Part shown: positions 1 to 64,000 of the stretch, in pieces | Layout of the letters: each line of letters starts with the position of its first letter | How positions within the stretch are numbered: position 1 is the first letter of the stretch | Source of the DNA: Halorientalis litorea | GTDB taxonomy: Archaea > Halobacteriota > Halobacteria > Halobacteriales > Haloarculaceae | DNA: 64,000 bases | Assembly (NCBI RefSeq): GCF_023028225.1 | Contig: NZ_CP095482.1 | Location: 2,108,001-2,172,000, forward strand | Reading direction: 5' to 3' | Position numbers and translations under genes: made by a program | The notes under the pieces: generated by a model | Seen by the model: the letters and a program-made list of their open reading frames with translations, nothing else | Databases searched by the model: none | Told to the model about the DNA's origin: nothing

Positions 1-15
1 ACCCGAGACGGAGGT

Positions 16-843
16 ATGACGGAAGTGGAGGCGTTCGTCCCGGGCCACATCACTGGCTTTTTCACCATCAATCGGGGCGACGACCCGACGAAGACGGGGT
101 CACGGGGGGCGGGACTGACGCTGTCCGACGGCGTGACGGTCACGGTCCGACCGGCCGAGGAGACGACCGTTCGGCTCAACGACGTTCCCATCGAGATGGC
201 GGCCGTCGAGACGGTGCTTGACACGTTGCAGGCGACGGCGCGCGTCGACGCCGAGACGCCCCTCCCCATCGGGTCGGGGTTCGGCGTCTCCGGCGGGATG
301 GCTCTCGGGACGGCACTGGCGGCGAACGCGGCGTTCGACCGCCGCCTCTCCGAGAACGAACTCCTCACCATCGCCCACGGCGCGGAGGTACAGGCGGGGA
401 CGGGACTCGGGGACGTTGTGGCGCAGGCCCGCGGCGGCATCCCCATCCGACTGGAACCCGGTGGGCCACAGGACAACCTCCTCGACGGGATTCCGGCCCG
501 GACGCGCGTGGAGTATCACACCCTGGGGGAACTCCCGACTGCGGACGTGTTGGAGGACGACCCGGACCTCCTCACGCAGGCGGGCAAGCGCGCCCTCTCG
601 CGGGTGGTCGAGGAACCCACTCTCTCCTCGTTCATGCGTGCTTCCCGCCAGTTCGCCCGCGAGGCGGAACTGCTGACGACGGCGGTGCGGGACGTGATTC
701 TCGACGTGAACGAAGCGGACGGGGACGCCGCGATGGCGATGCTCGGGGAGACTGTCTTCGCCCTCGACACGGGGCTCTCGGACGCGGGCTACGACCCGAC
801 GGTCTGCTGGGTCGACCACACTGGGGCGGCACTCACCGACTGA
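16..843 (+). CDS. Pantoate kinase (archaeal CoA pathway, GHMP kinase family)
   Basis: This 275-residue protein is predicted to phosphorylate pantoate to 4-phosphopantoate with ATP, the first of two steps by which most archaea replace PanC and PanK. It starts with the family's typical opening (EAFVPGHITGFF, near residue 5). The GHMP-kinase ATP loop is the small-residue run PIGSGFGVSGGMALG near residues 83-97. A second conserved block lies at GTGLGDVVAQARGG near residues 128-141. The ATG at 16 is the only start in view. The next gene encodes the following enzyme of the pathway, 51 bases downstream, which strongly supports the call. Confidence 0.93.
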   Translation: MTEVEAFVPGHITGFFTINRGDDPTKTGSRGAGLTLSDGVTVTVRPAEETTVRLNDVPIEMAAVETVLDTLQATARVDAETPLPIGSGFGVSGGMALGTALAANAAFDRRLSENELLTIAHGAEVQAGTGLGDVVAQARGGIPIRLEPGGPQDNLLDGIPARTRVEYHTLGELPTADVLEDDPDLLTQAGKRALSRVVEEPTLSSFMRASRQFAREAELLTTAVRDVILDVNEADGDAAMAMLGETVFALDTGLSDAGYDPTVCWVDHTGAALTD

Positions 844-894
844 CACGCCGCGCCGACCGGCCGATTTTTGCCCTGCCCGCCGTCCACTCGACAT

Positions 895-1644
895 ATGACA
901 GATGTCGACGTACCCGAGAGCCACCCGCGCTACGAGTCGCTGTTGACCCGCCACCGTATCGAGGCGGGCGTCGAGAAGGGCATCACCTCGAAACAGGGCC
1001 TCATCGCACAGGGCCGCGGCGAGGCCTACGACTACCTGCTCGGCGAGCGCACGCTCGGGAGTGCCGACCAAGCCGAACGCGCCGCGGCCGCACACCTCCT
1101 GCTGGCCGACCACCCCGTGCTCTCGGTCAACGGGAACGTCGCCGCCCTCGTCCCCGGTGAGATGGTGGAACTGGCCGATGCGACGGGGGCGGACATCGAG
1201 GTGAACCTGTTCAACCGGACCCAGGAACGGATGGAGCGCATCGCCGACCACCTCCGCGAACACGGAGCCGAGGACGTGAAGGGGCTGACGGCGGACGGGC
1301 GCATCCCGGGTCTCGACCACGAGCGGGCGAAGGTGGACGCCGACGGCATCGGCGACGCCGACGTGGTGCTGGTCCCCTTGGAGGACGGCGACCGGGCCGA
1401 GGCACTTGCGGAGATGGGGAAAACCGAACTGGTCGTCGACCTGAATCCCCTTTCCCGCTCCGCACAGACCGCAACCGTCCCCATCGTGGACAACATCATC
1501 CGCGCCGTCCCGAACGTGACCGCCCACGCCCGCGACCTGCAGGACGCGAGCGAGGCCGACCTGCGGGATATCGTCGCGGCCTTCGACCGCGAGGCGGCCC
1601 TCGACGCCGCGGAGGACGCCATCCGGCGCGGCGACCTCGACTGA
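895..1644 (+). CDS. 4-phosphopantoate--beta-alanine ligase (phosphopantothenate synthetase)
   Basis: This 249-residue protein is expected to join 4-phosphopantoate and beta-alanine using ATP to give 4'-phosphopantothenate. It matches the archaeal PPS family in length and in blocks such as SHPRYESL near the N-terminus, KGITSKQGLIAQGRGEAYDYLLGE, NGNVAAL, and the C-terminal DLNPLSRSAQTA and IVDNIIRAVPN. I chose the ATG at 895 because the upstream in-frame TTG (868) would add only nine non-conserved residues. It follows pantoate kinase directly, so the two are probably cotranscribed. CoaD, a later enzyme of the same pathway, lies at 26402. Confidence 0.93.
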   Translation: MTDVDVPESHPRYESLLTRHRIEAGVEKGITSKQGLIAQGRGEAYDYLLGERTLGSADQAERAAAAHLLLADHPVLSVNGNVAALVPGEMVELADATGADIEVNLFNRTQERMERIADHLREHGAEDVKGLTADGRIPGLDHERAKVDADGIGDADVVLVPLEDGDRAEALAEMGKTELVVDLNPLSRSAQTATVPIVDNIIRAVPNVTAHARDLQDASEADLRDIVAAFDREAALDAAEDAIRRGDLD

Positions 1645-1686
1645 CGGCACTCAGGCTACCGAGGTGAAAGCGACCAGAACACCTTT

Positions 1687-1701
1687 TACTACTCGGTAGT
1701 A
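1687..1701. promoter_or_regulatory. Palindromic operator candidate in the thi4 promoter
   Basis: TACTAC-tcg-GTAGTA is a perfect 6+6 inverted repeat. It starts on the T-rich TATA-like stretch CTTTTAC and ends 12 bases before the thi4 ATG. In this position a bound protein would block initiation. The thiamine repressor gene thiR lies 3.7 kb away, so ThiR is the obvious candidate; that link is inference. Confidence 0.5.
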
Positions 1702-1713
1702 TCACTAGGTACT

Positions 1714-2640
1714 ATGTCTGAATTCGACCAGTTCAGCGACGTTGGCGAAGCCGAAGTCACGCGTGCCATCGGGCAGGAGTGGACCGAAGAGTTCCTCGAC
1801 TTCTCCGACAGCGAGGTCATCATCGTCGGCGGCGGCCCGTCGGGGCTGATGGCCGCGAAGGAACTCGGCGAGCGCGGTGTGAAGACGATGGTCGTCGAGA
1901 AGAACAACTACCTCGGCGGCGGGTTCTGGCTCGGCGGCTTCCTGATGAACAAGGTGACCGTCCGGGACCCGGCCCACACCGTTTTGGACGAACTCGACGT
2001 GGACTACAAGCCCTCCCAGGACACCGAGGGCCTCTACGTCGCCAACGGGCCGGAGGCCTGTTCCGGCCTCATCAAGGCCGCCTGTGACGCGGGTGCGAAG
2101 ATGCAGAACATGACGGAGTTCACCGACATCGTCGTCCGCGAGGACCACCGAGTCGGCGGCATCGTGATGAACTGGACGCCAGTCCACGCGTTGCCCCGCG
2201 AGATAACCTGCGTCGACCCCATCGCCGTCGAGTCCGACCTCGTCATCGATGCGACGGGTCACGACGCCGTCGCCGTCTCGAAACTGCAGGAGCGAGGCGT
2301 GCTGGACGCGCCCGGCATCGAACACGCGAGCGAGCACAACACCGGGATGGACCAGACCGAGGACGGGGAGTACGGCGCGCCCGGCCACGACTCGCCCGGC
2401 CACGATTCGATGTGGGTCGGCGAGAGCGAGGATGCCGTCGTCGAACACACCGGCGTCGCCCACGACGGCCTCGTCGTCTCCGGGATGGCCACCGCGACCA
2501 CCTACGGCCTCCCACGGATGGGGCCGACGTTCGGCGCGATGCTCCTGTCGGGCAAGCGCGCCGCACAGGCCGCCATCGAGGAACTCGGCGTCGACGCGGA
2601 CCCCGTCGAGATGGACTCCCCGACACCGGCCGACGACTGA
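1714..2640 (+). CDS. thi4: Thiamine thiazole synthase Thi4
   Basis: This 308-residue flavoprotein-fold enzyme makes the ADP-thiazole precursor of thiamine from NAD and glycine. It has the Rossmann motif VGGGPSG at residues 38-44 and the family blocks GGGFWLGG (about 68-75) and ITCVDP (164-169). Cys166 aligns with the cysteine that yeast Thi4 sacrifices as sulfur donor (Cys205) and with the essential cysteine of the Haloferax enzyme. The methanogen type that uses free sulfide has histidine there. A single-turnover mechanism is therefore predicted. The GHD-rich segment near residues 215-232 is an acidic, His-rich insertion. The promoter carries a perfect palindrome (1687-1701). Confidence 0.93.
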
Positions 2641-2707
2641 GCGGCCGAGTAGCCACGCGCCGTGTGGCCCGTGGAACTAAGCCGGGCCGATCCGTCCGGC
2701 CCAACAG

Positions 2708-4699
2708 ATGAAACGACGTGTTGTCGTCGTCTGCGCGCTGTCTGTCGTCGCGCTCGCGGCCCTCTCGGGGACCGCCGTGGCGGCGACTGCCGAGGAGCGA
2801 GCGACGAACGTGTCGGTCGGGAACAGTACGGTCGACGCGGCGACGGAGACGCTCGAAATCACCCAAGAGCTACGGCTCACCCCACGACGGCCGGGCGAGA
2901 TTACCGTCGCCCTCCAGTACGGGACGCCCGACAACCTCGTCGAGTTGGAGACGACGCTCCCGCCGGACGCGACGGTGACCGCGACGGACGGCTTCTCGCG
3001 CGGCGATGGGGGCTACGTCTGGGACGGCGAGACGGCGGACCCCTCGGTGACGTACCGCCTCCCGGCCAACCGGACGCGGGACCGCTCGGGGCCACGGTCC
3101 GACGGCGAGTACCTGTTCGCCGACACCGGGCCGTGGGCACTCGTCAAGATACCGCAGGTCGGTGCGAGTTGGACGTGGCGCGGCGGCGACCGCGTCACCG
3201 CGGCCCGGCAGACCACCGTTGCGGGCGAGGGCGTCGCTGGCGACCGGATGGCCTTCCTCGGCGCGCACACCGAGCGACGGCGGACCGCGAACGGGCAGAC
3301 CTTCCGGTTGGTCGTCCCCGAGCACGCCAATCTCGCTTCTTCGCCCGGGGATATCTTCGACTCGGTGACCGACGCCAGCGAGCGACTCCGGGTCGGGACG
3401 CCCGACGACAGCGTGTTGATGATAGCGGCACCGACGACCGTCGAGTGGTCTGTCTTCGGCCTCCAGACCGGTGAGTCGGACTTCTGGGTCCGTGCCAGCG
3501 AGCGCGTCGATTCGGCGAACAACGTGTGGGTTCACGAACTCGTCCACACACGACAGGAGTACGAGCAGACGGCGGAGACTCAGTGGTTCACGGAGGCGAG
3601 TGCCTCCTACTACGCCGCACTGTTCACCCTCCAGCAGGGGCGCGTCGGGTTCGACGCGTTCAGCGACCGCCTCCGGGCGGGCGAACGCCAGTCCGTAATT
3701 CTCAGTGACCCCGCCACGTGGTCGAACGACGCGCCGTACCGGAAGGGCGCGCTCGTCGCGGGCGATATCGACCGCCGGGTCCGCCTCGCCTCCGACGGCG
3801 GGACGCTCCAGTCCGTCCTTCGGGCACTGAACGCGCGGGAGGACGGCGCGACGGCGGCCGAGTTCCGGAGGATAGTCGCACGGGTCTCCGACGAGTCCGT
3901 CGCGGCCGCCACGGACAGGTACACGACCACGACCGACTCCCCGTCGATGTGGTCGAGTCAGGCCCACGAGCGGGCCTTCGACACGGCCATCGCTCGTCTC
4001 ATCCACGAGTTCCCACGGAACGGGTCGGGTCAGCGCGTCGACGGACTGTACCGGAACGGGACCGTCGGCGGTGACCCGGTTCGACTCGCCACCGGGGAGC
4101 GACTCACGCTCGACGCCACCGTCACGAACGACGGCACCGCAGCGGGCACGTACGACACCCGGCTTCTGGTCAGCGGCGTCAGCGTCGACCGCTACCGCGG
4201 GACCGTCGACCCCGGCGCGCAGACGACCGTCCCGGTGGCTCACACCTTCGGCTCCCCGGGGAACTACACCCTCTCGTTCGGTGGTGCCCGTCGGTCGGTG
4301 GTCGTCCGGGACCCCGTCGCCCCGACGGTCGTCGGCCTCGACGCCGCTCCGACCGACCCCACCGTCGGTGACACGCTCACCCTCACCGTCACGGTCCGCA
4401 ACGGCGGCCCCACGATAGCCGTCGGGAACGTCACGCTCGGGCAGAACGGGACGGCCGTGGCGACGGAGCGCGTCGTCCTCGAACCCGGCGAACGCGGCCG
4501 TCTCACCTTCCAGCGGCCGGTTCGAGCGTCCGGCACGTACCGCTTTACCGTTGCGAACCAGACGACGAGCGTGACGGTGCGGGACGGCGGGGCGACCGAC
4601 AGTTCCCTCCCGGTGGACGGCCCCGGGTTCGGTGCCGTGACCGCCGTCGTCGCGGTGCTGGTGACACTCCTCTCGGGTCGCCGCGTCCGAGGGAACTGA
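2708..4699 (+). CDS. Secreted gluzincin-type metallopeptidase with PGF-CTERM anchor
   Basis: This 663-residue exported protein has a Sec-type signal peptide (KRR, then a hydrophobic run ending in AVAA near residue 27). The zinc-peptidase motif HELVH is at residues 276-280, followed by the third zinc ligand candidate Glu296 in TEASASYY, an arrangement seen in gluzincins related to M1. Two beta-rich CARDB-like modules follow at about 450-540 and 545-630. The C-terminus (about 638-663) is a PGF motif, a hydrophobic helix and RR residues, the PGF-CTERM signal that archaeosortase A processes before lipid anchoring. Many N-x-S/T sequons fit an S-layer-exposed glycoprotein. The substrate is unknown. 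Confidence 0.8.
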   Translation: MKRRVVVVCALSVVALAALSGTAVAATAEERATNVSVGNSTVDAATETLEITQELRLTPRRPGEITVALQYGTPDNLVELETTLPPDATVTATDGFSRGDGGYVWDGETADPSVTYRLPANRTRDRSGPRSDGEYLFADTGPWALVKIPQVGASWTWRGGDRVTAARQTTVAGEGVAGDRMAFLGAHTERRRTANGQTFRLVVPEHANLASSPGDIFDSVTDASERLRVGTPDDSVLMIAAPTTVEWSVFGLQTGESDFWVRASERVDSANNVWVHELVHTRQEYEQTAETQWFTEASASYYAALFTLQQGRVGFDAFSDRLRAGERQSVILSDPATWSNDAPYRKGALVAGDIDRRVRLASDGGTLQSVLRALNAREDGATAAEFRRIVARVSDESVAAATDRYTTTTDSPSMWSSQAHERAFDTAIARLIHEFPRNGSGQRVDGLYRNGTVGGDPVRLATGERLTLDATVTNDGTAAGTYDTRLLVSGVSVDRYRGTVDPGAQTTVPVAHTFGSPGNYTLSFGGARRSVVVRDPVAPTVVGLDAAPTDPTVGDTLTLTVTVRNGGPTIAVGNVTLGQNGTAVATERVVLEPGERGRLTFQRPVRASGTYRFTVANQTTSVTVRDGGATDSSLPVDGPGFGAVTAVVAVLVTLLSGRRVRGN

Positions 4700-4710
4700 G
4701 ACCGCCTCCG

Positions 4711-5373
4711 CTAGCCGGGGACCCGTCCGGAGAGCAAACCGAGGAACCCCCCCGCCAGCGTCTCGTACTCCCGGTCGACCGCACGGGCAGTCAGTGCCTC
4801 CCGGGCGGCCCGGACGCGCCGGTCGAGTGCCGCCGACGGCAACTCGCTGGGGACGGTCAGCCCCGGTGCGGAGAGCCAGACGAACGCCTCGAACGCCACC
4901 AGCACCGGGAGCGCGAGGGCGCGGTCGCTCCGCTGGAAGTTCAACAGCGCGACCCGACCACCGGGCGCGAGAGCGGTCCAGTCGGCGACGGCGGCCGCGG
5001 GGGTGTCGAGCATCCCGACGACGAAGGTGGCGATGACCGCGTCGACGCCGGCCACGGGCGGGCGCGTCGCGTCGGCCCGACAGACGTGGACGTTCTCCCA
5101 CCCGGCCCGGGCGATTCGCTCACGGGCGCGGGCGAGCACGCCCGGCGTCACGTCGAGTGCGAGGACCGTCCCGTCGGAACCGACTTGCTCGCGGAGGTAG
5201 GGGAGGTTCGCACCCGTCCCACACCCCATCTCGACCACCGTGTCGCCGGGCGAGAGCGAGAGCGACGCGGCGGCGCGGCGACGCCACGCGGCGACACCCG
5301 GCGCGCTCGCGAGCAGGTCGTAGAGGCGCGCCCAGCGGCCGTAGAACGATTGGGTCGCCGCGAGGTCGCTCAT
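4711..5373 (-). CDS. Class I SAM-dependent methyltransferase
   Basis: This 220-residue methyltransferase resembles the UbiE type. It has motif I VVEMGCGTGAN near residues 46-56, an acidic residue after the next strand (LALD), and a motif IV-like region around DAVIATFVVGMLD. The N-terminus (FYGRWARLYDLLA) is typical of this branch. Its start overlaps the thiR stop by four bases (ATGA), so the two genes are almost certainly cotranslated, but no thiamine role is known. The substrate cannot be told from the sequence. Its stop codon TAG forms one of the rare CTAG sites of the window. Confidence 0.82.
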   Translation of the reverse strand: MSDLAATQSFYGRWARLYDLLASAPGVAAWRRRAAASLSLSPGDTVVEMGCGTGANLPYLREQVGSDGTVLALDVTPGVLARARERIARAGWENVHVCRADATRPPVAGVDAVIATFVVGMLDTPAAAVADWTALAPGGRVALLNFQRSDRALALPVLVAFEAFVWLSAPGLTVPSELPSAALDRRVRAAREALTARAVDREYETLAGGFLGLLSGRVPG

Positions 5374-6266
5374 CTGAGCGCGTCGCGGGCCATCCCGGCA
5401 ACCGTCGGCGCGTCCGGGCCGAGGACGTACGCCACCGCCTCGATGCCGAAGCCGCCGGTCTGGTAGAGTACGTCCGCGTCTGGGTCGTCGGCCAGTGCCG
5501 CCGCGATGGCGGCGTCAGCGTCCGCTTCGGCGTCGAATTCGACGGTGCTGTAGCCCGCGTCCTCGAACCCGGCGACGATGTCGGGGCCGTAGGCGAGATT
5601 CAGCGTCGCCCGCGCGTCGCTCCCGTGTTCCCGTGCGGTCAGCAGAATGCCCGCGACGTGTTCGCTCATGCCGAACTCCGGTTCCGCCGGAATCTCGGGC
5701 CGCCCCTTCACGTCGATTATGCGGCCGGGGACGGCCACCACGTCCTCGATGCCGTCCGCGTCCGGCAGACACTCCACGAGATTCGTCCCGACGGCCGGAA
5801 TCGCGCCCGCGAAGTCGGCGGCGTTCTCGACGACAGCGAGGCCACGCCGGACGGACGCGAGTACTTGCTCGGCCACCCGCACGTCGCTGTCGGCGTCGTG
5901 TACGTCGAAGGGGCCGTACTCGGCGAGGTCCGGGACTTCCGCTTGATGCATCTGTGCCAGCACGTCGCCCTGTTCGAGTTGCCGGATGACGATTTCCGCC
6001 TCGACGAGTGCCTGCACGGGCCGCATCGTCCCCTCGGTCAGCCCCTCTCCGAGACGGGCCACGAGGCCACGCACCCGGTCGTCTTCCAGCAGTCGCTCGT
6101 TGCGCGCCACGTCGCCGTGGACGTACTTCGAGACAGCACTCTGACTGATGCCGAGCAGGTCCGCCACCTCGCTCTGGGTGTGACCCCGCTCGCGCAACTC
6201 CTCCGCCAGTAACGACCGGAACGTGGGCAGGAACTCGTCGACGACTATCTCCTCGACGAACTTCAT
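5370..6266 (-). CDS. thiR: Thiamine-responsive repressor ThiR (HTH-ThiN)
   Basis: This 298-residue protein has an N-terminal XRE-like helix-turn-helix (about residues 22-50: HTQSEVADLLGISQSAVSKYVHG) and a C-terminal ThiN domain (about 125-295). ThiN is the archaeal thiamine-phosphate synthase fold, which in ThiR proteins serves as a sensor. Haloarchaeal ThiR is known to repress thi4 and thiC when thiamine is plentiful. The ATG at 6266 places the HTH normally; the upstream extension overlaps dcd. It lies 22 bases downstream of dcd and overlaps the following methyltransferase by four bases, giving the order dcd-thiR-methyltransferase. Whether the ThiN part keeps catalytic activity cannot be judged here. 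Confidence 0.88.
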   Translation of the reverse strand: MKFVEEIVVDEFLPTFRSLLAEELRERGHTQSEVADLLGISQSAVSKYVHGDVARNERLLEDDRVRGLVARLGEGLTEGTMRPVQALVEAEIVIRQLEQGDVLAQMHQAEVPDLAEYGPFDVHDADSDVRVAEQVLASVRRGLAVVENAADFAGAIPAVGTNLVECLPDADGIEDVVAVPGRIIDVKGRPEIPAEPEFGMSEHVAGILLTAREHGSDARATLNLAYGPDIVAGFEDAGYSTVEFDAEADADAAIAAALADDPDADVLYQTGGFGIEAVAYVLGPDAPTVAGMARDALR

Positions 6267-6288
6267 CCGTGATTCCCCCTCCCCATCG

Positions 6289-6879
6289 TCACGTCTGGTC
6301 ACCTCCGAACTCGTCGTCCCCCTGAATGCGAGACGCCTGCGGCCCCTTCTGACCTTGGTACTTCGACCCGCGTTCCGCGCCGTAGGGCCGGTCGGCGGGC
6401 GTCTTCAGTTCGGTGAAGGTCAACTGCGAGATGCGCATGCCGGGCGTCAGGGCGACCGGAGCAGTCCCGAGGTTCGAGAGTTCGAGGGTAATCTGGCCCT
6501 GGTACCCGGGGTCTGCCAGACCGGCTGTCGCATGGACCACAATCGCAAGACGGCCGAGCGACGACCGCCCCTCGACGTGGGCGATGAGGTCCGGTGGAAT
6601 CTCGACGCGCTCGACGGTCGTGCCGAGCACGAAGTCGCCGGGGTGCAGGATGAACTCGTCGCCCTCCTCGATGTACGTCTCCTCGACGTACTCGGCCACC
6701 TCTTGCTCGCTGTCGGGGTGGATACACGGGATGTTCGCGTGCTGGAACTCCAGGAACTCCCGACCCAGCCGCAGGTCCACGCTGGCCGGTTGGACCTGCA
6801 AGTCGGGGTCCGAGAGCGGCTCGATGGCGAGGTCACCCGCCGCGAGCCGGTCGAGGATGTCCGCGTCCGAGAGTATCAT
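6289..6879 (-). CDS. dcd: dCTP deaminase
   Basis: This 196-residue trimeric enzyme deaminates dCTP to dUTP for thymidylate synthesis. It has the family motif [26 protein letters not shown] with the phosphate-binding S-S-x-x-R and the following QITLELSN containing the catalytic Glu. I chose the ATG at 6879 (MILSDADIL), which matches the conserved N-terminus; the frame is open nine codons further upstream. On the minus strand TTTTAT (6905-6911) lies about 29 bases ahead of this ATG, consistent with a leaderless transcript. dcd probably heads the dcd-thiR-methyltransferase operon. Confidence 0.93.
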
Positions 6880-6971
6880 ACCTCGACCACCGGGAGCCAC
6901 CGACATAAAACTCGCCGAGTCGTTGCCGTCCGAGAGTCAGACCTATACCGGTCGGCGCGCTCTCGCCGGAC

Positions 6972-7310
6972 ATGAAACAGGCCATCGTCGCCCGCACCGA
7001 CATCGGGATGGGGCAGGGAAAACTCGCCGCACAGGTCGCTCACGCCGCGCTCTCGGCCTTCGAGGACGCCGACGCGAAGACGCGCCGCGCGTGGAAGGGT
7101 GAGGGGCAGAAGAAAATCGTCCTAAAGGGTGAGAGCGAGGCCCAACTGTTCGAACTCGCGGACGCCGCCGAGCGCGAGGGTCTCCCGAACGCCGTCGTCC
7201 GCGACGCCGGACATACGCAACTCGACCCCGGGACCGTCACCGCGCTGGCGGTCGGACCCGGCGACGAGGACGCCGTCGACCGCGTGACGGGCGACCTCTC
7301 GCTGTTTTGA
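6972..7310 (+). CDS. pth2: Peptidyl-tRNA hydrolase, archaeal type (Pth2)
   Basis: This 112-residue enzyme releases tRNA from drop-off peptidyl-tRNA. It has the Pth2 signature [25 protein letters not shown] at the N-terminus, with the conserved Lys and the QVAHA helix. The C-terminal block [22 protein letters not shown] carries the catalytic Asp-Ala-Gly-x-T-Q. A TATA-like CCTATACC lies about 28 bases upstream of the ATG. It is transcribed divergently from dcd. Confidence 0.95.
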
Positions 7311-7406
7311 CCTCGCAGGGAACGGGCGCGTAGTCCGAACTGAGTGTATGGGCCTCGCCGGGAGCCTGCACCGAAGTATATCCCGCTGGTCGTCGAATCG
7401 GCCCCC

Positions 7407-8033
7407 ATGTTCCGCGACAGGCGTGACGCCGGCGAACGACTCGCAGACCGCCTCGTATCGACGGACGTGGCCGCGGACATCGTCCTCGCCATTCCGCGCG
7501 GCGGTCTCCCGCTCGGACGGCCAGTCGCCGACGCGCTGGACGCGCCGCTCGACGTCGTCGTGGCGCGCAAACTCGGCGCGCCGGACAACCCCGAGTACGC
7601 CGTCGGTGCCGTCGCCAGCGACGGGACGGTCTGGCTGAACGACGACGCCGTGGCCCGCACCGGTGTCGACGACGACTACCTCGAACGCGAACAGGCCGAA
7701 CAAGCCGAGGCCGCCCGCGAGAAGGCCGAACGCTACCGGGACGGCCCGGCCCCGGACCTGACCGACGAGGTGGTCGTCGTCGTCGACGACGGGGTCGCAA
7801 CGGGGTCGACCGCCTTCGCGTGCATCGAGCAAGTCCGCGCGGCCGGGGCCGACCGCATCGTCGTGGCAATCCCTGTCGGCCCGCCCGACACCGTCGCGGA
7901 CCTCGAAACCGTGGCCGACGAGGTGGTTTGTCTGGAGACGCCGGCGAACTTCCGGGCCGTCGGGCAGTTCTACGAGCGGTTCGACCAGGTGAGCGACGAC
8001 GAGGCGGTCCAGTACCTCGACAGCGGCGAGTAG
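7407..8033 (+). CDS. Phosphoribosyltransferase-family protein
   Basis: This 208-residue protein has a type I phosphoribosyltransferase fold. It has an N-terminal [15 protein letters not shown] hood, the PRGGLPLG loop, and the PRPP-binding motif [13 protein letters not shown] near residues 113-125. Such proteins are often annotated as predicted phosphoribosyltransferases of unknown base specificity in haloarchaea. The ATG at 7407 is preferred because the 21 codons upstream look non-conserved and overlap a TATA-like GTATATCC. It stands between pth2 and truD in the same direction. A salvage role is likely, but the substrate is unknown. Confidence 0.8.
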
Positions 8034-8137
8034 GCCGGACCGACCGCCGTGCAGTTCCGTCGCCGATGTCCAACGATTTAACCCGCCGCCCCCAACGACG
8101 CGAGTATGACTGGACTCGCCCGCGGAGGCACCTGTTG

Positions 8138-9490
8138 ATGCGCCCGGCACACCCCGTCGAACGGACCGTCGGCATGGCCCACTACGTCAGCGAGAGCGAC
8201 GGTGTCGGCGGCCACCTCAGGGACCGGACCGAGGACTTCCGCGTCCGCGAACTGGAAGCGTTCGACCACGAACCCGTCGAGGCCGACCCGGGAGCGTACC
8301 CGCACGTCCTCCTCCGGGCGACGCTCCGTGGCTGGGACACCAACGACTTCGCGAGCGCGCTCTCCGACGCCCTCGGCGCGAGCCGTGAGCGCGTCTCGTG
8401 GGCCGGGACGAAGGACAAACACGCCGTCACGACGCAACTGTTCTCGATGAAGAATGCCGACCCCGAGGCCGTCGCCGCCGTCGACCTCTCGGACGCGGAT
8501 GTCGAGGTGTTGGGCCGGACCGGTCGCCCCATCCTGTTCGGTGACCTCGCGGGCAACGCCTTCGAGGTGACCGTCCGGGACGCCGACGCGCCCGAACGCG
8601 CCGACGCCGTCACCGCAGACCTCCGCGCGTTCGCGGGCGGTGCCCCCGAGGACCCGGACGCCCCAGTCGGCGTCCCCAACTACTTCGGCCAACAGCGGTT
8701 CGGGAGCAAGCGGCCGGTCACCCACGAGGTCGGACTCTCGATTCTCCGCGGCGACTGGGAGGGGGCCGTCCTTGCCTACGTGGGTAACCCGTCGGAGCGG
8801 GAACCGGAGGCGACGCGGGACGCCCGCGAGTATGCCGCGGAGACCCGCGACTGGGCTGGCGCGCTCGACGAGTTCCCTCGACACCTCCGGTACGAGCGGT
8901 CGATGTGTCACGAACTGGCCGACAGGGGCGAGGGCCTCGGGGCCGCGGACTATCGCGCGGCACTGGAGACGGTTCCGACGAACCTCCAGCAGTTGTTCGT
9001 CAACGCCGCCCAGTCGTACGTGTTCAACCGGATTCTCTCGGCGCGACTGGCGCGTGGCCTCCCGTTCGACCGCCCGGTCGCCGGCGATGTAGTGTGTTTC
9101 GCCGACGCGGACGCGCCCGAGGGGCTGGCACTGCCGGACACCGACCGTACACAGCGCGTGGACGACGAGCGCGTGGATACCGTCTCCCGCCACTGTGAGC
9201 GCGGGCGGGCGTTCGTCACCGCGCCGCTGGTCGGGACGGAGACGGACCTCGACGGGGGCGAACCCGGCGAGATAGCGCGCGACGTGCTGACCGACGTGGG
9301 TATCGAACCCGCGGACTTCGACCTGCCGGGGGAGTTCCACTCGACGGGGACCCGCCGGGCGGTGCTGGTGCGGACGGACCTGACCGTCGAGCAGGACCCC
9401 CTCACGCTTTCGTTCTCGCTCCCGAAGGGGAGTTACGCTACCGTCGTCCTCCGGGAGTACCTGAAGGCCGACCCGGACGCCCTCTCCTGA
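8138..9490 (+). CDS. truD: tRNA pseudouridine(13) synthase TruD
   Basis: This 450-residue enzyme isomerises U13 in tRNA. It has the family motif [13 protein letters not shown] with catalytic Asp93. The downstream blocks NYFGQQRFG and [13 protein letters not shown] are also diagnostic, and the C-terminus ends with [16 protein letters not shown]. The ATG at 8138 gives the usual [13 protein letters not shown] opening; an earlier in-frame stretch from 7820 is only a shadow over the preceding gene. It heads the block of informational genes truD-DUF2103-rpl37ae-rpoP-pcc1. Confidence 0.95.
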
Positions 9491-9538
9491 CGGCCCGAAC
9501 CGTCTCGCTTATGCCGCCGAGTACCCCAACTGTCGGGT

Positions 9539-10261
9539 ATGCAGTGTCGGCAGTGTGCGTCGTCGCTCGCCAGACCCGGCGACTACTGTCTGGTCTGTCG
9601 GACGGCCAACGCCGACACCGTGGTTCTCGAACTCGAACGGGACCGCGCGACGGTCACGGCGTTGCTGGACGAGGAGGTGGTCGGCGAGCGGACGGTGACG
9701 ACGACGCCGGAGGAGGGCGGCGAGGCGGGCGTCGTCGAACTCCGCAACTTCGCCGGGCTAGTCGCCGACGAGGTGCGGCGCAAACGCCCAGAAGAGGTGT
9801 ACGCGACGGGGAACCGCGAAGTCCTCCGCGCGGTCCGGGCGGCCCTCCACTACGAGTTCTACCGTGTCGAGGACGAGGACCCGGTTCGTGCCGCCGTCGA
9901 GCGCGGCGGGCACGCGGGACTGGAAGTCGTCGAGGCGTCGATGGCCGACATTCTCGGTGGCTCTCACACGACGCTCATCGGCGAGCGGGCGGGGAAACGC
10001 GCCGTCGAGACGGTCGCCGGCCACCCACACGTCAAGAAGGTGATTCCCGGCCCCATCGACGCCAGCGGGTCCGGGTCCCGCGGTGGCGTCCGGGCGAAGG
10101 CGACGCGGGCCGACGCCAACGGGAACGTCCGTCTCCTCATCCGGGACGGGTCGAGCGTGCAGGAGAACCGCGTCGTGACGACGGCGGGGGACCGCGAACT
10201 CGGCGAGCAGGTCCGGGCGGACCTCAACGAGGCACTCGCCGAGGCCGAGTTACAGGAGTGA
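9539..10261 (+). CDS. DUF2103 protein with N-terminal zinc finger
   Basis: This 240-residue protein begins with a Cys4 zinc ribbon (CRQCASS..., C at residues 3 and 6, then CLVCR). The body matches the archaeal DUF2103 family, with the conserved segments ADILGGSHTTLIGERAG and HPHVKKVIPGPI. The function of the family is not established. Its steady position between truD and rpl37ae suggests a role near translation or RNA, but this is inference from context only. Confidence 0.85.
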   Translation: MQCRQCASSLARPGDYCLVCRTANADTVVLELERDRATVTALLDEEVVGERTVTTTPEEGGEAGVVELRNFAGLVADEVRRKRPEEVYATGNREVLRAVRAALHYEFYRVEDEDPVRAAVERGGHAGLEVVEASMADILGGSHTTLIGERAGKRAVETVAGHPHVKKVIPGPIDASGSGSRGGVRAKATRADANGNVRLLIRDGSSVQENRVVTTAGDRELGEQVRADLNEALAEAELQE

Positions 10262-10350
10262 TGTGCGGTCCGGGGGACGTGGCCGGCCCCGTCGCGGGGC
10301 CGTCGCAACTCGCAGGGTTTATCAGCGAGGTCCGGTGATTGTACGGTACT
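10262..10350. other. GC-rich hairpin and promoter ahead of rpl37ae
   Basis: The gap holds GGCCCC-gtcgc-GGGGCC (10285-10301), a strong stem-loop that may end the DUF2103 transcript. The sequence GTTTATCAG (10317-10325), about 27 bases before the rpl37ae ATG, could serve as the TATA element of the downstream ribosomal gene. Confidence 0.45.
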
Positions 10351-10626
10351 ATGGCCAAGGACGCACGTACTGGCAGTGCGGGTCGGTTCGGTGCTCGCTA
10401 CGGGCGCGTCGCCCGCCGTCGAGTCGCAGAGATAGAGGGAGACATGCGCGAAGACCACGAGTGCCCCGACTGCGGGAACGACCGCGTCGAGCGACAGGGC
10501 ACCGGCATCTGGGAGTGTGGCTACTGTGGCTACCGCTTCGCCGGTGGCACGTACAGTCCACAGACCCCCGGCGGCAAGACGGTCCAGCGGTCCATCCGCG
10601 CCGCGTTGGCAGAGGACGAGGAGTAA
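10351..10626 (+). CDS. rpl37ae: 50S ribosomal protein L37Ae
   Basis: This 91-residue zinc-ribbon protein of the large ribosomal subunit has the spaced pairs CPDC and CGYC (residues about 36-39 and 54-57) and the family N-terminus [20 protein letters not shown] start it at the ATG at 10351; four further upstream codons are open but break the usual N-terminus. It is followed one base later by rpoP. Confidence 0.96.
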
Positions 10627-10627
10627 C

Positions 10628-10762
10628 ATGAGCTACAAGTGCTCCCGGTGCAAGCGGGATGTCGAACTCGACGACTACGGCGGCGTCCGCTGTCCGTACT
10701 GTGGGCACCGCGTCCTCCTGAAAGAGCGGAGCCGTGACGTGAAGGAAGTCCCCGTCGAGTGA
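10628..10762 (+). CDS. rpoP: DNA-directed RNA polymerase subunit P
   Basis: This 44-residue zinc-binding subunit of archaeal RNA polymerase is the counterpart of eukaryotic Rpb12. It has CSRC and CPYC pairs and the conserved [15 protein letters not shown]. It starts one base after rpl37ae ends and its stop overlaps the GTG start of pcc1 (GTGA), so the three genes are translationally coupled. Confidence 0.96.
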
Positions 10763-11016
10763 CCGCCGCCACACACGACGCCCTTCTGGAGTTCACCTAC
10801 GACGACGCTGACAGCGCGCGCATCGTCGAGCGAAGCGTCACACAGGAGGTCGGTGAGATTTCCGGGGACCGCACCCGCGCCGCAGTCACCCGCGACGGGA
10901 CGACGGTGACGGTGACCGTCACCGCGAGCGACCTCGTGGCACTCCGGGCGGGCGTCAACACGTGGACGACGCTCGTGGATGTCGCCGAGCGGACTGCCGG
11001 TGCCGTCCCGGCCTGA
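10759..11016 (+). CDS. pcc1: KEOPS complex subunit Pcc1
   Basis: This 85-residue small subunit is the dimerisation platform of the KEOPS complex, which makes the t6A modification of tRNA with Kae1 and Bud32. It shows the family pattern of a beta-rich N-terminus and the C-terminal helix [18 protein letters not shown]. The start is GTG, overlapping the rpoP stop codon by three bases. In related haloarchaea I would expect prefoldin beta to follow directly; here two regulator genes intervene. Confidence 0.9.
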
Positions 11017-11131
11017 AACCTGTCAATAGCTGAACCGTCCGATACGCTTATCCGCCAGATTACCCCAGTTCGGGGTATGGTTTCGGGGGTCGTGCGAACG
11101 CGGAACTCGGACTGCCAGCGGAGGGTCTCGC

Positions 11132-14100
11132 GTGAGTGAGACGGACCAGCGGGACTGGTGGCTCACAGGTGCCGACCGTCCGGCGTCGTCCGAGATAGAG
11201 ACAGTACCGGTGACGGTGTTGGACGCCATCACGGACCCGTTCTACGTGTACGACCGGTACGGGAACCTCGTCGAGTGGAACGACGCGTTCCGGGAGATGT
11301 CGGGCTACAGCGACGCGGAACTCGGCGATTTCGACCCGTTCCAACTGGTCGCACCCGCGGACCGTGACCGGGTTCGGTCGGGACTTGCGCGGGTCGCCGC
11401 CGGGGAGGAAATCACGCTCGATGTCACGTTCGAGGCGAAAGACGGTGAGCGGAAACCACACGAGGTGACGGCGTCGCCGTTCCGGGACGACGACGGGAAC
11501 GTGGTCGGTCTGGTCGGGACCGCCCGGTGTATCGCCGAACGCAAGGAACGCGAAGAGCAACTCAGACAGTACGAGCGAATCATCGAGACGGTCGGTGACG
11601 GTGTCTACCTGCTGAACGCCGACCGGGAGTTCGTCCGCGTCAATCAGGCTCTGGCCGACATGCTCGGCTACACCCCCGACGAACTCGTCGGGACGCACAT
11701 CACAGATGTCCTGACCGAGGCGGCACTCGAAACCGCCGAGCGGTACCGGCGACTCGCCGCCGAGAGCGACCGGCCGGTCGTCACCTTCGAGAACGAACTC
11801 GTGCGGGCGGACGGGGAGACGGTCCCCGTCGAGACGCGCTTCTCCAGACTGCCCGAGAGCGACGAACACGTCACGCTAGGATTGGTTCGGGACATCCGTG
11901 ACCGCCGCGAGCGCGGCCAGTTGCTCGAACAACTCCACGAGGGGACGAGAGAACTCATGACCGCCGAAACGGTGGCCGAGGTGGCGGAGACGACTGCCGA
12001 ACTCGCACAGCGTCACTTCGAGTACGCCACGACGGAGGTCCGCCTTCTGCGCGACGACCGCCTCGAAATGGTCGCCGTCGAAACCGACAGGCCGGAGCTC
12101 CGCGAGCGGAAACCGCCGTACGAGGTCGGTGAGGGATTCGTCGGACGGGCGTACGAACAAGGTGAGCCAACCGTCGTCTCGGACCTCCCGACGGCCGACT
12201 CGCCGCACGACTACGACCCGATGCGGAGCGCGATGGTCCTGCCCGTCGAGGGGTGGGGGACCATCGCCATCGCCGCCGGGGAACGGGATGCGTTCGACGA
12301 CAGGGACCTCGAAATCGGCCAAGTGTTCGCCGCCGACGCACGGTTGGCCTTCGAGTTGGCCGCCCGCGAGCAGGAGGTCCGCGAGCAGAACCGCGAACTC
12401 GAACAGTACGGCACGCTGGTCGAGACGATGAGCGACGGCGTGTACATGACCGACGAGGACCTGCGGCTGACGGCTGTCAACGGTGCGATGGCCGAGATGC
12501 TCGGGGCCGACCGGGATTTTCTCCGTGGGAAACGAATCAGCGATGTGACCGACGCGGAGACTGCCGCCGAGATAGAGCGGCTGTATCAACGGCTCCGTGC
12601 GTCGGACGCGGATGTCGTTTCTCACGAGACCGTTGCGACGGGTACCGAGGGTGAAACTGCCCCCGTGGAGATTCGCTTCTCGCTGCTTCCCGGTGACGGG
12701 CCACCGGGGCTGGTCGGTGTCGTCCGGGACGTGACGGAGCGCGTGGAACACGAGCAGGAAATCCGCGAGACAAAGGAGCGTCTCCAGATGGCACTGGAGA
12801 GCGCGGACCTCGGCGTCTGGGACTGGCACCTCGACGCCGACGAGGTGACGTTCGACGACCGGTGGGCCGAGATGCTGGGGTACTCGCTCGAACAACTCGA
12901 AGAATCGTACGAAACGTGGGCCGAACACGCCCATCCCGACGACATCTCGGTGGCCGAAAGCGAACTCGCCCGCCACTTGGCCGGTGAGTCCGACTACTAC
13001 CGGGCCGAGTACCGGATGCAGACGAAAGACGGGGAGTGGCGGTGGATACGTGACCTTGGCCGTGTGGTCGAACGGGACGAGAACGGCCACGCGGTGCGGG
13101 CCGTCGGCGTCCACTGGGACGTGACCGAGCGTGTGGAGCGCGAACGGGAGTTGCGGGAGACCAAAGACCGCCTCGAACTGGCTTTCGAGGGGGCCGAACT
13201 CGGTCTGTGGGACTGGCACATTCCGTCCGAGGAAATCACCATCAACGACCGATGGGCCGAGATGCACGGCTACGCTCCCGAGGACATCGCCGACCCGTAC
13301 GAGACGTGGACCGACCACGTCCACCCCGAGGACCTCCCGGCCGCCAAAGCGGCGGTGCGACAGAACATCATCGGGGAATCGGAGTACTACCAGATGGAGT
13401 ACCGGATGGTGACGAACGACGGGGAGAAACGCTGGATGCGCGACCACGGCCGCGTAGTCGAACGGGACGAGGACGGCCACGCGGTGCGCGCAATCGGCGT
13501 CCACTGGGACGTGACCGAGCGCAAGGAACGCGAGGAGCGGGTTCGCCGCCAGCGCGACGAACTGGAGACGCTGGACCGCATCAACGAACTCGTCCAGGAG
13601 ACCATCGGCGCGCTGGCCTCGGCCGTCTCGCGCGAGCAGATAGAGGAGACGGTGTGTACCCGACTCGGCAGTTCCTCGCTGTACAAGATGGTGGCCATCG
13701 GTGGCCGAAGTCCCGGCAGCGACACCGTGAACCCGCGTGCGACGGCCGGCGAGGGCACGTCGTACTTCGACGACGTGTCGGTACCGACAGACACGGACAG
13801 TCTCGGTTCCGGGCCGGCGGCACGCGCCATCGAGACGGGCGAGGTGACGGTAATACACGATATCGAATCGGACCCGCTTTTCGAAGCGTTCCGTGAGGCG
13901 GCACTCGCCCGGGACTTCCGGTCTGTCGCGGTGGTACCGCTGACTCACGGCACGGTGGTCCACGGCGTACTCGCCGTCTACGCGGACCGGATGGACGCGT
14001 TCAGCGAGCGCGAGATACAGGCGTTCGCAGTCCTCGGGGAGATGGTCGGGTTCGCAATCAGTGCCACGCAGGACCGCCGACTCATCGAAGCCGATACCGC

Positions 14101-14737
14101 TCTGGAACTCGCCTTCCGTGTGACCGACGACACCTCGCTCCTCGCCCGTCTCTCGAACCACGTCGGCGCGCCGTGTGACCTGCTCGGGTCCGCGAAGGCC
14201 ACGGAAGGCGAGACACTCCACTACGTCGCGGTGCCCGCGGCGGCCGCGGACGCAGTCACGGACGCCGTTCCCGACGCCGAGGTTCGTCGCGTTCGGACGG
14301 ACGACGCGGAAGCAGTCTTCGAGATACGCCACGCAGAGTCGCTCTCGTCGCTGTTGCGTGCGGCCGGCGTCAGGCCGGTCGAAGGCACGGCCGAACACAG
14401 CACGGTCGACATCGTCGCGGAGGCACCGCAGGACGTGGATGTCCGGGCTGTCATCGACCGCCTCGAATCCACCTACGACACCGTCTCGCTGCTCTCGAAA
14501 CAGGAGGGCGACCACAGACAGCAACCGCGCAAGGCGGCGTGCGAGGATGTCCTCGACCAACTCACCGACCGACAGCACGCGGCACTCGCCGCCGCCTACT
14601 TCGGCGGGTACTACGACTGGCCGCGGGACAGCACTGCCGAGGAAATCGCCGACTCGCTGGGTGTCACCCCGCCGACGTTCCACCAGCACCTCCGCTGTGC
14701 CCAGGAGAAGGCGGTCCGGACTCTTCTCGGCGACTGA
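11132..14737 (+). CDS. Multi-PAS/GAF sensor with C-terminal HTH-10 (Bat-like regulator)
   Basis: This 1,201-residue soluble sensor-regulator has PAS domains at about residues 25-135, 146-257, 426-541, 550-669 and 680-803. GAF domains lie at about 275-412 and 810-986. A bacterioopsin-activator-type domain (about 990-1123) and the HTH-10 DNA-binding domain (about 1143-1199, LTDRQHAALAAAYFGGYYDWPR) follow. PAS4 and PAS5 are near copies, a recent internal duplication. There is no histidine kinase module and no membrane helix, so it probably senses a cytoplasmic signal (light, oxygen or redox) and binds DNA directly. GTG 11132 is the chosen start; a 20-codon ATG ORF (11077-11139) overlaps it. Confidence 0.88.
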   Translation: MSETDQRDWWLTGADRPASSEIETVPVTVLDAITDPFYVYDRYGNLVEWNDAFREMSGYSDAELGDFDPFQLVAPADRDRVRSGLARVAAGEEITLDVTFEAKDGERKPHEVTASPFRDDDGNVVGLVGTARCIAERKEREEQLRQYERIIETVGDGVYLLNADREFVRVNQALADMLGYTPDELVGTHITDVLTEAALETAERYRRLAAESDRPVVTFENELVRADGETVPVETRFSRLPESDEHVTLGLVRDIRDRRERGQLLEQLHEGTRELMTAETVAEVAETTAELAQRHFEYATTEVRLLRDDRLEMVAVETDRPELRERKPPYEVGEGFVGRAYEQGEPTVVSDLPTADSPHDYDPMRSAMVLPVEGWGTIAIAAGERDAFDDRDLEIGQVFAADARLAFELAAREQEVREQNRELEQYGTLVETMSDGVYMTDEDLRLTAVNGAMAEMLGADRDFLRGKRISDVTDAETAAEIERLYQRLRASDADVVSHETVATGTEGETAPVEIRFSLLPGDGPPGLVGVVRDVTERVEHEQEIRETKERLQMALESADLGVWDWHLDADEVTFDDRWAEMLGYSLEQLEESYETWAEHAHPDDISVAESELARHLAGESDYYRAEYRMQTKDGEWRWIRDLGRVVERDENGHAVRAVGVHWDVTERVERERELRETKDRLELAFEGAELGLWDWHIPSEEITINDRWAEMHGYAPEDIADPYETWTDHVHPEDLPAAKAAVRQNIIGESEYYQMEYRMVTNDGEKRWMRDHGRVVERDEDGHAVRAIGVHWDVTERKEREERVRRQRDELETLDRINELVQETIGALASAVSREQIEETVCTRLGSSSLYKMVAIGGRSPGSDTVNPRATAGEGTSYFDDVSVPTDTDSLGSGPAARAIETGEVTVIHDIESDPLFEAFREAALARDFRSVAVVPLTHGTVVHGVLAVYADRMDAFSEREIQAFAVLGEMVGFAISATQDRRLIEADTALELAFRVTDDTSLLARLSNHVGAPCDLLGSAKATEGETLHYVAVPAAAADAVTDAVPDAEVRRVRTDDAEAVFEIRHAESLSSLLRAAGVRPVEGTAEHSTVDIVAEAPQDVDVRAVIDRLESTYDTVSLLSKQEGDHRQQPRKAACEDVLDQLTDRQHAALAAAYFGGYYDWPRDSTAEEIADSLGVTPPTFHQHLRCAQEKAVRTLLGD

Positions 14738-14748
14738 CTCGCCCCGTC

Positions 14749-14762
14749 CCTAAGTGATTAGG
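14749..14762. promoter_or_regulatory. Inverted repeat ahead of the DUF7344 gene
   Basis: CCTAA-gtga-TTAGG is a perfect 5+5 inverted repeat, 11 bases after the stop of the large PAS gene and 46 before the next ATG. It could be an operator for the downstream winged-helix gene or part of a terminator. Confidence 0.35.
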
Positions 14763-14807
14763 TACACCCCTCTTTGTGCTACACGAGAGAGTACCCACAG
14801 AGTCAGA

Positions 14808-15206
14808 ATGAGCGACGACAACTGCTCTGAGGGTCGCGAGGGGGGGACTGTAGTCGGCGGACCACTGGACAGCGAGCGGGCACCGGTGACGCCCACGATG
14901 GACGTTGTCTTCGACGTCCTCGCGGACGACGACCGCCGTCGGGTCTGTCTCTACCTCACGCGTGAGGACCCCGAGGCTATCACGGTCGAGGAAATCGTGG
15001 CGGCGGTTGCCGAGGACTGTCCGGACGCCGAACAGGAGCGACTGGCTATCGACCTGCACCACCGGCACCTCCCGAAACTCTCGGCGGCCGGTATCATCGA
15101 CTACGACCCGCGGAGCAACACCGCGCGGTACTGGGGGCAACCGACGGTCGAGAAGTGGGCGCGCCACGTCCGTGAGCAGAACAAGTACGTCAGCGACGAA
15201 CCGTAA
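14808..15206 (+). CDS. DUF7344-type winged-helix protein
   Basis: This 132-residue protein resembles the haloarchaeal DUF7344 winged-helix family: FDVLADDDRRRVCLYL, then a helix-turn-helix and the LPKLSAAGIIDYDPRSNTARY beta-wing, ArsR-like in layout. These are presumed transcription regulators with unknown targets. I take the ATG at 14808; the open frame upstream to 14754 has no conserved residues. It follows the large PAS/HTH-10 gene in the same direction, and the two together separate pcc1 from prefoldin beta, suggesting a joint sensory insertion. Confidence 0.8.
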   Translation: MSDDNCSEGREGGTVVGGPLDSERAPVTPTMDVVFDVLADDDRRRVCLYLTREDPEAITVEEIVAAVAEDCPDAEQERLAIDLHHRHLPKLSAAGIIDYDPRSNTARYWGQPTVEKWARHVREQNKYVSDEP

Positions 15207-15310
15207 CACCGGGACGGAGGCCGACCGTCCGCCACGCTCCTGTTCTGCCCTCCATCGCTGCGCGCCGTGACATGCGGGGGTTTTTCACTCCGGGCGTCCG
15301 ATGACCGGGT

Positions 15311-15700
15311 ATGCAGGGTAATCTGCCGCCGGAAGCACAAGAGAAGATCGAAGAACTGCAGGACCTTCAGGAGACAGCCCAACAGGTCGCGGCCCAGAAA
15401 CAGCAGGCTGAGACTCAACTGAACGAGTCCGAGACGGCACTCGACGAACTCGACGACGTCGACGAGGACACGACGATGTACCGCGAGGTCGGCGAACTCC
15501 TCGTGAAGACCGACTACGACGAGGCTCGCGAGGACCTCGAAGAGAAGGTCGAGAGCCTCGACGTCCGCGTCGACACCCTCCAAAAGCAGGAAGAACGCGT
15601 CCAAGAGCAGTTCGAGAGCCTGCAGGAAGAACTCCAGCAGATGCTCGGTGGCGGCGGTGGCGGCGGCGGCCCGATGGGTCCCGGTGCCGGCGGCGCGTAA
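15311..15700 (+). CDS. pfdB: Prefoldin subunit beta
   Basis: This 129-residue chaperone subunit is two long coiled coils (about residues 5-45 and 72-112) joined by the small beta hairpin region ([22 protein letters not shown]). It ends in a Gly-rich tail. With prefoldin alpha it forms the hexameric jellyfish that hands unfolded proteins to the thermosome, one subunit of which is encoded at 33875. It is followed one base later by the DUF3194 gene. Confidence 0.95.
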
Positions 15701-15701
15701 G

Positions 15702-15938
15702 ATGAGCGACCCGAGCGACGAGGAAGTCGTACAGACCGCCGCGCAGGCGGCCGAGGGCGTCGTCTTTTCCCGGTACAAGCAGAGCGATGTCGACGACCTC
15801 GACGTGACGGTGACGTTCGAGGACGACATCCTCGAAGTCGACGTGTACCTGAACGCGCCCGCCGACACGCGCGACCCAGAACGGGTCGCCGACGACGCCG
15901 CGCTGGCCGCACAGAGTGCCGTCGACGACCTCTTTTAG
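15702..15938 (+). CDS. DUF3194 protein
   Basis: This 78-residue acidic protein belongs to DUF3194, a small archaeal family regularly found just behind prefoldin beta. No function is established. The pattern is an N-terminal helix followed by an alternating beta segment (LDVTVTFEDDILEVDVYLNAP) and a C-terminal helix. Its TAG stop overlaps the TAA stop of the convergent DUF2070 gene (15935-15938). Confidence 0.85.
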   Translation: MSDPSDEEVVQTAAQAAEGVVFSRYKQSDVDDLDVTVTFEDDILEVDVYLNAPADTRDPERVADDAALAAQSAVDDLF

Positions 15939-17791
15939 GTCAAGAAGAAGGCGAGCGCGGAGACGGCGAACACGCCGAGAATGAACACGGCCGCGAGCGC
16001 GCCCCCCATCGATATCATCGCGTTGGCGTGGGAGGCGAGCGTCTCCGTGCGGTCGTTGCCGAAGACGGTGACCTCGGCGCGTTCACTCGCCATTCCGGCC
16101 TCGACGGGTTCGAGGTCCGAGACGGCCCTGTCCGTGAGGTCCGCGACTAGGGCGACGAGTTCGTCGTCCGGGATGGCCGCGCCGACCTGATTGTCCGCCT
16201 CGACGGTGTTGACGATGTGCGTGTCGGTGGTCATCACCTCTACCTCGTCGACGCCGTCGAGGTTGGCGACGATTTTCTCCCGGAGTCCCGGTTCCATGTT
16301 GTTGCCGTCGACGAGGACGTAGGCGGTGCGCTGGTCGGCGACTTCGAGTACCGCGACGCGAACGCCGAGCGGGCCGATGCCCTCCGTCGGTTCCCACGGT
16401 GTCTCGTCCCACGCGACTCCGAGGTGCGGGCGGCCCCGCTTCGCCCCGGCCAGTCGCTCACCGACCGATTTGGCCCCCTGTATCATGTCGAACGAGCGTT
16501 TGCTCCCGGGGACGACGTGGCCGAGGTCCTCGCCGTCGAGACCGTTGTTGCAGTTGTGGGCGTCGACGAGCATCACGTCGTCTAACCCCGCCGAACGCGC
16601 CTCTGCGGCAGCCGAGAGGCCGACTGCGTACTCCACGTCGTCGGCGAAACTCGGGGAGTACGTCGCTACGGTGAGCGCGTCGTCGCCGAAGGACTGGCCG
16701 ACGAGTTTCGCCTCGCCCTCGGTGACGCGCTGGCTGACCGTCGCCTCGTCGCTGAACTCGATATCGGCGAAGGCGTCGGCCGCGGTGTCGAGAATCGTAT
16801 CGACCTCTCGACGGGTGACGAGGTTGAAGTCGTGTCCGGCGGTGGCGTGGGGTGGGAACGCCAGTCCGTCGGCCTGCTCTGCGACGCGCTTGGGGAGATT
16901 CCCGCCGCCGATTTCACCCATCGGACCGGGGTGTATCATCGGCAGGACGAACCGCGCCTTCTCGCTCCCGTCCGGGCGGCGGAAGGCGAGTACCGTCACG
17001 GGGACCACCGCCTCCTCGCCGATTTCCTCGAAGAATTCCTCTAACTCGTGTGTCCCCTCCGCGATGTGGCCGATGAACCCCCTGACGAAATCGAGAACGG
17101 AGACGCCGAGGCTTCGCCGCCACGGGTAGTCGATGGTCCGCAGGAACAGCCCCACGGCACCGGCGTAGAGAACGCACATGAACGCGAGGACGAGGAAGTC
17201 CTCCGGCGTCACGAGCAGGAACTCGTCCGGGGCAACCTCGGGCCGGGAGAGGTACGACCGGGTGAGCGGGCCGCCGACTTCGAAGTACCGCATCGTCCCG
17301 CTGTAGACGAACAGGAGGGCGGCCGCGGCGACGGTCTGGATGCTCGCGGGGATAGCGGCGACCAGTAGTGTGTGCCGGGAGACGGCCATCAGGACGAGCA
17401 ACCGGAGCGCGAAGATGGACGCGAGCGAGACCATGAGCGCGTCGAAGACGAACTGCTGGCCGAGCGTCGTGAACACCGCGATGCCACCGGCGACGACGAG
17501 GAAGGCGACGGTGACGAGTTCACAGGTCAGGGCCAACAGCGACGCGCGGTTCGCGGTCAACTGTCCGCCCAGTCGCGCGTCGATGTACGGCGTCACGCCG
17601 ACGGCCGCAATCGTGGGGAGACCGACGTAGAAGACGCCCCGCCACGCGTCTTCGAGGACGAACCGCGAGTCGAAGGCGGCGACGCCGGTCACCGCCGCGA
17701 TGAGGAGGGCGAACGCCAGACTCGAGTACCACCGCGGGGCGCGGAAGACGAACCGCGAGAGACTGGCGAGGTCACTCTGTGTGGCGGTCAT
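15935..17791 (-). CDS. DUF2070 integral membrane protein
   Basis: This 618-residue member of the archaeal DUF2070 family has about six to seven membrane helices in the first 225 residues. A large soluble domain follows (about 235-580) with conserved stretches MIHPGPMGEIGGGNLPKRV, HATAGHDFNLV and VDAHNCNNG. One C-terminal helix (about 590-616) ends the protein. The His/Asp-rich conserved motifs look like a metal- or phosphate-handling active site, but no activity is known to me. It is monocistronic by spacing. Confidence 0.87.
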   Translation of the reverse strand: MTATQSDLASLSRFVFRAPRWYSSLAFALLIAAVTGVAAFDSRFVLEDAWRGVFYVGLPTIAAVGVTPYIDARLGGQLTANRASLLALTCELVTVAFLVVAGGIAVFTTLGQQFVFDALMVSLASIFALRLLVLMAVSRHTLLVAAIPASIQTVAAAALLFVYSGTMRYFEVGGPLTRSYLSRPEVAPDEFLLVTPEDFLVLAFMCVLYAGAVGLFLRTIDYPWRRSLGVSVLDFVRGFIGHIAEGTHELEEFFEEIGEEAVVPVTVLAFRRPDGSEKARFVLPMIHPGPMGEIGGGNLPKRVAEQADGLAFPPHATAGHDFNLVTRREVDTILDTAADAFADIEFSDEATVSQRVTEGEAKLVGQSFGDDALTVATYSPSFADDVEYAVGLSAAAEARSAGLDDVMLVDAHNCNNGLDGEDLGHVVPGSKRSFDMIQGAKSVGERLAGAKRGRPHLGVAWDETPWEPTEGIGPLGVRVAVLEVADQRTAYVLVDGNNMEPGLREKIVANLDGVDEVEVMTTDTHIVNTVEADNQVGAAIPDDELVALVADLTDRAVSDLEPVEAGMASERAEVTVFGNDRTETLASHANAMISMGGALAAVFILGVFAVSALAFFLT

Positions 17792-17881
17792 TACGCGTCA
17801 CCAGTGCCCTCACCGGCATAATTCTTGATACATCTGTGACGTTCTCCTGCCACCCGACGCGGCAACGTCACGACTGGGACC

Positions 17882-18430
17882 TCACTCACACCGCGCCAAG
17901 AAGTTCCGGAACACTGCCTCGCCTTCCTCGGTGTGGGAGACTTCCGGGTGCCACTGGACGCCGTAGATGTCTCGCTCGGCGTCGCTCATCGCCTCGACGC
18001 CGCACACGTCGCTCCGGCCGGTGCGGATGAACCCCGGCGGCACCTCCTTGACTTCGTCAGCGTGACTCGCCCACACCCGCGTCTCGGGTGCCAGCGACCC
18101 GACGAGCGGGTCGGTGTCGTCCGTTATCTCGACAGTCACGTCCGCGTAGCCGCCGTAGTCGCCGGGGCCGACGGTACCGCCGAGTTCCTGTGCGACGAGT
18201 TGCATCCCGAGACAGATGCCCAGCACGGGCACGTCCAACTCGAGGTAGTCCGGACACCGACCGATGTCGTCGATGTCGGGGCCGCCCGAGAGTACGAGGC
18301 CGTCGGCCTCGATGTCTGCCGGCGGCGTCTCGTTGTCGACGAGTTCCACGTCGACGCCGATGTCCCGGAGTGCCCGCTGTTCGAGGTGGGTGAACTGACC
18401 GTGGTTGTCCACCACGTCGATACGCGTCAT
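17882..18430 (-). CDS. guaAA: GMP synthase glutamine amidotransferase subunit (GuaA subunit A)
   Basis: This 182-residue class I amidotransferase supplies ammonia to the separate archaeal GMP synthase ATPase subunit. It has the catalytic triad Cys73 (GICLGMQ), His161 and Glu163 (QWHPEV), plus the LSGGPDI oxyanion strand. The partner subunit is not in the window. A TATA-like TATACGC (18451-18457 region) lies about 24 bases upstream of the ATG on the minus strand. Confidence 0.94.
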   Translation of the reverse strand: MTRIDVVDNHGQFTHLEQRALRDIGVDVELVDNETPPADIEADGLVLSGGPDIDDIGRCPDYLELDVPVLGICLGMQLVAQELGGTVGPGDYGGYADVTVEITDDTDPLVGSLAPETRVWASHADEVKEVPPGFIRTGRSDVCGVEAMSDAERDIYGVQWHPEVSHTEEGEAVFRNFLARCE

Positions 18431-18486
18431 GTGAACCGAGAGGCCGGGCGGGCGTATAAGCGGCCCGGAACCCGACCGACCGCCGC

Positions 18487-20277
18487 TCAGGGGAGTCCGA
18501 CGCCGCGCTCCTCCGAGTCGGCGACGGAATCCACTGCGGCGGTCACGAACACGAAGCGGGTACCGCCCTCGTAGCCGTCGTCGAGTTCGACGGTCCAGCC
18601 GTGGGATTCGGCCATGGTGCGGACGATGGAGAGGCCGAGGCCGGTGCCCGCCCTCGTGGTGGTGTAGCCGTACTCGAAGACATCGTCTCGGTGATTCTCG
18701 GGGATGCCGGGGCCGTCGTCGGTGACGGTGAAGCCGTCGGGGGTGGGAGTGACCTCGACGGTCACCCCCGCCGGTTGGTAGTCGCTGTGGCTGTCGGGGC
18801 CGCTCTCGGCTGTCGAGCCGTGCTCGACGCTATTGCGAAAGAGGTTCTCGAAGATGCTCAGTAGCTTGCTCCGCTCGGCTCGGAGGGCGCAGTCGTCGGT
18901 GACGGTGAGGGTGGCGTCGCCGGTGTCGACGGTGCGCCACGCCTCACGGGCGACGGCCGCGAGCGAGAGTTCCTGGGTATCTTCGACGGTTTTGCCCTCG
19001 CGGGCGATGGTGAGGATGTCGTCGATGATGTCCTGCATTCGGTCGGCGGCCCTGTCGACTTCCGTGATGGCGTCGCGGAGCTGTGCCTCGGTCTCGTCGT
19101 CGAGGTCGGCGTCGCCGAGTCGGCGGTCCATCAGTTCGAGTTGGCCGGTAGCGACGTTGATGGGGTTGCGCAGGTCGTGGGAGATGGTCGAGGCCACCTG
19201 GTCGAGGCGGTCGTTCTGCTTTTCGAGTTGCCATCGGGACTGCTCGACTGCCGTCACGTCGCGCAACAGTATCGACAGCCACTCGCCGTCGTCACCACGC
19301 TTCCGGACGGTCGAGACAGTGACCGAGAAGTGGTGGTCTTGGCCGTCGACGGGGAGCGTGACGCGCTGTGTGTCAGCCAACTGGTCGGGGTCGACGACAT
19401 CGGCCAGTGCCGGACAGGTCGCCTCGAAGGAGTCGCCGATGTCGTCGCTCACCTCTGGCCAGATGCGGGTGGCGGCGACGTTGTAGTCGACCACTCGTCG
19501 GTCGCCGTCAAGGACGAGGACGGGGTCCCAGAGGTTCTCGACCACGTCGCTGCGGGCGATTGGCTGGATGTGCAGCAGGTCGAAACGGAACAGTGCGACC
19601 CCGGTAAACAGGACGAACACGACGGTCGTGTACGGGACGTGATTGAGGTCCTCGGCCGGGAACACGCCGAGTACGCTGACGACTGGGCCGAGTGAGACCG
19701 CGAGCGCGCCGAGGAGCAACAGGACGAGCTGGCCCGTCGCGCGGCGGGAGGTGGAGAGCAGGAACACGAGTAGCCGGTAGTACGTGTACAGCGAGACGGC
19801 GTACGCGGCTATGGACAGGGCCGCGAGGCCCAGCCCGGGTTCGTACGCGAGATACAGTATCGGTCCCTCGACCAGTCGCTGGTTGACTGCCCAGAGGTCG
19901 GTGACGAGTCCGAGCGCGAACAGGACGGGGTATCCCGCGGTCATAACCACCAGCGCGGTGGCGAGGAGCGGGTGGCGGTGGAAATCGGCACCGGTGTACC
20001 GGCCGGCGAAGACGGTGAACGTGGCGAACGAGCAGAACGCGAAGAACCCCGCGAGCGACGCGAACGCCGCTTGGAACGCGACCGTCTCGCCGAGCAACTG
20101 GATGCTGAAAAACAGCGTGTGGAGGGTGCCCATGGCCAAGGTGACGACGAACCACCTCGTCCCGCGCTGGTCCCGGAATTTGCGGGAAATCCACAGCGCG
20201 AGTACTGCCTGTAGAACTGTCGACAGTGGTGGGAGGCCGTAGTACGCCGCCGCTACGAGGTCCGGCCCGGGTCCCAT
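18487..20277 (-). CDS. Membrane histidine kinase: 7TM-PAS-HisKA-HATPase (copy 1)
   Basis: This 596-residue sensor kinase has about seven membrane helices (residues 1-230, the archaeal histKA 7TM type). A PAS domain (about 240-340), a HisKA helix pair with phospho-acceptor His367 (ISHDLRNP) and the HATPase domain with N, G1 (DDGPGIP) and G2 (GTGLGLSIV) boxes follow. No response regulator is adjacent, which is common in haloarchaea. It is a close paralogue of the kinase at 20926-22719: the two share an 83-base identical run over the H-box and a 69-base identical run over the G2 region. TAATTA lies about 25 bases upstream of the ATG. Confidence 0.9.
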   Translation of the reverse strand: MGPGPDLVAAAYYGLPPLSTVLQAVLALWISRKFRDQRGTRWFVVTLAMGTLHTLFFSIQLLGETVAFQAAFASLAGFFAFCSFATFTVFAGRYTGADFHRHPLLATALVVMTAGYPVLFALGLVTDLWAVNQRLVEGPILYLAYEPGLGLAALSIAAYAVSLYTYYRLLVFLLSTSRRATGQLVLLLLGALAVSLGPVVSVLGVFPAEDLNHVPYTTVVFVLFTGVALFRFDLLHIQPIARSDVVENLWDPVLVLDGDRRVVDYNVAATRIWPEVSDDIGDSFEATCPALADVVDPDQLADTQRVTLPVDGQDHHFSVTVSTVRKRGDDGEWLSILLRDVTAVEQSRWQLEKQNDRLDQVASTISHDLRNPINVATGQLELMDRRLGDADLDDETEAQLRDAITEVDRAADRMQDIIDDILTIAREGKTVEDTQELSLAAVAREAWRTVDTGDATLTVTDDCALRAERSKLLSIFENLFRNSVEHGSTAESGPDSHSDYQPAGVTVEVTPTPDGFTVTDDGPGIPENHRDDVFEYGYTTTRAGTGLGLSIVRTMAESHGWTVELDDGYEGGTRFVFVTAAVDSVADSEERGVGLP

Positions 20278-20334
20278 ACTACGTTCTACGGACGGCTGCT
20301 TAATTACCTGTCCGGGCTTTCACACCTCGAAAGA

Positions 20335-20883
20335 CTACTCGAACCGCTCGGCGGCCGACTCGAAGCCGAGTTCGTCTTGTTCCCGGGCGCGCCGCCCCTC
20401 CTGTTCGGCGATGGCGTCGGGGTCCGGCGTGGCGTCGTCGTCGATTCGAGCCCACGAGTCGTGGACCTTCGAGTGGCACCAGCGGCAGAGATACACCGTG
20501 ATTTCGTGGCTCGGGTCGCCCTCGCCCGCCCGCGAGTCGTCGCTGTACGACAGGTGGTGTTCCTCCAGCAGGGGTCGCTCGTCGGAGTGGGCCATCCGCC
20601 GCTCGGTCAGGCCACAGCGGGTACACTCACGGTCACGGTTACGACAGCGAAAGTGCGGGCAGTCGGTCCAGTTCCACGGGCCGTCGGCGGTGTCCGTATC
20701 CGGGTCACCGGCCACCGGACACCGGAACGCCTCGGCACTCCGGGCGTCGGCGAAGGCGGGGTCCTCCTCGCCGCGCTCGACCGCGAACCGACACCGCCCG
20801 TCGTCGGTGAGGTGGTCGCACCGGTCGACGAACGCGTAGGGGTCGTCCACCCCGACGGAGGTTCCCGACGGCGTCTTCTCCAT
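20335..20883 (-). CDS. Cys/His-rich HNH-like zinc protein (possibly DUF7097)
   Basis: This 182-residue protein has many paired cysteines (CDHL..C, CPHFRC, CTRCG) and then a segment EEHHLSYSD ... VYLCRWCHSKVHD, which has the layout of an HNH-endonuclease beta-beta-alpha metal finger. I believe it is the haloarchaeal DUF7097 family, but this is from memory. Nuclease activity is not established; it could be a purely structural zinc domain. It sits between the two duplicated histidine kinases in the same direction. Confidence 0.7.
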   Translation of the reverse strand: MEKTPSGTSVGVDDPYAFVDRCDHLTDDGRCRFAVERGEEDPAFADARSAEAFRCPVAGDPDTDTADGPWNWTDCPHFRCRNRDRECTRCGLTERRMAHSDERPLLEEHHLSYSDDSRAGEGDPSHEITVYLCRWCHSKVHDSWARIDDDATPDPDAIAEQEGRRAREQDELGFESAAERFE

Positions 20884-20925
20884 ACAGTCTGCTCGGTCGC
20901 TCGCTACTTCAACGTCGTGGCACGC

Positions 20926-22719
20926 TCACGGGGCGGCCGACTCGTCCCGGGCGTCGGCGGACCTCGATTCTCCGCTGGTGTCGAACACGAAGCGAGTGCC
21001 GTCGTGGGAGTCGTCGAGTTCGACGGTCCAGCCGTGGGATTCGGCCATGGTGCGGACGATGGAGAGGCCGAGGCCGGTACCTTGGTCGGTTGTCGTGTAG
21101 CCGTACTCGAAGACGTTCTCGTGGTGACTCTCGGGGATGCCGGGGCCGTCGTCGGTGACGAAGAACCCGTCGGGAGTCGGACCGACTTCGACGGTCACCT
21201 CCGCGGGGCCGTGGTCGACACTGTCGTCAGACCGCCCCGAGTTCTGACTGCCTGTCGAGCCGTGCTCGACGCTGTTGCGAAAGAGGTTCTCGAAGATACG
21301 CAGCAGTTTGCTCCGCTCGGCTCGGAGGGTCCGGTCGCCGGTGATGGTGAGCGCGGCGTCGCCGGTGCCGACGTTGCCCCAGGCCTCACGGGCGACCGCC
21401 ACCAGCGAGAGCCGCTCGGTGTCCTCGACGGTTTTGCCCTCGCGGGCGATGGTCAACACGTCGTCGATTATCTCCTCCATCCGCTCGTGTGTCTCGCGAG
21501 TCTTGGCGAGTTTGTCGGCGGCGTCGGCGACCCGCTCCGGTGGAATGCCGTCGTCGTCTATCATCGTTCGCAGGAGTTCGGTGTTCCCGTCGGCGACGTT
21601 GATGGGGTTGCGCAGGTCGTGGGAGATGGTCGAGGCCACCTGGTCGAGGCGGTCGTTCTGCTTTTCGAGTTGCCACCGGGACCGCTCTAACTCCGTCACG
21701 TCCCGGAGCAACACCGAGTACCAACCGACCCCGTTGGTCGCCTGCTCGGTCCGTGAGACGGTGACCGAGAAGTGCCGGTCCGACCCGTCGACCGAGAGGA
21801 CGACTTGCGCGCTGGTACTCGCTTCTCCGTCCGGGAGCGTGAGGCGTTCGGCGAGGGTAGGACAGACCGTCTCGAAGGGGTCTCCGACGTGGGTCTCCAG
21901 TCCCGACCAGATGCGGCTACTCGCACGGTTGAAGTCGACGACCCGCGAGTCGCCGTCGAGAACGAGGACGGGGTCACGGAGGTCACCGATGACGGTGTTG
22001 CGTGCGACGGGTCGCACGTCCAGCAGGCTGAACCGAAAGAGACCGACCGTGGCAAGCGTGACGAACGGGAGTGCTCCGTACCCGGCGTGTCCGATGCCGT
22101 CGGCGGGGAACACGCCAGCCACGCCGAGCAGTTCTGCGACCGGGATGGAGAGGCCAGCCAGCACGACAGCGGTGATGCGAACGTCCGATTGGTTGGGCGT
22201 CGAGAGCAGATACCGAACCAGCACGAAGAACGCGTAGCCGTTGACGGCGGCGACGAGTGCGACGACGGCGGCGTACGCCGGGCCGAAGACGCCGAACGTG
22301 TGCGGGAACGGCGTCGACGCTTGGACCCATCCCGTGTACAGCAGCCCGTGGAATCCGTTCGTGACCGCCAAGACGGGGAAACTGACCGACGCTAAAGCCG
22401 CGAGAGCCCGAAACCAGCGGCGGCGGTGAAGCTGTGTGCCCGTGTACCGACTGAGGAACAGGGACCACACGACCAGCGAGAGGATACCGAACGTCCGAGC
22501 GAGGACTGCCAACTGGCGTTGCCGTGTCGGGTCCGTCGCGAGGACGTAGCCGGCCAGTGCCAGCATCCAGACGCCACCCACGAGGAGCGTCGCCGTGTAC
22601 CACTTCGCGCCCCGAGCGTCCCAGAACCGCGACCGTATCCAGTACAGAACGACCGACCCGACGAGGACGGTGAGTATCGGAAGCCCTGCGTATACGAATT
22701 CGACGGGGCCACCGAGCAT
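20926..22719 (-). CDS. Membrane histidine kinase: 7TM-PAS-HisKA-HATPase (copy 2)
   Basis: This 597-residue paralogue of the kinase at 18487-20277 has the same architecture and phospho-acceptor His367 at the same residue number. The ATG at 22719 (MLGGPVEFVYAG) makes the two proteins almost equal in length and starts directly before the first membrane helix; the 26 codons further upstream are rejected. The membrane and PAS parts have diverged much more than the H-box and ATPase parts, so the copies probably sense different signals but may share downstream partners. Confidence 0.9.
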   Translation of the reverse strand: MLGGPVEFVYAGLPILTVLVGSVVLYWIRSRFWDARGAKWYTATLLVGGVWMLALAGYVLATDPTRQRQLAVLARTFGILSLVVWSLFLSRYTGTQLHRRRWFRALAALASVSFPVLAVTNGFHGLLYTGWVQASTPFPHTFGVFGPAYAAVVALVAAVNGYAFFVLVRYLLSTPNQSDVRITAVVLAGLSIPVAELLGVAGVFPADGIGHAGYGALPFVTLATVGLFRFSLLDVRPVARNTVIGDLRDPVLVLDGDSRVVDFNRASSRIWSGLETHVGDPFETVCPTLAERLTLPDGEASTSAQVVLSVDGSDRHFSVTVSRTEQATNGVGWYSVLLRDVTELERSRWQLEKQNDRLDQVASTISHDLRNPINVADGNTELLRTMIDDDGIPPERVADAADKLAKTRETHERMEEIIDDVLTIAREGKTVEDTERLSLVAVAREAWGNVGTGDAALTITGDRTLRAERSKLLRIFENLFRNSVEHGSTGSQNSGRSDDSVDHGPAEVTVEVGPTPDGFFVTDDGPGIPESHHENVFEYGYTTTDQGTGLGLSIVRTMAESHGWTVELDDSHDGTRFVFDTSGESRSADARDESAAP

Positions 22720-22831
22720 GCTAGTTTCGTCTCTGTCTGCCGGTAGATAACTCTTCAGGCCAAATCGACTCGAAACAACCGGACGGCACGAGACCAAAGG
22801 AGTTTAGCGGTCGCTGAGCCTGCCGAACAGT

Positions 22832-23179
22832 ATGCGTATCGTTCACGACCCGGACGGCGAGCAGCGGACGCTGGCGACGACTGTCGACACGGCGGACTCC
22901 GTCCGGCAGAAAGTCGTCGGTCTGATGGGTCGGTCGTCGCTCCCCGAGGACTACGCACTCGTGTTCCCGTTCGACGACGCCAGCCGCAGAGTCATCCACA
23001 CCCTGTTCGTCCGCACTCCCATCGACGTGGTGTGGCTCGACGGCGACCGCGTCGTCCACGTCAAGACGCTCTCGCCGTGGACGGGTCTCGGGATGGCGAG
23101 TGCCGACACCGTCGTCGAGTTCCCCGCCGGAACCGCCGCCGACGTGGCAGTCGGTGACGACATCGTCGTCGAGGCGTAA
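22832..23179 (+). CDS. DUF192 protein
   Basis: This 115-residue DUF192 protein is a small beta-barrel family, with the typical segments VGLMGRSSLPEDYALVFPF and VHTLFVRTPIDVVWLDG. Its function is unknown; in bacteria related proteins are exported, but no signal peptide is visible here. TTTAGC lies about 27 bases upstream of the ATG, supporting a leaderless start. It is divergent from histidine kinase copy 2. Confidence 0.85.
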   Translation: MRIVHDPDGEQRTLATTVDTADSVRQKVVGLMGRSSLPEDYALVFPFDDASRRVIHTLFVRTPIDVVWLDGDRVVHVKTLSPWTGLGMASADTVVEFPAGTAADVAVGDDIVVEA

Positions 23180-23209
23180 GGGTCCGTTCGATGGCACGAA
23201 CCCAACGGA

Positions 23210-23242
23210 TTAATAAAGGGTCCACACCGAAGTGGGTGTACA
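23210..23242 (+). promoter_or_regulatory. Promoter of the leuA leader with operator-like repeat
   Basis: TTAATAAA (23210-23217) is a good haloarchaeal TATA box and would start transcription close to 23243, the ATG of the first leader ORF. Between them lies ACACC-N6-GGTGT (23224-23239), a small inverted repeat that could bind a repressor. This spacing argues against the GTG at 23232 as the protein start. Confidence 0.6.
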
Positions 23243-23320
23243 ATGTCGGAACACAACCCGACGGAGGATAGAGGAAGTCGCCGCAAGGCGGCTGGGCGCG
23301 AAATTCTCGGTTCGTACTGA
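23243..23320 (+). CDS. 25-residue leader ORF upstream of leuA
   Basis: This 25-codon ORF starts at an ATG placed about 30 bases after the TATA box, so it would be the first codon of a leaderless mRNA. It is basic in the middle (RGSRRKAAGR) and ends ILGSY. Its stop TGA overlaps the ATG of a second micro-ORF (23320-23340, MEAEST) as TGATG, and that one's stop overlaps the GTG start of leuA as GTGA. A small stem GCCGC-aag-GCGGC (23280-23292) lies inside. The chain suggests translational coupling or attenuation. The peptide is unknown to me. Confidence 0.5.
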   Translation: MSEHNPTEDRGSRRKAAGREILGSY

Positions 23321-23336
23321 TGGAAGCGGAGAGCAC

Positions 23337-24878
23337 GTGACAGCGAACCGCTTCTTCGGTGGCCATCCCGAGACCCGCGCGCTCTCGGAGGTCGACCGCG
23401 TACAGTTCCTGGATACGACCCTACGCGACGGCGAGCAAGCCCCGGGTGTGTCGCTCACGCCCGAGGAGAAGGCCCGCATCGCACAAGGACTCGACAGGGC
23501 CGATATCGACTTCATCGAGGCTGGCAGTGCCTGTACCGGCCCCGGCGAACGCGAGACGATACAGCGCGTGACCGACCTCGATTTGGACGCCACGGTGACG
23601 AGTTTCTGCCGTGGCATCAAAAACGACATCGACCTCGCGCTGGACTGCGGCGTCGACGGCATCGACCTCGTCGTCCCGGCCAGCGACCGCCACGTCGAGG
23701 GGAAGGTCGGCACCGACCACGACGCGAACGTCGCCAACACGGTGGAACTCGTCGAGTACGCCAAAGACCACGGCCTCTGGGTCGAGGTCATCGGCGAGGA
23801 CGGCTCCCGGGCGGACGTGGACTACCTCGTCGAGGTGCTCGGCGGGGCCATCGACTCCGGGGCGGACCGCATCTGCTACGCCGACACCGTCGGCCACGCG
23901 ACGCCCGACGAGACGCTCGAACGGGTCGCCGCGCTCGCGGAGCTGGGGCCGACCAGTACCCACACACACGACGACCTCGGACTGGCCGTGACGAACGCCC
24001 TCGTCAGCATCGCCGCCGGGGCCGACTTCGTCCACGGCACTATCAACGGCATCGGCGAGCGTGCGGGCAACGTCGCCCTCGAAGAGGTCGCCATCGCCCT
24101 CTCACACGGCTACGACGTGCCGTCGATGGACCTCACCGAGGTGTACGACCTCGCGCAACTCATCGCCAAGTTCACCGGTATCCCGCTGGCCCCGAACAAG
24201 GCCGTCGTGGGCGAGAACGCCTTCACCCACGAGTCGGGCATCCACACCGACGGGACGCTCAAAGACGACGCGATGTACGAGCCGTACCCGCCGGAGACGG
24301 TGGGGCGTGAACGCCGCCTCGCGCTCGGGAAACACGCTGGCCGCGCCGGCGTCGAGGCGACCCTCGCGGAGCGCGACATCGAAGTCGACGACGACCACCT
24401 CGACGACATCGTGGCCCGCGTCAAGGAACTCGGCGACCGGGGCAAGCGCGTCACCGACGCCGACCTGCTCGCCATCGCCGAGGACGTGCGCGGCACCGAC
24501 CGGGACCGCCGCGTCGAACTGCTCGACCTGACGGCCGTCAGCGGCGTCTCCCCACCCACGGCGAGCGTCCGCCTGTCCGTCGACGACGAAGTCCGCGAAC
24601 AGGCGGCGACCGGGAGCGGCCCCGTCGACGCCGCGATGAACGCCGCCGAGGTGGCACTGAGCCACAGCGCGGACGCCGCGCTCGAATCCTACCACGTCGA
24701 CGCCATCACCGAAGGCACCGACGCCATCGTCACCGTCGAGGTGGAGATGTCCCGCGGCGACGACCACGTCACCGTCACCGCGAGCGACTCGGACATTACC
24801 CGCGCGTCCGTGACCGCGATGGTCGACGCGATGGACCGACTGGTCGCCGACGACGACGAGCAGGTCATCGCCGACTAA
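23337..24878 (+). CDS. leuA: 2-isopropylmalate synthase / citramalate synthase family (LeuA)
   Basis: This 513-residue protein has the HMGL-like TIM barrel (LDTTLRDGEQAPG near residue 23; HTHDDLGLAVTNA and NGIGERAGN for metal and substrate binding) and a C-terminal LeuA regulatory domain (about 385-505). It condenses acetyl-CoA with 2-oxoisovalerate (leucine) or pyruvate (citramalate, isoleucine); the two are hard to separate by eye. I chose GTG 23337, which gives VTANRFFGGH before the barrel and follows the leader ORFs. In the haloarchaea I know, ilvB follows this gene; here its TAA stop is the first triplet of a palindromic element (24876-24932). Confidence 0.85.
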   Translation: MTANRFFGGHPETRALSEVDRVQFLDTTLRDGEQAPGVSLTPEEKARIAQGLDRADIDFIEAGSACTGPGERETIQRVTDLDLDATVTSFCRGIKNDIDLALDCGVDGIDLVVPASDRHVEGKVGTDHDANVANTVELVEYAKDHGLWVEVIGEDGSRADVDYLVEVLGGAIDSGADRICYADTVGHATPDETLERVAALAELGPTSTHTHDDLGLAVTNALVSIAAGADFVHGTINGIGERAGNVALEEVAIALSHGYDVPSMDLTEVYDLAQLIAKFTGIPLAPNKAVVGENAFTHESGIHTDGTLKDDAMYEPYPPETVGRERRLALGKHAGRAGVEATLAERDIEVDDDHLDDIVARVKELGDRGKRVTDADLLAIAEDVRGTDRDRRVELLDLTAVSGVSPPTASVRLSVDDEVREQAATGSGPVDAAMNAAEVALSHSADAALESYHVDAITEGTDAIVTVEVEMSRGDDHVTVTASDSDITRASVTAMVDAMDRLVADDDEQVIAD

Positions 24879-24932
24879 ATTTTACGTCGTCGGGTGCCAC
24901 GCTTCGCGCGGCACCGCTCCTCGCAAAATTTA
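24876..24932. repeat. Nested palindromic element E1 at the leuA stop
   Basis: The outer arms TAAATTTT (24876-24883) and AAAATTTA (24925-24932) enclose a strong hairpin GGTGCC (24893-24898) / GGCACC (24910-24915), which itself contains CGC-ttc-GCG. The left flank TTTTACGTCGTCGGGT and the right flank CCTCGCAAAA recur almost unchanged in the larger element at 32712-32820 (TTTTTCGTCGTCGGGT and CCTCGAAAAA). Both begin at or right after a GACTAA gene end. E1 supplies the leuA stop codon and lies between convergent genes, so a 3'-end or terminator role is plausible. Confidence 0.7.
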
Positions 24933-25133
24933 GTATAACAGGGTGTCGTACAACGGTTCCCATACCTGTTAGCACCGCCCCGAATCGGTCAATTCAGGAT
25001 ACCCACATACCAGCCCGACACTCAAAAATACCATAATATTGTTACGAATCACGTGCGAGACTTAGAGCCAGCAGATGAAGCAGTGATTCAGCAACCAAGC
25101 GGAAGGACATCACCCTAACGGAGCGGTTCGAAA
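24933..25133. other. A+T-richer intergenic stretch with no gene
   Basis: I see no convincing gene here. Base composition is visibly less G+C-rich than the neighbours (for example CAAAAATACCATAATATTG near 25023). It looks like degenerate, probably acquired DNA running into the DUF3592 gene. Confidence 0.45.
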
Positions 25134-25577
25134 TTAAGAAGCGACGGATTTGTAGACTGGTCTTCCGATCAGGAATAGGCCTAAGATGCCGAATATAAGT
25201 GGTAGAGGGCTACTCTTTTTCTCAAGATACGATTTCGAGGGCGAGCCTTGCACGACATAGGCCGTGGTTGTCTCCCCGACATTGTACTGGTCAATTCTGT
25301 CTTCCGCGGCAGTCCTTGTGTCGGACGCTTTTGTTCCGATTCCCGGTCTGATGTTGTCGGAAGTGTATTGGGTTCCGTTGTACGTGTAGCTGTAAGTGAC
25401 GTGGGGTGTGTACCTGTCCCCTCTTTTTGAGGAATCCATGGTGACTTCTTTGCTCTCTACCGTGGCTTCAATCTGCACCCCGGACGAGAGGCTTTGTTGC
25501 TGAGAGTATGCCATGTATCCAGCAACTCCGAGCAGCACAATCCCCAGTACTATACTTATCAGAGACAGCTTCGACAT
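25134..25577 (-). CDS. DUF3592 membrane protein
   Basis: This 147-residue protein has an N-terminal membrane helix (about 5-25), an extracellular beta domain (about 35-115, with the DUF3592-type HVTYSYTYNGTQYTSDNI) and a C-terminal helix (about 125-140). Many members are small envelope proteins of unknown role, scattered by transfer. Codon use is clearly less G+C-rich than in neighbouring genes, and it is Ser/Thr/Lys-rich rather than strongly acidic. This suggests recent acquisition together with the flanking A+T-rich DNA. Confidence 0.75.
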   Translation of the reverse strand: MSKLSLISIVLGIVLLGVAGYMAYSQQQSLSSGVQIEATVESKEVTMDSSKRGDRYTPHVTYSYTYNGTQYTSDNIRPGIGTKASDTRTAAEDRIDQYNVGETTTAYVVQGSPSKSYLEKKSSPLPLIFGILGLFLIGRPVYKSVAS

Positions 25578-25840
25578 ATTCGTGATTGTTTAGACTACTG
25601 AATGTTAGTTTCGACGTATTTCTCACTGCGAAACACATGCAGGAGCAGTTTGACGGGTGATTCGCTACTGAACCTGTGAAACCAATCCCTTGCGAAGTGT
25701 TCTATGACACCCTCTAGTATAAAAATACCGTCACGCTCGGTCGTTGGCCTCGCGTGACGTGAACCGGCGCGCGCCGGATGCTCGTGGTCCCGCACCGTGA
25801 CGCTGGCCGCGACTGCACCCGAACAGCGGCCGCGCCTCCG
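25578..25840. other. Intergenic region with palindrome related to the 32.7-kb array
   Basis: No gene is supported. TATAAAAATAC (25716-25726) is TATA-like in either direction. At 25759-25784 the sequence GTGAACCG..CGGATGCTCG with the perfect palindrome CCGGCGCGCGCCGG (25764-25777) repeats the last module of the hairpin array at 32860-32892. This marks a partial copy of the same repeat family. Confidence 0.55.
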
Positions 25841-26311
25841 TCACTCCTCGACCGCTTTCGATTCTTCTTCGACGTCGATGGTGATTGTCACCGGTTCGTC
25901 GGCAGTATCGGCCGCCGCCTTGGACTCCAGTTCCGAAACGAGGAGGTCGACGTTACGTTTGTTCGTCTTCCAGACGGCGTCGAACAGAGTGCCGACGAAC
26001 GGGAGCGACCCGCCCGCCACGTCGACGGCGATGTTCCCGAGCATTCGGACGACGGTGGTGAACGGTACGCCGAGGTAGGCCGACTCCGCGACGATGTACA
26101 GCGAGAGGCCGCCGCTCAGCACGTCGCCGACGACGGGCACCGCGCTCAACAGCGGGTCGAGGCCGACACGGAACTCCGTGCCCGGCACGCGGATGCTCTC
26201 GTCGAGGATGTAGGCGACCGTCCGCAGTCGTTCGAGTGCCGCGTCGTCGACGCTCTCCGGCACGTCGCCGTCGAACGCCTCGTCGAGTCGTGCGTCGAGG
26301 TCGGCGGTCAT
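25841..26311 (-). CDS. DUF4112 protein
   Basis: This 156-residue DUF4112 protein has a soluble N-terminus, a block beginning LDESIRVPGTEFRVGLDPLLSAVPVVGD (about residues 36-63), two hydrophobic segments (about 61-110) and an acidic tail (DEPVTITIDVEEESKAVEE). The family is widespread and of unknown function, probably membrane-associated. The ATG at 26311 (MTADLDARLDEAF) is preferred over the 49-codon extension, which overlaps the divergent coaD promoter and gene. Confidence 0.82.
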   Translation of the reverse strand: MTADLDARLDEAFDGDVPESVDDAALERLRTVAYILDESIRVPGTEFRVGLDPLLSAVPVVGDVLSGGLSLYIVAESAYLGVPFTTVVRMLGNIAVDVAGGSLPFVGTLFDAVWKTNKRNVDLLVSELESKAAADTADEPVTITIDVEEESKAVEE

Positions 26312-26401
26312 GGTGCCCGGGCTTCGCTCCCGCGACTGAAAAGGTCGGTGCCGACCGCCGGAGCCGTCGGCGTTGAAGTACCCGGCGGGCAAAGCGGGAG
26401 T

Positions 26402-26887
26402 ATGGGTGGCACTCGCGTCGCCGTCGCCGGGACGTTCGGTCCGCTTCACGACGGGCACCGGAACCTCCTGCGGACGGCACTGAAGTACGGTGACGGTGGA
26501 ATCGTGGTCGGACTGACGACCGACACGTTCGCACAGGCTTCACGGACTCGTGATGTCCCCCCGTTCGGGGACCGGGCGGCGGGCGTCGAGGCGGCCATCG
26601 ACGAAGTCGACGAGTGGGGGCGCGAACACGAGGTCAGGGCCATCGACAGCGAGGCGGACATCGTCGACGCGGACCCGGACATCGACGCCCTGGTCGTCTC
26701 GCCGGAGACGGCACCCGAACTGGCCGACATCAACGAGACGCGGCGAGAACAGGGGATGGTCCCACTGGAGGGCATCGTCGCGCCGTACGTCCTCGCCGAG
26801 GATGGTGAACGTATCTCATCGACCCGTATCGCACGCGGCGAGATAGACGAACACGGGGCACTTCTGGACGATGCGAGTGACGGCTGA
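26402..26887 (+). CDS. coaD: Phosphopantetheine adenylyltransferase, archaeal type
   Basis: This 161-residue nucleotidyltransferase makes dephospho-CoA from 4'-phosphopantetheine and ATP. It has the (H/T)xGH motif FGPLHDGHRNLL near residue 12 and the ISSTRI motif near residue 136, as in the archaeal/eukaryotic PPAT family rather than bacterial CoaD. The ATG at 26402 sits just before the nucleotide-binding strand (GTRVAVAGTF); the long open frame upstream is a shadow of the DUF4112 gene. It links functionally to the two CoA genes at the window start. Confidence 0.92.
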   Translation: MGGTRVAVAGTFGPLHDGHRNLLRTALKYGDGGIVVGLTTDTFAQASRTRDVPPFGDRAAGVEAAIDEVDEWGREHEVRAIDSEADIVDADPDIDALVVSPETAPELADINETRREQGMVPLEGIVAPYVLAEDGERISSTRIARGEIDEHGALLDDASDG

Positions 26888-26905
26888 GCGGTGGTAACGG
26901 CTGGC

Positions 26906-27352
26906 CTACTCCGCGCCTTCCACGTCGAACTCCTCGGGCGGTCTGCCGGCGTCGTCGAGGACGGTGTCGGAGACGAGGATGGGGCAGTCGACACGGAGGG
27001 CGAGGGCGATGCCGTCGCTGGGGCGGGCGTCGAACACGAGGTCCTTGCGCTCGCCGCCGTGGTACTGTTCGGCGTCGACTTTCCCGTAGAAGGTGCCGTC
27101 CGCGAGGTCGTCGATGCGTACCCGGTCGATGGCACCGCCGAACTCGGCGACCATCTGGACGAACAAATCGTGAGTCAACGGGCGGTCGAACGGTTCCCCG
27201 TCGAGTGCCAACTGCATCGACTGGGCTTGGTCACTACTGACGAAGATGGGGAGCAGTTCGTCGCGGGCGTGCAGGACGACGACGGGGGCACCGGACCCCT
27301 CGTCGCCGACACCGACGCCGACGCCCTCGACGGTGGCCTCGTTCATGCCCAT
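26906..27352 (-). CDS. DUF151 (bifunctional nuclease) family protein
   Basis: This 148-residue DUF151 protein opens with EATVEGVGVGVG and has PVVVLHARDELLPIFVSSDQAQSM, the conserved LTHDLFVQM helix, and ARPSDGIALALRVDCPILVSD. Plant members are described as bifunctional nucleases, but activity in archaea is not established. The start at 27352 is chosen because TCTTTT (about 27373-27380 on the minus strand) lies about 25 bases upstream, as for a leaderless mRNA. A second ATG two codons later is possible. Confidence 0.85.
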   Translation of the reverse strand: MGMNEATVEGVGVGVGDEGSGAPVVVLHARDELLPIFVSSDQAQSMQLALDGEPFDRPLTHDLFVQMVAEFGGAIDRVRIDDLADGTFYGKVDAEQYHGGERKDLVFDARPSDGIALALRVDCPILVSDTVLDDAGRPPEEFDVEGAE

Positions 27353-27425
27353 CCGTACGACGAGCAGGTATGAAAAGATACCCCGCGGCGAGAAATGGAA
27401 GTGCCCCGGGCACGTACGAGCGTCC

Positions 27426-27710
27426 GTGACGGACTCGACGTACCGCCTCGAAATCAAGCCGTCGGCCCGCCGGGTCTGTCGCCGCGTGGGCGAGTGGGTC
27501 AACCGTGACGGAACTCGCCGCCGGTTCGACTCGAAGGCACTGGCCCGCCAGTGGGCACGCGATTGCCGTGGTCCCGGCGCGACGGTCTGGGTGCAGGACG
27601 CCGCACCGGCCGACGAGCGGCCCGTCGACGGCTACCTCGTCGGCGGTGCGCGACGGGGCCGAACGCGCGACCACTCGACCCCGGAACAGGCGTCGCTGGG
27701 CCGGTTCTGA
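27426..27710 (+). CDS. Small conserved haloarchaeal protein, unrecognised
   Basis: This 94-residue basic protein (GTG start) contains RRVCRRVGEWVNRDGTRRRFDSKALARQWARD and then PVDGYLVGGARRG. Regular length and a promoter-sized gap from the divergent DUF151 gene support a real gene. It is unusually Arg-rich for a halophile, which may mean RNA or DNA binding. I do not recognise the family with certainty. Confidence 0.65.
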   Translation: MTDSTYRLEIKPSARRVCRRVGEWVNRDGTRRRFDSKALARQWARDCRGPGATVWVQDAAPADERPVDGYLVGGARRGRTRDHSTPEQASLGRF

Positions 27711-27769
27711 GCCACGGGCGGTCCACGCCCGAACGTGGTGTTTTTGTCGTCCGGGTTCCAACGGACCGT

Positions 27770-28021
27770 ATGGCTGACCCCGAGACAGACGACGGGACGC
27801 TCAATCGCAAGCGGGCGGCACTCGCGGTGTTGCCGTTTCTCGCGCTGGGTGTCGGAAACGTCGTCCTCATCCTCGGGTGGGGTCTCGACGGCATCTGGGG
27901 TTTCCTTCTGCTTCCCCCGGTGCTGTTCATTTGTGTCCTCGCGTGGATAGCGTTCCGAACCGGCTTCGTGAACGACCGGACGGGCGACGTGCGGGGGACT
28001 GAAACGGACGCCGAGCCGTAA
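27770..28021 (+). CDS. Small two-helix membrane protein, unrecognised
   Basis: This 83-residue protein has two predicted membrane helices (about residues 16-36 and 41-62) and charged ends, with an acidic C-terminal tail. TTTTTGTC (27740-27747), about 27 bases upstream of the ATG, could be its TATA box. It ends one base before the stop of the convergent cytochrome P450 gene. No function can be assigned. Confidence 0.65.
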   Translation: MADPETDDGTLNRKRAALAVLPFLALGVGNVVLILGWGLDGIWGFLLLPPVLFICVLAWIAFRTGFVNDRTGDVRGTETDAEP

Positions 28022-28022
28022 C

Positions 28023-29351
28023 TCACCGCTCTCGCGGGACCATCTCCACCGGGTCGGCAGGCCCCGCCGTCACGCCCGGTTGGAGGTCGAGCGTCCGCTC
28101 CGGGTTCGCGAGGTGTAGTTCGTAGGTCTGTGCGATAGTCCCGAGGACGAGTTTCGCCTCCATCCGCGCGAATCGCATTCCGATGCACCGACGCGGACCG
28201 CCGCCGAACGGGAAGTACGCGTACTCCGGCCGGTCGCTGTCGTCGGTCCAGCGGTCGGGCCGGAACTGCTCCGGGTCGTCGTACCATCGCTCGTCTCGGT
28301 GGACGTTCCACTGCGGGATGGTGAGTTTCGCCCCCGACTCGACGGTGTGGCCGCCGAGTTCGACGGGTTCGGTCGCCTCGCGGACGACCCGGTACACCGG
28401 CGGGTAGAGCCGCATCGACTCGGTGACGACCCGGTCCGTGTACGACAGGTTCGGCAGGTCGCTCATCCCCGGTGGCTCGCCCCCGAGTTCGGCGTCGAGT
28501 TCTGCGTGCAGTCGCTCCCGCGCGTCGGGGTTCCGTGCGAGCAGGTACCACGTGTACGTCAGCGCGAGCGACGTGGTTTCGTGGCCGGCCAGCAGGAACG
28601 TGACCAGTTGGTCCCGAAGCGTCTCCCGCGGTATCTCGCCGTTCCGGTGGGCGACGATGAGCGTCGAGAGCAGGTCGTCCCGGCCCTCGGCGTCACCTTC
28701 CCGCTCCGCGACGAGAGTGTCGATGACGCCGTCGATGGCGTCGACGCCCCGCTTCGCCCGTCGGTTCCACGGCGTCGGTACCCACGTCGGCAACAGTGCC
28801 ACCATCGTCGTCGCCTCCGAGAGCGCGCCGATGTCGGCCATCGCCTCCGAGATGGTGTCGACGTGTTCGGTGATGTCCGTCCCGAACAGCGACCGAGCGA
28901 GGATTCTGACCGTGACTCGCCGCATCTCCTCGTCGATTTCCACCGGCTCGCCGGCGTCCCACCGCTCGACTGCGTCCGTGGCGCAGTCGGTCATCGTCGC
29001 CACGTAGGACTGTATCTTCTCGGGGCTGAACGACGGTTGAATCCGCTGCCGTTGCTCGCGCCAGCGGTCCCCCTCGCTCGTGAGCAACCCCTCGCCGAGG
29101 ACGAAGTCCAACTGCTCGCGCTGGAACTGCCCCTTCCTGAACGAGTCGTGTTCCGTCGACAACACGCGCTTCACGTCGTCGGGGTGCATCACCATGTAGA
29201 ACTGCTGACGCCCGACGCTGTAGGGAACCACGTCGCCGAACTCCGCACACTCCTCGTAGAAGCCGAACGGGTCCCGGGCGAACTGGAAGGTGTTCCCGAG
29301 TATCGGCACGCCGTCGGGTCCCCGGAGTTCGCCCGTGTCAACTGATGCCAT
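28023..29351 (-). CDS. Cytochrome P450
   Basis: This 442-residue P450 has the I-helix oxygen-activation motif AGHETTS, the K-helix ESMR (ExxR), the PERF-like FRPDRW, and the heme-binding loop [12 protein letters not shown] with the thiolate cysteine. The sequence is closest to fatty-acid/CYP102-like class enzymes by these motifs, but the substrate is unknown. No ferredoxin or reductase gene is adjacent. I place the start at 29351 ([14 protein letters not shown]); an ATG at 29396 is also open, but the TATA-like GATAAAG around 29411 lies too close to it. Confidence 0.9.
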
Positions 29352-29496
29352 ACCAATTTTGTCGTCGCGTTCCGTGAAGGTCCCTCCGCTCGTCATGTGT
29401 GGGTCTTTATCAGTGTTCCTCGGGTGGCCTGTCCCTCCCGTGGGTGACGGCCCGACGACGACAGCGTTCCCACTCGCCGGGTGGCTCGTGGAGAAC

Positions 29497-29580
29497 GCCG
29501 AGGAGGAGATTTGAACTCCTGAGTCCGTGAGGACAGTTGCTCTCGAAGCAACCGCCTTGGCCAGGCTAGGCTACCTCGGC
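29497..29580 (-). tRNA. tRNA-Ser (anticodon CGA)
   Basis: This 84-nucleotide tRNA is on the minus strand. The acceptor stem GCCGAGG/CCTCGGC is perfect. The anticodon stem GTTGC/GCAAC encloses the loop TTCGAGA with anticodon CGA (29543-29545), reading UCG serine codons. A long variable arm (GTCC...GGAC) is typical of tRNA-Ser, and the T stem AGGAG/CTCCT closes TTCAAAT. No intron is seen and CCA is not encoded. I find no integration remnant at its 3' end. Confidence 0.95.
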
Positions 29581-29630
29581 TCACCCCAAGGTACCGCGGT
29601 CGATTGTTTGTAGGTTTCGATTGCGTCCGG

Positions 29631-30407
29631 TCACCGCGGTGCCGCGTTCGTCCCGTCCCACGTGATGTCTCCCTCGACCGCCAACTTCTCCAGATGGCAC
29701 ACGACCGTCGCTCGCGCGAGGTCGCGGACGCCGGTCAGGTCCTTCTCGTAGGCGGCGTCGAGAATCTCGTCGAGTGTACTCGCGCCGCCGCGGACGGCCG
29801 CGCGGACCGCTATCTCCCGGTCGAGGCGGTGGTCGATGAGTCGTTCGAGCGTCGCCCGTGGGTCCTCGATGACGGGGCCGTGGCCCGGATACATCGGCCG
29901 GTGACACGCCGCGTGGAGGCGGCGCAGGCTGGTCAGGTACGCGCGCATGTCGCCCTCGGGCGCGCCGACGACGAGGCTCCCGGCCGCGACCGCGAGATCG
30001 CCGACCACCGCGCCGCCCGCACACTCGAAGGCGACGTGTTCGGGCGCGTGGCCGGGCGTGTACCGGACCGTGACCGCCCTGTCGCCCGTCTCGATGGTCG
30101 TCCCCTCCCGGAACGTCCGGTCGGGCGTCACGCCCGTCGCGGTGACGAACTCGTCGGTGCGGCCGGCGAGTGCCCACACCGTCGCGTCGTGTGTGTCGGC
30201 GTAGTGTTCGACCGCGGCCACGTGGTCGGGATGGTGGTGTGTCACCGCGACGTGTGCGACCGACGTGTCCGCGAGGGCGTCGTCGAGGTCGTCGGTCCGG
30301 GCTGCAGGGTCGACGAGAAGCGCGTCGTCGCGACCGAGTTGGTACGCGTTCGTCGTCCCACCGGGACCGCGGGTTGGCGTTTCGACTGGAACGCGAGTGA
30401 CGTGCAT
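29631..30407 (-). CDS. MBL-fold metallo-hydrolase
   Basis: This 258-residue metallo-beta-lactamase-fold protein has the dimetal motif THHHPDH near residues 56-62, further ligands in TPGHAPEH (about 115-122) and GDLAV, and MYPGHGP near residue 171. The C-terminal 60 residues form the winged-helix extension seen in LACTB2-like hydrolases (ARATVVCHLEKLAVEGDI). The substrate is unknown: a thioester or a nucleic acid are both possible in this family. It is followed toward lower coordinates by tRNA-Ser. Confidence 0.88.
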   Translation of the reverse strand: MHVTRVPVETPTRGPGGTTNAYQLGRDDALLVDPAARTDDLDDALADTSVAHVAVTHHHPDHVAAVEHYADTHDATVWALAGRTDEFVTATGVTPDRTFREGTTIETGDRAVTVRYTPGHAPEHVAFECAGGAVVGDLAVAAGSLVVGAPEGDMRAYLTSLRRLHAACHRPMYPGHGPVIEDPRATLERLIDHRLDREIAVRAAVRGGASTLDEILDAAYEKDLTGVRDLARATVVCHLEKLAVEGDITWDGTNAAPR

Positions 30408-30445
30408 ACACGCCCCGAGGGATGCCCCGAAGAAAGGTCCGGTGG

Positions 30446-30733
30446 TCAGCTACTGAGGTAGTAGACCTGCTTGCGCGCGTCGTGGAAACTGTACCGCGAC
30501 CCCACGAGGTCCGACTCTTCGAGGCGGTTCAACGCGTACCGGACCGTCCGGTCGGGCAGCAGCGACTCCTCGGCCAGTTGTCCCTGTGACAGCGGTGCCT
30601 CCCCCTCCAGTACCTTCGCGACCAGTTTCGCGCTCGGCGGCAACTCCCGGAGACGGTCACGGAACTCCGGGTCTGCGAGTGGATTGTCGTCCGCCTCTTC
30701 CTGCCGCGCGCGCTCCTCGGGCGTCGTACTCAT
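30446..30733 (-). CDS. Winged-helix transcription regulator (MarR/TrmB-like)
   Basis: This 95-residue regulator has an acidic N-terminal tail, then a helix-turn-helix (SQGQLAEESLLPDRTVRYALNRLEESDLV) and a short beta-wing (SRYSFHDARKQVYYLSS). There is no sensor domain, so it may respond to a partner or act constitutively. It lies upstream of the MBL gene in the same direction. Three copies of a palindromic motif lie in its upstream intergenic region and are candidate sites for it or for another regulator. Confidence 0.78.
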   Translation of the reverse strand: MSTTPEERARQEEADDNPLADPEFRDRLRELPPSAKLVAKVLEGEAPLSQGQLAEESLLPDRTVRYALNRLEESDLVGSRYSFHDARKQVYYLSS

Positions 30734-31044
30734 ACCGACGTATCACCCGAGGATACTGGTAAAACTTGGCTATATGGGTGTCCAAACAATACGAAGAATC
30801 ATGTGTGTATTATGCGACCTTATACAAAGCCGGGTGACACAATTTGCCGGTACCGACAGTCTCCCTCAGTCCAGTGGTTGTCCGGCAGACGACCACGGTA
30901 TCCGGCAGAACCCCTCTCTCTCTATACAGTAACTGTCCGGCTGACACGACGACGTGGGGAAGCAGAGCGGCGGGTGGAACGCGCCCGGTTCGCGGGGGTT
31001 TCCAGTACCGTTTTATTCCCCCGGTGTGCGTCACGGGACATAGC
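30734..31044. promoter_or_regulatory. Intergenic region with three copies of a TGTCCGGCWGAC motif
   Basis: This 311-base gap between divergent genes is less G+C-rich in its first half and has no gene. It holds TGTCCGGCAGAC (30879-30890), TATCCGGCAGAA (30899-30910) and TGTCCGGCTGACA (30934-30946); the last is an inverted repeat TGTC-N5-GACA. GTTTTATTC (31013-31021) is the likely TATA box of the methyltransferase gene. Confidence 0.55.
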
Positions 31045-31752
31045 GTGAAGGGACAGGAGTGGTATCAGGCGGACGACATCGCACAAGAGTACGACGACAA
31101 GCGGTTCTCGAAGGGGGGCCGCCTCATCGACCAGCGCGAGAAGCGGGCCGTCCTCGACGCCGTCGGCCCCGTCGAAGACCGTGATGTCCTCGAAATCGCG
31201 TGCGGGACCGGACGGTTCACCACTATGCTCGCAGAGCGCGGTGCCGATGTCGTCGGCCTCGACATCTCCGGCCCGATGCTCCAGCAGGGCCGCGAGCGGG
31301 CGCGCGACGCTGGGGTAGCCGACCACTTGGAGTTCATGCGCGGCGACGCGGGTCGCCTGCCGTTCCCGGACGACAGTTTCGACACCATCGTGGCGATGCG
31401 CTTTTTCCACCTCGCGGACCAACCCGCGTCGTTCCTCAGCGAGATGCGCCGCGTGTCCCGTGAACAGGTCTTCTTCGACACGTTCAATCGGTACACCACG
31501 CGGTCGTTGTACACGTGGGCACTCCCGATGGGGTCGCGGCTCTACTCGAAGGCGGAGGTCAACCGCCTGCTCGACAGCGCCGACCTCGAACTCGCGGGTG
31601 CCGAACACGACTTCGCGCTCCCGTACGGCCTGTACCGACAGACGCCCAACCGCCTCGCCAGCCTGATTCGCGACCTCGACACGGCAGTGGTGCGTTCGCC
31701 CCTCGGGAAGTACCTCGCGTCCGTCTCCTACTGGAACACGCAGGTGCCCTGA
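31045..31752 (+). CDS. Class I SAM-dependent methyltransferase
   Basis: This 235-residue methyltransferase has motif I VLEIACGTGRFTTML (about residues 50-64), VVGLDIS, the post-I acidic residues, and FDTIVAMRFFHLADQP for motif IV. The GTG at 31045 is chosen because TTTTATTC lies about 27 bases upstream. The open frame to 30844 crosses the promoter and is rejected. It is followed 59 bases later by a glycosyltransferase, so a role in modifying a lipid- or sugar-linked product is possible but unproven. Confidence 0.82.
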   Translation: MKGQEWYQADDIAQEYDDKRFSKGGRLIDQREKRAVLDAVGPVEDRDVLEIACGTGRFTTMLAERGADVVGLDISGPMLQQGRERARDAGVADHLEFMRGDAGRLPFPDDSFDTIVAMRFFHLADQPASFLSEMRRVSREQVFFDTFNRYTTRSLYTWALPMGSRLYSKAEVNRLLDSADLELAGAEHDFALPYGLYRQTPNRLASLIRDLDTAVVRSPLGKYLASVSYWNTQVP

Positions 31753-31811
31753 CGGCGGCCCCGCTGTAGTACGCCGCGGGCTTTTTAATGACCGGGCGGC
31801 GTATCGGTGGT

Positions 31812-32711
31812 ATGCGCCTTTCGGTGGTCGTCCCGACGCTCAACGCCCGCGACAAACTTGTGGGCTGTCTGGACGCACTCACCGACCACGCCCCCGACGC
31901 CGAAATCGTCGTCGTCAACGGGCCGTCGGCCGACGGGACGACCGGCATGGTGCGGGACCGCTCGGACGTGGACGTCCTCGTCGAAGTCGCGGACCGTCGA
32001 ATCAACGTCGCCCGCAACGCCGGCATCGACCGCGCGACGGGCGATGTCGTCGCGCTCCTCAACTACGACCTCACCGTCACCGACGGGTGGCGTGACGCCC
32101 TCCTCACCGGCATCGACCGTGCGGACGTGGTGACGGGGCCGACGCTCCAAGAACTCGACACGGGCGTCGCCACGGAGGAGCCCGAATCGCGGATCATCAA
32201 GGGCCGGACCGTCTCCTACTTCAACGGGGACAACGTCGCGTTCACTCGAGAGACGCTCGACGCGCTCGACGGTTTCGACGAGTACCTCCACACCGGCGGC
32301 GCGCGCGACGCCGCCCACCGGCTCGCCGGGATGGACCGGACCGTCGACTGGAACAGCGACATGTGTGCCCGCCGCGAGTACAGTGCCGACGGCGGCGTCA
32401 CGGACCGTGACTGGGAGCGGCGGTACCGCTCGCTCGCCTACCGCCTCGCGAAGAATTACGGGGTCCGTCCGACCGTTCTCCGTCGTCTCCTCACCCACGG
32501 CGTCAGCGACGCCGCGGGCGCGCTCCGGGACGTGGCAACCGGCTCCGCCCGCCCGTCGAGTTGGCTCGGCAACGGCCGTGACGTGCTGTCGGGGATGGGT
32601 CGCGGGCTGAAAGACGGTGCCCGCGCCCGCCTCGACGACCGGACCCCCCGTCGAAACCCCGAGGGTTGCTCCGCCCGCACCGACCGCGCCGTGGCTGTCT
32701 ATACCGACTAA
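31812..32711 (+). CDS. Glycosyltransferase family 2
   Basis: This 299-residue protein has the GT-A opening SVVVPTLNARDKLVGCLDAL and the conserved DAEIVVVNGPSADGT. The usual DxD is replaced by NYD at NYDLTV (about residues 83-88), and further conserved parts are NGDNVAF and FDEYLHTGGA. There are no membrane helices. CTTTTTAA (31780-31787) lies about 27 bases upstream of the ATG, consistent with a leaderless mRNA. The sugar and acceptor are unknown. Its stop TAA is followed immediately by the hairpin array. Confidence 0.8.
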   Translation: MRLSVVVPTLNARDKLVGCLDALTDHAPDAEIVVVNGPSADGTTGMVRDRSDVDVLVEVADRRINVARNAGIDRATGDVVALLNYDLTVTDGWRDALLTGIDRADVVTGPTLQELDTGVATEEPESRIIKGRTVSYFNGDNVAFTRETLDALDGFDEYLHTGGARDAAHRLAGMDRTVDWNSDMCARREYSADGGVTDRDWERRYRSLAYRLAKNYGVRPTVLRRLLTHGVSDAAGALRDVATGSARPSSWLGNGRDVLSGMGRGLKDGARARLDDRTPRRNPEGCSARTDRAVAVYTD

Positions 32712-32885
32712 CCACCTTTTTCGTCGTCGGGTCGCCGGAGGCGACCACTCACACCAGAAATCGGAGATTTCTGGTTTGCTCACGAGACGCGGTGCGTCTC
32801 GTGAACCTCGAAAAACGTGGGCGAAAAACTGCTGAACTCGCGGCACCGCCGCGAGTTCAGTGAACCGCGCGCCAACGGCGCGCGG
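32712..32885. repeat. Array of five consecutive hairpins (element E2 and two added modules)
   Basis: Five perfect inverted repeats, each with a three-base loop, fill almost the whole gap. H1 is 32730-32746 (7-bp stem, loop GGA). H2 is 32753-32775 (10 bp, GGA). H3 is 32780-32804 (11 bp, GGT). H4 is 32832-32860 (13 bp, ACC). H5 is 32865-32885 (9 bp, AAC). Outer arms at 32712-32723 and 32809-32820 pair in 11 of 12 positions around H1-H3. GTGAACC follows both H3 and H4. The ends match element E1 at 24876-24932. The array lies between the 3' ends of convergent genes. Confidence 0.8.
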
Positions 32886-32897
32886 ATGCTCGACCGC

Positions 32898-33719
32898 TCA
32901 CTCCCCGCCGGCGGGTCCCAACTCCGCGACGACCCGCGAGGGGTTCTTGGAGAACACCTTCCGCATCGCGTCCTCCGTCACGTCCAACGTCAGTATCTCC
33001 ATGACGGCGGCGTTCGGGTGGGAGGCCGGCGCGCCGCTCCCGAACAGGACCCGGTCGGGGTGTTCCCTGATGGCCTGCTCCAGCAGGTCACGGAAGGGGA
33101 CGAAACTCGTGTCGAGGAAACACGCCTCGTGACTGCCCAACAGCGCGATGCCGTCGGCCATCAACTCGCGGTTCAGGGGGTAGCCCCCGAAGTGTTCGAG
33201 CACCACCGGGAACCCGCGCCCCAGCAGGTGTTCGGCCACGGCCGCGGGCGGGAACCGCTCGCCGGTGTGGACCACGACCGGCAGTCCCGCGTCGGCCAAC
33301 TGGTCGAGAACGGCCTCGTCCGGCAGGCCGTCGACCGCAGGATGGAGTTTGAACCCCGCGAACCGGTCGTCGTAGGCGTACTGCTCCACGTCGGCGGGCG
33401 AGGTGTGAAACTCCTCGCGCTTGGAGGTGAGGTTACGGAGGCGGGCACCGGCTCCCGTCCCCGGGTCGCGCGCGCCGGTGACGCGGGCGAACGCGACGAA
33501 CGGGCGTTCGACGCACATCCGTGCGACGCCGTTGTTGGCCTTGAGGTACCCGTTTTCGCGTGGACCGGAGACGACCACCGCGCGGACGACACCGGCTTGG
33601 TGCATCTCGCGCTCGATGGCCTCCGGGTCGCCGGCACCGCCTCTCCGCCGACGGGCCGCGTCCGGTTCGAGCCGCGTGTGGATGTCGGCCACGCGGAACC
33701 CGTGTTCCAACTCCAACAT
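32898..33719 (-). CDS. TIM-barrel amidohydrolase (TatD-like metal-dependent hydrolase)
   Basis: This 273-residue amidohydrolase-superfamily protein has VADIHTR at strand 1, FKLHPAV, VVVHTGE, VLEHFGG and VLFGSGAP as the successive metal-ligand strands. The usual HxH at the start is replaced by IHTR, so metal binding may be altered. The ATG at 33719 is chosen because TTATAA (33745-33750) lies about 27 bases upstream on the minus strand. The TATA box is embedded in a palindrome, so regulation is likely. The substrate is unknown. Confidence 0.8.
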   Translation of the reverse strand: MLELEHGFRVADIHTRLEPDAARRRRGGAGDPEAIEREMHQAGVVRAVVVSGPRENGYLKANNGVARMCVERPFVAFARVTGARDPGTGAGARLRNLTSKREEFHTSPADVEQYAYDDRFAGFKLHPAVDGLPDEAVLDQLADAGLPVVVHTGERFPPAAVAEHLLGRGFPVVLEHFGGYPLNRELMADGIALLGSHEACFLDTSFVPFRDLLEQAIREHPDRVLFGSGAPASHPNAAVMEILTLDVTEDAMRKVFSKNPSRVVAELGPAGGE

Positions 33720-33734
33720 CTGTCCATTCCATCG

Positions 33735-33755
33735 AACGGTTCGGTTATAACCGTT
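33735..33755. promoter_or_regulatory. Palindrome around the amidohydrolase TATA box
   Basis: AACGGTT-N7-AACCGTT is a perfect inverted repeat. The internal CGGTTATAACCG (33742-33753) is a second perfect palindrome holding the TATA box of the minus-strand gene. A bound regulator would directly block TBP. Confidence 0.45.
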
Positions 33756-33840
33756 GTTGCAGGGTCGCGAGCCGACAAGCACGCCGTCGCGTGTCAGCAC
33801 AGCCGAACCCGGTGCCCTCTCTTAGTTTCCGTTAGCAAGC

Positions 33841-33874
33841 TTTATATAGAACCGCTGACCATCTTTTACTGACT
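33841..33874 (+). promoter_or_regulatory. Thermosome promoter
   Basis: TTTATATA (33841-33848) is a near-consensus archaeal TATA box. The distance to the ATG at 33875 implies a 5' untranslated leader of only a few bases. Strong constitutive or heat-induced transcription is expected for a chaperonin. Confidence 0.65.
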
Positions 33875-35452
33875 ATGTCTCAACAGCGACGGATGGGCGG
33901 CCAGCCCATGTTCATTCTCAGCGAGGATTCCCAGCGGACAGAAGGGAAAGACGCACAGACATCCAACATCGCCGCCGGGAAGGCCATCTCCGAGTCCGTC
34001 CGGACGACGCTCGGCCCGCGCGGGATGGACAAGATGCTCGTTTCGGACTCCGGCGATGTTGTCATCACGAACGACGGCGCGACCATCCTCGACGAGATGG
34101 ACATCGAGCACCCGGCGGCCCAGATGATCGTCGAAGTCGCCCAGACCCAAGAGGACGAAGTGGGCGACGGGACGACGACGGCCTCCGTACTCGCGGGCGA
34201 ACTCCTCAAGCAGGCCGAGGACCTGCTCGACGACGACGTACACCCGACGACCATCGTCGAGGGGTATCACGGGGCCGCGGAACTCGCACAGGAGGCCATC
34301 GTCGCCGAGACGCTCGATGCGGATGTCGACGAGGACACGCTCCGGAAGGTCGCCGAGTCCTCCATGACCGGCAAGGGGACCGGCGATGTCGCCGCCGCCG
34401 ACCTCGCCGAAACCGTCGTCGGTGCCGTCCAGCACGTCGACACCGACGCGGGCGTCGTCCGAGACAACATCACCGTCCGCTCCCAGACCGGCGGCTCCTC
34501 CTCCGCGACGGAACTGGTCCAGGGCGTCATCGTGGACGAGGAACCCGCCCACGAGAACATGCCCCGGACCGTCGACGACGCCACCATCGCCGTCGTCGAC
34601 AACGACGTCGACCTCAAGGAGTCGAGCATCGACGCCGAGTACAACATCACCGATGTCGACCAACTCGACCAGGCCATCGCGGCCGAGGAAGAGGAACTGC
34701 GGGGCTACGTCGACGCCATCGAGAACGTCGGCGCGACGGTCCTGTTCGTCACCGGCGACATCGCCGACCGCGCCGCGGCCTTCCTCGCCAAGCGCGGCAT
34801 CCTCGCCTTCGAGAGTGTCGGCGACGACGACGCTAAATCCGTCGCCTCCGCGACCGGCGCGTCCCGCGCCGGGTCCGTCGAGGACCTCGAAGAAGCCGAC
34901 CTCGGGTCGGCCGACACCGTCAGCGTCGAGAAGTTCGGCGACGACGAACTCGCCTTCGTCGAGGGCGGCGCGGCGGCCGACGCCGTCACCGTCTTCGCCC
35001 GCGGCGGGACCGAACACGTCACCGACGAACTCGAACGCGCGCTGAACGACGCCCTTGACGTCGTGACCGCCGCACTCGACGAGGGTGGCGTCGTCCCCGG
35101 TGCCGGCGCGACCGAAATCGCCGTCGCCGCACACATCCGCGACGAGGCGGCGAGCATCGAGGGCCGCAAGCAGTTGGCCGTCGAAGCGTTCGCCGACGCC
35201 GTCGACGTTCTCCCGCGCACCCTCGCGGAGAACACGGGCATGGACCCCATCGACGCGCTGGTCGACCTCCGCTCCGAGTACGAGAGCGAGGACCGCGCCG
35301 GCGTCATCTCCGAGGGCCAGACCGGCATCATCGGCGAGCCGCTGGACTACGGCGTCCTCGACCCCGCGGCAGTCAAGCGCGAGGCCGTCGAGTCCGCGAC
35401 CGAGGCCGCGACGATGATCGTCCGCATCGACGACGTCATCGCTGCGGAATAA
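33875..35452 (+). CDS. Thermosome (group II chaperonin) subunit, Cct3-like
   Basis: This 525-residue chaperonin subunit has the ATP-site motifs [19 protein letters not shown] and [15 protein letters not shown], with the C-terminal [12 protein letters not shown] and [11 protein letters not shown]. It ends at IDDVIAAE without the Gly-Gly-Met tail of Cct1/Cct2-type subunits, which is how the Haloferax Cct3 type also ends. It folds cytosolic proteins in an eight- or nine-membered double ring; other subunits are outside the window. Apparent paralogue identity (Cct3) is an inference from the tail. Confidence 0.92.
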
Positions 35453-35892
35453 CCGGCCGAGGCTGTGTTCCGCAGCGAGCAGCAGCCGAGTAATCGGGTA
35501 CGTCGCCGGATGGACCTGCGGTCAGCGGCGACTTGCTGCGGAGTAATCGAATCCGTGCGTCGGGGTGTCGCAAGGCGACCGTGCGATGTGGTGCGAGTGA
35601 CTGCGGCCCCTCACTGTGGTCCCCACTGACTCTGCTTCGGGCGGCCACTGTAGAAACGAAGACAGCTACATCGCTTTGGGTGCCGCCGGGCAAACGACGA
35701 CTGGACGGACGGTTTCACTCAACGACCCTGTTGACGGCGGTGATGTTGTGGTGTGTCCGCACCGAACCCCGACGCAGCGTGCGCGCTGGTGAGTCGCACG
35801 TGGTCAACCGGGACACGCACTCCTTCTGTTTCACCCGTCGTAGCGTCCAATACCTGCGTACAGCCCGTAGACGACGCTGAACCTCCGTATTT
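35453..35892. other. Long intergenic region without a gene
   Basis: About 440 bases show no open frame with halophile character on either strand. The only pattern I see is a direct repeat CGAGTAATCG / GGAGTAATCG (near 35488 and 35540). It may be decayed coding sequence. Confidence 0.4.
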
Positions 35893-35944
35893 TTAGGCCC
35901 GCCTAAGATTCGTAAGAGATTTACATGCTTTAGGTAGACCTAAA
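35893..35944 (+). promoter_or_regulatory. Two DtxR-type metal boxes at the DUF5059 promoter
   Basis: TTAGGC-cc-GCCTAA (35893-35906) and TTTAGGT-ag-ACCTAAA (35929-35944) are perfect palindromes of the TTAGG-N4-CCTAA kind bound by DtxR/IdeR/SirR-family metalloregulators. The second ends three bases before the ATG, covering the probable start site of a leaderless mRNA. The first lies just upstream of the TATA-like GATTTACA (35918-35925). Iron (or manganese) control is inferred. Confidence 0.65.
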
Positions 35945-35947
35945 AAT

Positions 35948-38350
35948 ATGGAGCAGACGAGACGAAACTGGCTACGAACGGCATCGGCCGCAGTCGCGGG
36001 CGTCGCGCTCTCCGGCTGTGCAGCACTGAACGGCGGCGAAAATGGGGGAGCATCGACACAGGTGGACGCAAGCGCGACGGATATCGGTGTGGTCTCCGAG
36101 TGGAACGCCATTCGGACGCGACTGCGGGACCCGGTTATTTTGGGCCACGCCGGAGAGTTCGCCGCCGGAGCGACTGTCGTCGGCGATATTTTCGAGCGGT
36201 TCGAGACTGCCTCCGGGCAACACAACGCTCACGAGGCCCTCGAAGAGACCAGCGAGGAGAGCTACGAGGGGTTCGAGGACGCACTCGGAACCCTTCGGAC
36301 AGAACTCGAAGCCGAGAACCTCGACGGTGCCCACGACGCGATGAAGACGGCCGACGGACACCTCAAGGAGGCACAGACTGCGAAGACGAACGAGCAGACG
36401 GTCAAGCAACTGTCGATGCTCGTCATGGGGACACACGCCGAGGACGCAGCACTGCTGGTCGCACTCGGGGTCGACGACGACGCCGAGCACGAAATGTCTA
36501 AAATTGGAGACAAGTTCGAGGAGAAACACTACGAGATGGTCGCCGAGGTAGACGAAGCGGCAGCGGACCAGTTCGTCGACGCGATGGACCGTGCCGCCGA
36601 GAACGTCGGAGCAGACTCCGAGGCGTCCATCAGCGCGGCACACGAGGCATTCGGTGCGGCAACGCAAGGATTGCACGCGCTCGCGGGCGATTCGGTCGCA
36701 GGTGCCGGACACATGGCCGCGCTGCAGGCCCGTGGCTGGGACGGTGCGGCACTCGGCCGCCTCGGCGGCCCCTCACAGTCTTACGCTCATGCGGCGGCAC
36801 TGAACGACTACAGGGCGACCGCACGGGACGCACAGTGGCTCTACGAGGCTGGAAACGAGGCGGCTGCTGGGGCACTCGTCCAGCGGGCACTCGGACGGTT
36901 CGAGACAGCTAGTGCCCACGACCCGCTTGAAGAAGCCAACCACGATGCGTACGAATCATTCGAGGGCGGACTTGAAACGCTCAGTGGTGCCATCGAGAAC
37001 GGCGAAGACGCCGGCGTGACCGAGGCCGTCGGGACAGTCGAAGACGGCGTCAGAAGCGGTATCACAGCTCTCGCGTCGGATGACCAGTCTGCCTTGCTCG
37101 AAGCAGGGTACACCAAGACGAGAATCGAAGATGCATACGAGCGGTATCAACGCGGCGCGCCCGGGCGGGCGGCGGAAATCGCTCAGAACGTGTTCGCGGA
37201 CTTCGAGGCCGACGCCAGTGGCTTTCACGAGACACTCGAAGAGACCGACGGGGAACTTTACGAGACGTTCGAGGACGAACACCTGACGGCCCTCATCGAA
37301 GCCTTCCAGAACGAGAACGATGAGGCGGCCACGACTCACGTCGAAGGCATCCGCGACACACTCCTAAGCTTCGAGACGGCACTAGGGTCACGGCCGGTCG
37401 TCAGCGGCGTCGAGAGCGGGTACATCACTGCACGCCTTCGGGACGCCGTCGTGCTGGACCAACTCGGAGCGACGGAGCGTGCCCAGACGGTCGCGACGGA
37501 GGCATTCGGTCACTTCGAGGCCGGTGCGGGTGGCTTCCACGAGGCAATCGAGGAGGCAGACCACGAGACCTACGAAGCCTTCGAGGGGGCAGTAGAGAGC
37601 CTCCAGAACAGCCTCGGGACCGACGGCGCGACGGACGCACTGGAGACCGCTACTGCGCGTGCGACCGACGCCGGGTACGCCGTGGTCGCGGCGGGAAGCG
37701 GGGGGTCCGGCGGAACACAGTTCGTCCAGAACGTCTTCGCGCACTTCGAGAACGCGGCCGTCCACGACATGCTCGAAGCGGCTGATACCGACGCCTACGA
37801 GTCCTACGAGGCGGCACTTGACTCGTACGTCGAGACGCTTGACTCCGGCGGCGACGTACAGACGGCTGCTGGCCAGTACGCCGACGCGACCCTGCAAGCG
37901 CAGTTCGCCGTCGCCGGCGCGCCCGATGAGGCACCGGTCGAGGCGAACGCTGAAAGTGGCCAGGGTACGACCGAGACGGAGCTCGAAGGTGGGCCAAACG
38001 TCGTCGAGGGCGTTCCCGACGATGCCGACCACGTGGTCGACATGACCGCAGTAGCGTTCGAACCCGAGGAAATCACCATTTCGCAGGGAGATACTGTCGC
38101 GTGGAAACACGTCGGCGGCGAAGCGCACAATGTGGTGGCGTACGAAGACGAGATTCCTGCCGACGCCGACTACTGGGCCTCCGGCGGGTTCGGCTCAGAG
38201 GAAGCCGCCCGTGAGGGCTGGGAGAACGGCGAGGGTGCCGTTCAGTCCGGTGAGGCCTACGTGAAGACGTTCGAGACGACCGGTACGCACGGGTACTTCT
38301 GTACGCCACACGAGGCGGCCGGCATGGTCGGTACTGTCGTCGTCGAGTAA
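35948..38350 (+). CDS. DUF5059 lipoprotein with C-terminal blue-copper (halocyanin-like) domain
   Basis: This 800-residue protein starts with a Tat signal (RRNWLR) and lipobox SGCA, so it is a membrane-anchored lipoprotein outside the cell. The middle has at least five copies of a helical motif, FxxFExAxxxHxxLEExDxxxYExFE, near residues 81, 314, 415, 519 and 597, with conserved His and Glu that could bind metal. The last 100 residues form a plastocyanin-like domain with copper ligands His727, Cys785, His788 and Met793. The promoter holds two DtxR-type boxes. A role in iron acquisition or redox under metal limitation is inferred; the function is not known. Confidence 0.82.
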   Translation: MEQTRRNWLRTASAAVAGVALSGCAALNGGENGGASTQVDASATDIGVVSEWNAIRTRLRDPVILGHAGEFAAGATVVGDIFERFETASGQHNAHEALEETSEESYEGFEDALGTLRTELEAENLDGAHDAMKTADGHLKEAQTAKTNEQTVKQLSMLVMGTHAEDAALLVALGVDDDAEHEMSKIGDKFEEKHYEMVAEVDEAAADQFVDAMDRAAENVGADSEASISAAHEAFGAATQGLHALAGDSVAGAGHMAALQARGWDGAALGRLGGPSQSYAHAAALNDYRATARDAQWLYEAGNEAAAGALVQRALGRFETASAHDPLEEANHDAYESFEGGLETLSGAIENGEDAGVTEAVGTVEDGVRSGITALASDDQSALLEAGYTKTRIEDAYERYQRGAPGRAAEIAQNVFADFEADASGFHETLEETDGELYETFEDEHLTALIEAFQNENDEAATTHVEGIRDTLLSFETALGSRPVVSGVESGYITARLRDAVVLDQLGATERAQTVATEAFGHFEAGAGGFHEAIEEADHETYEAFEGAVESLQNSLGTDGATDALETATARATDAGYAVVAAGSGGSGGTQFVQNVFAHFENAAVHDMLEAADTDAYESYEAALDSYVETLDSGGDVQTAAGQYADATLQAQFAVAGAPDEAPVEANAESGQGTTETELEGGPNVVEGVPDDADHVVDMTAVAFEPEEITISQGDTVAWKHVGGEAHNVVAYEDEIPADADYWASGGFGSEEAAREGWENGEGAVQSGEAYVKTFETTGTHGYFCTPHEAAGMVGTVVVE

Positions 38351-38410
38351 GCATCGGCTAAACAGCCACCGTCCCCGGGATTCAATTCCGTCGGTATCGT
38401 GGCCTCATAC

Positions 38411-38926
38411 ATGAGCCAGTTTAGAGCCGAGTCGTTGCCCGAGACGAAGGTGGGGAACGTACTGGAACGACGCGACGAGACGCTAGCCGTCGCCGAATCC
38501 TGTACCGGTGGATTGGTCGCGTCGCTCGTGACGGACGTACCTGGGTCGAGCGACTACTTCGACCGTTCGTACGTGACCTACACCGCCGAGGCGAAACGAC
38601 AGGTTCTGGGTGTCACCAGTGAGGCACTCGACGCCAACGGTGCGGTGTCCGAACCGGTCGGCCGGCAGATGGCACAGGCGGCCCGCGACATCGCCGATAC
38701 GACGTGGGGACTCTCGACGACTGGCGTTGCCGGCCCCGAGCGTGACAGTGCTGACCACCCAGTCGGAACCGTCTTCATCGGCGTCGCGCACGCCGGCCGA
38801 GAGAACGGTACCGATGTGACGGCCGTCGAGCACTATCGGTTCCAGGGTTCGCGGGTCGAGGTCAAAGAACACATCGCCCGCCAAGCACTTTCGATGCTGC
38901 TTGACCGGGTTGAGGGGCGGGACTAG
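38411..38926 (+). CDS. CinA C-terminal family protein (nicotinamide-nucleotide amidase, PncC-like)
   Basis: This 171-residue stand-alone CinA C-terminal domain has the family motif AESCTGGLVASLVTDVPGSS near residues 28-47 and GLSTTGVAGPERDSADHPVGTVFIGV. Bacterial members deamidate nicotinamide mononucleotide to recycle NAD. nadM, encoding the NMN adenylyltransferase, is nearby on the other strand, consistent with an NAD role. The start is the ATG at 38411; a GTG four codons upstream is also open. Its TAG stop shares a CTAG with the convergent gene. Confidence 0.85.
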   Translation: MSQFRAESLPETKVGNVLERRDETLAVAESCTGGLVASLVTDVPGSSDYFDRSYVTYTAEAKRQVLGVTSEALDANGAVSEPVGRQMAQAARDIADTTWGLSTTGVAGPERDSADHPVGTVFIGVAHAGRENGTDVTAVEHYRFQGSRVEVKEHIARQALSMLLDRVEGRD

Positions 38927-39687
38927 TCGGTACCGATTGTGACCGTATCGCCCACGTCGACGCCGAACGCCTCGTCCCCGCGGCCCCGGTTGACGGCGAG
39001 TTCGACGTTACCGTGGCTCCCGACGGTGACGAGTTGCTCCCCGGCGTCGACGGCGGCGTAGTACCTGCGTGTGGGCGCGCTCTCGCCGTCGACTGTGACC
39101 GTCCCGCCGAACGCGTCCACGAGTACGTCGCCCGGGACGTTCGTGACGGCGTTGCCGAACCCGTCGACGACCAACACCTCCCCCGTCGCCGCGTCGTCCG
39201 CGACAGTCGCCTCGGGGAACGTGCGGTCAACCACGTCGTCCGTCGGGGTGAACTCGGCGCGTTCGTGGAACGCGCCGACGCCGGCCTCGTGGACCCGCGC
39301 GGCGGCGGGCGCGAACACGTCCCGGCCGTGGAACGTCGCACTGTCCGGGTCCTCGACCGTAATCTCGAACGCCTCCACCTCGGCCTCGCCGGCGAGTTCG
39401 CGGGCTACCGGTCGGAGGACGCCGTTGTCCGGGCCGACGAGGGCGTGGTCGCCCGCCCGCACGGCGAGGGCGGCGCGGTCGGTACCGACGCCGGGGTCGA
39501 CGACGACGAGGTGGACGGCGGGCGGGAAGTACGGCAGGACTTCCCGGAGCCAGAACGCGGCCGCCCGCACGTCCTGCCGGGGGAAATCGTGCGCAACGTC
39601 CACGAGTCGAGTGTCCGTCCGCTGGAGGATGGCACCCTTCATCGCCGCGGGGTACGGCGACCCGAAGTCAGAACTCAGCGTCAACAT
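38923..39687 (-). CDS. SAM hydroxide adenosyltransferase (DUF62 family)
   Basis: This 254-residue protein belongs to the fluorinase/DUF62 family, whose ordinary members hydrolyse S-adenosylmethionine to adenosine and methionine using water. Conserved parts are TLSSDFGSPYPAAMKG at the N-terminus, VVDPGVGTDRAAL, LVGPDNGVL and VVDGFGNAVTNV. I see no reason to assume halogenation. It begins one base after the nadM stop, forming a two-gene operon. Its stop overlaps the cinA-like stop in a shared CTAG. Confidence 0.88.
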   Translation of the reverse strand: MLTLSSDFGSPYPAAMKGAILQRTDTRLVDVAHDFPRQDVRAAAFWLREVLPYFPPAVHLVVVDPGVGTDRAALAVRAGDHALVGPDNGVLRPVARELAGEAEVEAFEITVEDPDSATFHGRDVFAPAAARVHEAGVGAFHERAEFTPTDDVVDRTFPEATVADDAATGEVLVVDGFGNAVTNVPGDVLVDAFGGTVTVDGESAPTRRYYAAVDAGEQLVTVGSHGNVELAVNRGRGDEAFGVDVGDTVTIGTD

Positions 39688-39688
39688 G

Positions 39689-40210
39689 TCAGTCCTCGCC
39701 GCCGACGTCGTCGCTCGCGACCGCCCGGAGACGCTCGACCCCGTCGACTTCTTCGACGACGGAGACGACTTCCGCGGGGACCAGATGCGTCCAGTCCTCC
39801 CCGGCTATCATGCGCCGACGTATCTTCGACCCCTTGAGGTCGTCGCGTTTGTACATCTCCGACTGGCGGACCTCGATGCCGGCCTCTTCGAGGAGGCGGA
39901 CGACCAGTGGGTTGTTCGAGAAGGCCACGTCGAAGTCGGGTGACATCGACTTCACGTGGCTGACCCAGACGGAGTTGCGCTCGATGTCCTCGATGGGGAC
40001 GACGTAGGTGCGGGTGTCGACGTGTTCGAGAACTCTGGAGAGCATCATGATTCGCTCCCCGGCAGTGAACGGATTGCGAACGGTGTGGGAGGCGTCGGCA
40101 CTCCCGATGCCGACGACGAGTTCGTCGACGGCCTCGGCAATCCGCGCGACCATCTCGTCGTGGCCGTCGTGGAACGGTTGGAAGCGACCGATGTAGAACC
40201 CCCGTGTCAT
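39689..40210 (-). CDS. nadM: Nicotinamide-nucleotide adenylyltransferase
   Basis: This 173-residue archaeal NadM makes NAD from NMN and ATP. It has the nucleotidyltransferase motif GRFQPFHDGHDEM (HxGH) at residues 8-20 and the C-terminal ISSxxxR-equivalent GSKIRRRMIAGEDW, with WVSHVKSM in between. It is the first gene of a tight pair with the SAM adenosyltransferase gene. Confidence 0.95.
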   Translation of the reverse strand: MTRGFYIGRFQPFHDGHDEMVARIAEAVDELVVGIGSADASHTVRNPFTAGERIMMLSRVLEHVDTRTYVVPIEDIERNSVWVSHVKSMSPDFDVAFSNNPLVVRLLEEAGIEVRQSEMYKRDDLKGSKIRRRMIAGEDWTHLVPAEVVSVVEEVDGVERLRAVASDDVGGED

Positions 40211-40376
40211 ACATCAACCTACGTCACCAGTTTGATAAAGCCGACGAGTCTCCCCGGCGTCTCCAGATTCCGTCTGACGGGACGCTGTCGTGCGGTTTCC
40301 CGACGTTTCAGGGGGGCGAGGGGGGAGAAAGTATATCAGTCGACAGCCCTTCGGTTCTGACAGTAGCAACGGTTCT

Positions 40377-42491
40377 ATGAGCAACGATACGGACACAGAC
40401 GACGACCCCAACGAGGGGGTGCGAGACCCGATCGACGACGCCACGGCCGACGAGGTCGAGGCCCCTGGTGAGTCGGGCGACGGCGTCCCCGACGACCCGG
40501 ACACGGGCGACGACCCGACGGTCCCCGAGGGGAGCGACGGCTCCATCGACGACCTCGGGAGCGAAGTCGAAATACAGGCAGACGTAAACGAGGACGCGGA
40601 GGACGACCTGTTGGGCGGCCTCGAAATCCAGTCCACAGAGGACATCGAAGTCCCCGACCGACTCGTCGACCAAGTCATCGGGCAGGACCACGCGAGAGAC
40701 GTGGTAAAGAAAGCGGCCAAGCAACGCCGCCACGTCATGATGATCGGCTCTCCCGGGACCGGGAAGTCGATGCTGGCGAAGGCGATGAGCCAACTCCTCC
40801 CGAAAGAGGAGCTACAGGACGTTCTCGTCTACCACAACCCCGACGACGGCAACGAGCCGAAGGTCCGGACGGTCCCGGCCGGGAAGGGCGACCAGATAGT
40901 CGAGGCCCACAAGGAGGAGGCCCGCAAGCGCAACCAGATGCGGAGCTTCCTGATGTGGATTATCATCGCCATCGTCATCGGCTACTCGCTGCTCATCGTC
41001 CAGCAACCGCTGCTGGGCATCCTCGCGGCGGGTGTCATCTACCTCGCCTTCCGCTACGGCTCGCGGGGCAACGACGCGATGATTCCGAACCTGCTGGTCA
41101 ACCACGCCGACCAGAAGACCGCCCCGTTCGAGGACGCGACCGGTGCCCACGCCGGCGCGCTGCTGGGCGACGTTCGCCACGACCCGTTCCAGTCCGGCGG
41201 CATGGAGACGCCCAGCCACGACCGGGTGGAGCCGGGTGCCATCCACAAGGCCAACAAGGGCGTGCTGTTCGTCGACGAAATCAACACGCTCGACATCCGC
41301 AGCCAGCAGAAGCTGATGACGGCCATTCAGGAGGGTAAGTTCTCCATCACGGGCCAGTCCGAGCGCTCCTCGGGCGCGATGGTCCAGACAGAACCGGTCC
41401 CCTGTGACTTCATCATGATAGCCGCGGGGAACCTCGACGCGATGGAGAACATGCACCCCGCGCTCCGGAGCCGTATCAAGGGCTACGGATACGAGGTGTA
41501 CATGGACGACACCATCGACGACACGCCGGAGATGCGCCGGAAGTACGCCCGCTTCATCGCCCAAGAGGTCGAGAAAGACGGCCGGCTGCCGCACTTCTCT
41601 GCCGACGCAGTTCAGGAGCTCATCCTCGAAGCCCAGCGCCGCGCCGGGCGGAAGGAACACCTCACCCTGAAGCTCCGTGACCTCGGTGGGCTGGTCCGCG
41701 TCGCGGGCGACATCGCACGCGCAGAGGACAAGGAGTTCACCGAGCGCGAGGACGTGCTCGAAGCCAAGCGTCGGTCCCGGTCCATCGAGCAACAGCTCGC
41801 GGACAACTACATCGACCGGCGCAAGGACTACGAACTCACCGTCGCCTCGGGCGACGTGGTGGGCCGCGTCAACGGGCTGGCCGTGATGGGCGAGGACTCC
41901 GGTATCGTCCTCCCCGTGATGGCCGAGGTGACGCCCTCGCAAGGCCCGGGCGAGGTCATCGCCACCGGCCAACTGAAAGAGATGGCACAGGAGGCAGTCC
42001 AGAACGTCTCGGCCATCATCAAGAAGTTCAGCGACGAGGACATTACGGAACGGGACGTCCACATCCAGTTCGTGCAGGCCGGTGAGGGCGGTGTCGACGG
42101 CGACTCGGCCTCGATTACGGTCGCCACCGCCGTCATCTCCGCGCTGGAGAACGTCCCCGTCGAGCAGAACCTCGCCATGACCGGGTCGCTGTCGGTCCGT
42201 GGCGACGTGCTGCCCGTCGGCGGCGTGACCCACAAAATCGAAGCCGCCGCGAAGTCCGGGCTCGACACGGTCATCATCCCGGCCGCCAACGAGCAGGACG
42301 TGATGATAGAGGAGGAGTACGAGGAGATGATCGAAATCATCCCCGTCTCCCACATCAGCGAAGTGCTGGAAGTCGCCCTCGCGGGCGAACCCGAGAAGGA
42401 CTCGCTGGTGGACCGCCTGAAGAACATCACCGGCAAGGCGCTGGAACAGCGCGAAGTCGGCCGCTCGGGCGGCAGTCCGAGCCCCCAGTAA
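40377..42491 (+). CDS. lonB: Archaeal membrane-anchored Lon protease (LonB)
   Basis: This 704-residue ATP-dependent protease has a long acidic N-terminal extension (about 1-85), a AAA+ module with Walker A GSPGTGKS at residues 124-131, and two membrane helices inserted in the ATPase domain (about 192-225, LonB-specific). The Ser-Lys protease domain has catalytic Ser577 (GDSAS) and Lys620 (THKIEAA), 43 residues apart as in E. coli Lon. In haloarchaea LonB is essential and controls membrane lipid and pigment levels. The ATG at 40377 is chosen; AGTATATC (40330-40337) is the likely TATA box. Confidence 0.96.
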   Translation: MSNDTDTDDDPNEGVRDPIDDATADEVEAPGESGDGVPDDPDTGDDPTVPEGSDGSIDDLGSEVEIQADVNEDAEDDLLGGLEIQSTEDIEVPDRLVDQVIGQDHARDVVKKAAKQRRHVMMIGSPGTGKSMLAKAMSQLLPKEELQDVLVYHNPDDGNEPKVRTVPAGKGDQIVEAHKEEARKRNQMRSFLMWIIIAIVIGYSLLIVQQPLLGILAAGVIYLAFRYGSRGNDAMIPNLLVNHADQKTAPFEDATGAHAGALLGDVRHDPFQSGGMETPSHDRVEPGAIHKANKGVLFVDEINTLDIRSQQKLMTAIQEGKFSITGQSERSSGAMVQTEPVPCDFIMIAAGNLDAMENMHPALRSRIKGYGYEVYMDDTIDDTPEMRRKYARFIAQEVEKDGRLPHFSADAVQELILEAQRRAGRKEHLTLKLRDLGGLVRVAGDIARAEDKEFTEREDVLEAKRRSRSIEQQLADNYIDRRKDYELTVASGDVVGRVNGLAVMGEDSGIVLPVMAEVTPSQGPGEVIATGQLKEMAQEAVQNVSAIIKKFSDEDITERDVHIQFVQAGEGGVDGDSASITVATAVISALENVPVEQNLAMTGSLSVRGDVLPVGGVTHKIEAAAKSGLDTVIIPAANEQDVMIEEEYEEMIEIIPVSHISEVLEVALAGEPEKDSLVDRLKNITGKALEQREVGRSGGSPSPQ

Positions 42492-42494
42492 GCC

Positions 42495-43343
42495 GTGCCG
42501 CAGTGGGGACTGTTCGTCGGCCTGACCGGCGTCGTCCTCACGCTCTTACTGCTGCTCGCTCGTGCCTCACAGACGGTCGTCCGTTCCGACGGCCGGGCGG
42601 ACGCGGACCCGACCCCCCGCCCCGCCAGCGGGACGGCCGACGACACCCACCGACTCGAACACCCAGACCCGACGGCGGCGGTCGGTGCCGAGGACCTACA
42701 GGCCCCGCCGCCGGCACACGAGACGGTCGCCGGTGACCACGGCACGCTCTCGCCGGGCGCGTTGCTGGCGAACGTCGCGCTGACGCAGGGGCTGTTCGGC
42801 GGCCTCCTGCTGGCGGCCGCGTGGTACACGGAGATGCCGCTACGCGCGTTCGGCGTCACGGCCGCCCCGCTGAGTACCGGCCTCCCGGCACTGGGCGTCG
42901 GGGTGGCACTGGGCATCACGTTGTACGCCGCGAACGAAATCGGCGCGGCGAGTGCCGACGCGATAGGCGTCGAGTACGACGAGCGCCTGCGGTCGATGCT
43001 CTCGCCCGACACCACCCGTGGCTGGCTGACGCTCCTGTTGGTCGTCCTCCCCATCGTCGCCGGCGTCGAGGAGTTCATCTTCCGGGCGGCCGTCGTCGGG
43101 GCGACGACGGCCGGGTTCGCCGTCTCGCCGTGGGCGATGGCCGTCGTCTCGTCGCTCGCGTTCGCGCTGGGGCACGGCGCGCAGGGCCGGGTCGGTATCG
43201 TCGTCACCGGGTCGCTCGGGTTCGTCCTCGCCGGTGCGTTTATCCTCACCGGCAGTTTTCTGGTCGTGTTCGTCGCCCACTACCTCGTGAACGCGTTGGA
43301 GTTCGTCGTTCACGAACTGCTCGGCATCGAATGGGGCGACTAG
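42495..43343 (+). CDS. CPBP-family intramembrane metalloprotease
   Basis: This 282-residue membrane protein has about seven to eight helices. It contains the CPBP (Rce1/CAAX-protease-like) motifs EEFIFR near residue 194, FALGHG near residue 220, and HYLVNALEF near residue 262, which supply the Glu and His active-site ligands. It starts with GTG three bases after lonB ends, so coexpression with the membrane protease LonB is likely. Substrates are unknown. Its TAG stop shares a CTAG with the convergent gene. Confidence 0.85.
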   Translation: MPQWGLFVGLTGVVLTLLLLLARASQTVVRSDGRADADPTPRPASGTADDTHRLEHPDPTAAVGAEDLQAPPPAHETVAGDHGTLSPGALLANVALTQGLFGGLLLAAAWYTEMPLRAFGVTAAPLSTGLPALGVGVALGITLYAANEIGAASADAIGVEYDERLRSMLSPDTTRGWLTLLLVVLPIVAGVEEFIFRAAVVGATTAGFAVSPWAMAVVSSLAFALGHGAQGRVGIVVTGSLGFVLAGAFILTGSFLVVFVAHYLVNALEFVVHELLGIEWGD

Positions 43344-43810
43344 AGTCCCTCGACCCGCCGGAGCGTCTGTTCCACGTCGGGGGGTGCCCCACTGGGACCG
43401 TTCCGAACGCGGTGGTCCGGTACCAACAGTGGTGCGGGGTTCTCGGCGAGTGCCTCTCGGACGAGTCGTCGGTCGTCCGCGTCGTCGGCGTCCAGTCCGG
43501 GCGTCATCCGCGTCAGTTCCTCGACGCCGACACTCGTGCCGTAGGGAATCTCCCGGACCGTCTCCAACACACCCCGCCGGTCGGTCGGGAGGGTGAGAGC
43601 GACGGTCACGTCGTCGAAGCCGTCCTCGACGCCCTCGACGTACGCCTCGATGCGGTCGAGCAGTTCGTGGGCGTCTTCGGCGTCGTCCTCGGGCACCTCG
43701 GGGAAGGACACGGAGATGACGCGGCCCTGTGCGACGCCGAGCTGGACGTACCGGTCGAGTGCCGGCATCTCGCGGGCGAAGATTCCGGCCACGCCGCTGT
43801 CACTGGTCAT
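43340..43810 (-). CDS. MGMT-family (O6-alkylguanine alkyltransferase-like) protein lacking the catalytic Cys
   Basis: This 156-residue protein keeps the C-terminal DNA-binding and active-site frame of Ogt/MGMT: REIPYGTSVGVEELT (IPYG at 88-91), ENPAPLLVPDHRV, and a short tail. The acceptor cysteine of the family motif PCHR is aspartate here (Pro131-Asp132-His133-Arg134), so it cannot transfer alkyl groups by the normal chemistry. It may be an alkyltransferase-like damage sensor, as in proteins with other substitutions at this site. It is divergent from trpC. Confidence 0.78.
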   Translation of the reverse strand: MTSDSGVAGIFAREMPALDRYVQLGVAQGRVISVSFPEVPEDDAEDAHELLDRIEAYVEGVEDGFDDVTVALTLPTDRRGVLETVREIPYGTSVGVEELTRMTPGLDADDADDRRLVREALAENPAPLLVPDHRVRNGPSGAPPDVEQTLRRVEGL

Positions 43811-43898
43811 GTACAGAGCAACGGCCGTCTAGCTCTTGAACGTTAGTTGCCCACGTGACGCAAGTCTTATGTGCAAATGAGTTCGTTAATGTACAGTA
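43811..43898. promoter_or_regulatory. Divergent promoter region of trpC and the MGMT-like gene
   Basis: TCTTATG (43865-43871) is about 30 bases upstream of the trpC ATG and is the probable TATA box. TGTACA occurs at 43890-43895 over the trpC start and at 43810-43815 over the opposite gene's start. TGTACA is the core of the TRP box bound by TrpY in methanogens; its use here is inference. Confidence 0.45.
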
Positions 43899-44678
43899 AT
43901 GGACGCTAGTGAGGATATCGCCCCGGCGGTCGCGTCGATACTCGCGGCGGCCCGCGAGCGTGGCGGCGGCGACGAGCGCGTCTCGGTCGACGCGCGGTCG
44001 CTCCCCGACGCCTTCGCGGCCGCCGAAGCCGACGGGCGCGTGCCGATGATAGTGGAGGTCAAGCCGACGAGTCCGACCACCGAGGGCGAACGCGACGACG
44101 ACCCCGTCGCACTCGCCGAGGAGATGGTCGCCGGTGGCGCGGCGGCACTGTCGGTGCTGACCGAACCCGAACACTTCGGCGGCTCACCCGAGGCACTGGC
44201 ACGGATTCGGGCGGCCGTCGACGTGCCGGTTCTACGGAAGGATTTCCTCCTGCGCGAGGCGCAACTGGACACCGTCGAGGCGGACGTGGTCCTGCTCATC
44301 GCGCGGTTCCTGCAGGACGAGGACGCCGACGACCTCTCGACGATGCTCGCGGCGGCGCGTGAACGCGGGTTTCAGGTCCTCGTGGAGGTCCACGACGGCG
44401 CGGAACTCCAGCAGGCACTTGACGCCGGAGCCGCAATCGTGGGTGTGAACAACCGCGACCTCGCGCAACTGGACGTGGACCTCGGGACCTTCGAGTCGGT
44501 GGCACCCGGCGCGCCAGCGGACGTGACGCTCCTCGCAGAGAGTGGCATCTCGACTGTCGGGGACGTGCGGCGGATGCGGGACGCCGGAGCCGACGGTCTG
44601 CTGGTCGGCAGTGCCATCATGGACGGGGACGTACGGGCGAACACGGCGCGGTTGACGAACGCGGAGGGCAACTCATGA
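43899..44678 (+). CDS. trpC: Indole-3-glycerol-phosphate synthase
   Basis: This 259-residue TIM-barrel enzyme closes the indole ring of tryptophan. Conserved parts are VEVKPTSPT (strand 1 Lys), [25 protein letters not shown] with the catalytic Lys, GVNNRDL, and LLAESGIST. Its stop overlaps the trpB start by four bases (ATGA). trpC-trpB-trpA form one operon; trpD, trpE, trpF and trpG are elsewhere. Confidence 0.96.
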
Positions 44679-45928
44679 GCGACACACAATCGGGGAAGTT
44701 CGGAGAGTACGGCGGGCAGTACGTGCCGGAGGCACTGATGCCCGCCATCGAGGAACTGACGGACGCGTACGAGCGGTACGTGCTGAACAACGAGGACGGC
44801 TTCGTGGACGAGTTCCGCGAGCGACTGCGGGACTTCGGGGGCCGCCCCCTCCCGCTCCAGTACGCCGACCAACTCTCGGCGCGTTACGATACGGACGTGT
44901 ACCTCAAGCGCGAGGACCTGCTCCACGGCGGGGCACACAAGTTGAACAACGCGCTCGGGCAAGTCCTGCTGGCGAAGTACATGGGCAAGGAGCGAATCAT
45001 CGCCGAGACGGGTGCGGGCCAACACGGCACCGCGACGGCGATGGCCGCCGCCCATCTGGACATGCCCTGTGAAATCTACATGGGCGAGACGGACATCAAC
45101 CGCCAGCGGCCCAACGTCTTCCGGATGCGCATCAACGGTGCGGAAGTCAACCCCGTGACGGTCGGCCGTGGAACGCTGAAGGAGGCCATCAGCGAGACGA
45201 TGCGGGACTGGGCGACCACCGTCGAGAACACCCACTACGTCATCGGGTCCATCGTCGGCCCGCACCCGTTCCCGGTGATGGTCCGTGACTTCCACTCTGT
45301 CATCTCCGAGGAGGCCCGCGAGCAGGTACAGGAACAGACCGGCCGTCTGCCCGACTCCGTCATCGCCTGTGCCGGTGGGGGGTCGAACACGATGGGTGCC
45401 TTCCACAACTTCGTCGGCGACGACGACGTGGACCTGTTCGCCGTCGAGGCCGGTGGCTCGTCGCTCTCGGTCGACGAAACGGAGGGCGTCGCGCCCAACT
45501 CCGCGTCGCTCTCGACCGGCGACGAGGGTGTCCTCCACGGTGCGCGGACCAAACTCCTGCAGGACTCGGACGGCCAAATCATGGAGTCCCACAGCGTCTC
45601 GGCGGGACTGGACTACGCGGGCGTCGGCCCGGAACTCGCACACCTCGTCGACGAGGGGCGGGTCACGCCCGTCAACGTCGACGACGACACCGCGCTCGAA
45701 GCGTTCCACCGCCTCTCGCAGGACGAGGGTATCATCCCCGCGCTGGAGACGGCCCACGCGTTCGGCTACCTCGAAGAGGACCACGAGGACGTGGGCGACG
45801 TGACCATCGTCAACGTCTCCGGCCGGGGCGACAAGGACCTCGAAACGGTCATCGAGGAGACGGCACAGCGTGACCTCGAGACGGCAGTCGACATGAGCGT
45901 CTTCGACGGCATGCACGGGGGGATGTGA
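44675..45928 (+). CDS. trpB: Tryptophan synthase beta subunit
   Basis: This 417-residue PLP enzyme makes tryptophan from indole and serine. It has the PLP lysine in [13 protein letters not shown], the phosphate loop [10 protein letters not shown], and the substrate block [12 protein letters not shown] typical of TrpB1, the form that pairs with TrpA. It overlaps trpC by four bases and is followed without a gap by the GTG start of trpA. Confidence 0.97.
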
Positions 45929-46831
45929 GTGGCGAACAACGACCGACTCGGCGCGGTGTTCGAGCGGGACGAACCTGCCTTCGTCCCGTACCTCGCGGCC
46001 GGTGACCCCGACTACGACGCCTCGAAGGCCTACGTCGAGGCACTCGCACGCGGCGGTGCCGATGTCATCGAACTCGGCCTCCCGTTCTCGGAACCTATCG
46101 CCGAGGGGCCGACGATTCAGGGGGCCATCGTCCGCGCACTGGAGGGTGGCATGACCCCCGACCGCTACTTCCAGTTCGTCGAGGAACTGGACGTGGACGT
46201 GCCCCTCGTGTGCATGACCTACTACAACCTGATTTACCAGTACGGGCAGAGCGAGGCTTCAGCCTCGAATGCGAGCGGTGAAACCGCGAGCGAGCGGGGG
46301 CCGGGGCCGTTCGTCCGGCGGGCTGCCGAGGCCGGACTGACGGGCTTCGTCGTTCCGGACCTGCCGGCCGAGGAGGCCGACCCGCTCCGGGCGGCCTGCG
46401 ACGAGTTCGGCCTCGATTTGGTGTTCATCGTCGCGCCGACGACGGAAGAAGAGCGATTGGCACGGCTGATGGACCTGACCTCCGGGTACGTCTACGTGCA
46501 GGCCCGCCTCGGCGTCACTGGGGCGCGTGACGACGTGAGCGACCAGACGGCGGGGAGCCTCGGACGACTCGACGACTGGGACGTTCCCAAGGCCGTCGGG
46601 TTCGGCATCAAGACTGGCGACCACGCCGAGCGCATCGTCGCGGCCGGTGCGGATGGCGTCATCGTCGGGTCGGCACTGGTCGACATCGTCGCAGAGGGCC
46701 ACGAGAACGGCGATGCGGTCGAGGCGGTGGCGGACCGACTGGCGGCGAAGGCGCGGGAACTGAAAGCGGGCGCGCTCGACGGCTGGGAGCGGCGACGCGA
46801 GGACCACGCCGTCGCCACCGACGAGGGGTAA
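45929..46831 (+). CDS. trpA: Tryptophan synthase alpha subunit with in-frame palindromic insertion
   Basis: This 300-residue TIM barrel releases indole from indole glycerol phosphate. It keeps [17 protein letters not shown] (catalytic Glu, with Glu in place of the second catalytic Asp, as I recall from other haloarchaea), [13 protein letters not shown] and VGSALVDI. Between YQYGQ and the following helix (FVRRAAEAG) it carries an extra low-complexity loop of roughly 14-20 residues (about 108-127, [14 protein letters not shown]...) encoded by two hairpins (46252-46287). The loop corresponds to a surface turn, so the enzyme may stay active. The start is GTG, directly after the trpB stop. Confidence 0.94.
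46250..46297. repeat. Intragenic palindromic element in trpA
   Basis: CGAGGCT-tc-AGCCTCG (46252-46267) and GCGGT-gaa-ACCGC (46275-46287) are adjacent hairpins. GCGAGCGG occurs as a direct repeat at 46271-46278 and 46290-46297. Together they encode the extra Ser/Ala-rich loop of TrpA in frame. The hairpin-with-triplet-loop style resembles the extragenic array at 32.7 kb. Confidence 0.65.
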
Positions 46832-46863
46832 GCTATTTTCGCCGGGCGGGCGCGGGCCAGTAC

Positions 46864-47127
46864 ATGACCGTCGGCCGTCTGCTCGGGTACGCGCTCTTGG
46901 GTTTGGTGGACGCCATAGTCCCGGCGTTGGTGTTCGCCTCGGTGGTACACGAGATCGGCCTGTTCGTCGGGGCACTGTCGGGTCTGTGGCCCGTCCTCGC
47001 CGCCGCCGGGGTCGCGCTCGCGCTGGGGTCGGTCGTCGGCTTCGTCGCGGCGATGCGCGGGGAGAGGCCGTTCCCGCTGACACGCGCGGCCCGGCGGGTC
47101 TGGCAGCGGTACCTGTGGCGTATTTGA
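46864..47127 (+). CDS. Small two-helix membrane protein, unrecognised
   Basis: This 87-residue protein has two hydrophobic helices (about residues 7-33 and 37-62) and a basic C-terminus rich in Arg (RAARRVWQRYLWR), which should face the cytoplasm. GCTATTTTCG (46834-46843), about 27 bases upstream of the ATG, is a likely TATA element, implying its own leaderless mRNA. I do not recognise a family. Confidence 0.65.
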   Translation: MTVGRLLGYALLGLVDAIVPALVFASVVHEIGLFVGALSGLWPVLAAAGVALALGSVVGFVAAMRGERPFPLTRAARRVWQRYLWRI

Positions 47128-47212
47128 GGCCGTCCCGTCGGTCATCCCCCGTCGCTGGGACTGGCCACAACCGGAACACAAATAACCGTCTCTTGCTACA
47201 GACTTCCATACT

Positions 47213-48019
47213 ATGAGCACGGGGACATCGGCGCGTTTGGAGCGAATCGGGACAGGAGGGCAGTACCTCGTCGTCCCGATGGACCACGGCATCACACTGG
47301 GCGCGGTCACCGGCCTGCAGGACATCGAGTCGACCATCGACGCCATCACGCGCGGCGGGGCCGACGCGGTGTTGACCCAGAAAGGCATCGCATCGCGAGT
47401 CCACGACAACAAGAACGGCGCGGGCTACATCGTCCACCTCAACGGGTCGACGGCCATCGGCCCGGACGAGAACGACAAGCGACGCACCGGCACCGTCGAG
47501 GACGCCATCCGCGTCGGTGCCGACGCCGTCTCCTTCCACATCAACGTCGGGAGCCAGTACGAACGCGAACAGATAGCCGACCTCGCCGAGGTCACGAGCG
47601 AGGCCGAGAAGTACGGGATGCCGGTTCTCGCCATGACCTACGCGCGCGGCCCGGACATCGACACCGAGGACTCCGAGGCGTTCGCGGACGCGCTCGCCCA
47701 CGCCGTCCGACTGGGCGAGGAACTCGGCGCGGACGTGGTGAAAACGTCCTACAGCGGTGACCCGGACACGTTCGAGCGGGTCGTGGAGGCAACGTCGCTG
47801 CCCGTCGTCATCGCCGGCGGGTCGAAAGGGACCGACGAGGAGACACTGGAGATGGTCCGCGGGGCGATGGACGCCGGGGCGGCCGGTGTCTCGATGGGCC
47901 GCTCTATCTTCCAGCACGACGACCCCGAGGCCATCACGGCGGGCGTCGCCGCGGTCATCCACGACGACGCCACCGCCGAAGAGGCCGCCCGCGAGGCCGG
48001 ACTGCCGGTTGAGGCCTGA
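47213..48019 (+). CDS. 2-amino-3,7-dideoxy-D-threo-hept-6-ulosonate synthase (AroA')
   Basis: This 268-residue class I aldolase-like enzyme performs the first step of the alternative archaeal dehydroquinate pathway, from aspartate semialdehyde and a sugar phosphate. Conserved parts are VVPMDHGITLGAVTGL, the strand with the Schiff-base lysine (GADVVKTSY), and IAGGSK for phosphate binding. The downstream AroB' gene makes the ADH synthase role far more likely than a glycolytic FBP aldolase. AAATAAC (47180-47186) is about 27 bases upstream of the ATG. Confidence 0.92.
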   Translation: MSTGTSARLERIGTGGQYLVVPMDHGITLGAVTGLQDIESTIDAITRGGADAVLTQKGIASRVHDNKNGAGYIVHLNGSTAIGPDENDKRRTGTVEDAIRVGADAVSFHINVGSQYEREQIADLAEVTSEAEKYGMPVLAMTYARGPDIDTEDSEAFADALAHAVRLGEELGADVVKTSYSGDPDTFERVVEATSLPVVIAGGSKGTDEETLEMVRGAMDAGAAGVSMGRSIFQHDDPEAITAGVAAVIHDDATAEEAAREAGLPVEA

Positions 48020-48179
48020 GCGCGGCCGACGCGACGGCGCGGACTGTTCGACGGGTTCGAACGACCCGACGCGGGCGAGCGGACCCGTCCGAACGACCGT
48101 GGTCCGAGAGTAATGTTTCGTCTTTGCCGACCGGGGAGCGTCCGCCATATTCAAGCCCGGTGGCACCGACCGGGTTCAC

Positions 48180-49346
48180 ATGACACGTTCCGTATGGCTG
48201 AAAGCCGACGACGAAGTCGGCGACTGGGAGGCGCGCAAGCGTCGCATCACAGCGGGGCTGGAAGCGGGTGTCGACTGGGTGCTGGTCGACGACCGAGACG
48301 TCGAGCGAGTGCGCGAACTCGGACAGGTCAACATCGCGGCGTTCCGCAACGGCGACGTACACGTCATGGAGGCGGAAGCCGACGAGAGCGACGCCGACGC
48401 CGCCGTCGTCGGCAAGGATGGCGAGGGCGACGGCACCGTCGACCTCCCGGCGGACTTCTCGGGGTCGGCTGACCTCTCGACGCTCCGGGCGGACGGCGAC
48501 GGGACGCAGGGCGGGTACGTCCGCATCCTGAACGAGAGTTACGAGGCCTTCGCGGAAGCGGTCGCCGACGAAGCCGAGTACACCATCGTCATCGGCGAGG
48601 ACTGGCAGATAATCCCCTTGGAGAACCTCATCGCGCGTATCGGCGAGGAGACGGACCTCATCGCGGGCGTCCAGACCGCAGCGGAGGCACGGACCGCCTT
48701 CGAGACGCTGGAACTGGGTGCCGACGGCGTCCTGCTCGACACGGACGACCCGGACGAGATACGCGAGACGGTGGCGGTCCGCGACGAGACCCAACGCGAG
48801 TCAATCGACCTCCAAGAGGCAGAGATTACGGCCATCGAACAGACCGGGTCCGCCGACCGCGTCTGCGTCGACACGGGCAACCTCATGGACCACGACGAGG
48901 GGATGCTCGTCGGGTCGATGAGCCGCGGGCTCTTCTTCGTCCACGCCGAAACCGCGGAGTCGCCCTACGTCGCCTCCCGGCCGTTCCGGGTCAACGCCGG
49001 CGCGGTCCACGCCTACGTCCGCACGCCCGGCGGCGAGACGAAGTACCTCTCGGAACTGTCGAGCGGCGACGAGGTACAGGTCGTCGACTTGGACGGCAAC
49101 ACCCGCGAGGCCATCGTCGGCCGCGTGAAGATAGAGAAGCGGCCGATGTTCCGGGTGCAGGCCGAAACCGAATCCGGGGACCGCATCGAGACGCTGCTGC
49201 AGAACGCCGAGACGATCAAAGTCGCCAGCGAGGGCGGCCGCAAGGCGGTCACGGACCTCGAAGTCGGTGACCGAATCAAGGTCTACTACGAAGACACTGC
49301 CCGGCACTTCGGCGAGGCAGTCGACGAGAGCATCATCGAGAAGTAA
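48180..49346 (+). CDS. 3-dehydroquinate synthase II (AroB')
   Basis: This 388-residue archaeal enzyme oxidatively deaminates and cyclises the AroA' product to 3-dehydroquinate. It opens with [16 protein letters not shown] and has [36 protein letters not shown] and [16 protein letters not shown], all family hallmarks, and ends with the [16 protein letters not shown] block. An acidic insertion (about 65-95) fits halophily. CCATATTC (48147-48154) about 30 bases upstream of the ATG is the likely TATA box, so it may be transcribed separately from aroA'. Confidence 0.94.
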
Positions 49347-49429
49347 CGACACTTTGGGGCTCGGGAGGTGTAATCACTAAAGGGTTCGCGGGCCGCAGGC
49401 TTTTGCCGCTCCGAAACGACGTTCGGTTG

Positions 49430-50947
49430 ATGTCACAGCCGACAGGAGCCGAACGATCAGCACCGGACGTGTCCGCAGACGCGGACTGGAACCGCACGTA
49501 CGTCGACGGGGAGTGGCGCGGCCCCGGCGACGGCGAGACAATCGCCGTAACCGACCCCTCCACGCGTGAGGAGTGGACGCGGGTCCCCGCCGGGACCGTC
49601 GCAGACGTCGACGACGCCTACGCCGCGGCGAGTCGGGCACAGGAGCGGTGGGCCGAGAAGCCACCCGAACGACGGGCGACGCTCCTTCGGGACGTACTCG
49701 CACTGCTCGAAGAGTACGAGGACGAACTGACGGACCTACTCGTCACCGAATCGGGGAGCGCGCCGCTGAAGAGCAACGTCGAACTCTCGACGGCCCGTGA
49801 CGACGTGTCCGAGGCCGCGACGTTCCCGTTCCGCGCCGGTGGCGACGTACGCGAGTCCGACATCGCGGGCAAGGAGAACCTCGTCAAGCGCGAACCGGCC
49901 GGCGTCGTCGCCGTCATCCCGCCGTGGAACTTCCCGCTACACCTCTCGATTCGCGCAGTCGCACCGGCAGTCGCCCTCGGCAACGGCGTGGTCATCAAGC
50001 CCGCCTCCGAGACGCCCGTGACCAGCGGCCTCGTCATCGCCCGCCTGTTCGAGATGGCGGGCGCGCCGTCGGGGCTGGTCAACGTCGTCACCGGTCGCGG
50101 CTCGGACATCGGGGACCGCGTGGCCGGCCACCCCGACGTGGACGTGGTGGCTTTTACCGGTTCGACGCCGGTGGGCAAACGGGTCGCAAAGCAGGCCGTC
50201 GACTCGCTGGCGTTCCCGGCGATGGAACTCGGCGGGAACGCACCCAACGTCGTGCTGGACGACGCGGACCTCGACAACGCGATTTCGGGGAGCGCGTTCG
50301 GGTCGTTCTCCCATCAGGGGCAGGTGTGTATCTCCATCAACCGCCACCTCGTCCACGAGGACGTCTACGACGAGTACGTCGAAGGGTTGGTGGAGAAAGC
50401 CGAGATGGTGCCGACCGGGAGTGCCCACAGCCAAGCCACCATCGTCGGTCCCATCGTCAACGAGTCCCAGCGCGAGGAGATACTCGACTACGTCGAGCGG
50501 ACCGTCGAAGCCGGAGCGACGCTGGAGACCGGCGGCGAGACGGTCGAACTCGACGGTGTCGAGGACTCGCTGGTCGTCGCGCCGACGGTCCTCTCGGGCG
50601 TGGACAACGACATGGCCGCGGCCTGTAACGAACACTTCGGCCCTGTCGCGCCGGTTATCCCCGTCTCCTCGGACGAGGAGGCCATCGAACTGGCCAACGA
50701 CACGGAGTACGGACTGGCGGCGTCGGTTTGGTCGGGTGACCGCAATCGCGCGGAGGACGTGGCCGACGCTATCGACGCGGGGATGGTCCACATCAACGAC
50801 CAGCCGATTCACGAGGAGCCGAACGTCCCCTTCGGTGGGATGAAGGCCTCGGGTATCGGCCGGTTCCACGGCGACGCCATCATGCGTGAACTGACCGAGG
50901 AGAAGTGGATATCGGTCCAGCGGGAACAGCGGACGTTCCCGTTCTAG
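49430..50947 (+). CDS. Aldehyde dehydrogenase (NAD(P)+-dependent)
   Basis: This 505-residue aldehyde dehydrogenase has VIPPWNFP (catalytic Asn), VAFTGSTPVG (cofactor loop), MELGGNAPN (general base Glu) and FSHQGQVCIS (nucleophilic Cys), then NEHFGPVAPV. The sequence is of the broad benzaldehyde/vanillin or succinate-semialdehyde group; the substrate cannot be fixed. I take the ATG at 49430 (MSQPTGAERSAP); nine codons upstream are open but overlap the TATA-like CTTTTGC (49400-49406). Its TAG stop shares a CTAG with the convergent gene. Confidence 0.9.
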   Translation: MSQPTGAERSAPDVSADADWNRTYVDGEWRGPGDGETIAVTDPSTREEWTRVPAGTVADVDDAYAAASRAQERWAEKPPERRATLLRDVLALLEEYEDELTDLLVTESGSAPLKSNVELSTARDDVSEAATFPFRAGGDVRESDIAGKENLVKREPAGVVAVIPPWNFPLHLSIRAVAPAVALGNGVVIKPASETPVTSGLVIARLFEMAGAPSGLVNVVTGRGSDIGDRVAGHPDVDVVAFTGSTPVGKRVAKQAVDSLAFPAMELGGNAPNVVLDDADLDNAISGSAFGSFSHQGQVCISINRHLVHEDVYDEYVEGLVEKAEMVPTGSAHSQATIVGPIVNESQREEILDYVERTVEAGATLETGGETVELDGVEDSLVVAPTVLSGVDNDMAAACNEHFGPVAPVIPVSSDEEAIELANDTEYGLAASVWSGDRNRAEDVADAIDAGMVHINDQPIHEEPNVPFGGMKASGIGRFHGDAIMRELTEEKWISVQREQRTFPF

Positions 50948-51357
50948 GCGTCGCGGTCGTTCGTTGGCCGGAGGGGAGCAGTACACCAGTGACAGAAATC
51001 GAGGTCCTCGTCCACGTCCCGGCCGCAGTCGGGACACGTCGTCCCCGCGGCTTCCTGCCGGTGTCGCTCGTTCGCTCGGCTGGCTTGCCAGTAAGCGTCG
51101 ACAGTACTCGCACCCGTGACTACGCCGAGTGCCAGCGTCGTCGTCAGCGGCAGGGTACTCGCCATCTGTGAGAGGGAATCGAGTGTCACCGTCTCGGGCA
51201 CGGCCGACGGCGGTATCAGGAGCGACGCCGTCAGCAGAGCCAGCCCGAACCACAGCAGTGAGCGTGCCCACTCCCGGAGGTAGACGTGTCCGAGCCCCGG
51301 ATAAGCCAGAGCCAGCAGTGCCGCGAGCCACGGCCGCTTGCGCGCCGTCCGTTGCAC
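50944..51357 (-). CDS. Membrane protein with C-terminal zinc ribbon (possibly DUF7575)
   Basis: This protein of about 137 residues has two to three membrane helices (first: LAALLALAYPGLGHVYL, a TM2-like turn), followed by a zinc ribbon CPDCGRDVDEDLDFCHWC near the C-terminus. The start is uncertain: GTG 51357 (MQRTARKRPW) looks natural, while a TTG at 51387 overlaps the aroD stop as TTGA and would add ten residues. It lies directly behind aroD. Function unknown. Confidence 0.72.
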   Translation of the reverse strand: MQRTARKRPWLAALLALAYPGLGHVYLREWARSLLWFGLALLTASLLIPPSAVPETVTLDSLSQMASTLPLTTTLALGVVTGASTVDAYWQASRANERHRQEAAGTTCPDCGRDVDEDLDFCHWCTAPLRPTNDRDA

Positions 51358-51383
51358 GCCCGTGAGATGTATGACAACCGGTT

Positions 51384-52082
51384 TCAACCTTGTGTTTCGC
51401 CCGTCTCATCCGACGAGAGGGTCGTTACCAGCCGTCTGAGAGTCGCGAGGTCGTACTGACCGGGTGCCGTGGCGTCGGCAGGGTCCACCGGCGCGTAGCC
51501 GATTTTCGAGCCGTACACCGGCGCGACGGCACGGGAGTGGCGACCCACCTCCCCCATCGACATCGTGGCGACGGCGTCGCCCCCCTTCGTCGAGGCGCGG
51601 GTCGCCGCGAGCAACTCCAGTACGTCGTCCTCGTCGGCCGCGGTGACGGCGAGTTTCCCCACGTCACCGTGCCGACAGGCCTGGTCGAGGAGTTGGCGCA
51701 GTTCGGGTGCGGGTGGTGTCCCGTCGAAGTCGTGTGCCGAGACGACCGTCGCGACGCCGTGGTCGCTGGCACGGTCCAGCACGAACCGCGCGTCCTCGTC
51801 CGCGACGGCGGCGAGTTCCACGTCGACTGCTTCGACCGCCTCGTACTCGCAGGCGGTACAGAGCGTGTCGAGGCGTCGCTCGTCGTCTTCGGCCTCGCCG
51901 CCCTCCCACGCGGCGCGGTTGGTGGCGAGTATCGGCAGTTCCCCGTCGTAGTCCGCCAGTGCGGCGAGTGGCTCCTCGGCGAGGTCCATCCTGAACTCGA
52001 TAGCGTCGGCGTGTTCGCGGGCCGCCGGTTCCTCGCCGAGATCGGCCGTGCTCGCCGCGAGCACGAACGACTCGAAGTCCAT
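51384..52082 (-). CDS. aroD: 3-dehydroquinate dehydratase, type I
   Basis: This 232-residue type I dehydratase forms a Schiff base to convert 3-dehydroquinate to dehydroshikimate. It shows the EFRMDLAEEPLAAL Arg/Asp strand, VSAHDFDGTP with the catalytic His, and VGKLAVTA with the catalytic Lys; GSKIGYAPVDPADATAPGQ closes the active site. The ATG at 52082 is used. A 23-codon ORF lies 35 bases upstream and is probably on the same mRNA. aroA' and aroB' are close on the other strand. Confidence 0.93.
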   Translation of the reverse strand: MDFESFVLAASTADLGEEPAAREHADAIEFRMDLAEEPLAALADYDGELPILATNRAAWEGGEAEDDERRLDTLCTACEYEAVEAVDVELAAVADEDARFVLDRASDHGVATVVSAHDFDGTPPAPELRQLLDQACRHGDVGKLAVTAADEDDVLELLAATRASTKGGDAVATMSMGEVGRHSRAVAPVYGSKIGYAPVDPADATAPGQYDLATLRRLVTTLSSDETGETQG

Positions 52083-52117
52083 ACCGCAATTCCGACGAGT
52101 CCCGACAAAAACCTGTC

Positions 52118-52189
52118 TTACTGGACCGCGGCGACTAGGTTCGTCACGAACCCGACGTACAGCACGAGTTGCCAGACGACACTGGCCAT
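52118..52189 (-). CDS. 23-residue hydrophobic micro-ORF ahead of aroD
   Basis: This ORF encodes a 23-residue peptide that is almost one membrane helix (MASVVWQLVLYVGFVTNLV then AAVQ). On the minus strand CTTTTC (52211-52217) is about 25 bases upstream of its ATG, at the right distance for a leaderless mRNA, while no TATA box lies at that distance from the aroD ATG. The micro-ORF therefore seems to be the first cistron of the aroD transcript. It may be a real microprotein or a leader peptide. Confidence 0.55.
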   Translation of the reverse strand: MASVVWQLVLYVGFVTNLVAAVQ

Positions 52190-52253
52190 GGCACCGCATC
52201 CACGGACAGTGTGAAAAGTTCCCCACCGTCACGGCAGGTTCGTGCCCGGTGAC

Positions 52254-53309
52254 CTACCCCTCGAATGGCTCGTGGGTCACGACGTACCTGTCGTCTGTGG
52301 GGTCGTCGCGCTCGCACACGTCGGCGACGGTGTAGAAGCGGACCTGCCGCTCGCGTTTCGTGACGACAGGGAAGTCGTAGTACTCGGCTTCGTAGGCCGG
52401 TTCGTCGCCGGCCGCCCGGCGCTGTGCGACGAACTCGCGGTGGGCCGCCAGTCGGGTCGCAGTCCGCTCGTCGGCCAGTGCCGGTACCTCGTCGACGGTT
52501 CCCCCGAAGGCCGCCCGGAATCCCTCGTCGAGTTCGTAGCCCACGGAGTCGCGGGCGGCGACCATCGCCGCCGCCGTGGTCGTCCCAGTCCCCCAGAACG
52601 GGTCGAGTACGGTGTCACCGTACGTCGAGAACATCCGTATCAGGCGGAGTGGGACTTCGAGCGGGAAGGCACCCGACCGTTCGCGGGCGACACTGCCATC
52701 GCCGCCGAGCCGTTGGTCCTCGCCGGGGATTTCCCAGAGGTCCGAGAACCACTCGTTGCGTTCCTCCCAGAAGTACGCGCTCTCGTATCGCTGGTCGTCG
52801 CCGGGTGGGTACCGCCGGGTCGACCCGTTCCGGAAGAGCAGCACGTGCTCGTGTTCCAGCGTCGGGTAGGCGTTGGGCGGGAGCGTCCCCGACCCCATGA
52901 ACTTCGTGGGACTGTTGGTCGGCTTGCGCCAGAGGAGACCCGGCAGCGAGGAGAGGCCACGCTCGCGGAGGCGGCGTACGACCTCTGCGTGGTTGGGCCA
53001 CAGGCGGAACTCACCGTCGACGGACCGGGTGGCGTCCCCGACGTTGACACAGGCGATGCCGCCCTGCCGGAGAACCCGGACGACCTCTGCCCACACGGTG
53101 TCCAGCACGTCGTGCATCGCCTCGAAGGCACGCTCGCCGTCGTCCGCGTCGAGGGCCTCGCCGATGGCCGGGTCGAGACCGGTGAAGGTGTCGTCCCACT
53201 GCTCGATGAGCGGGTATGGCGGTGACGTGACGACGAGGTCGACGCTGTCGTCGTCGAGGGCGGCCATCTCCCGGGCGTCGCCGACGACGACCCGGTGCTC
53301 TGTCTGCAT
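52254..53309 (-). CDS. zim: DNA (cytosine-N4)-methyltransferase, CTAG-type (Zim)
   Basis: This 351-residue beta-class methyltransferase has the catalytic motif TSPPY (residues 28-32, N4-cytosine type) ahead of the SAM motif DPFWGTGTTTAAAM. It has no cognate restriction gene beside it. In the haloarchaeal gene neighbourhood aroB'-zim-aglD, the equivalent gene (Zim) modifies CTAG; I identify it by this context and motif class. The ATG at 53309 (MQTEHRVVVGD) is preferred over one four codons upstream. The only CTAG near its promoter sits at the TATA position. Confidence 0.8.
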   Translation of the reverse strand: MQTEHRVVVGDAREMAALDDDSVDLVVTSPPYPLIEQWDDTFTGLDPAIGEALDADDGERAFEAMHDVLDTVWAEVVRVLRQGGIACVNVGDATRSVDGEFRLWPNHAEVVRRLRERGLSSLPGLLWRKPTNSPTKFMGSGTLPPNAYPTLEHEHVLLFRNGSTRRYPPGDDQRYESAYFWEERNEWFSDLWEIPGEDQRLGGDGSVARERSGAFPLEVPLRLIRMFSTYGDTVLDPFWGTGTTTAAAMVAARDSVGYELDEGFRAAFGGTVDEVPALADERTATRLAAHREFVAQRRAAGDEPAYEAEYYDFPVVTKRERQVRFYTVADVCERDDPTDDRYVVTHEPFEG

Positions 53310-53330
53310 GCGACGGTCCACGGACGGCCG

Positions 53331-53340
53331 CCTCTAGAGG
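53331..53340. promoter_or_regulatory. CTAG palindrome at the zim promoter
   Basis: CCTCTAGAGG is a perfect 10-bp palindrome centred 26.5 bases upstream of the zim ATG, where the TATA box of a leaderless mRNA should be. No better TATA-like sequence is visible. The CTAG inside is the presumed methylation target of the enzyme it precedes. Confidence 0.5.
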
Positions 53341-53375
53341 GTTACGACTGCCGCAGAATCGGTGACGACGCGCTG

Positions 53376-54338
53376 TCAGGCCATCGGCAGGTCTTGCTCT
53401 GCCTCTAAGAGTTCGTGGTAGCGGTTGCGGATGGTGACCTCGCTGATGTCGGCCACCTCGCTGACGGCGGCTTGGGTCGTCTTCTCGTTGGTCAGGAGGG
53501 CGGCGGCGTAGACGGCGGCGGCGGCCAGTCCCACGGGCGATTTCCCGGAGTGGACGCCCTGCTCTTTGGCGTTCTGGAGGAGTTGACGGGCACGGTGTTC
53601 GGCCTCGTCGGAGAGTTCGAGCGACGAGGCAAAGCGCGGCACGTAACTCTCGGGGTCGGCGGGCTGGACCTCCAACCCGAGTTCTCGGACCACGTAGCGG
53701 TACGTCCGGGCGATTTCGCTCTTCTCGACGCGGGACACGTCGGTAATCTCGTCGAGACTCCGGGGGACGCCGGCCTGTCGGGCGGCGGCGTACACCGACG
53801 CCGTGGAGACACCTTCGATGGAGCGGCCGGGGAGGAGGTCCTCGTCCAGCGCGCGGCGGTAGATGACGCTGGCAGTCTCGCGGACGTTCTCGGGGAGGCC
53901 GAGGGCGGAGGCCATGCGGTCGATTTCGCCGAGTGCCTGCTTGAGGTTGCGCTCTTTCGAGTCGCGGGTCCGGAACCGCTCGTTCCACTTGCGCAGTCGC
54001 TGCATCTTCTGGCGTTGGCGACTGCCTAGGGAGTTGCCGTAGGCGTCCTTGTCGCGCCAGTCGATGTTGGTCGAGAGCCCCTTGTCGTGCATCATGTTGG
54101 TGGTGGGGGCACCGACGCGGGACTTCTCGTCTTTCTCGCTGGCGTCGAACGCACGCCACTCCGGCCCGCGGTCGATTTCACCTTCCTCGACGACGAGGCC
54201 GCAGTCGTCACACACCGTCTCGCCGTGTTCGTCGTCCATGAGGAGTGTCCCACCGCACTCGGGACAGGCGGTCTGCTCGGAACTCTCCTCGTTCGTCTCT
54301 TCCGTCGTGCGCGTTCGCGCTCTCGTGTTCTCGCTCAT
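53376..54338 (-). CDS. tfb: Transcription initiation factor TFB
   Basis: This 320-residue archaeal TFIIB homologue has an N-terminal zinc ribbon (CPECGG ... CDDCG), the B-reader/B-linker region (EWRAFDASEKDEKSRVG, SRQRQKMQRLRKWNERF) and two cyclin repeats (about 130-215 and 225-315), with the HTH that reads the BRE. Haloarchaea carry several TFBs; which one this is cannot be said. The ATG at 54338 is used. ATATTTAAATAT (54422-54433) is the best TATA candidate and would give a leader of about 60 bases. Confidence 0.95.
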   Translation of the reverse strand: MSENTRARTRTTEETNEESSEQTACPECGGTLLMDDEHGETVCDDCGLVVEEGEIDRGPEWRAFDASEKDEKSRVGAPTTNMMHDKGLSTNIDWRDKDAYGNSLGSRQRQKMQRLRKWNERFRTRDSKERNLKQALGEIDRMASALGLPENVRETASVIYRRALDEDLLPGRSIEGVSTASVYAAARQAGVPRSLDEITDVSRVEKSEIARTYRYVVRELGLEVQPADPESYVPRFASSLELSDEAEHRARQLLQNAKEQGVHSGKSPVGLAAAAVYAAALLTNEKTTQAAVSEVADISEVTIRNRYHELLEAEQDLPMA

Positions 54339-54421
54339 TGGTCGAAGGCGGATGCTATCCGGGCAGGTTCGACCTGAGAAACCCCGGACAATCGTCGGTA
54401 GCACACGAATTGCGACGAAAG

Positions 54422-54508
54422 ATATTTAAATATTCCGTCTTCGGAACGAGTTCGCGGCGTAACGCCGACGATACACCTGTTTCCGGCACTCCGAAGGTCG
54501 TATTAATA
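54422..54508. promoter_or_regulatory. Two AT-rich palindromes upstream of tfb
   Basis: ATATTTAAATAT (54422-54433) and TATTAATA (54501-54508) are perfect palindromes in an otherwise G+C-rich gap. The first is the probable tfb TATA box; the second may be a second promoter or a binding site. No gene lies in 54339-54539. Confidence 0.45.
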
Positions 54509-54539
54509 TGGTGGTACGGGGTGACACGACACCCGCCGC

Positions 54540-55859
54540 TCACTCGATGGTTCGCTCGACGTTCTCGACGAAGTAGTCGGCGAACTCCGCGGCACCGGGG
54601 CTGTCGAACAGGTCCCGGCGATAGCGGAACGAGAAGTTGACCTGCCCGTCGAACGTCGCCACGCCGACGCCGATGGGCGTCCCGCGCCACGTCGGTGGAG
54701 AGAACCAAATCTCCTCCTCCGCGTCCTCGGCGAGGGAGGGGACCATCGGGAGGCGGCCGAGGTTGGTCAGCAGTGCCGTGTCGAGGAACCGCTGCCCGGG
54801 GCCGCGCAGGAGTTCCGGAAGCAACTGTTTCAGGCCGAGCGGGACGCCGGGTGGCAGCATCTTCAATACCTCGTAGAGCGCGGCGGCCCGGTCGCGCTGT
54901 TTGAGCTCGGTCGTCTGCTCGGCGATGGTTTCGACCGTTCGCCCCGGTGACCGCCTGTCACGACTGTGTGTCTCCACGCTCTCGAACATGGAGTACATCC
55001 CGACGACGTCGTAGAACCACTCCTCGGGGCGGAGGTTCACCGGCATCATGGTACTCAGCTTCCCGGAGTACTTGTCGTGGTCGTCGTTCCACTCCTCGAT
55101 TGCGAGGTGGAGACCGGCGAGGAGCATGTCGTTGACCGAGACGCCCTCGGGCCGGTCGGACACGAGGCGGTCGGTCAGGTCTTCGCTGAGGCGGCGACGG
55201 GCGAATCCCCACCCGTCGCGGTTACTCCCGCCGTCCGGCGCGATTCGGGTCGGTGAGTTGATGAAGTCTTTCAGCCGCCCGGCCACGGACCCGAACTGGT
55301 CGAGTCGGTCGGGGAGCGTCGACGGGCGGATGTCTTCGAGCAGGTCCCGCGAGTCCTCGAACGAAATCATGCTCCCGTGCGGCTCGTTCCCGCGGTACGC
55401 CGTACAGAGTGCTTGCGCGATGCGGAGGAGACCGACGCCGTCGGCGGCGACGTGGTTGACGCTCAACAGCAGTCGGTCACCGCCGTTCAGTCCCTCACCC
55501 CGGACCACCATCACGCGGAACGGGAACTCCTCGGTGAGGTCGAACAGGCGGTTGTACATCCAGTTCTGGGCGGTTTCGAGGTCCGTCTCTTCGCCGTCGA
55601 CTTCACGGACGACCACGTCCTCCGTGTCGACACTGTCCGCTATCTCCCAGACGTACTCGTAGTCCGCGAGACTGCTCGGCTGGCGGTGTGCTCGCGCCAT
55701 CGGGAACGCCTCGGCGACGGCGACCGCTGCCTCGCGGAGGCGGTCCATGTCCACCGTCTCGGACGTCTCGAACTCGCCCTGCATGTTCCACGGCGTGTAC
55801 GCCTGCTCGATGTGATACACTGACTCCTCTATCAGCGAGAACGGGACTGTCGTGGTCAT
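54540..55859 (-). CDS. Condensation-domain/WS-DGAT-like acyltransferase (copy 1)
   Basis: This 439-residue protein of the CoA-dependent acyltransferase superfamily (condensation domain, wax-ester synthase/DGAT-like) has the active-site motif NHVAADG (HxxxDG), then SVNDMLLAGLHLAI and MMPVNLRPEEW, the latter corresponding to the NxRP segment of this fold. It should join an acyl or similar carrier-bound group to an amine or alcohol. Product and substrates are unknown. It is a paralogue of the gene at 55940-57250 and has a matching promoter (GATATG 29.5 bases before the start). Confidence 0.82.
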   Translation of the reverse strand: MTTTVPFSLIEESVYHIEQAYTPWNMQGEFETSETVDMDRLREAAVAVAEAFPMARAHRQPSSLADYEYVWEIADSVDTEDVVVREVDGEETDLETAQNWMYNRLFDLTEEFPFRVMVVRGEGLNGGDRLLLSVNHVAADGVGLLRIAQALCTAYRGNEPHGSMISFEDSRDLLEDIRPSTLPDRLDQFGSVAGRLKDFINSPTRIAPDGGSNRDGWGFARRRLSEDLTDRLVSDRPEGVSVNDMLLAGLHLAIEEWNDDHDKYSGKLSTMMPVNLRPEEWFYDVVGMYSMFESVETHSRDRRSPGRTVETIAEQTTELKQRDRAAALYEVLKMLPPGVPLGLKQLLPELLRGPGQRFLDTALLTNLGRLPMVPSLAEDAEEEIWFSPPTWRGTPIGVGVATFDGQVNFSFRYRRDLFDSPGAAEFADYFVENVERTIE

Positions 55860-55939
55860 CGCACGACGCCCCCAGTAACTGCCCCCATATCTTACTGTCA
55901 GCCACCGGTGGCAAATAAAACGAACTGGTCGCGTCGGTT
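55860..55939 (-). promoter_or_regulatory. Promoter of acyltransferase copy 1, matching that of copy 2
   Basis: On the minus strand GATATG is centred 29.5 bases before the start codon (55886-55891), and again GATATG 29.5 bases before copy 2 (57277-57282). Between TATA and start both carry GGG and GGGGG runs and a common CGTG-G-TG end. This suggests common control. Confidence 0.5.
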
Positions 55940-57250
55940 CTAGCCGACGAGTGTCCGCACCGTTCCGACGTAGTAGTCGGCGAACCGCGACGCGGCGTCC
56001 GCGTCGAACTGCCGCGCCGTGTAGCGGAACGAGAGCCGAACCGCCCCGTTGGTCGTCGCCACGCCGATGCCGAGCGGTAGCGCGGACATACACGGCGGGG
56101 AGAACCACAGCGAGTCGTTCCCGTCCGCGGAGAGCGACGGCCCGTCCGGCACTCGGCCGAGGTTCGACAGCGCGGCCGTATCCATCAGTCCGCTGCCGAT
56201 GCCCCGGAGCAGGTGTGGGAGTTGCCGCTTCAGGCTGACGGGCGTGCCCGGCGGAATCATCTGCAACACCTCGTAGTACGCGGCGGCTTGGTCGCGCTCC
56301 TTGAGTTCGGTCGTCTGCTCGGCGATACGTTCGAGGGCCGTCTCCGGGTCCCGGCGGTCACGGGAGCGCGTCCCGACGCTCCCGAACAGCGCGTACATCC
56401 CGACCACCTCGTAGAACCACTCCTCGGGGCGGGTGTTGACCGGGACCATCGTCGTTATCTTCCGAGCCGATTTCCCGTGGCTCTCGTTCCACTCCGCGAT
56501 GGTGAGGTGGAGTGCGGCGAGCAACACGTCGTTGACCGAGACGCCGTCGGGCCGGCCGGAGACGAGCATTTCGGTGAGGTCCTCGTCCAGCGTCCGGTGG
56601 ACGAAGCCCCAATCGTCCCCGCTGGTGCCACCGTCCTCGGCGATGCGCGTCGGCCTGTCGACGGTGTCCCCGAGTTTTCCTGCGAGGGTCCCGAACAGGT
56701 CAGCGCGCTCGACGAGCGACGACGGGCGGATGTCGTCGAGAGCCGCACGCGACTCTTCGAGCGGGAGGGTGTCGCCGTCGGGCGTCTCGCCGCGGTAGGC
56801 CTGACAGACCGAGCGAGCGATGCGGACCGCGCCGACCCCGTCTGCGGCGGCGTGGCTGACGGCCACCATCAGCAGGTCGCCACCCTCGCGGCCAGCACCG
56901 CGGACCACCGAGAGTCGGACCGGCGACTCCGCAGTCAGGTCGAACGACCGGCCGTAGAACTCGGTTCGGGCCGCATCGAGGTCGTCGTCGGCGTCGACGA
57001 CTTCGACCGGGACCTCTCCCGCGTCGTCGGGAATCTCCCACTCGTACTGCGTGTCACCGAGGTTGCACGGCCGCCGTCTGGCCCGCGCGAGCGGGTGGGC
57101 GGTACAGGCAGCGACCGCCGCCTCTTCGAGTCGGTCGACGTCGATGGTCTCGGCCGTCCCGACCTCTATCTGGATGTTCCACGGCGCGAACGATTCCTCT
57201 ATGTGGTGGACTGCCTCGTCGAGTACGGTAAACGGAACACTCGTCGTCAC
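55940..57250 (-). CDS. Condensation-domain/WS-DGAT-like acyltransferase (copy 2)
   Basis: This 436-residue paralogue of the preceding gene has the same opening (TTSVPFTVLDEAVHHIEESFAPWNIQ against TTTVPF..), the active-site motif SHAAADG (HxxxDG) and VPVNTRPEEW. The GTG at 57250 aligns with copy 1 and has GATATG at exactly the same distance; another GTG at 57253 is also possible. Two tandem copies with separate but similar promoters suggest two related acyl-transfer steps, perhaps in a halophile lipid or pigment ester. Confidence 0.82.
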   Translation of the reverse strand: MTTSVPFTVLDEAVHHIEESFAPWNIQIEVGTAETIDVDRLEEAAVAACTAHPLARARRRPCNLGDTQYEWEIPDDAGEVPVEVVDADDDLDAARTEFYGRSFDLTAESPVRLSVVRGAGREGGDLLMVAVSHAAADGVGAVRIARSVCQAYRGETPDGDTLPLEESRAALDDIRPSSLVERADLFGTLAGKLGDTVDRPTRIAEDGGTSGDDWGFVHRTLDEDLTEMLVSGRPDGVSVNDVLLAALHLTIAEWNESHGKSARKITTMVPVNTRPEEWFYEVVGMYALFGSVGTRSRDRRDPETALERIAEQTTELKERDQAAAYYEVLQMIPPGTPVSLKRQLPHLLRGIGSGLMDTAALSNLGRVPDGPSLSADGNDSLWFSPPCMSALPLGIGVATTNGAVRLSFRYTARQFDADAASRFADYYVGTVRTLVG

Positions 57251-57390
57251 CACACGTCACCCCCAACCGTATCCCACATATCAACGCTTGATGGCCGGCT
57301 ACCTCATAAATCGCATCCCTCGCATGTCTCGTGCCTTCCGCCCGGTCGCTGGGCGAAATTATCAAGTCACGGAGACACAATTGGGCGGGT

Positions 57391-57963
57391 ATGCGCGTCG
57401 CAGTCGGTACGGAGAACCCGGTGAAGGTGTCGGCGACGGAGCGGGCACTCGCGGGACGAATCGAGGGACAGGTCGAAGCGGTCGATGTCGACCCCAGTGT
57501 CCCCGAACAGCCACGCGGGCACGCCCAGACAATCGCCGGCGCGCAGAACCGCGCGGAAGCAGCACTGGCGTTCGGGTCGGGCGTCGACTTCGGCGTCGGC
57601 ATCGAGGGCGGCGTCGCGGAACTCCGCCGTGCCTCGGCGGGCGACAGGGGATGGGCCGACGACGTGGCCGTCATCGCCGGGTCTTCGGACCTGTACCTCG
57701 TGATGTGGGCCGCCGTCGCCGACGGTACCCGCACGACTCGCGGTGCCGGGCCGAGCATCCGCCTCCCCGAAACCGTCGCCACCCGCGTCCGCGATGGCGA
57801 CGAACTCAGTCCCGTCCTCGCCGACGTACTCGGTGCCGAGGACGTGGCGACGACACAGGGAGCCATCGGCCTCCTCACCGACGGCATCGTGGACCGCGAA
57901 GACGCCTTGGTGCAGGCCGTCGCCGCGGCTCTCGGCCCGTTCGTCACCGACCACTACGAATAA
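57391..57963 (+). CDS. DUF84 family NTPase (inosine/xanthosine triphosphatase)
   Basis: This 190-residue DUF84 (YjjX-like) house-cleaning NTPase removes ITP and XTP. It opens with VAVGTENPVKVSATERAL and has QNRAEAALAFGSGVDFGVGIEGGV and a C-terminal GAIGLLTDGIVDREDALVQAV, all family hallmarks. The ATG at 57391 lies about 30 bases after AAATTATC (57355-57362), a probable TATA box. It is convergent with aglD. Confidence 0.9.
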   Translation: MRVAVGTENPVKVSATERALAGRIEGQVEAVDVDPSVPEQPRGHAQTIAGAQNRAEAALAFGSGVDFGVGIEGGVAELRRASAGDRGWADDVAVIAGSSDLYLVMWAAVADGTRTTRGAGPSIRLPETVATRVRDGDELSPVLADVLGAEDVATTQGAIGLLTDGIVDREDALVQAVAAALGPFVTDHYE

Positions 57964-57978
57964 AAACCTTCGTGGGAA

Positions 57979-59802
57979 TCAGTCCGTCTCCGCCGCCGCT
58001 TCCGCCTCTGCCTCGCGGCTCTCCTCGACAGCGGTCGTCAGCGAGACGTTCAGCCACGCCATCGCGACGAGGCCGCCCGCGATGGTGACGACGTTCTTGA
58101 CCGCGTGGTCCACGATGGCCGCCCCCAGTGCCGTCTCCCACGCGACAGTCGGGACGAGGGCGACGACCAGCAGCGAGAACGCACCCTCGTACAGGCCGAT
58201 GCCGCCGGGCGACAGCGGGAGGACCTTGGCGAGGTTGCCGACGCTGACGGCGAAGAAACCGACGGCCAACAGCGTGCCCGGCGCGAGGTCGACCTCGAAG
58301 GCGGCGAACACGAGGACAGCGGTCACCACGTCGAGCGTCCAGATGACGAGACTCGTCGCGCCCACGCGGGCGAACGCGGCGGGCGTCCCGGTGACGCGCT
58401 GCACGTCGCCGGTGAACTGCTCGATGACGCCCGCCACGTAGTCGGCGTAGGAGTCGGTCGACAGGCGGCCGACCCCCGCCCGGACGTAGTTTCGGTCGGA
58501 GCGCGCGCTGGCGACGATGAGGACGGTGACGGCGATGGCCATCGCGCCGACGAACGCCGCGACGGCGACCGCGACGCGGCCGCTGGCCCGTGCCCCGGTG
58601 AACCCGGCCGCGAGCGAGGCGAGACTGCCGGGGTCGAGGACGGCGTAGCCGACGAGGACCGTCCCGGCGAGTGCCGTAATCGTCAGCAGGTCGAAGACGC
58701 GCTCGACGGCCAACGAGGCGAATCCCGAGGGGTACGGAATCGACCGGCGTGCCTTCACGACGTAGGCGCGCACGGCGTCACCCGCCCGCGCCGGGAACAC
58801 GAGGTTCCCGGTCTGACTGATGAACACCGCGCCCGTCAGGAAGCCGATTCGCTCGGTGTAGCCCAGTTCCGCGAGGATGTCGCGGTACCGCGCGCCACGG
58901 AGCGGCCACGAGAGTAGGTAGACGACTGCCGACGCGACGACCAACTCGGGGTGGGCGTTCCACGCCCCGCGCATCTCCGCGAGGACGGCCGTCGGGTCGA
59001 GATACACCGTCATCAACACGAGCGCGAGTAGCACGAGGCCGGTCCCGGCCGCGAGGTTCACCCGGCGGGTCAGCCGTGGCGACACGGCGACCTGCCACCA
59101 CGTCCGGAGTATCTGGCTCCCCATCCCGAGTACGTCCCGCACGAGGTCGACCTTCGAGTCGCCCTTCGGTTCCCACTCGACGGGGAACTCCCGGACGCGG
59201 TAGCCCGCCCGCTGTGCCCGGACCAACACCTCCGTGTCCCAGAACCAGTGGTCGTCCTCGACGTCTTCGAGGACATCCAACAGTGCCGTCCGGTCGAACG
59301 CCTTGAATCCACACTGGTGGTCGAGCAAGTCAGAGCGCAGGAACAGGCGGACGAGACGGTTGAACCCCCTGCTCGGAATCCCGCGCTTGGCCGGGCGGTC
59401 GGCCTCCTGTCCGGGAACCCACCGCGACCCGGTGGCGAAGTCGTACTCCCCGGACCGGACACTCTCGACCAACTCTTCGAGGTGGCGCATGTCCGTGGCG
59501 AGGTCGGTGTCGAAGTAGACCAGCGTCCCGCCGTGGGCCTCGCGGAACGCGTACTCGAGTGCCCCGCCCCGCCCGCGCCGCGATTCGCTGTGGACGTGCC
59601 GGACGCGTTCGTCCTCGGCCGCCAACCGCGCGGCTATCTCGGGTGTCGCGTCGTCACAGCCGTCCTCCGCGACGATGACCTCGAAGGCGTCCGCGGGGAG
59701 GAACTCGGCGAGCGTCTCGAGGGTAATTCGGACGGTGTCCTCGATGGTGTCGGCCTCGTTGTAAGCCGGGAGGACGACGCTCACCTCGACGCCGCGTCTC
59801 AT
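57979..59802 (-). CDS. aglD: AglD-like glycosyltransferase with C-terminal membrane domain
   Basis: This 607-residue protein has an N-terminal GT2 (GT-A) domain (about 1-245; VSVVLPAYNEADTI, VIVAEDGCDDAT, FDTDLATD). A membrane domain of the lysylphosphatidylglycerol-synthetase/flippase-like type (about 255-590, seven to eight helices) follows. The architecture matches Haloferax AglD, which charges dolichol phosphate with mannose for the last sugar of the S-layer N-glycan. The position near zim supports this. Conserved C-terminal features are LPLSPGGIGLYEGAFSLL. The ATG at 59802 is used. Confidence 0.88.
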   Translation of the reverse strand: MRRGVEVSVVLPAYNEADTIEDTVRITLETLAEFLPADAFEVIVAEDGCDDATPEIAARLAAEDERVRHVHSESRRGRGGALEYAFREAHGGTLVYFDTDLATDMRHLEELVESVRSGEYDFATGSRWVPGQEADRPAKRGIPSRGFNRLVRLFLRSDLLDHQCGFKAFDRTALLDVLEDVEDDHWFWDTEVLVRAQRAGYRVREFPVEWEPKGDSKVDLVRDVLGMGSQILRTWWQVAVSPRLTRRVNLAAGTGLVLLALVLMTVYLDPTAVLAEMRGAWNAHPELVVASAVVYLLSWPLRGARYRDILAELGYTERIGFLTGAVFISQTGNLVFPARAGDAVRAYVVKARRSIPYPSGFASLAVERVFDLLTITALAGTVLVGYAVLDPGSLASLAAGFTGARASGRVAVAVAAFVGAMAIAVTVLIVASARSDRNYVRAGVGRLSTDSYADYVAGVIEQFTGDVQRVTGTPAAFARVGATSLVIWTLDVVTAVLVFAAFEVDLAPGTLLAVGFFAVSVGNLAKVLPLSPGGIGLYEGAFSLLVVALVPTVAWETALGAAIVDHAVKNVVTIAGGLVAMAWLNVSLTTAVEESREAEAEAAAETD

Positions 59803-59948
59803 TGCTCGGTCATTTCGTCACGCGACAGAAGTACCTTCTGTTAGGTCACAACTGCCCGACCCGACAGGGGGCCGTCACGACGACCCGGCGTTCTCCCGAA
59901 CTGGGAACGCCCGGAGGCTTTTCCGACCCCGGCACCCCACTCTCGTCC

Positions 59949-60131
59949 ATGAACGAGGCGTTCGTTCAGTTGGTCTGTCCCGAGTGTCTGAAAGACTGGG
60001 AAGCCGACCCGACGGGCCTGCCCAGCCCCGACGCGTCCTTTAGCTGTCCCGACTGCGGCGAGGACCGGCGGCTGTCGGAGTTCATGCGAACCGACCGCGA
60101 CCTCGAAGTCCTCCGCGAACTGACCGACTGA
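59949..60131 (+). CDS. Small Cys4 zinc-finger protein
   Basis: This 60-residue acidic protein contains CPECLKDWEADPTGLPS ... FSCPDCGED, a treble-clef or zinc-ribbon pattern (C-x2-C...C-x2-C). Such very small zinc-finger proteins are frequent in haloarchaea and mostly unstudied. It ends two bases before the stop of the convergent radical SAM gene. Confidence 0.72.
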   Translation: MNEAFVQLVCPECLKDWEADPTGLPSPDASFSCPDCGEDRRLSEFMRTDRDLEVLRELTD

Positions 60132-60133
60132 GG

Positions 60134-61852
60134 TCAGTCCGCGTCCCCCGAGTGGCGGACCGTCGCGAACGCCGTGAGGTCCACGTCCGTGACTTCACCG
60201 ACAGACTCGTAGGGGCGGTCCACGACGATGTTGCCGGCGGTCTGTCTCCCGACGCCGGGAATCTCGGTGAGTTCGTCCATCGACGCCGCGTTCACGTCGA
60301 GGGGGTAGGGGACGCCCGACACCGACCGCTGGCCGTGGTCGGTGATGGCCACGTCCAGCGTCCGGCCGAGTTCGTGTTCGCCCGGAATCCCGACCAGCAG
60401 GGGGTACGTGCCGAGTTGCCGCCCGAACGTGTACGCGCCGTCGTGGTATTCGAGGTGGACGTCCGGGAGAACCGTTCCGGGTGGGGCGACCCGCTCGAGC
60501 ATCGGGTTGTCTATCTCCTCGCGGACTTCCTGCTTGTACTGCTTGAACTGGCGTTTGTGGTCCTCGGCGATGTCCGCACCCACGTCGGCCATGTCGGTGC
60601 CCTCGAAGGCCATAACCTGTCTGATGTTCACGCGGCGGAGCAACAGCCCCTCGTCGTACACCCGCTGGAGGAATGCCCTGTTGTGCTCGAACGTCTCGGC
60701 GCGTTCGCCCTTCAGGCCGTGGACGAGGTTGATGCCCGGCAGGAGTTTCGGGAGTCGACGGGCCGCACCGTCGCCGAAGTTCGGGGCCGTCTCGGGGTCG
60801 CCGCCCGGTCTGAAGCCCGCTTCCTCGTTGACGATTTTCACCGCCCGGAAGCACTCCTCGGCGGAGACGTTGAGATTGTTCTCCTCTTGGACGAGCGGGT
60901 CTGCCGACTCCAATCCGAACGCCGCGGTGTCGCCGGGCGTGTTGTGTTCCGCGATGACGCGGATGCCCTCGCGGGCCAACTCCGGCCACTTCACCACGGT
61001 AATCGGGTTCATGTTGTCGAGGTGGAGCGTGCCCAACTCGGGTGCCACCTCGCGGATGCCGCCGTATAGCTCCCGGAGGGCGTCTGGGTTGGGCTTCTCG
61101 CCGTCGCCCCCGTAGGCGAGGATGTCGGCCTGCCGCCCGAGTCGGAAGTTCTCGACGCCCGCCGCCGAGAGCGCGTCGACTTCCGAGACGACTGTCTCGG
61201 GCGGGCGGAAGGTCGCGTCGCCGTACATCGGCTCCGTACAGAACGAACACCGGTAGGGGCACCCGCGGCCCGTCTCCAGTTCGGCGATGAGGTAGTCGGG
61301 ATGATTCGGATGCTGTTCGACGACGAACGCACCCTTCCGTGCCCACCGGGTAATCTCCTCGACGTCGCGGTAGCGGTCCTCGAACCCTTCGAGGCCGCCG
61401 TGTGCGAGGTCGTAGGCCGCCGCCTCCACGTCGGCCATGGCGAGGAAGTCGAAGTCCAAGTCGTCGCGCGCCGTCTCGCTCGCGCCCTCGTTCGCCTCGC
61501 CCACGCCGAAGCGGACGGGACCGCCGATGACCGAGACGCCCTCGGCAGTCCACGCGATGCGGCGCACCTCGTCCGGTTCGGCGGGCGTCCCGCCGACGTA
61601 CTTCCCGGGGACGGTCATCCCGCCGACGTACACCACGAGGTCGGCGTCCTCGACGTCGCGCCAGCGTGCCCCGTCCTCTCGGAGCGCGTCGATGGTGTGA
61701 TACGTAATCTGCTCGCGAGGGACGCCCGCGTCGACGAGGGCACCGGCGGTGTACCGCGGGTACGTCGAGATGTAGGGCGGGACGCCGAAGTGGGCCGGTT
61801 CGTCGACGTAGCCGTCAACGATGGTCACGGAGAGCGTACCCGGGTCTTGCAT
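60134..61852 (-). CDS. Radical SAM protein with C-terminal helix-hairpin-helix
   Basis: This 572-residue radical SAM protein has a B12-binding-like Rossmann N-terminus (about 1-180; ADLVVYVGGMTVPGKYVGG), the 4Fe-4S motif CPYRCSFC near residue 201, and a TIM-barrel. The C-terminal helix-hairpin-helix (ITEIPG-like LTEIPGVGRQTAGNI, about 535-555) may bind nucleic acid. This combination occurs in a conserved archaeal family of unknown function, often annotated as radical SAM/HhH. The substrate could be RNA or a small molecule; I cannot decide. Confidence 0.86.
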   Translation of the reverse strand: MQDPGTLSVTIVDGYVDEPAHFGVPPYISTYPRYTAGALVDAGVPREQITYHTIDALREDGARWRDVEDADLVVYVGGMTVPGKYVGGTPAEPDEVRRIAWTAEGVSVIGGPVRFGVGEANEGASETARDDLDFDFLAMADVEAAAYDLAHGGLEGFEDRYRDVEEITRWARKGAFVVEQHPNHPDYLIAELETGRGCPYRCSFCTEPMYGDATFRPPETVVSEVDALSAAGVENFRLGRQADILAYGGDGEKPNPDALRELYGGIREVAPELGTLHLDNMNPITVVKWPELAREGIRVIAEHNTPGDTAAFGLESADPLVQEENNLNVSAEECFRAVKIVNEEAGFRPGGDPETAPNFGDGAARRLPKLLPGINLVHGLKGERAETFEHNRAFLQRVYDEGLLLRRVNIRQVMAFEGTDMADVGADIAEDHKRQFKQYKQEVREEIDNPMLERVAPPGTVLPDVHLEYHDGAYTFGRQLGTYPLLVGIPGEHELGRTLDVAITDHGQRSVSGVPYPLDVNAASMDELTEIPGVGRQTAGNIVVDRPYESVGEVTDVDLTAFATVRHSGDAD

Positions 61853-61897
61853 AGAACCGGGTTGTCGCCCGAGGAGTAAAACGGTGACTACACGGAC

Positions 61898-62269
61898 CTA
61901 CTCGTCCGGGTCGGCCAGCAAGTCGTCCTCGTAGGCGGCGATGGCTCCGACCACGGCGTCGGCGTCGTCTTCGGGTACGTCGAAGGCGTCGAGACTCTCG
62001 TAGAGGTGTTCGACCGCCCGCTGGATGTCCGCGGGTTCGAAAGGCACGTCGAGGTGTGCCGCCCGAACCGGCGCGGCGTCGTACGTCTCCGGCCCACCGG
62101 CGGCCTCACAGAGGAAGTCGGTCTGTGTCCGGCGGAGGCTGTCCACGTCGGCGTCCGCGAAGAAGGGGCCGAGGTCGTCGTCGGCCACCAACCGGTCGTA
62201 GAAGTCGTCCACGACTGCGCGGATTCCCTCACGACCGCCGAGACGGTCGTACAGCGTGTCCTCGCTCAT
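61898..62269 (-). CDS. Truncated hemoglobin (group I-like)
   Basis: This 123-residue two-over-two globin has LYDRLGGREGIRAVVDDFYDRLVADDDLGPFF, the group I opening, and a proximal histidine in VRAAHLDVPF (about residue 76). Likely roles are oxygen or NO binding and detoxification. The ATG at 62269 is preferred over the upstream one (62302). Confidence 0.88.
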   Translation of the reverse strand: MSEDTLYDRLGGREGIRAVVDDFYDRLVADDDLGPFFADADVDSLRRTQTDFLCEAAGGPETYDAAPVRAAHLDVPFEPADIQRAVEHLYESLDAFDVPEDDADAVVGAIAAYEDDLLADPDE

Positions 62270-62441
62270 ACTCGACCCGTCGGCCGCGACGACAAAAACC
62301 ACTTCCCGCGGACCCAGACCCTGAGAATCGGACGGTGGCGCGACCGACGCCAGCCCTTTGACGCCCGCCGTCGGACGGCCGCTGACGCCCGCCCGTGTCT
62401 CGTGGTACCACTTCGTCCGCCGCCGTCGAGGGGTGACGGTG

Positions 62442-63245
62442 CTACACGTAGATGTGGCCCTCGCGCTCGTCCCACGGCCGGTCCGGTTCGAAGTCGGCTT
62501 GCCGCGCCCGATACGTGCCGAGCGCGGCCACGACGGCGTCGAGGGCGTCGCCGCCGGCGTCGTCGAGGAGAATCCCGCGCACTTCGTCGGTGAACGAAAG
62601 CGGCGTCTCGGCGGTCAGTCCGTCCACGATGGTCCGGCGGCGGTCCCGCGCGGTCGCGCTGTCGTCCTTGTACTCCGCGGCGGGCAGGTCGAGGGCGGCG
62701 AGCGTGGCGGCGGGGTACACCTCACAGAGGTCGGTCGCATCCGACGCGCCGTCCTGCATCGGCCGGACTGCGACGCCGTCCGTTCCCGCGAGGGGGGCGA
62801 GTACGTCGCGGATGCCGTAGAACGTCTGTTTCCAGACGTGGCTCCCGTACGGGGAGAGCGCGCCCACGGGACCGTCGGTCTCGCGCTTGAGGTCCGCCCG
62901 TGCCCCGTCGGTGGCCGATTTGGCCCGCTCTCGACACACCTGCTGGAAACTGTCGGCGTCGGCGGCAGCCGTGGCGACCCACTCCAGACTCGCCGCCCAC
63001 GTCTCCCGGTCGTGGACCGTCGCGGGGACGCCGAAAGGGAAGTCCAACCCGACGGTTTCGGCCTCGCGGAGGAACTCGGTCAGGCGGCCCAGACAGGGTG
63101 CCCGCTCGGCGACGCCGAAGCGGTCGGCGGCCGAGCGACAGTCCTCGACGGTTATCTGCCCGTCCGCGACAGTTGCGTCCGCGAGCCAGATGCCGTGCCC
63201 GGCCTGTCGCGCGCCGGAGAAGTCGATACCGGTGAGCGAGCGCAT
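62442..63245 (-). CDS. DUF429 protein (RNase H-like nuclease fold)
   Basis: This 267-residue DUF429 protein has GIDFSGARQAG at the N-terminus (the RNase-H-fold strand with the first Asp), LDFPFGVP, CEVYPAATLAAL and the C-terminal DDAGGDALDAVVAALG with further acidic residues. A predicted nuclease, but activity is not established. The ATG at 63245 (MRSLTGIDFSG) is chosen over the 25-codon extension, which overlaps the promoter of the divergent gene. Confidence 0.85.
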   Translation of the reverse strand: MRSLTGIDFSGARQAGHGIWLADATVADGQITVEDCRSAADRFGVAERAPCLGRLTEFLREAETVGLDFPFGVPATVHDRETWAASLEWVATAAADADSFQQVCRERAKSATDGARADLKRETDGPVGALSPYGSHVWKQTFYGIRDVLAPLAGTDGVAVRPMQDGASDATDLCEVYPAATLAALDLPAAEYKDDSATARDRRRTIVDGLTAETPLSFTDEVRGILLDDAGGDALDAVVAALGTYRARQADFEPDRPWDEREGHIYV

Positions 63246-63313
63246 GGGTATCGGTTGGGCGAGACGTGCAAAAAGCCGGGGCATTGATAGGCGCGCCGAC
63301 CGTACGGTCGGAT

Positions 63314-63472
63314 ATGCCAAAGACCGTGGAAGTCACGTGTACCAGCGGGGACTGCGAACTCGACATGTTCGAGATGCACTACACGTACGATATGCCCGAC
63401 AGCGTGACGGTAGCCGACTTCAGTTGTCCGTACTGTGGCGAGTCGGACTCCCTCGAAGAAATCGAGCTATGA
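63314..63472 (+). CDS. Small zinc-finger protein (possibly DUF7559)
   Basis: This 52-residue acidic protein (MPKTVEVTCTSGDCELDMFE) contains CTSGDC and CPYCG pairs that together can bind one zinc. It overlaps the next gene by four bases (ATGA), so the two are coupled. Function unknown. Confidence 0.75.
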   Translation: MPKTVEVTCTSGDCELDMFEMHYTYDMPDSVTVADFSCPYCGESDSLEEIEL

Positions 63473-63963
63473 TACGCGAACTGGGCCGCTCTCTCGGAAA
63501 CACGGTTCTGGAAGCCGTCGGGCGCGCGTCCAGTCGGGTGCAGGAGCGTCGTCCGCTCCCGGTCGACCTGCTCGAATCCGACGACGCCTACCTCGCCGTC
63601 TTCGACGCGCCCGGTGCCACCAGCAGCGACGTGCAGGTCCGATTCGACGACGACACCGTCGCGGTGCGTATCGACCGCTTCCGCGAGTTCCGCGAGGGCT
63701 ACGAGGTCCGCCTCCCCGGCCGCGGCCTCTCGCTCGACGGCGAAATCACCCTCCCCGACGACGCCGACGTCGACCCCAACGCGGCGACTGCGACGCTCCG
63801 CGAGAACGGGTCGCTGGAAGTCCGCGTCCCGAAAAACGGCGGTCCCACGGAGATGACCGTCACCGAAGAGGACGGGAACCGAATCGAGACGACCGACGCC
63901 GGCGACTCCGAGGCGGAGACGACGGACGACGACGAGACGGCCGACACGGCCGACGAGAACTGA
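63469..63963 (+). CDS. Hsp20/alpha-crystallin-like protein (possibly DUF7127)
   Basis: This 164-residue protein has an Hsp20-like beta-sandwich (about 30-115; DDAYLAVFDAPGATSSDVQVRF ... GEITLPDDADVDPNAATATLRENGSLEVRVPK), whose last strand pattern is the A-x-L-x-N-G-x-L-x-V/I motif of small heat-shock proteins. The C-terminal 45 residues are an acidic Asp/Glu/Thr tail. It probably acts as a holdase; a specific role is not known. The ATG overlaps the stop of the preceding zinc-finger gene. Confidence 0.82.
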   Translation: MIRELGRSLGNTVLEAVGRASSRVQERRPLPVDLLESDDAYLAVFDAPGATSSDVQVRFDDDTVAVRIDRFREFREGYEVRLPGRGLSLDGEITLPDDADVDPNAATATLRENGSLEVRVPKNGGPTEMTVTEEDGNRIETTDAGDSEAETTDDDETADTADEN

Positions 63964-64000
63964 CCCGCCGCGTTCTCCCCCCTCAGTCGAGAACCGCGTC

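Follow-up and report, generated by a model that had tools for sequence, protein, structure and literature searches.

A dispersed, modular hairpin element at gene 3′ ends of Halorientalis litorea and related Halobacteria

The window analysed here is a 64,000-nucleotide stretch of the Halorientalis litorea genome (contig NZ_CP095482.1, positions 2,108,001–2,172,000), in which a glycosyltransferase family 2 (GT2) gene and an amidohydrolase gene converge on a gap that spans from the GT2 stop codon to the amidohydrolase stop codon on the opposite strand. The features of this focal gap, and of a second copy of the same element elsewhere in the window, are as follows (window coordinates).

31788–32711, + strand: GT2 gene (PF00535), ending 0 nt from the element
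32712–32723, + strand: left outer arm CCACCTTTTTCG, adjoining the GT2 stop codon, with a T5 tract for + strand transcripts; family-conserved
32730–32746, + strand: hairpin H1, 7-bp stem, loop GGA; core hairpin of the family
32753–32775, + strand: hairpin H2, ACCAGAAATC-GGA-GATTTCTGGT, 10-bp stem; opens the nested H2–H3 module, which also occurs alone in other genomes
32780–32804, + strand: hairpin H3, TCACGAGACGC-GGT-GCGTCTCGTGA, 11-bp stem; completes the module begun by H2
32809–32829, + strand: right outer arm together with the conserved core, CGAAAAACGTGGGCGAAAAAC (− strand: GTTTTTCGCCCACGTTTTTCG, two T5 tracts after H4)
32832–32860, + strand: hairpin H4, with a stem of 13 bp and loop ACC; in − strand reading H4 lies upstream of the T tract, a hairpin-plus-T terminator layout for the amidohydrolase gene
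32861–32890, + strand: linker TGAACC, then H5 and the conserved GGATGCT tail, a stretch that not all family members have
32865–32885, + strand: hairpin H5, 9-bp stem, loop AAC
32898 to about 33773, − strand: amidohydrolase gene (PF04909), converging on the element
24875–24941, − strand: another copy, of minimal form with the alternative arms CTAAATTTTAC / GCAAAATTTAG, located at a gene 3′ end; the gene is leuA-like (identified by eye from the translation)

The first-pass annotation of this DNA had described five perfect hairpins, each with a three-nucleotide loop, between convergent genes, and all five were re-found with the stem lengths (7, 10, 11, 13 and 9 bp) and loops (GGA, GGA, GGT, ACC and AAC) that it gave. 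The outer arms (32712–32723 and 32809–32820) pair at 11 of 12 positions with a single C·C mismatch, and a GTGAACC linker is present 3′ of both H3 and H4, again as described. Its remark that one such hairpin would be ordinary and a cluster of five would not is borne out by the composition of the window, which holds 25 perfect hairpins of at least 7 bp with a 3-nt loop compared to 11.8 under a Markov model, five of them within 160 nt at the focal gap, while the maximum in 100 simulated windows was three; strong hairpins elsewhere in the window, near 39265 and 43099, appear to be coding, as judged by eye. The predicted fold of the gap is very stable (−109.5 kcal/mol against −74.9 for shuffled sequences; z −7.5, 0 of 200 shuffles as good), with z values of −7.5 and −7.8 on the two strands against dinucleotide shuffles. 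A scan of the focal gap with the Rfam covariance models returned only sub-threshold chance matches. In the copy at 24875–24941, the left arm contains the TAA stop codon of the leuA-like upstream gene and no H4 follows.

Searches of related genomes placed the focal locus in a dispersed, modular repeat family whose members share its linkers and outer arms. The first-pass annotation had held that the hairpins would be a chance assembly if other genomes showed only unrelated sequence here, with no compensatory substitutions and no repeat family, and on checking this did not hold. When the 211-bp gap was used as query against 58 related genomes, matches came in blocks (query positions 12–51, 55–103 and 107–191) across the genus and the family. 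The 18-base core AAAAACGTGGGCGAAAAA occurs exactly nine times in the H. litorea genome and in more than 120 stretches of named genomes, with most of the matches listed belonging to Halorientalis, Haloarcula, Halomicrobium, Halosimplex, Halorhabdus, Salinibaculum and their relatives. A covariance model of the core gave 48 rows in the H. litorea genome, corresponding to about 37 distinct loci, and matched in 51 of the 58 related genomes, with roughly 33–75 matches per Halorientalis genome when scoring is limited to 89 candidates, some loci matching on both strands. The copy statistics below are drawn from these searches and from stretches of genomes fetched on their basis.

The conserved core of the family has the order CCACCTTTTTC-H1-AAAAACGTGGGCGAAAAA-H4 with H5 optional, such that the outer arms CCACCTTTTTC and AAAAACGTGGG enclose H1 and are followed by CGAAAAA and H4. 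In the orientation of the window, the left part consists of CCAC-C-TTTTT-C, a short variable stem, TCGGG, H1 and CCACTC, and the right part of the returning variable stem, AAAAA-C-GTGGG, CGAAAAA and H4, ending in either a short tail or GTGAACC-H5-GGATGCT. About 115 of 140 copies carry H1 alone between the outer arms (spacing 42–63), with two to several extra hairpins in the remainder. The earlier picture of a modular element that grows by adding hairpins therefore agrees with the variation in hairpin number between the arms, which is one in most copies, three at the focal locus and higher in L035 and in Haloferax plasmid arrays. The additional pair at the focal locus, H2–H3, is a separate module inserted within this copy; its sequence (CCAGAAATCnnnGATTTCTGG, then ACGAGACGCnnnGCGTCTCGT) was found alone in other haloarchaea and also on Haloferax plasmids, inside longer chains of alternating hairpins, and a search of the plasmid collection returned matches to the H2–H3 module only. 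On two of these plasmids (L282 and L283, both at 2440–2590) the chains comprise 3-nt-loop hairpins of the types CCAGAA..TTCTGG and ACGAGA..TCTCGT, joined by the fixed linkers GTCC, TGTGCGA and GAACGTCC. These plasmid chains represent another modular hairpin family, with a wider range. An origin of H2–H3 as an IS605 end was considered and set aside, with no transposase open reading frame recognised by eye beside the stand-alone copies L012 and L017. On one Haloferax plasmid, an H2–H3 copy has an IS6 transposase gene at a distance of 25 nt, and another copy is without such a neighbour.

The stems vary greatly in sequence (92 distinct H1 and 129 distinct H4 stems, with loops mostly of 3 nt), and the compensatory changes that the first-pass annotation had named as a check on its reading were found beyond both shuffled and slid controls. 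The 128 distinct copies have standard pairs in 96.0% of paired cells. Double-changed cells number 177 compared to 45 after shuffling, and the covariation score is 0.222 compared to 0.052 (0 of 500 shuffles), falling to 0.016–0.055 when partners were slid by 1–3 columns. The outer arms likewise swap together, with CTAAATTTTTAC/GCAAAAATTTAG at the focal locus of G001 in place of CCACCTTTTTC here. Mismatches within stems are mostly T·C on the + strand (141 vs 16) and therefore G·A on the − strand. Of 115 cores, 107 have the more stable fold on the − strand, with unbiased flanks, though this bias is partly caused by the conserved mismatches and the copies are not independent. A folded 3′ RNA common to the two convergent transcripts is so far a conjecture: the position and the T tracts suit a 3′-end role and one strand folds better, but there is no G·U excess. 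Because G·U is as frequent as A·C at paired positions of the aligned copies (29 vs 29), selection at the RNA level is unproven; G·T makes up <1% of H1 and H4 pairs. Strand-specific folding loses weight as proof of an RNA function, since G·U is not in excess and the conserved mismatches alone favour one strand.

Copies of the element are concentrated at gene ends. For the 31 copies in the H. litorea genome with both flanks assigned, by the crude means of GC phase, 15 lie between convergent, 14 between codirectional and 2 between divergent genes, placing 29 of the 31 at a gene 3′ end. The left ends of elements touch stop codons or tRNA 3′ ends, often at a distance of 0–3 nt. Several copies directly follow tRNA genes (L025, L003, L006 and L039), and in L025 the tRNA 3′ end (GGTTCGAATCCCGG.ACGCCCG) is repeated beyond the element. 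Only about 1–2% of gene ends have a copy, and for this reason the element is not a general terminator. Occupancy differs between close relatives: at the focal locus, G004 and G006 have the same convergent genes with a gap of 23–30 nt and no element, while G001 has the element with different but compensated arms. The mptA 3′ end bears an element in seven of eight Halorientalis genomes, with different stems in each, and lacks one in the eighth, whereas the L041 gene bears one in H. litorea, G001 and G007 (degenerate) and none in the rest of the Halorientalis genomes examined. Some genes recur as targets, with 15 clusters among 84 right-hand genes across loci and genera, ArgF, CitZ, PheT, IleS, NuoI and ornithine cyclodeaminase among them. 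The element was seen at the 3′ end of argF in L018, L112, L157 and L170, of pheT in L095, L152, L162 and L176, and of the citrate synthase gene in L081, L096 and L186. The recurrence of such housekeeping genes (argF, pheT, citrate synthase) exceeds the expectation for random insertion, although part of it may be inheritance.

Many copies are associated with a duplication of the neighbouring gene end. In 55 of 140 copies, a direct repeat flanks the element on both sides and outscores every one of about 140 mismatched pairings (0 controls); its length is variable (19–164 bp), and about 60% of copies, the focal one among them, have no detectable repeat. In most repeats, the gene's true 3′ end lies on the H4 side and what adjoins CCACC is a fragment of that gene, while a minority derive from gene starts or tRNA ends (L047, L086 and L025). 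In L047 (around positions 1440–1650), two overlapping codirectional genes have the element between them; the start of the downstream gene is repeated over 33 nt, and both genes are intact. With few exceptions, the left joint of the repeat falls 0–9 nt from the CCACC end of the element. The opposite border lies close to the stop codon, only a few nt away for most non-tandem repeats, and the two repeat copies sometimes end in different stop codons. In L041, the element is situated inside the coding end with a stop codon directly after it, and the outer repeat continues into a longer native reading frame. Mismatches between repeat copies are distributed 18/13/67 over the three codon positions. 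The third-position share of 68% lies between the ~50% of a neutrally decaying duplicate and the higher value of true orthologues, which makes it probable that the repeats undergo gene conversion or allele replacement. Simple target duplication followed by neutral decay is disfavoured by this bias together with the stop-codon borders, and pure tandem duplication of gene end plus element is disfavoured by L209, where the outer repeat extends into a longer native reading frame. Repeat pairs within the H. litorea genome are near-identical (34/34, 61/61 and 38/39). Tandem multiplication of repeat and element is common, with a maximum of about 10 copies. In Salinibaculum litoreum (G021 C1), L267 contains 10.5 near-identical tandem copies (692–2494) of a 171-bp unit made up of a gene 3′ end and one element.

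We favour, with moderate confidence, an interpretation in which these copies belong to a dispersed, non-coding, modular palindromic element of Halobacteria that serves as a two-sided transcript-end signal and spreads non-autonomously, leaving a gene-end duplication. Transcripts from the left gene would stop at the T5 tract, and those from the right gene at H4 with the CTTTTTCGCCCACGTTTTTC that follows it. This two-sided role is inferred from the sequence because the T5 tract on the left, and H4 with two T5 tracts on the right, match the T stretch ending in C described in Haloferax volcanii, where this termination motif lies just downstream of genes, gave 95% termination in a reporter, and where hairpins lie upstream of 503 mapped ends (PMC7237163). 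The two have in common a T tract ending in C next to the gene (here TTTTTC on the + strand after the GT2 stop codon and two T5 tracts on the − strand after H4, both family-conserved), but the Haloferax terminators are generic single signals, whereas the element forms a discrete family, characterised by fixed outer arms, by linkers and nested hairpins, and by the duplication of gene ends. The element would spread as a non-autonomous insertion with its joint exactly at the CCACC/GGTGG end, and the adjacent gene-end stretch would be copied to its other side, such that both neighbouring genes would stay intact. Speculatively, the precision with which the joint falls at the outer palindrome base points to a defined DNA end there, for example after cruciform cutting. 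An extension of this interpretation, which we regard as doubtful, is a self-spreading terminator, in which the outer palindrome makes the defined DNA end, and gene tail and element are copied together by recombination into orthologous element-free gene ends, within or between species. If true, it would be a homing-like mobile element without a protein of its own, directed to its targets by gene homology and earning its keep as a two-sided terminator.

Several other explanations were weighed. Homologous recombination between orthologous genes, in which an incoming element-bearing gene replaces the resident and the free GGTGG end is joined illegitimately, leaving the last 20–130 nt of the resident as the outer repeat, is possible, if on the unlikely side. 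It is consistent with the repeats that end within a few nt of the stop codon in most non-tandem cases, sometimes at unlike stop codons, with the codon-position bias above the neutral expectation of roughly 50%, and with the same genes (ArgF to ornithine cyclodeaminase, above) being targeted across loci and genera. However, the nearly identical repeat pairs of the H. litorea genome are what local duplication predicts, the third-position share is lower than between true orthologues, gene conversion between the repeats would yield the same pattern, and the first arrival at a gene is left unexplained. Somewhat less probable is a palindrome that functions at the DNA level with no terminator role; template switching, or an intermediate in hairpin or cruciform form, would keep its arms complementary, and its gene-end copies would persist only since insertions elsewhere do harm. 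The almost purely Watson–Crick stems, in which G·T is so rare and G·U equals A·C, the joint precisely at the outer palindrome base and a microhomology or deletion joint (CGCCCACG) in L191 all agree with this explanation, but the conserved T5 tracts, mismatches and linkers exceed what arm matching requires, one strand folds better while flanks are unbiased (much of this being due to the conserved mismatches), and there is a strong bias towards convergent genes.

Routes that depend on known enzymes appear improbable. A REP/REPIN- or PATE-like element moved by an IS200/IS605-type Y1 transposase acting on single-stranded hairpins would fit the hairpin ends with mismatches, the intergenic 3′ location and the many Y1 copies in some relatives, yet Y1_Tnp is absent in 27 of the 58 genomes, including the element-rich G006, G021, G029, G031 and G037, Y1 occurrence tracks the number of element copies poorly, and haloarchaeal IS605 and PATE elements lack target duplications (PMC3119063), as opposed to the 19–164 bp repeats here. 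Retrotransposition, with a reverse transcriptase copying the RNA of the element into nicked gene ends and producing variable target duplications, matches the variable repeat length and the combination of one precise and one variable element end, but an RVT_1 protein was detected in 0 of the 58 genomes, with positive controls detected, which makes this route highly improbable. That the focal gap encodes a stable structured non-coding RNA is very unlikely: its fold is indeed very stable, but it has no Rfam match and no G·U signal, and copies occur everywhere at gene ends. Although high-GC genomes are rich in short hairpins, chance assembly is refuted by the shuffles, the simulations and the conserved family, and we give it practically no credence.

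Comparison with known systems reveals partial likenesses in each case. Miniature inverted-repeat transposable elements (MITEs) share terminal inverted repeats with the element (outer arms 11/12), yet here the arms bound the core only, with H4 and H5 outside, and the variable 19–164 bp repeats do not match the short, fixed-length target duplication of MITEs. Bacterial REP/BIME mosaics are composite hairpin arrays with linkers, extragenic and often at 3′ ends or between convergent genes. DNA-uptake-signal terminators are simple inverted oligomers, without the modular hairpin chain or the gene-end duplication of the element. The attC sites of integrons are hairpins with conserved ends (R boxes RYYYAAC/GTTRRRY) within a cassette array; they resemble the element in being a hairpin at a gene 3′ end with conserved ends, a variable covarying stem and a joint at the gene-distal end, but by inspection the conserved ends CCACCTTTTT and AAAAACGTGGG are without these boxes, and the element is dispersed rather than in a cassette array. 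The likeness to REP/BIME mosaics lies in linked hairpin arrays outside genes, often at 3′ ends (on REPs, PMC3733652); REP stems keep their sequence, carry GTAG/CGTC tags and are tied to Y1 transposases, whereas stems of the element are free and Y1 is often absent. The DNA-uptake-signal terminators of Neisseria and Pasteurellaceae are alike in being a repeated inverted sequence that doubles as a gene-end terminator (PMC1852404). By description, the nearest haloarchaeal elements are SMR-A and PATE of Haloquadratum walsbyi, which are non-coding, about 100 bp in length, with terminal inverted repeats or palindromes, tens of copies and enigmatic mobilisation, with SMRs targeting PATE/IS605 palindromes without target duplication (PMC3119063). 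They share with the element its haloarchaeal hosts, small size, non-coding and palindromic nature and tens of copies, but are set apart, by description and not by sequence, by its position at gene 3′ ends and the long repeats in 55 of 140 copies. A search of the open-access literature on haloarchaeal palindromic, MITE, REP and convergent stem-loop repeats found only these Haloquadratum elements, and the hairpin element seems to be undescribed there.

Haloarchaeal genomes thus contain dozens of copies of an element placed precisely at gene ends and gained or lost between sister species. It can enter coding ends with the stop codon kept, and copies the tail of the neighbouring gene. If the element terminates transcription, it would represent a mobile terminator, and if its copying is guided by homology, it would represent a protein-free way of spreading. 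Annotators now meet its copies as unexplained intergenic repeats or gene-tail duplications.

Follow-up and report, generated by a model that had tools for sequence, protein, structure and literature searches.

The DUF5059 copper protein is probably part of haloarchaeal iron capture, because its gene stands under the same tandem switch as siderophore genes. The gene lies in a stretch of 64 kb from Halorientalis litorea, the whole of which is referred to as the window. The preferred reading, to which a probability of about 0.5 is given, is that the product is a surface protein of iron starvation that binds iron and performs one-electron chemistry on it, working in an EfeO-like manner. On the basis of its conservation before orthologues and its sharing with siderophore loci, the TTAGG-N4-CCTAA palindrome is read as an iron box, and the DUF5059 gene as a fixed member of its regulon.

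The family itself is already known and named. In the available text of the respective sources, a DUF5059 homologue of Haloferax mediterranei is annotated as halocyanin hcpG (PMC9240420; for example, HFX_RS06015) and HVO_1228 of Haloferax volcanii as halocyanin hcpE (PMC9051519). The gene in the window is an ordinary representative of this HcpE/HcpG type (PF16502; HVO_1228, HFX_RS06015), with the same architecture and no structural difference. The earlier note on this DNA had stated that no function was assigned. This stands insofar as the full-text literature search found no functional study of DUF5059, HVO_1228 or hcpG, or of a halocyanin with iron or siderophores; it does not stand for the naming, since the halocyanin annotation exists. 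What goes beyond the known HcpE/HcpG description is the conserved iron-box promoter, the sharing of the box with siderophore loci and a five-fold invariant signature in the protein, which were not found in the literature searched.

Paired palindromes before the DUF5059 gene and its orthologues

Two perfect TTAGG-N4-CCTAA palindromes precede the gene, 37 bp apart from start to start. The distal iron box TTAGGCCCGCCTAA covers 35893..35906 (no strand assigned), from -55 to -42 relative to the ATG. The proximal iron box TTAGGTAGACCTAA covers 35930..35943 (no strand assigned), from -18 to -5. A BRE/TATA-like element on the + strand (CGTAA ... TTTACAT, 35911..35926), the putative promoter, lies between both boxes, with the TATA-like TTTACAT read at 35920-35926. 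The arrangement described in the earlier note, with two perfect palindromes 37 bases apart around a TATA box, is thus borne out by the window sequence. The same note had placed one box over the start site. The start codon is not covered; the proximal box lies between the TATA-like element and the start codon and ends four bases 5' of the ATG. No other perfect box occurs in the window, and the reversed pattern is found 0 times.

Conservation of the boxes was determined in two sets of upstream regions, which have species in common and so do not count as independent. The first set was taken from 28 named orthologue loci and comprised 27 upstreams after L052, a fragment without a 5' end, was left out. 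In 27/27 the proximal box was found at -17 to -22, perfect in 24 and otherwise with a single mismatch; a second box, with up to two mismatches allowed, was found in 24/27. The second set was drawn from 292 genomes of the class Halobacteria, 77 of which matched DUF5059 (76 above the cut-off) and 215 of which had no match. It held 74 upstreams, without the fragmented or split genes of G096, G145 and G189 and without the window itself (G000), and G206 contributed two genes. Start codons were set by rule (an in-frame start followed by RR), so that the offsets, but not the box, depend on the rule. All 74 upstreams carried the proximal box, which was perfect in 68 and had one mismatch in the other 6, and in 63 of the 74 a second box was located 33-37 bp upstream of it. 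The 56,314 bases of this set contained 86 perfect boxes, with 0 in the reversed control, and A/T-rich positions recurred at -9 to -7 from the proximal box. Short DUF5059 homologues (L121-L126) likewise have the box. The absence of boxes in front of orthologues had been named in the earlier note as evidence against its reading; the box was present throughout both sets.

The same box across the genome and at siderophore loci

A genome search for the box had been suggested as a check. It was run on the whole genome (3.21 Mb), where the exact box occurs 17 times and the reversed control 2 times. This excess indicates that the box is not a chance pattern. The 17 sites form 14 promoter groups, with tandem pairs at the DUF5059 gene and at two places on contig C2. 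Several sites adjoin iron genes. One lies next to an ABC ATPase gene that has two SUFBD_core genes behind it (SufC-B-D). In another cluster, a Peripla_BP_2 lipoprotein, a FecCD permease and an ATPase (FecE) each have their own box. Further boxes are adjacent to an SBP_bac_6 lipoprotein with a TOBE_2 ABC ATPase downstream, to DUF7547 beside a ferritin-domain gene, to a metallo-beta-lactamase-fold gene and to an RGP-family gene. Part of these neighbours is clearly iron-related, and the remainder is unexplained.

Other genes behind the box were also observed. A YqcI_YcgG gene and an isochorismatase-like ORF (identified by eye) with an iron box stand beside the FecCD/ATPase cluster (L006, 11295-12797). 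Two DUF7552+DUF7551 paralogues follow iron boxes (L010, 4001-4891; L011, 7563-8664), one of them with a tandem pair, and look like an uncharacterised iron-regulated family. At 12072-14454 of L011 (G000:C2:34000-53900), a tandem pair of boxes spaced 34 bp accompanies an MmgE/PrpD gene, and a single box accompanies a ComA-like gene of the phosphosulfolactate synthase type; these metabolic genes are perhaps iron-sparing or metallophore-related. An iron box is also found 12 bp 5' of a Gluconate_2-dh3-like gene, which is followed by a GMC oxidoreductase (L005, 4001-6185).

Two DtxR proteins with both Pfam domains are encoded in the genome. Of these, the 145-aa protein encoded close to the suf genes (L017) is the likeliest candidate for the regulator of the box. 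The other contains a FeoA domain, and its gene adjoins that of a GDT1-type cation/proton antiporter (L018, 1501-2891). This domain and this neighbour suggest manganese, and the two genes are likely a manganese pair. Like the system described here, the FerR/Idr/TroR-type DtxR regulons of haloarchaea have a palindromic iron box in front of uptake genes, suf genes and siderophore genes; a ferR regulon signal is cited before all fhu genes in the available text of PMC11349517.

The box was then compared with siderophore biosynthesis loci, represented by 20 IucA_IucC loci hand-picked out of 78 matching genomes. A perfect box was present in 20/20 of the sampled loci, with 55 in total in 282,020 bases and 0 in the reversed control. 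The layout seen at DUF5059, a box pair spaced 34-36 bp with a partner of at most one mismatch, was found in 16/20. Many of these boxes lie 3-70 bases 5' of an ORF that resembles, by eye, a siderophore-operon gene or a lipoprotein gene.

Published transcriptomes agree with an iron regulon. In the available text of PMC7714728, HVO_1228 rises by +4.2 log2 upon knock-down of the splicing endonuclease (endA), and genes for siderophores and Fe(III) transport make up most of the rest of the top-ten list. In that of PMC9051519, it changes by -2.92 log2 in a cas1/fen1 double mutant and is filed under 'Other', while the lowered list also includes iucA, bdb, dat and an Fe(III) binding protein. The two studies concern unrelated mutants, iron is the topic of neither, and in both HVO_1228 co-varies with siderophore genes. 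The main text of the H. volcanii iron-starvation proteome (PMC11349517), in its available part, does not mention HVO_1228. The iron-type regulation proposed in the earlier note is strongly supported by the orthologue boxes, the sharing with siderophore loci and the published co-expression, and control of the DUF5059 gene by iron starvation is considered very probable.

IucA_IucC was present in 31/75 DUF5059 genomes and 46/217 others (odds ratio 2.6, p 0.001, kinship ignored), counted without G096 and G145 for DUF5059 and without G179 for IucA_IucC, which are fragments or borderline. Strict dependence on self-made siderophores was considered and rejected, with 44/75 DUF5059 genomes, including that of the window, having no IucA_IucC. 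These counts bear on the alternative that survives best, in which the protein is a receptor or reductase for iron-siderophore or heme, so that its repeats hold such a ligand and not free iron, with reduction of the ligand by the copper domain. The tandem box common to siderophore loci and the co-occurrence above chance speak for it. However, the 44 genomes show independence from a self-made siderophore of that type, and the conserved acids of the repeats point to a metal instead of heme. This alternative is judged unlikely.

A copper domain joined to conserved helical repeats

The gene for the DUF5059-cupredoxin lipoprotein spans 35948..38350 on the + strand and encodes 800 aa. The N-terminus MEQTRRNWLRTASAAVAGVALSGC contains a twin arginine and the lipobox Cys24, features that we take to mark a Tat lipoprotein signal (35948..36019, + strand; C24 in 26/28 rows). 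DUF5059 (PF16502) covers residues 48-663 with 613.4 bits against a cut-off of 25, over positions 2-619 of the 619-position profile, and the Pfam Copper-bind domain covers residues 697-800 with 71 bits. The plastocyanin-type cupredoxin (37991..38347, + strand) carries the type-1 copper ligands H727, C785, H788 and M793, which are identical in 28/28 orthologues. It aligned with plastocyanin 2plt in VIA-align at Z 14.8 and rmsd 1.1 over 91 residues. In a PDB sequence search with the full profile, all of the 60 matches listed of 71 were cupredoxins. A single PADLOC match at E 0.027 was disregarded. The earlier note's description of an 800-residue Tat lipoprotein, with a cupredoxin complete in its four copper ligands, is confirmed.

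Three of six short DUF5059 homologues were read by eye (L127, L128, L129) and have three repeats each. Their axial copper residue is His in L127, Gln in L129 and Met in L128; the change from Met to His or Gln should shift the redox potential.

The window gene is flanked by a thermosome-like gene (33875-35452, from its translation) and CinA, and housekeeping synteny is found in 8 of the 28 loci, the window included. No transporter operon was detected beside the 28 loci, where only DUF5059 itself and its antisense frames recur widely.

At least five His/Glu helical repeats had been noted before. The comparison of 28 sequences agrees with this and gives five canonical repeats with an E/H/E/Y/E signature and one degenerate repeat, all on the + strand. 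The signature is E86/H95/E99/Y106/E110 in repeat 1 (36203..36277), E319/H324/E328/Y335/E339 in repeat 3 (36902..36964), E420/H427/E431/Y438/E442 in repeat 4 (37205..37273), E524/H531/E535/Y542/E546 in repeat 5 (37517..37585) and E601/H606/E610/Y617/E621 in repeat 6 (37748..37810), each in 28/28 orthologues. Repeat 2 (36515..36577) is degenerate and has no conserved His. The canonical layout starts with a Glu that ends the first helix; then come a His, a Glu at +4, a Tyr at +11 and a Glu at +15. An Asp of the preceding helix may add to this signature (D294, D395 and D499 in 28/28, D61 in 25/28); counted along the predicted helices, it is estimated to be level with the Tyr and the last Glu. The distance from the His to the last Glu is estimated as ~22 A on one straight helix, so all five residues need not share one site.

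Invariant positions in the helical region are strongly enriched in these residue types. They number 71 of 624, and E, D, H and Y account for 36 of the 71; the rate is 36/162 for E/D/H/Y vs 35/462 for the other residues (p 2e-6). AlphaFold2 with the 28 orthologues predicted a chain of helical bundles, a low-confidence linker and then the cupredoxin, with mean pLDDT 88.5 and pTM 0.57 for the full protein.

The repeats bear directly on the second function offered in the earlier note, an iron-sparing electron carrier, in which the copper protein would replace an iron carrier at the membrane and the helices would serve as scaffold or docking arm. Such a role fits a cupredoxin with all four type-1 ligands under iron-box control, and halocyanins are described, in the available text of PMC11218638, as possible electron donors that replace c-type cytochromes in haloarchaea. 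However, the helical region makes up three quarters of the protein, and five invariant repeats exceed what a scaffold needs. The lack of a DUF5059 match in 215/292 class genomes also suits an accessory uptake protein over a core carrier. Because a carrier would have no need of the conserved E/H/E/Y/E repeats, this role is regarded as improbable, and the other function offered, extracellular metal oxidation or reduction coupled to uptake, appears the more plausible of the two.

The repeat chemistry likewise weighs on copper handling within the iron regulon, that is, the scavenging or delivery of copper for other proteins under iron shortage. The cupredoxin domain is consistent with it, and a copper link of the NosL family, to which HVO_A0549 belongs, is presumed here. 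Table 1 of PMC11349517, as available, lists a 13-fold rise of HVO_A0549 under iron starvation of H. volcanii. However, the signature of the repeats consists of Glu, His and Tyr, and none of the Cys or Met residues in the helical region is invariant across the 28 orthologues; iron suits such a set better than Cu(I). Copper handling is considered very unlikely.

The bundle model was also compared with known structures. The VIA-align list for the full protein was filled by the cupredoxin, and the bundle part was therefore refolded alone (residues 302-586, pLDDT 94.8, pTM 0.91) and searched. Only common helical-bundle arrangements were retrieved, with a best Z of 12.6 in VIA-align, and the best matches were generic (catenin, vinculin, designed bundles, PsbQ). 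A mechanical or adhesive surface protein of vinculin/catenin-like tandem bundles with structural conserved residues, to which the best Foldseek matches (alpha-catenin, vinculin) and high VIA-align places of talin and catenin would point, is given hardly any weight, since the scores are within the range expected for any helical bundle and the copper site and the iron box are both left unexplained.

Relation to EfeO and proposed mechanism

By analogy, EfeO/EfeM would be the nearest functional parallel of the DUF5059 protein. EfeO shares an exported cupredoxin joined to an all-helical part, and iron-regulated operons. It differs in that the DUF5059 cupredoxin is C-terminal, not N-terminal, and has a full type-1 copper ligand set. 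In the available text of the sources, the model of the EfeO cupredoxin includes a copper site as well as an acidic one (PMC9174327; PMC3143127), and the HxxE motif, Tyr and acidic residues of the helical M75 domain of EfeM (Tyr, His, Glu, Asp) are proposed as metal ligands (PMC9174327). Imelysin-like proteins (Peptidase_M75) share tandem four-helix bundles, iron regulation and an unknown ligand (PMC3143127, available text), whereas DUF5059 has up to six bundles instead of two and matches neither their motif nor their family HMM.

Membership in the EfeO family was rejected, and EfeO is kept as a working analogy. Peptidase_M75 (PF09375) had no match in the window protein at E up to 1. The M75 motif GxHxxE does not occur in the repeats, where His and Glu are four apart (H-x3-E) in all five. 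Profile comparison of E. coli EfeO with DUF5059 by hhalign gave nothing (probability 0.2 or less). In Foldseek, EfeO 7wgu_B came at rank 14 for the bundle model (E 0.5, prob 0.75) and at rank 20 the imelysin 3n8u_B (E 0.71), both as weak matches among generic bundles. Imelysin entries were not among the best 50 VIA-align rows listed, which is not evidence of absence. At the genome level, the FTR1 permease (EfeU type) was found in 0/292 class genomes, including the genome of the window, and M75 in 0/292; each search matched 4/14 control genomes.

The preferred reading, surface iron binding with one-electron chemistry, can be described as a sequence of steps. With ample iron, a repressor of the DtxR family (the 145-aa protein is the most likely one) would occupy both boxes around the TATA-like element and block transcription. 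When iron is scarce, the DUF5059 gene would be expressed. The protein would be exported by the Tat route, and a lipid attached to Cys24 would anchor it at the membrane. Iron, perhaps in the ferric state, is the most likely ligand of the five E/H/E/Y/E sites in the tandem bundles, and the type-1 copper domain would move single electrons to or from the bundle-bound iron. The captured iron, reduced or oxidised, would then be handed to the ABC transporters of the iron-box regulon. The identity of the metal, the geometry of the site, the direction of the electrons and the hand-over partner are what we infer in this model. The protein would thus do an EfeO-type job with a different helical domain and a reversed domain order. 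Weighing against this reading are the failed profile match to E. coli EfeO, the generic structural matches of the bundles, the lack of FTR1 in 292 class genomes, the silence of the iron-starvation proteome's main text on HVO_1228 and the lack of a transporter gene conserved beside DUF5059.

A bolder proposal is held only tentatively, as something possible and rather doubtful. DUF5059 proteins might have arisen in archaea as a counterpart of EfeO: a modular iron machine at the cell surface that needs no self-made siderophore. Each bundle would be one iron unit, with three in the short and six in the long forms, and one type-1 copper, its axial Met swapped for His or Gln in some lineages, would drive the redox step that feeds ABC uptake.

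The finding places a haloarchaeal copper protein without assigned function, widespread in its class (77/292 genomes), in an iron-uptake regulon. This placement concerns a class in which neither FTR1 nor M75 was found. The gene is present in the model organism Haloferax volcanii (HVO_1228). The protein may be a possible answer to how iron is handled at the surface in archaea without IucA/IucC siderophore synthesis.
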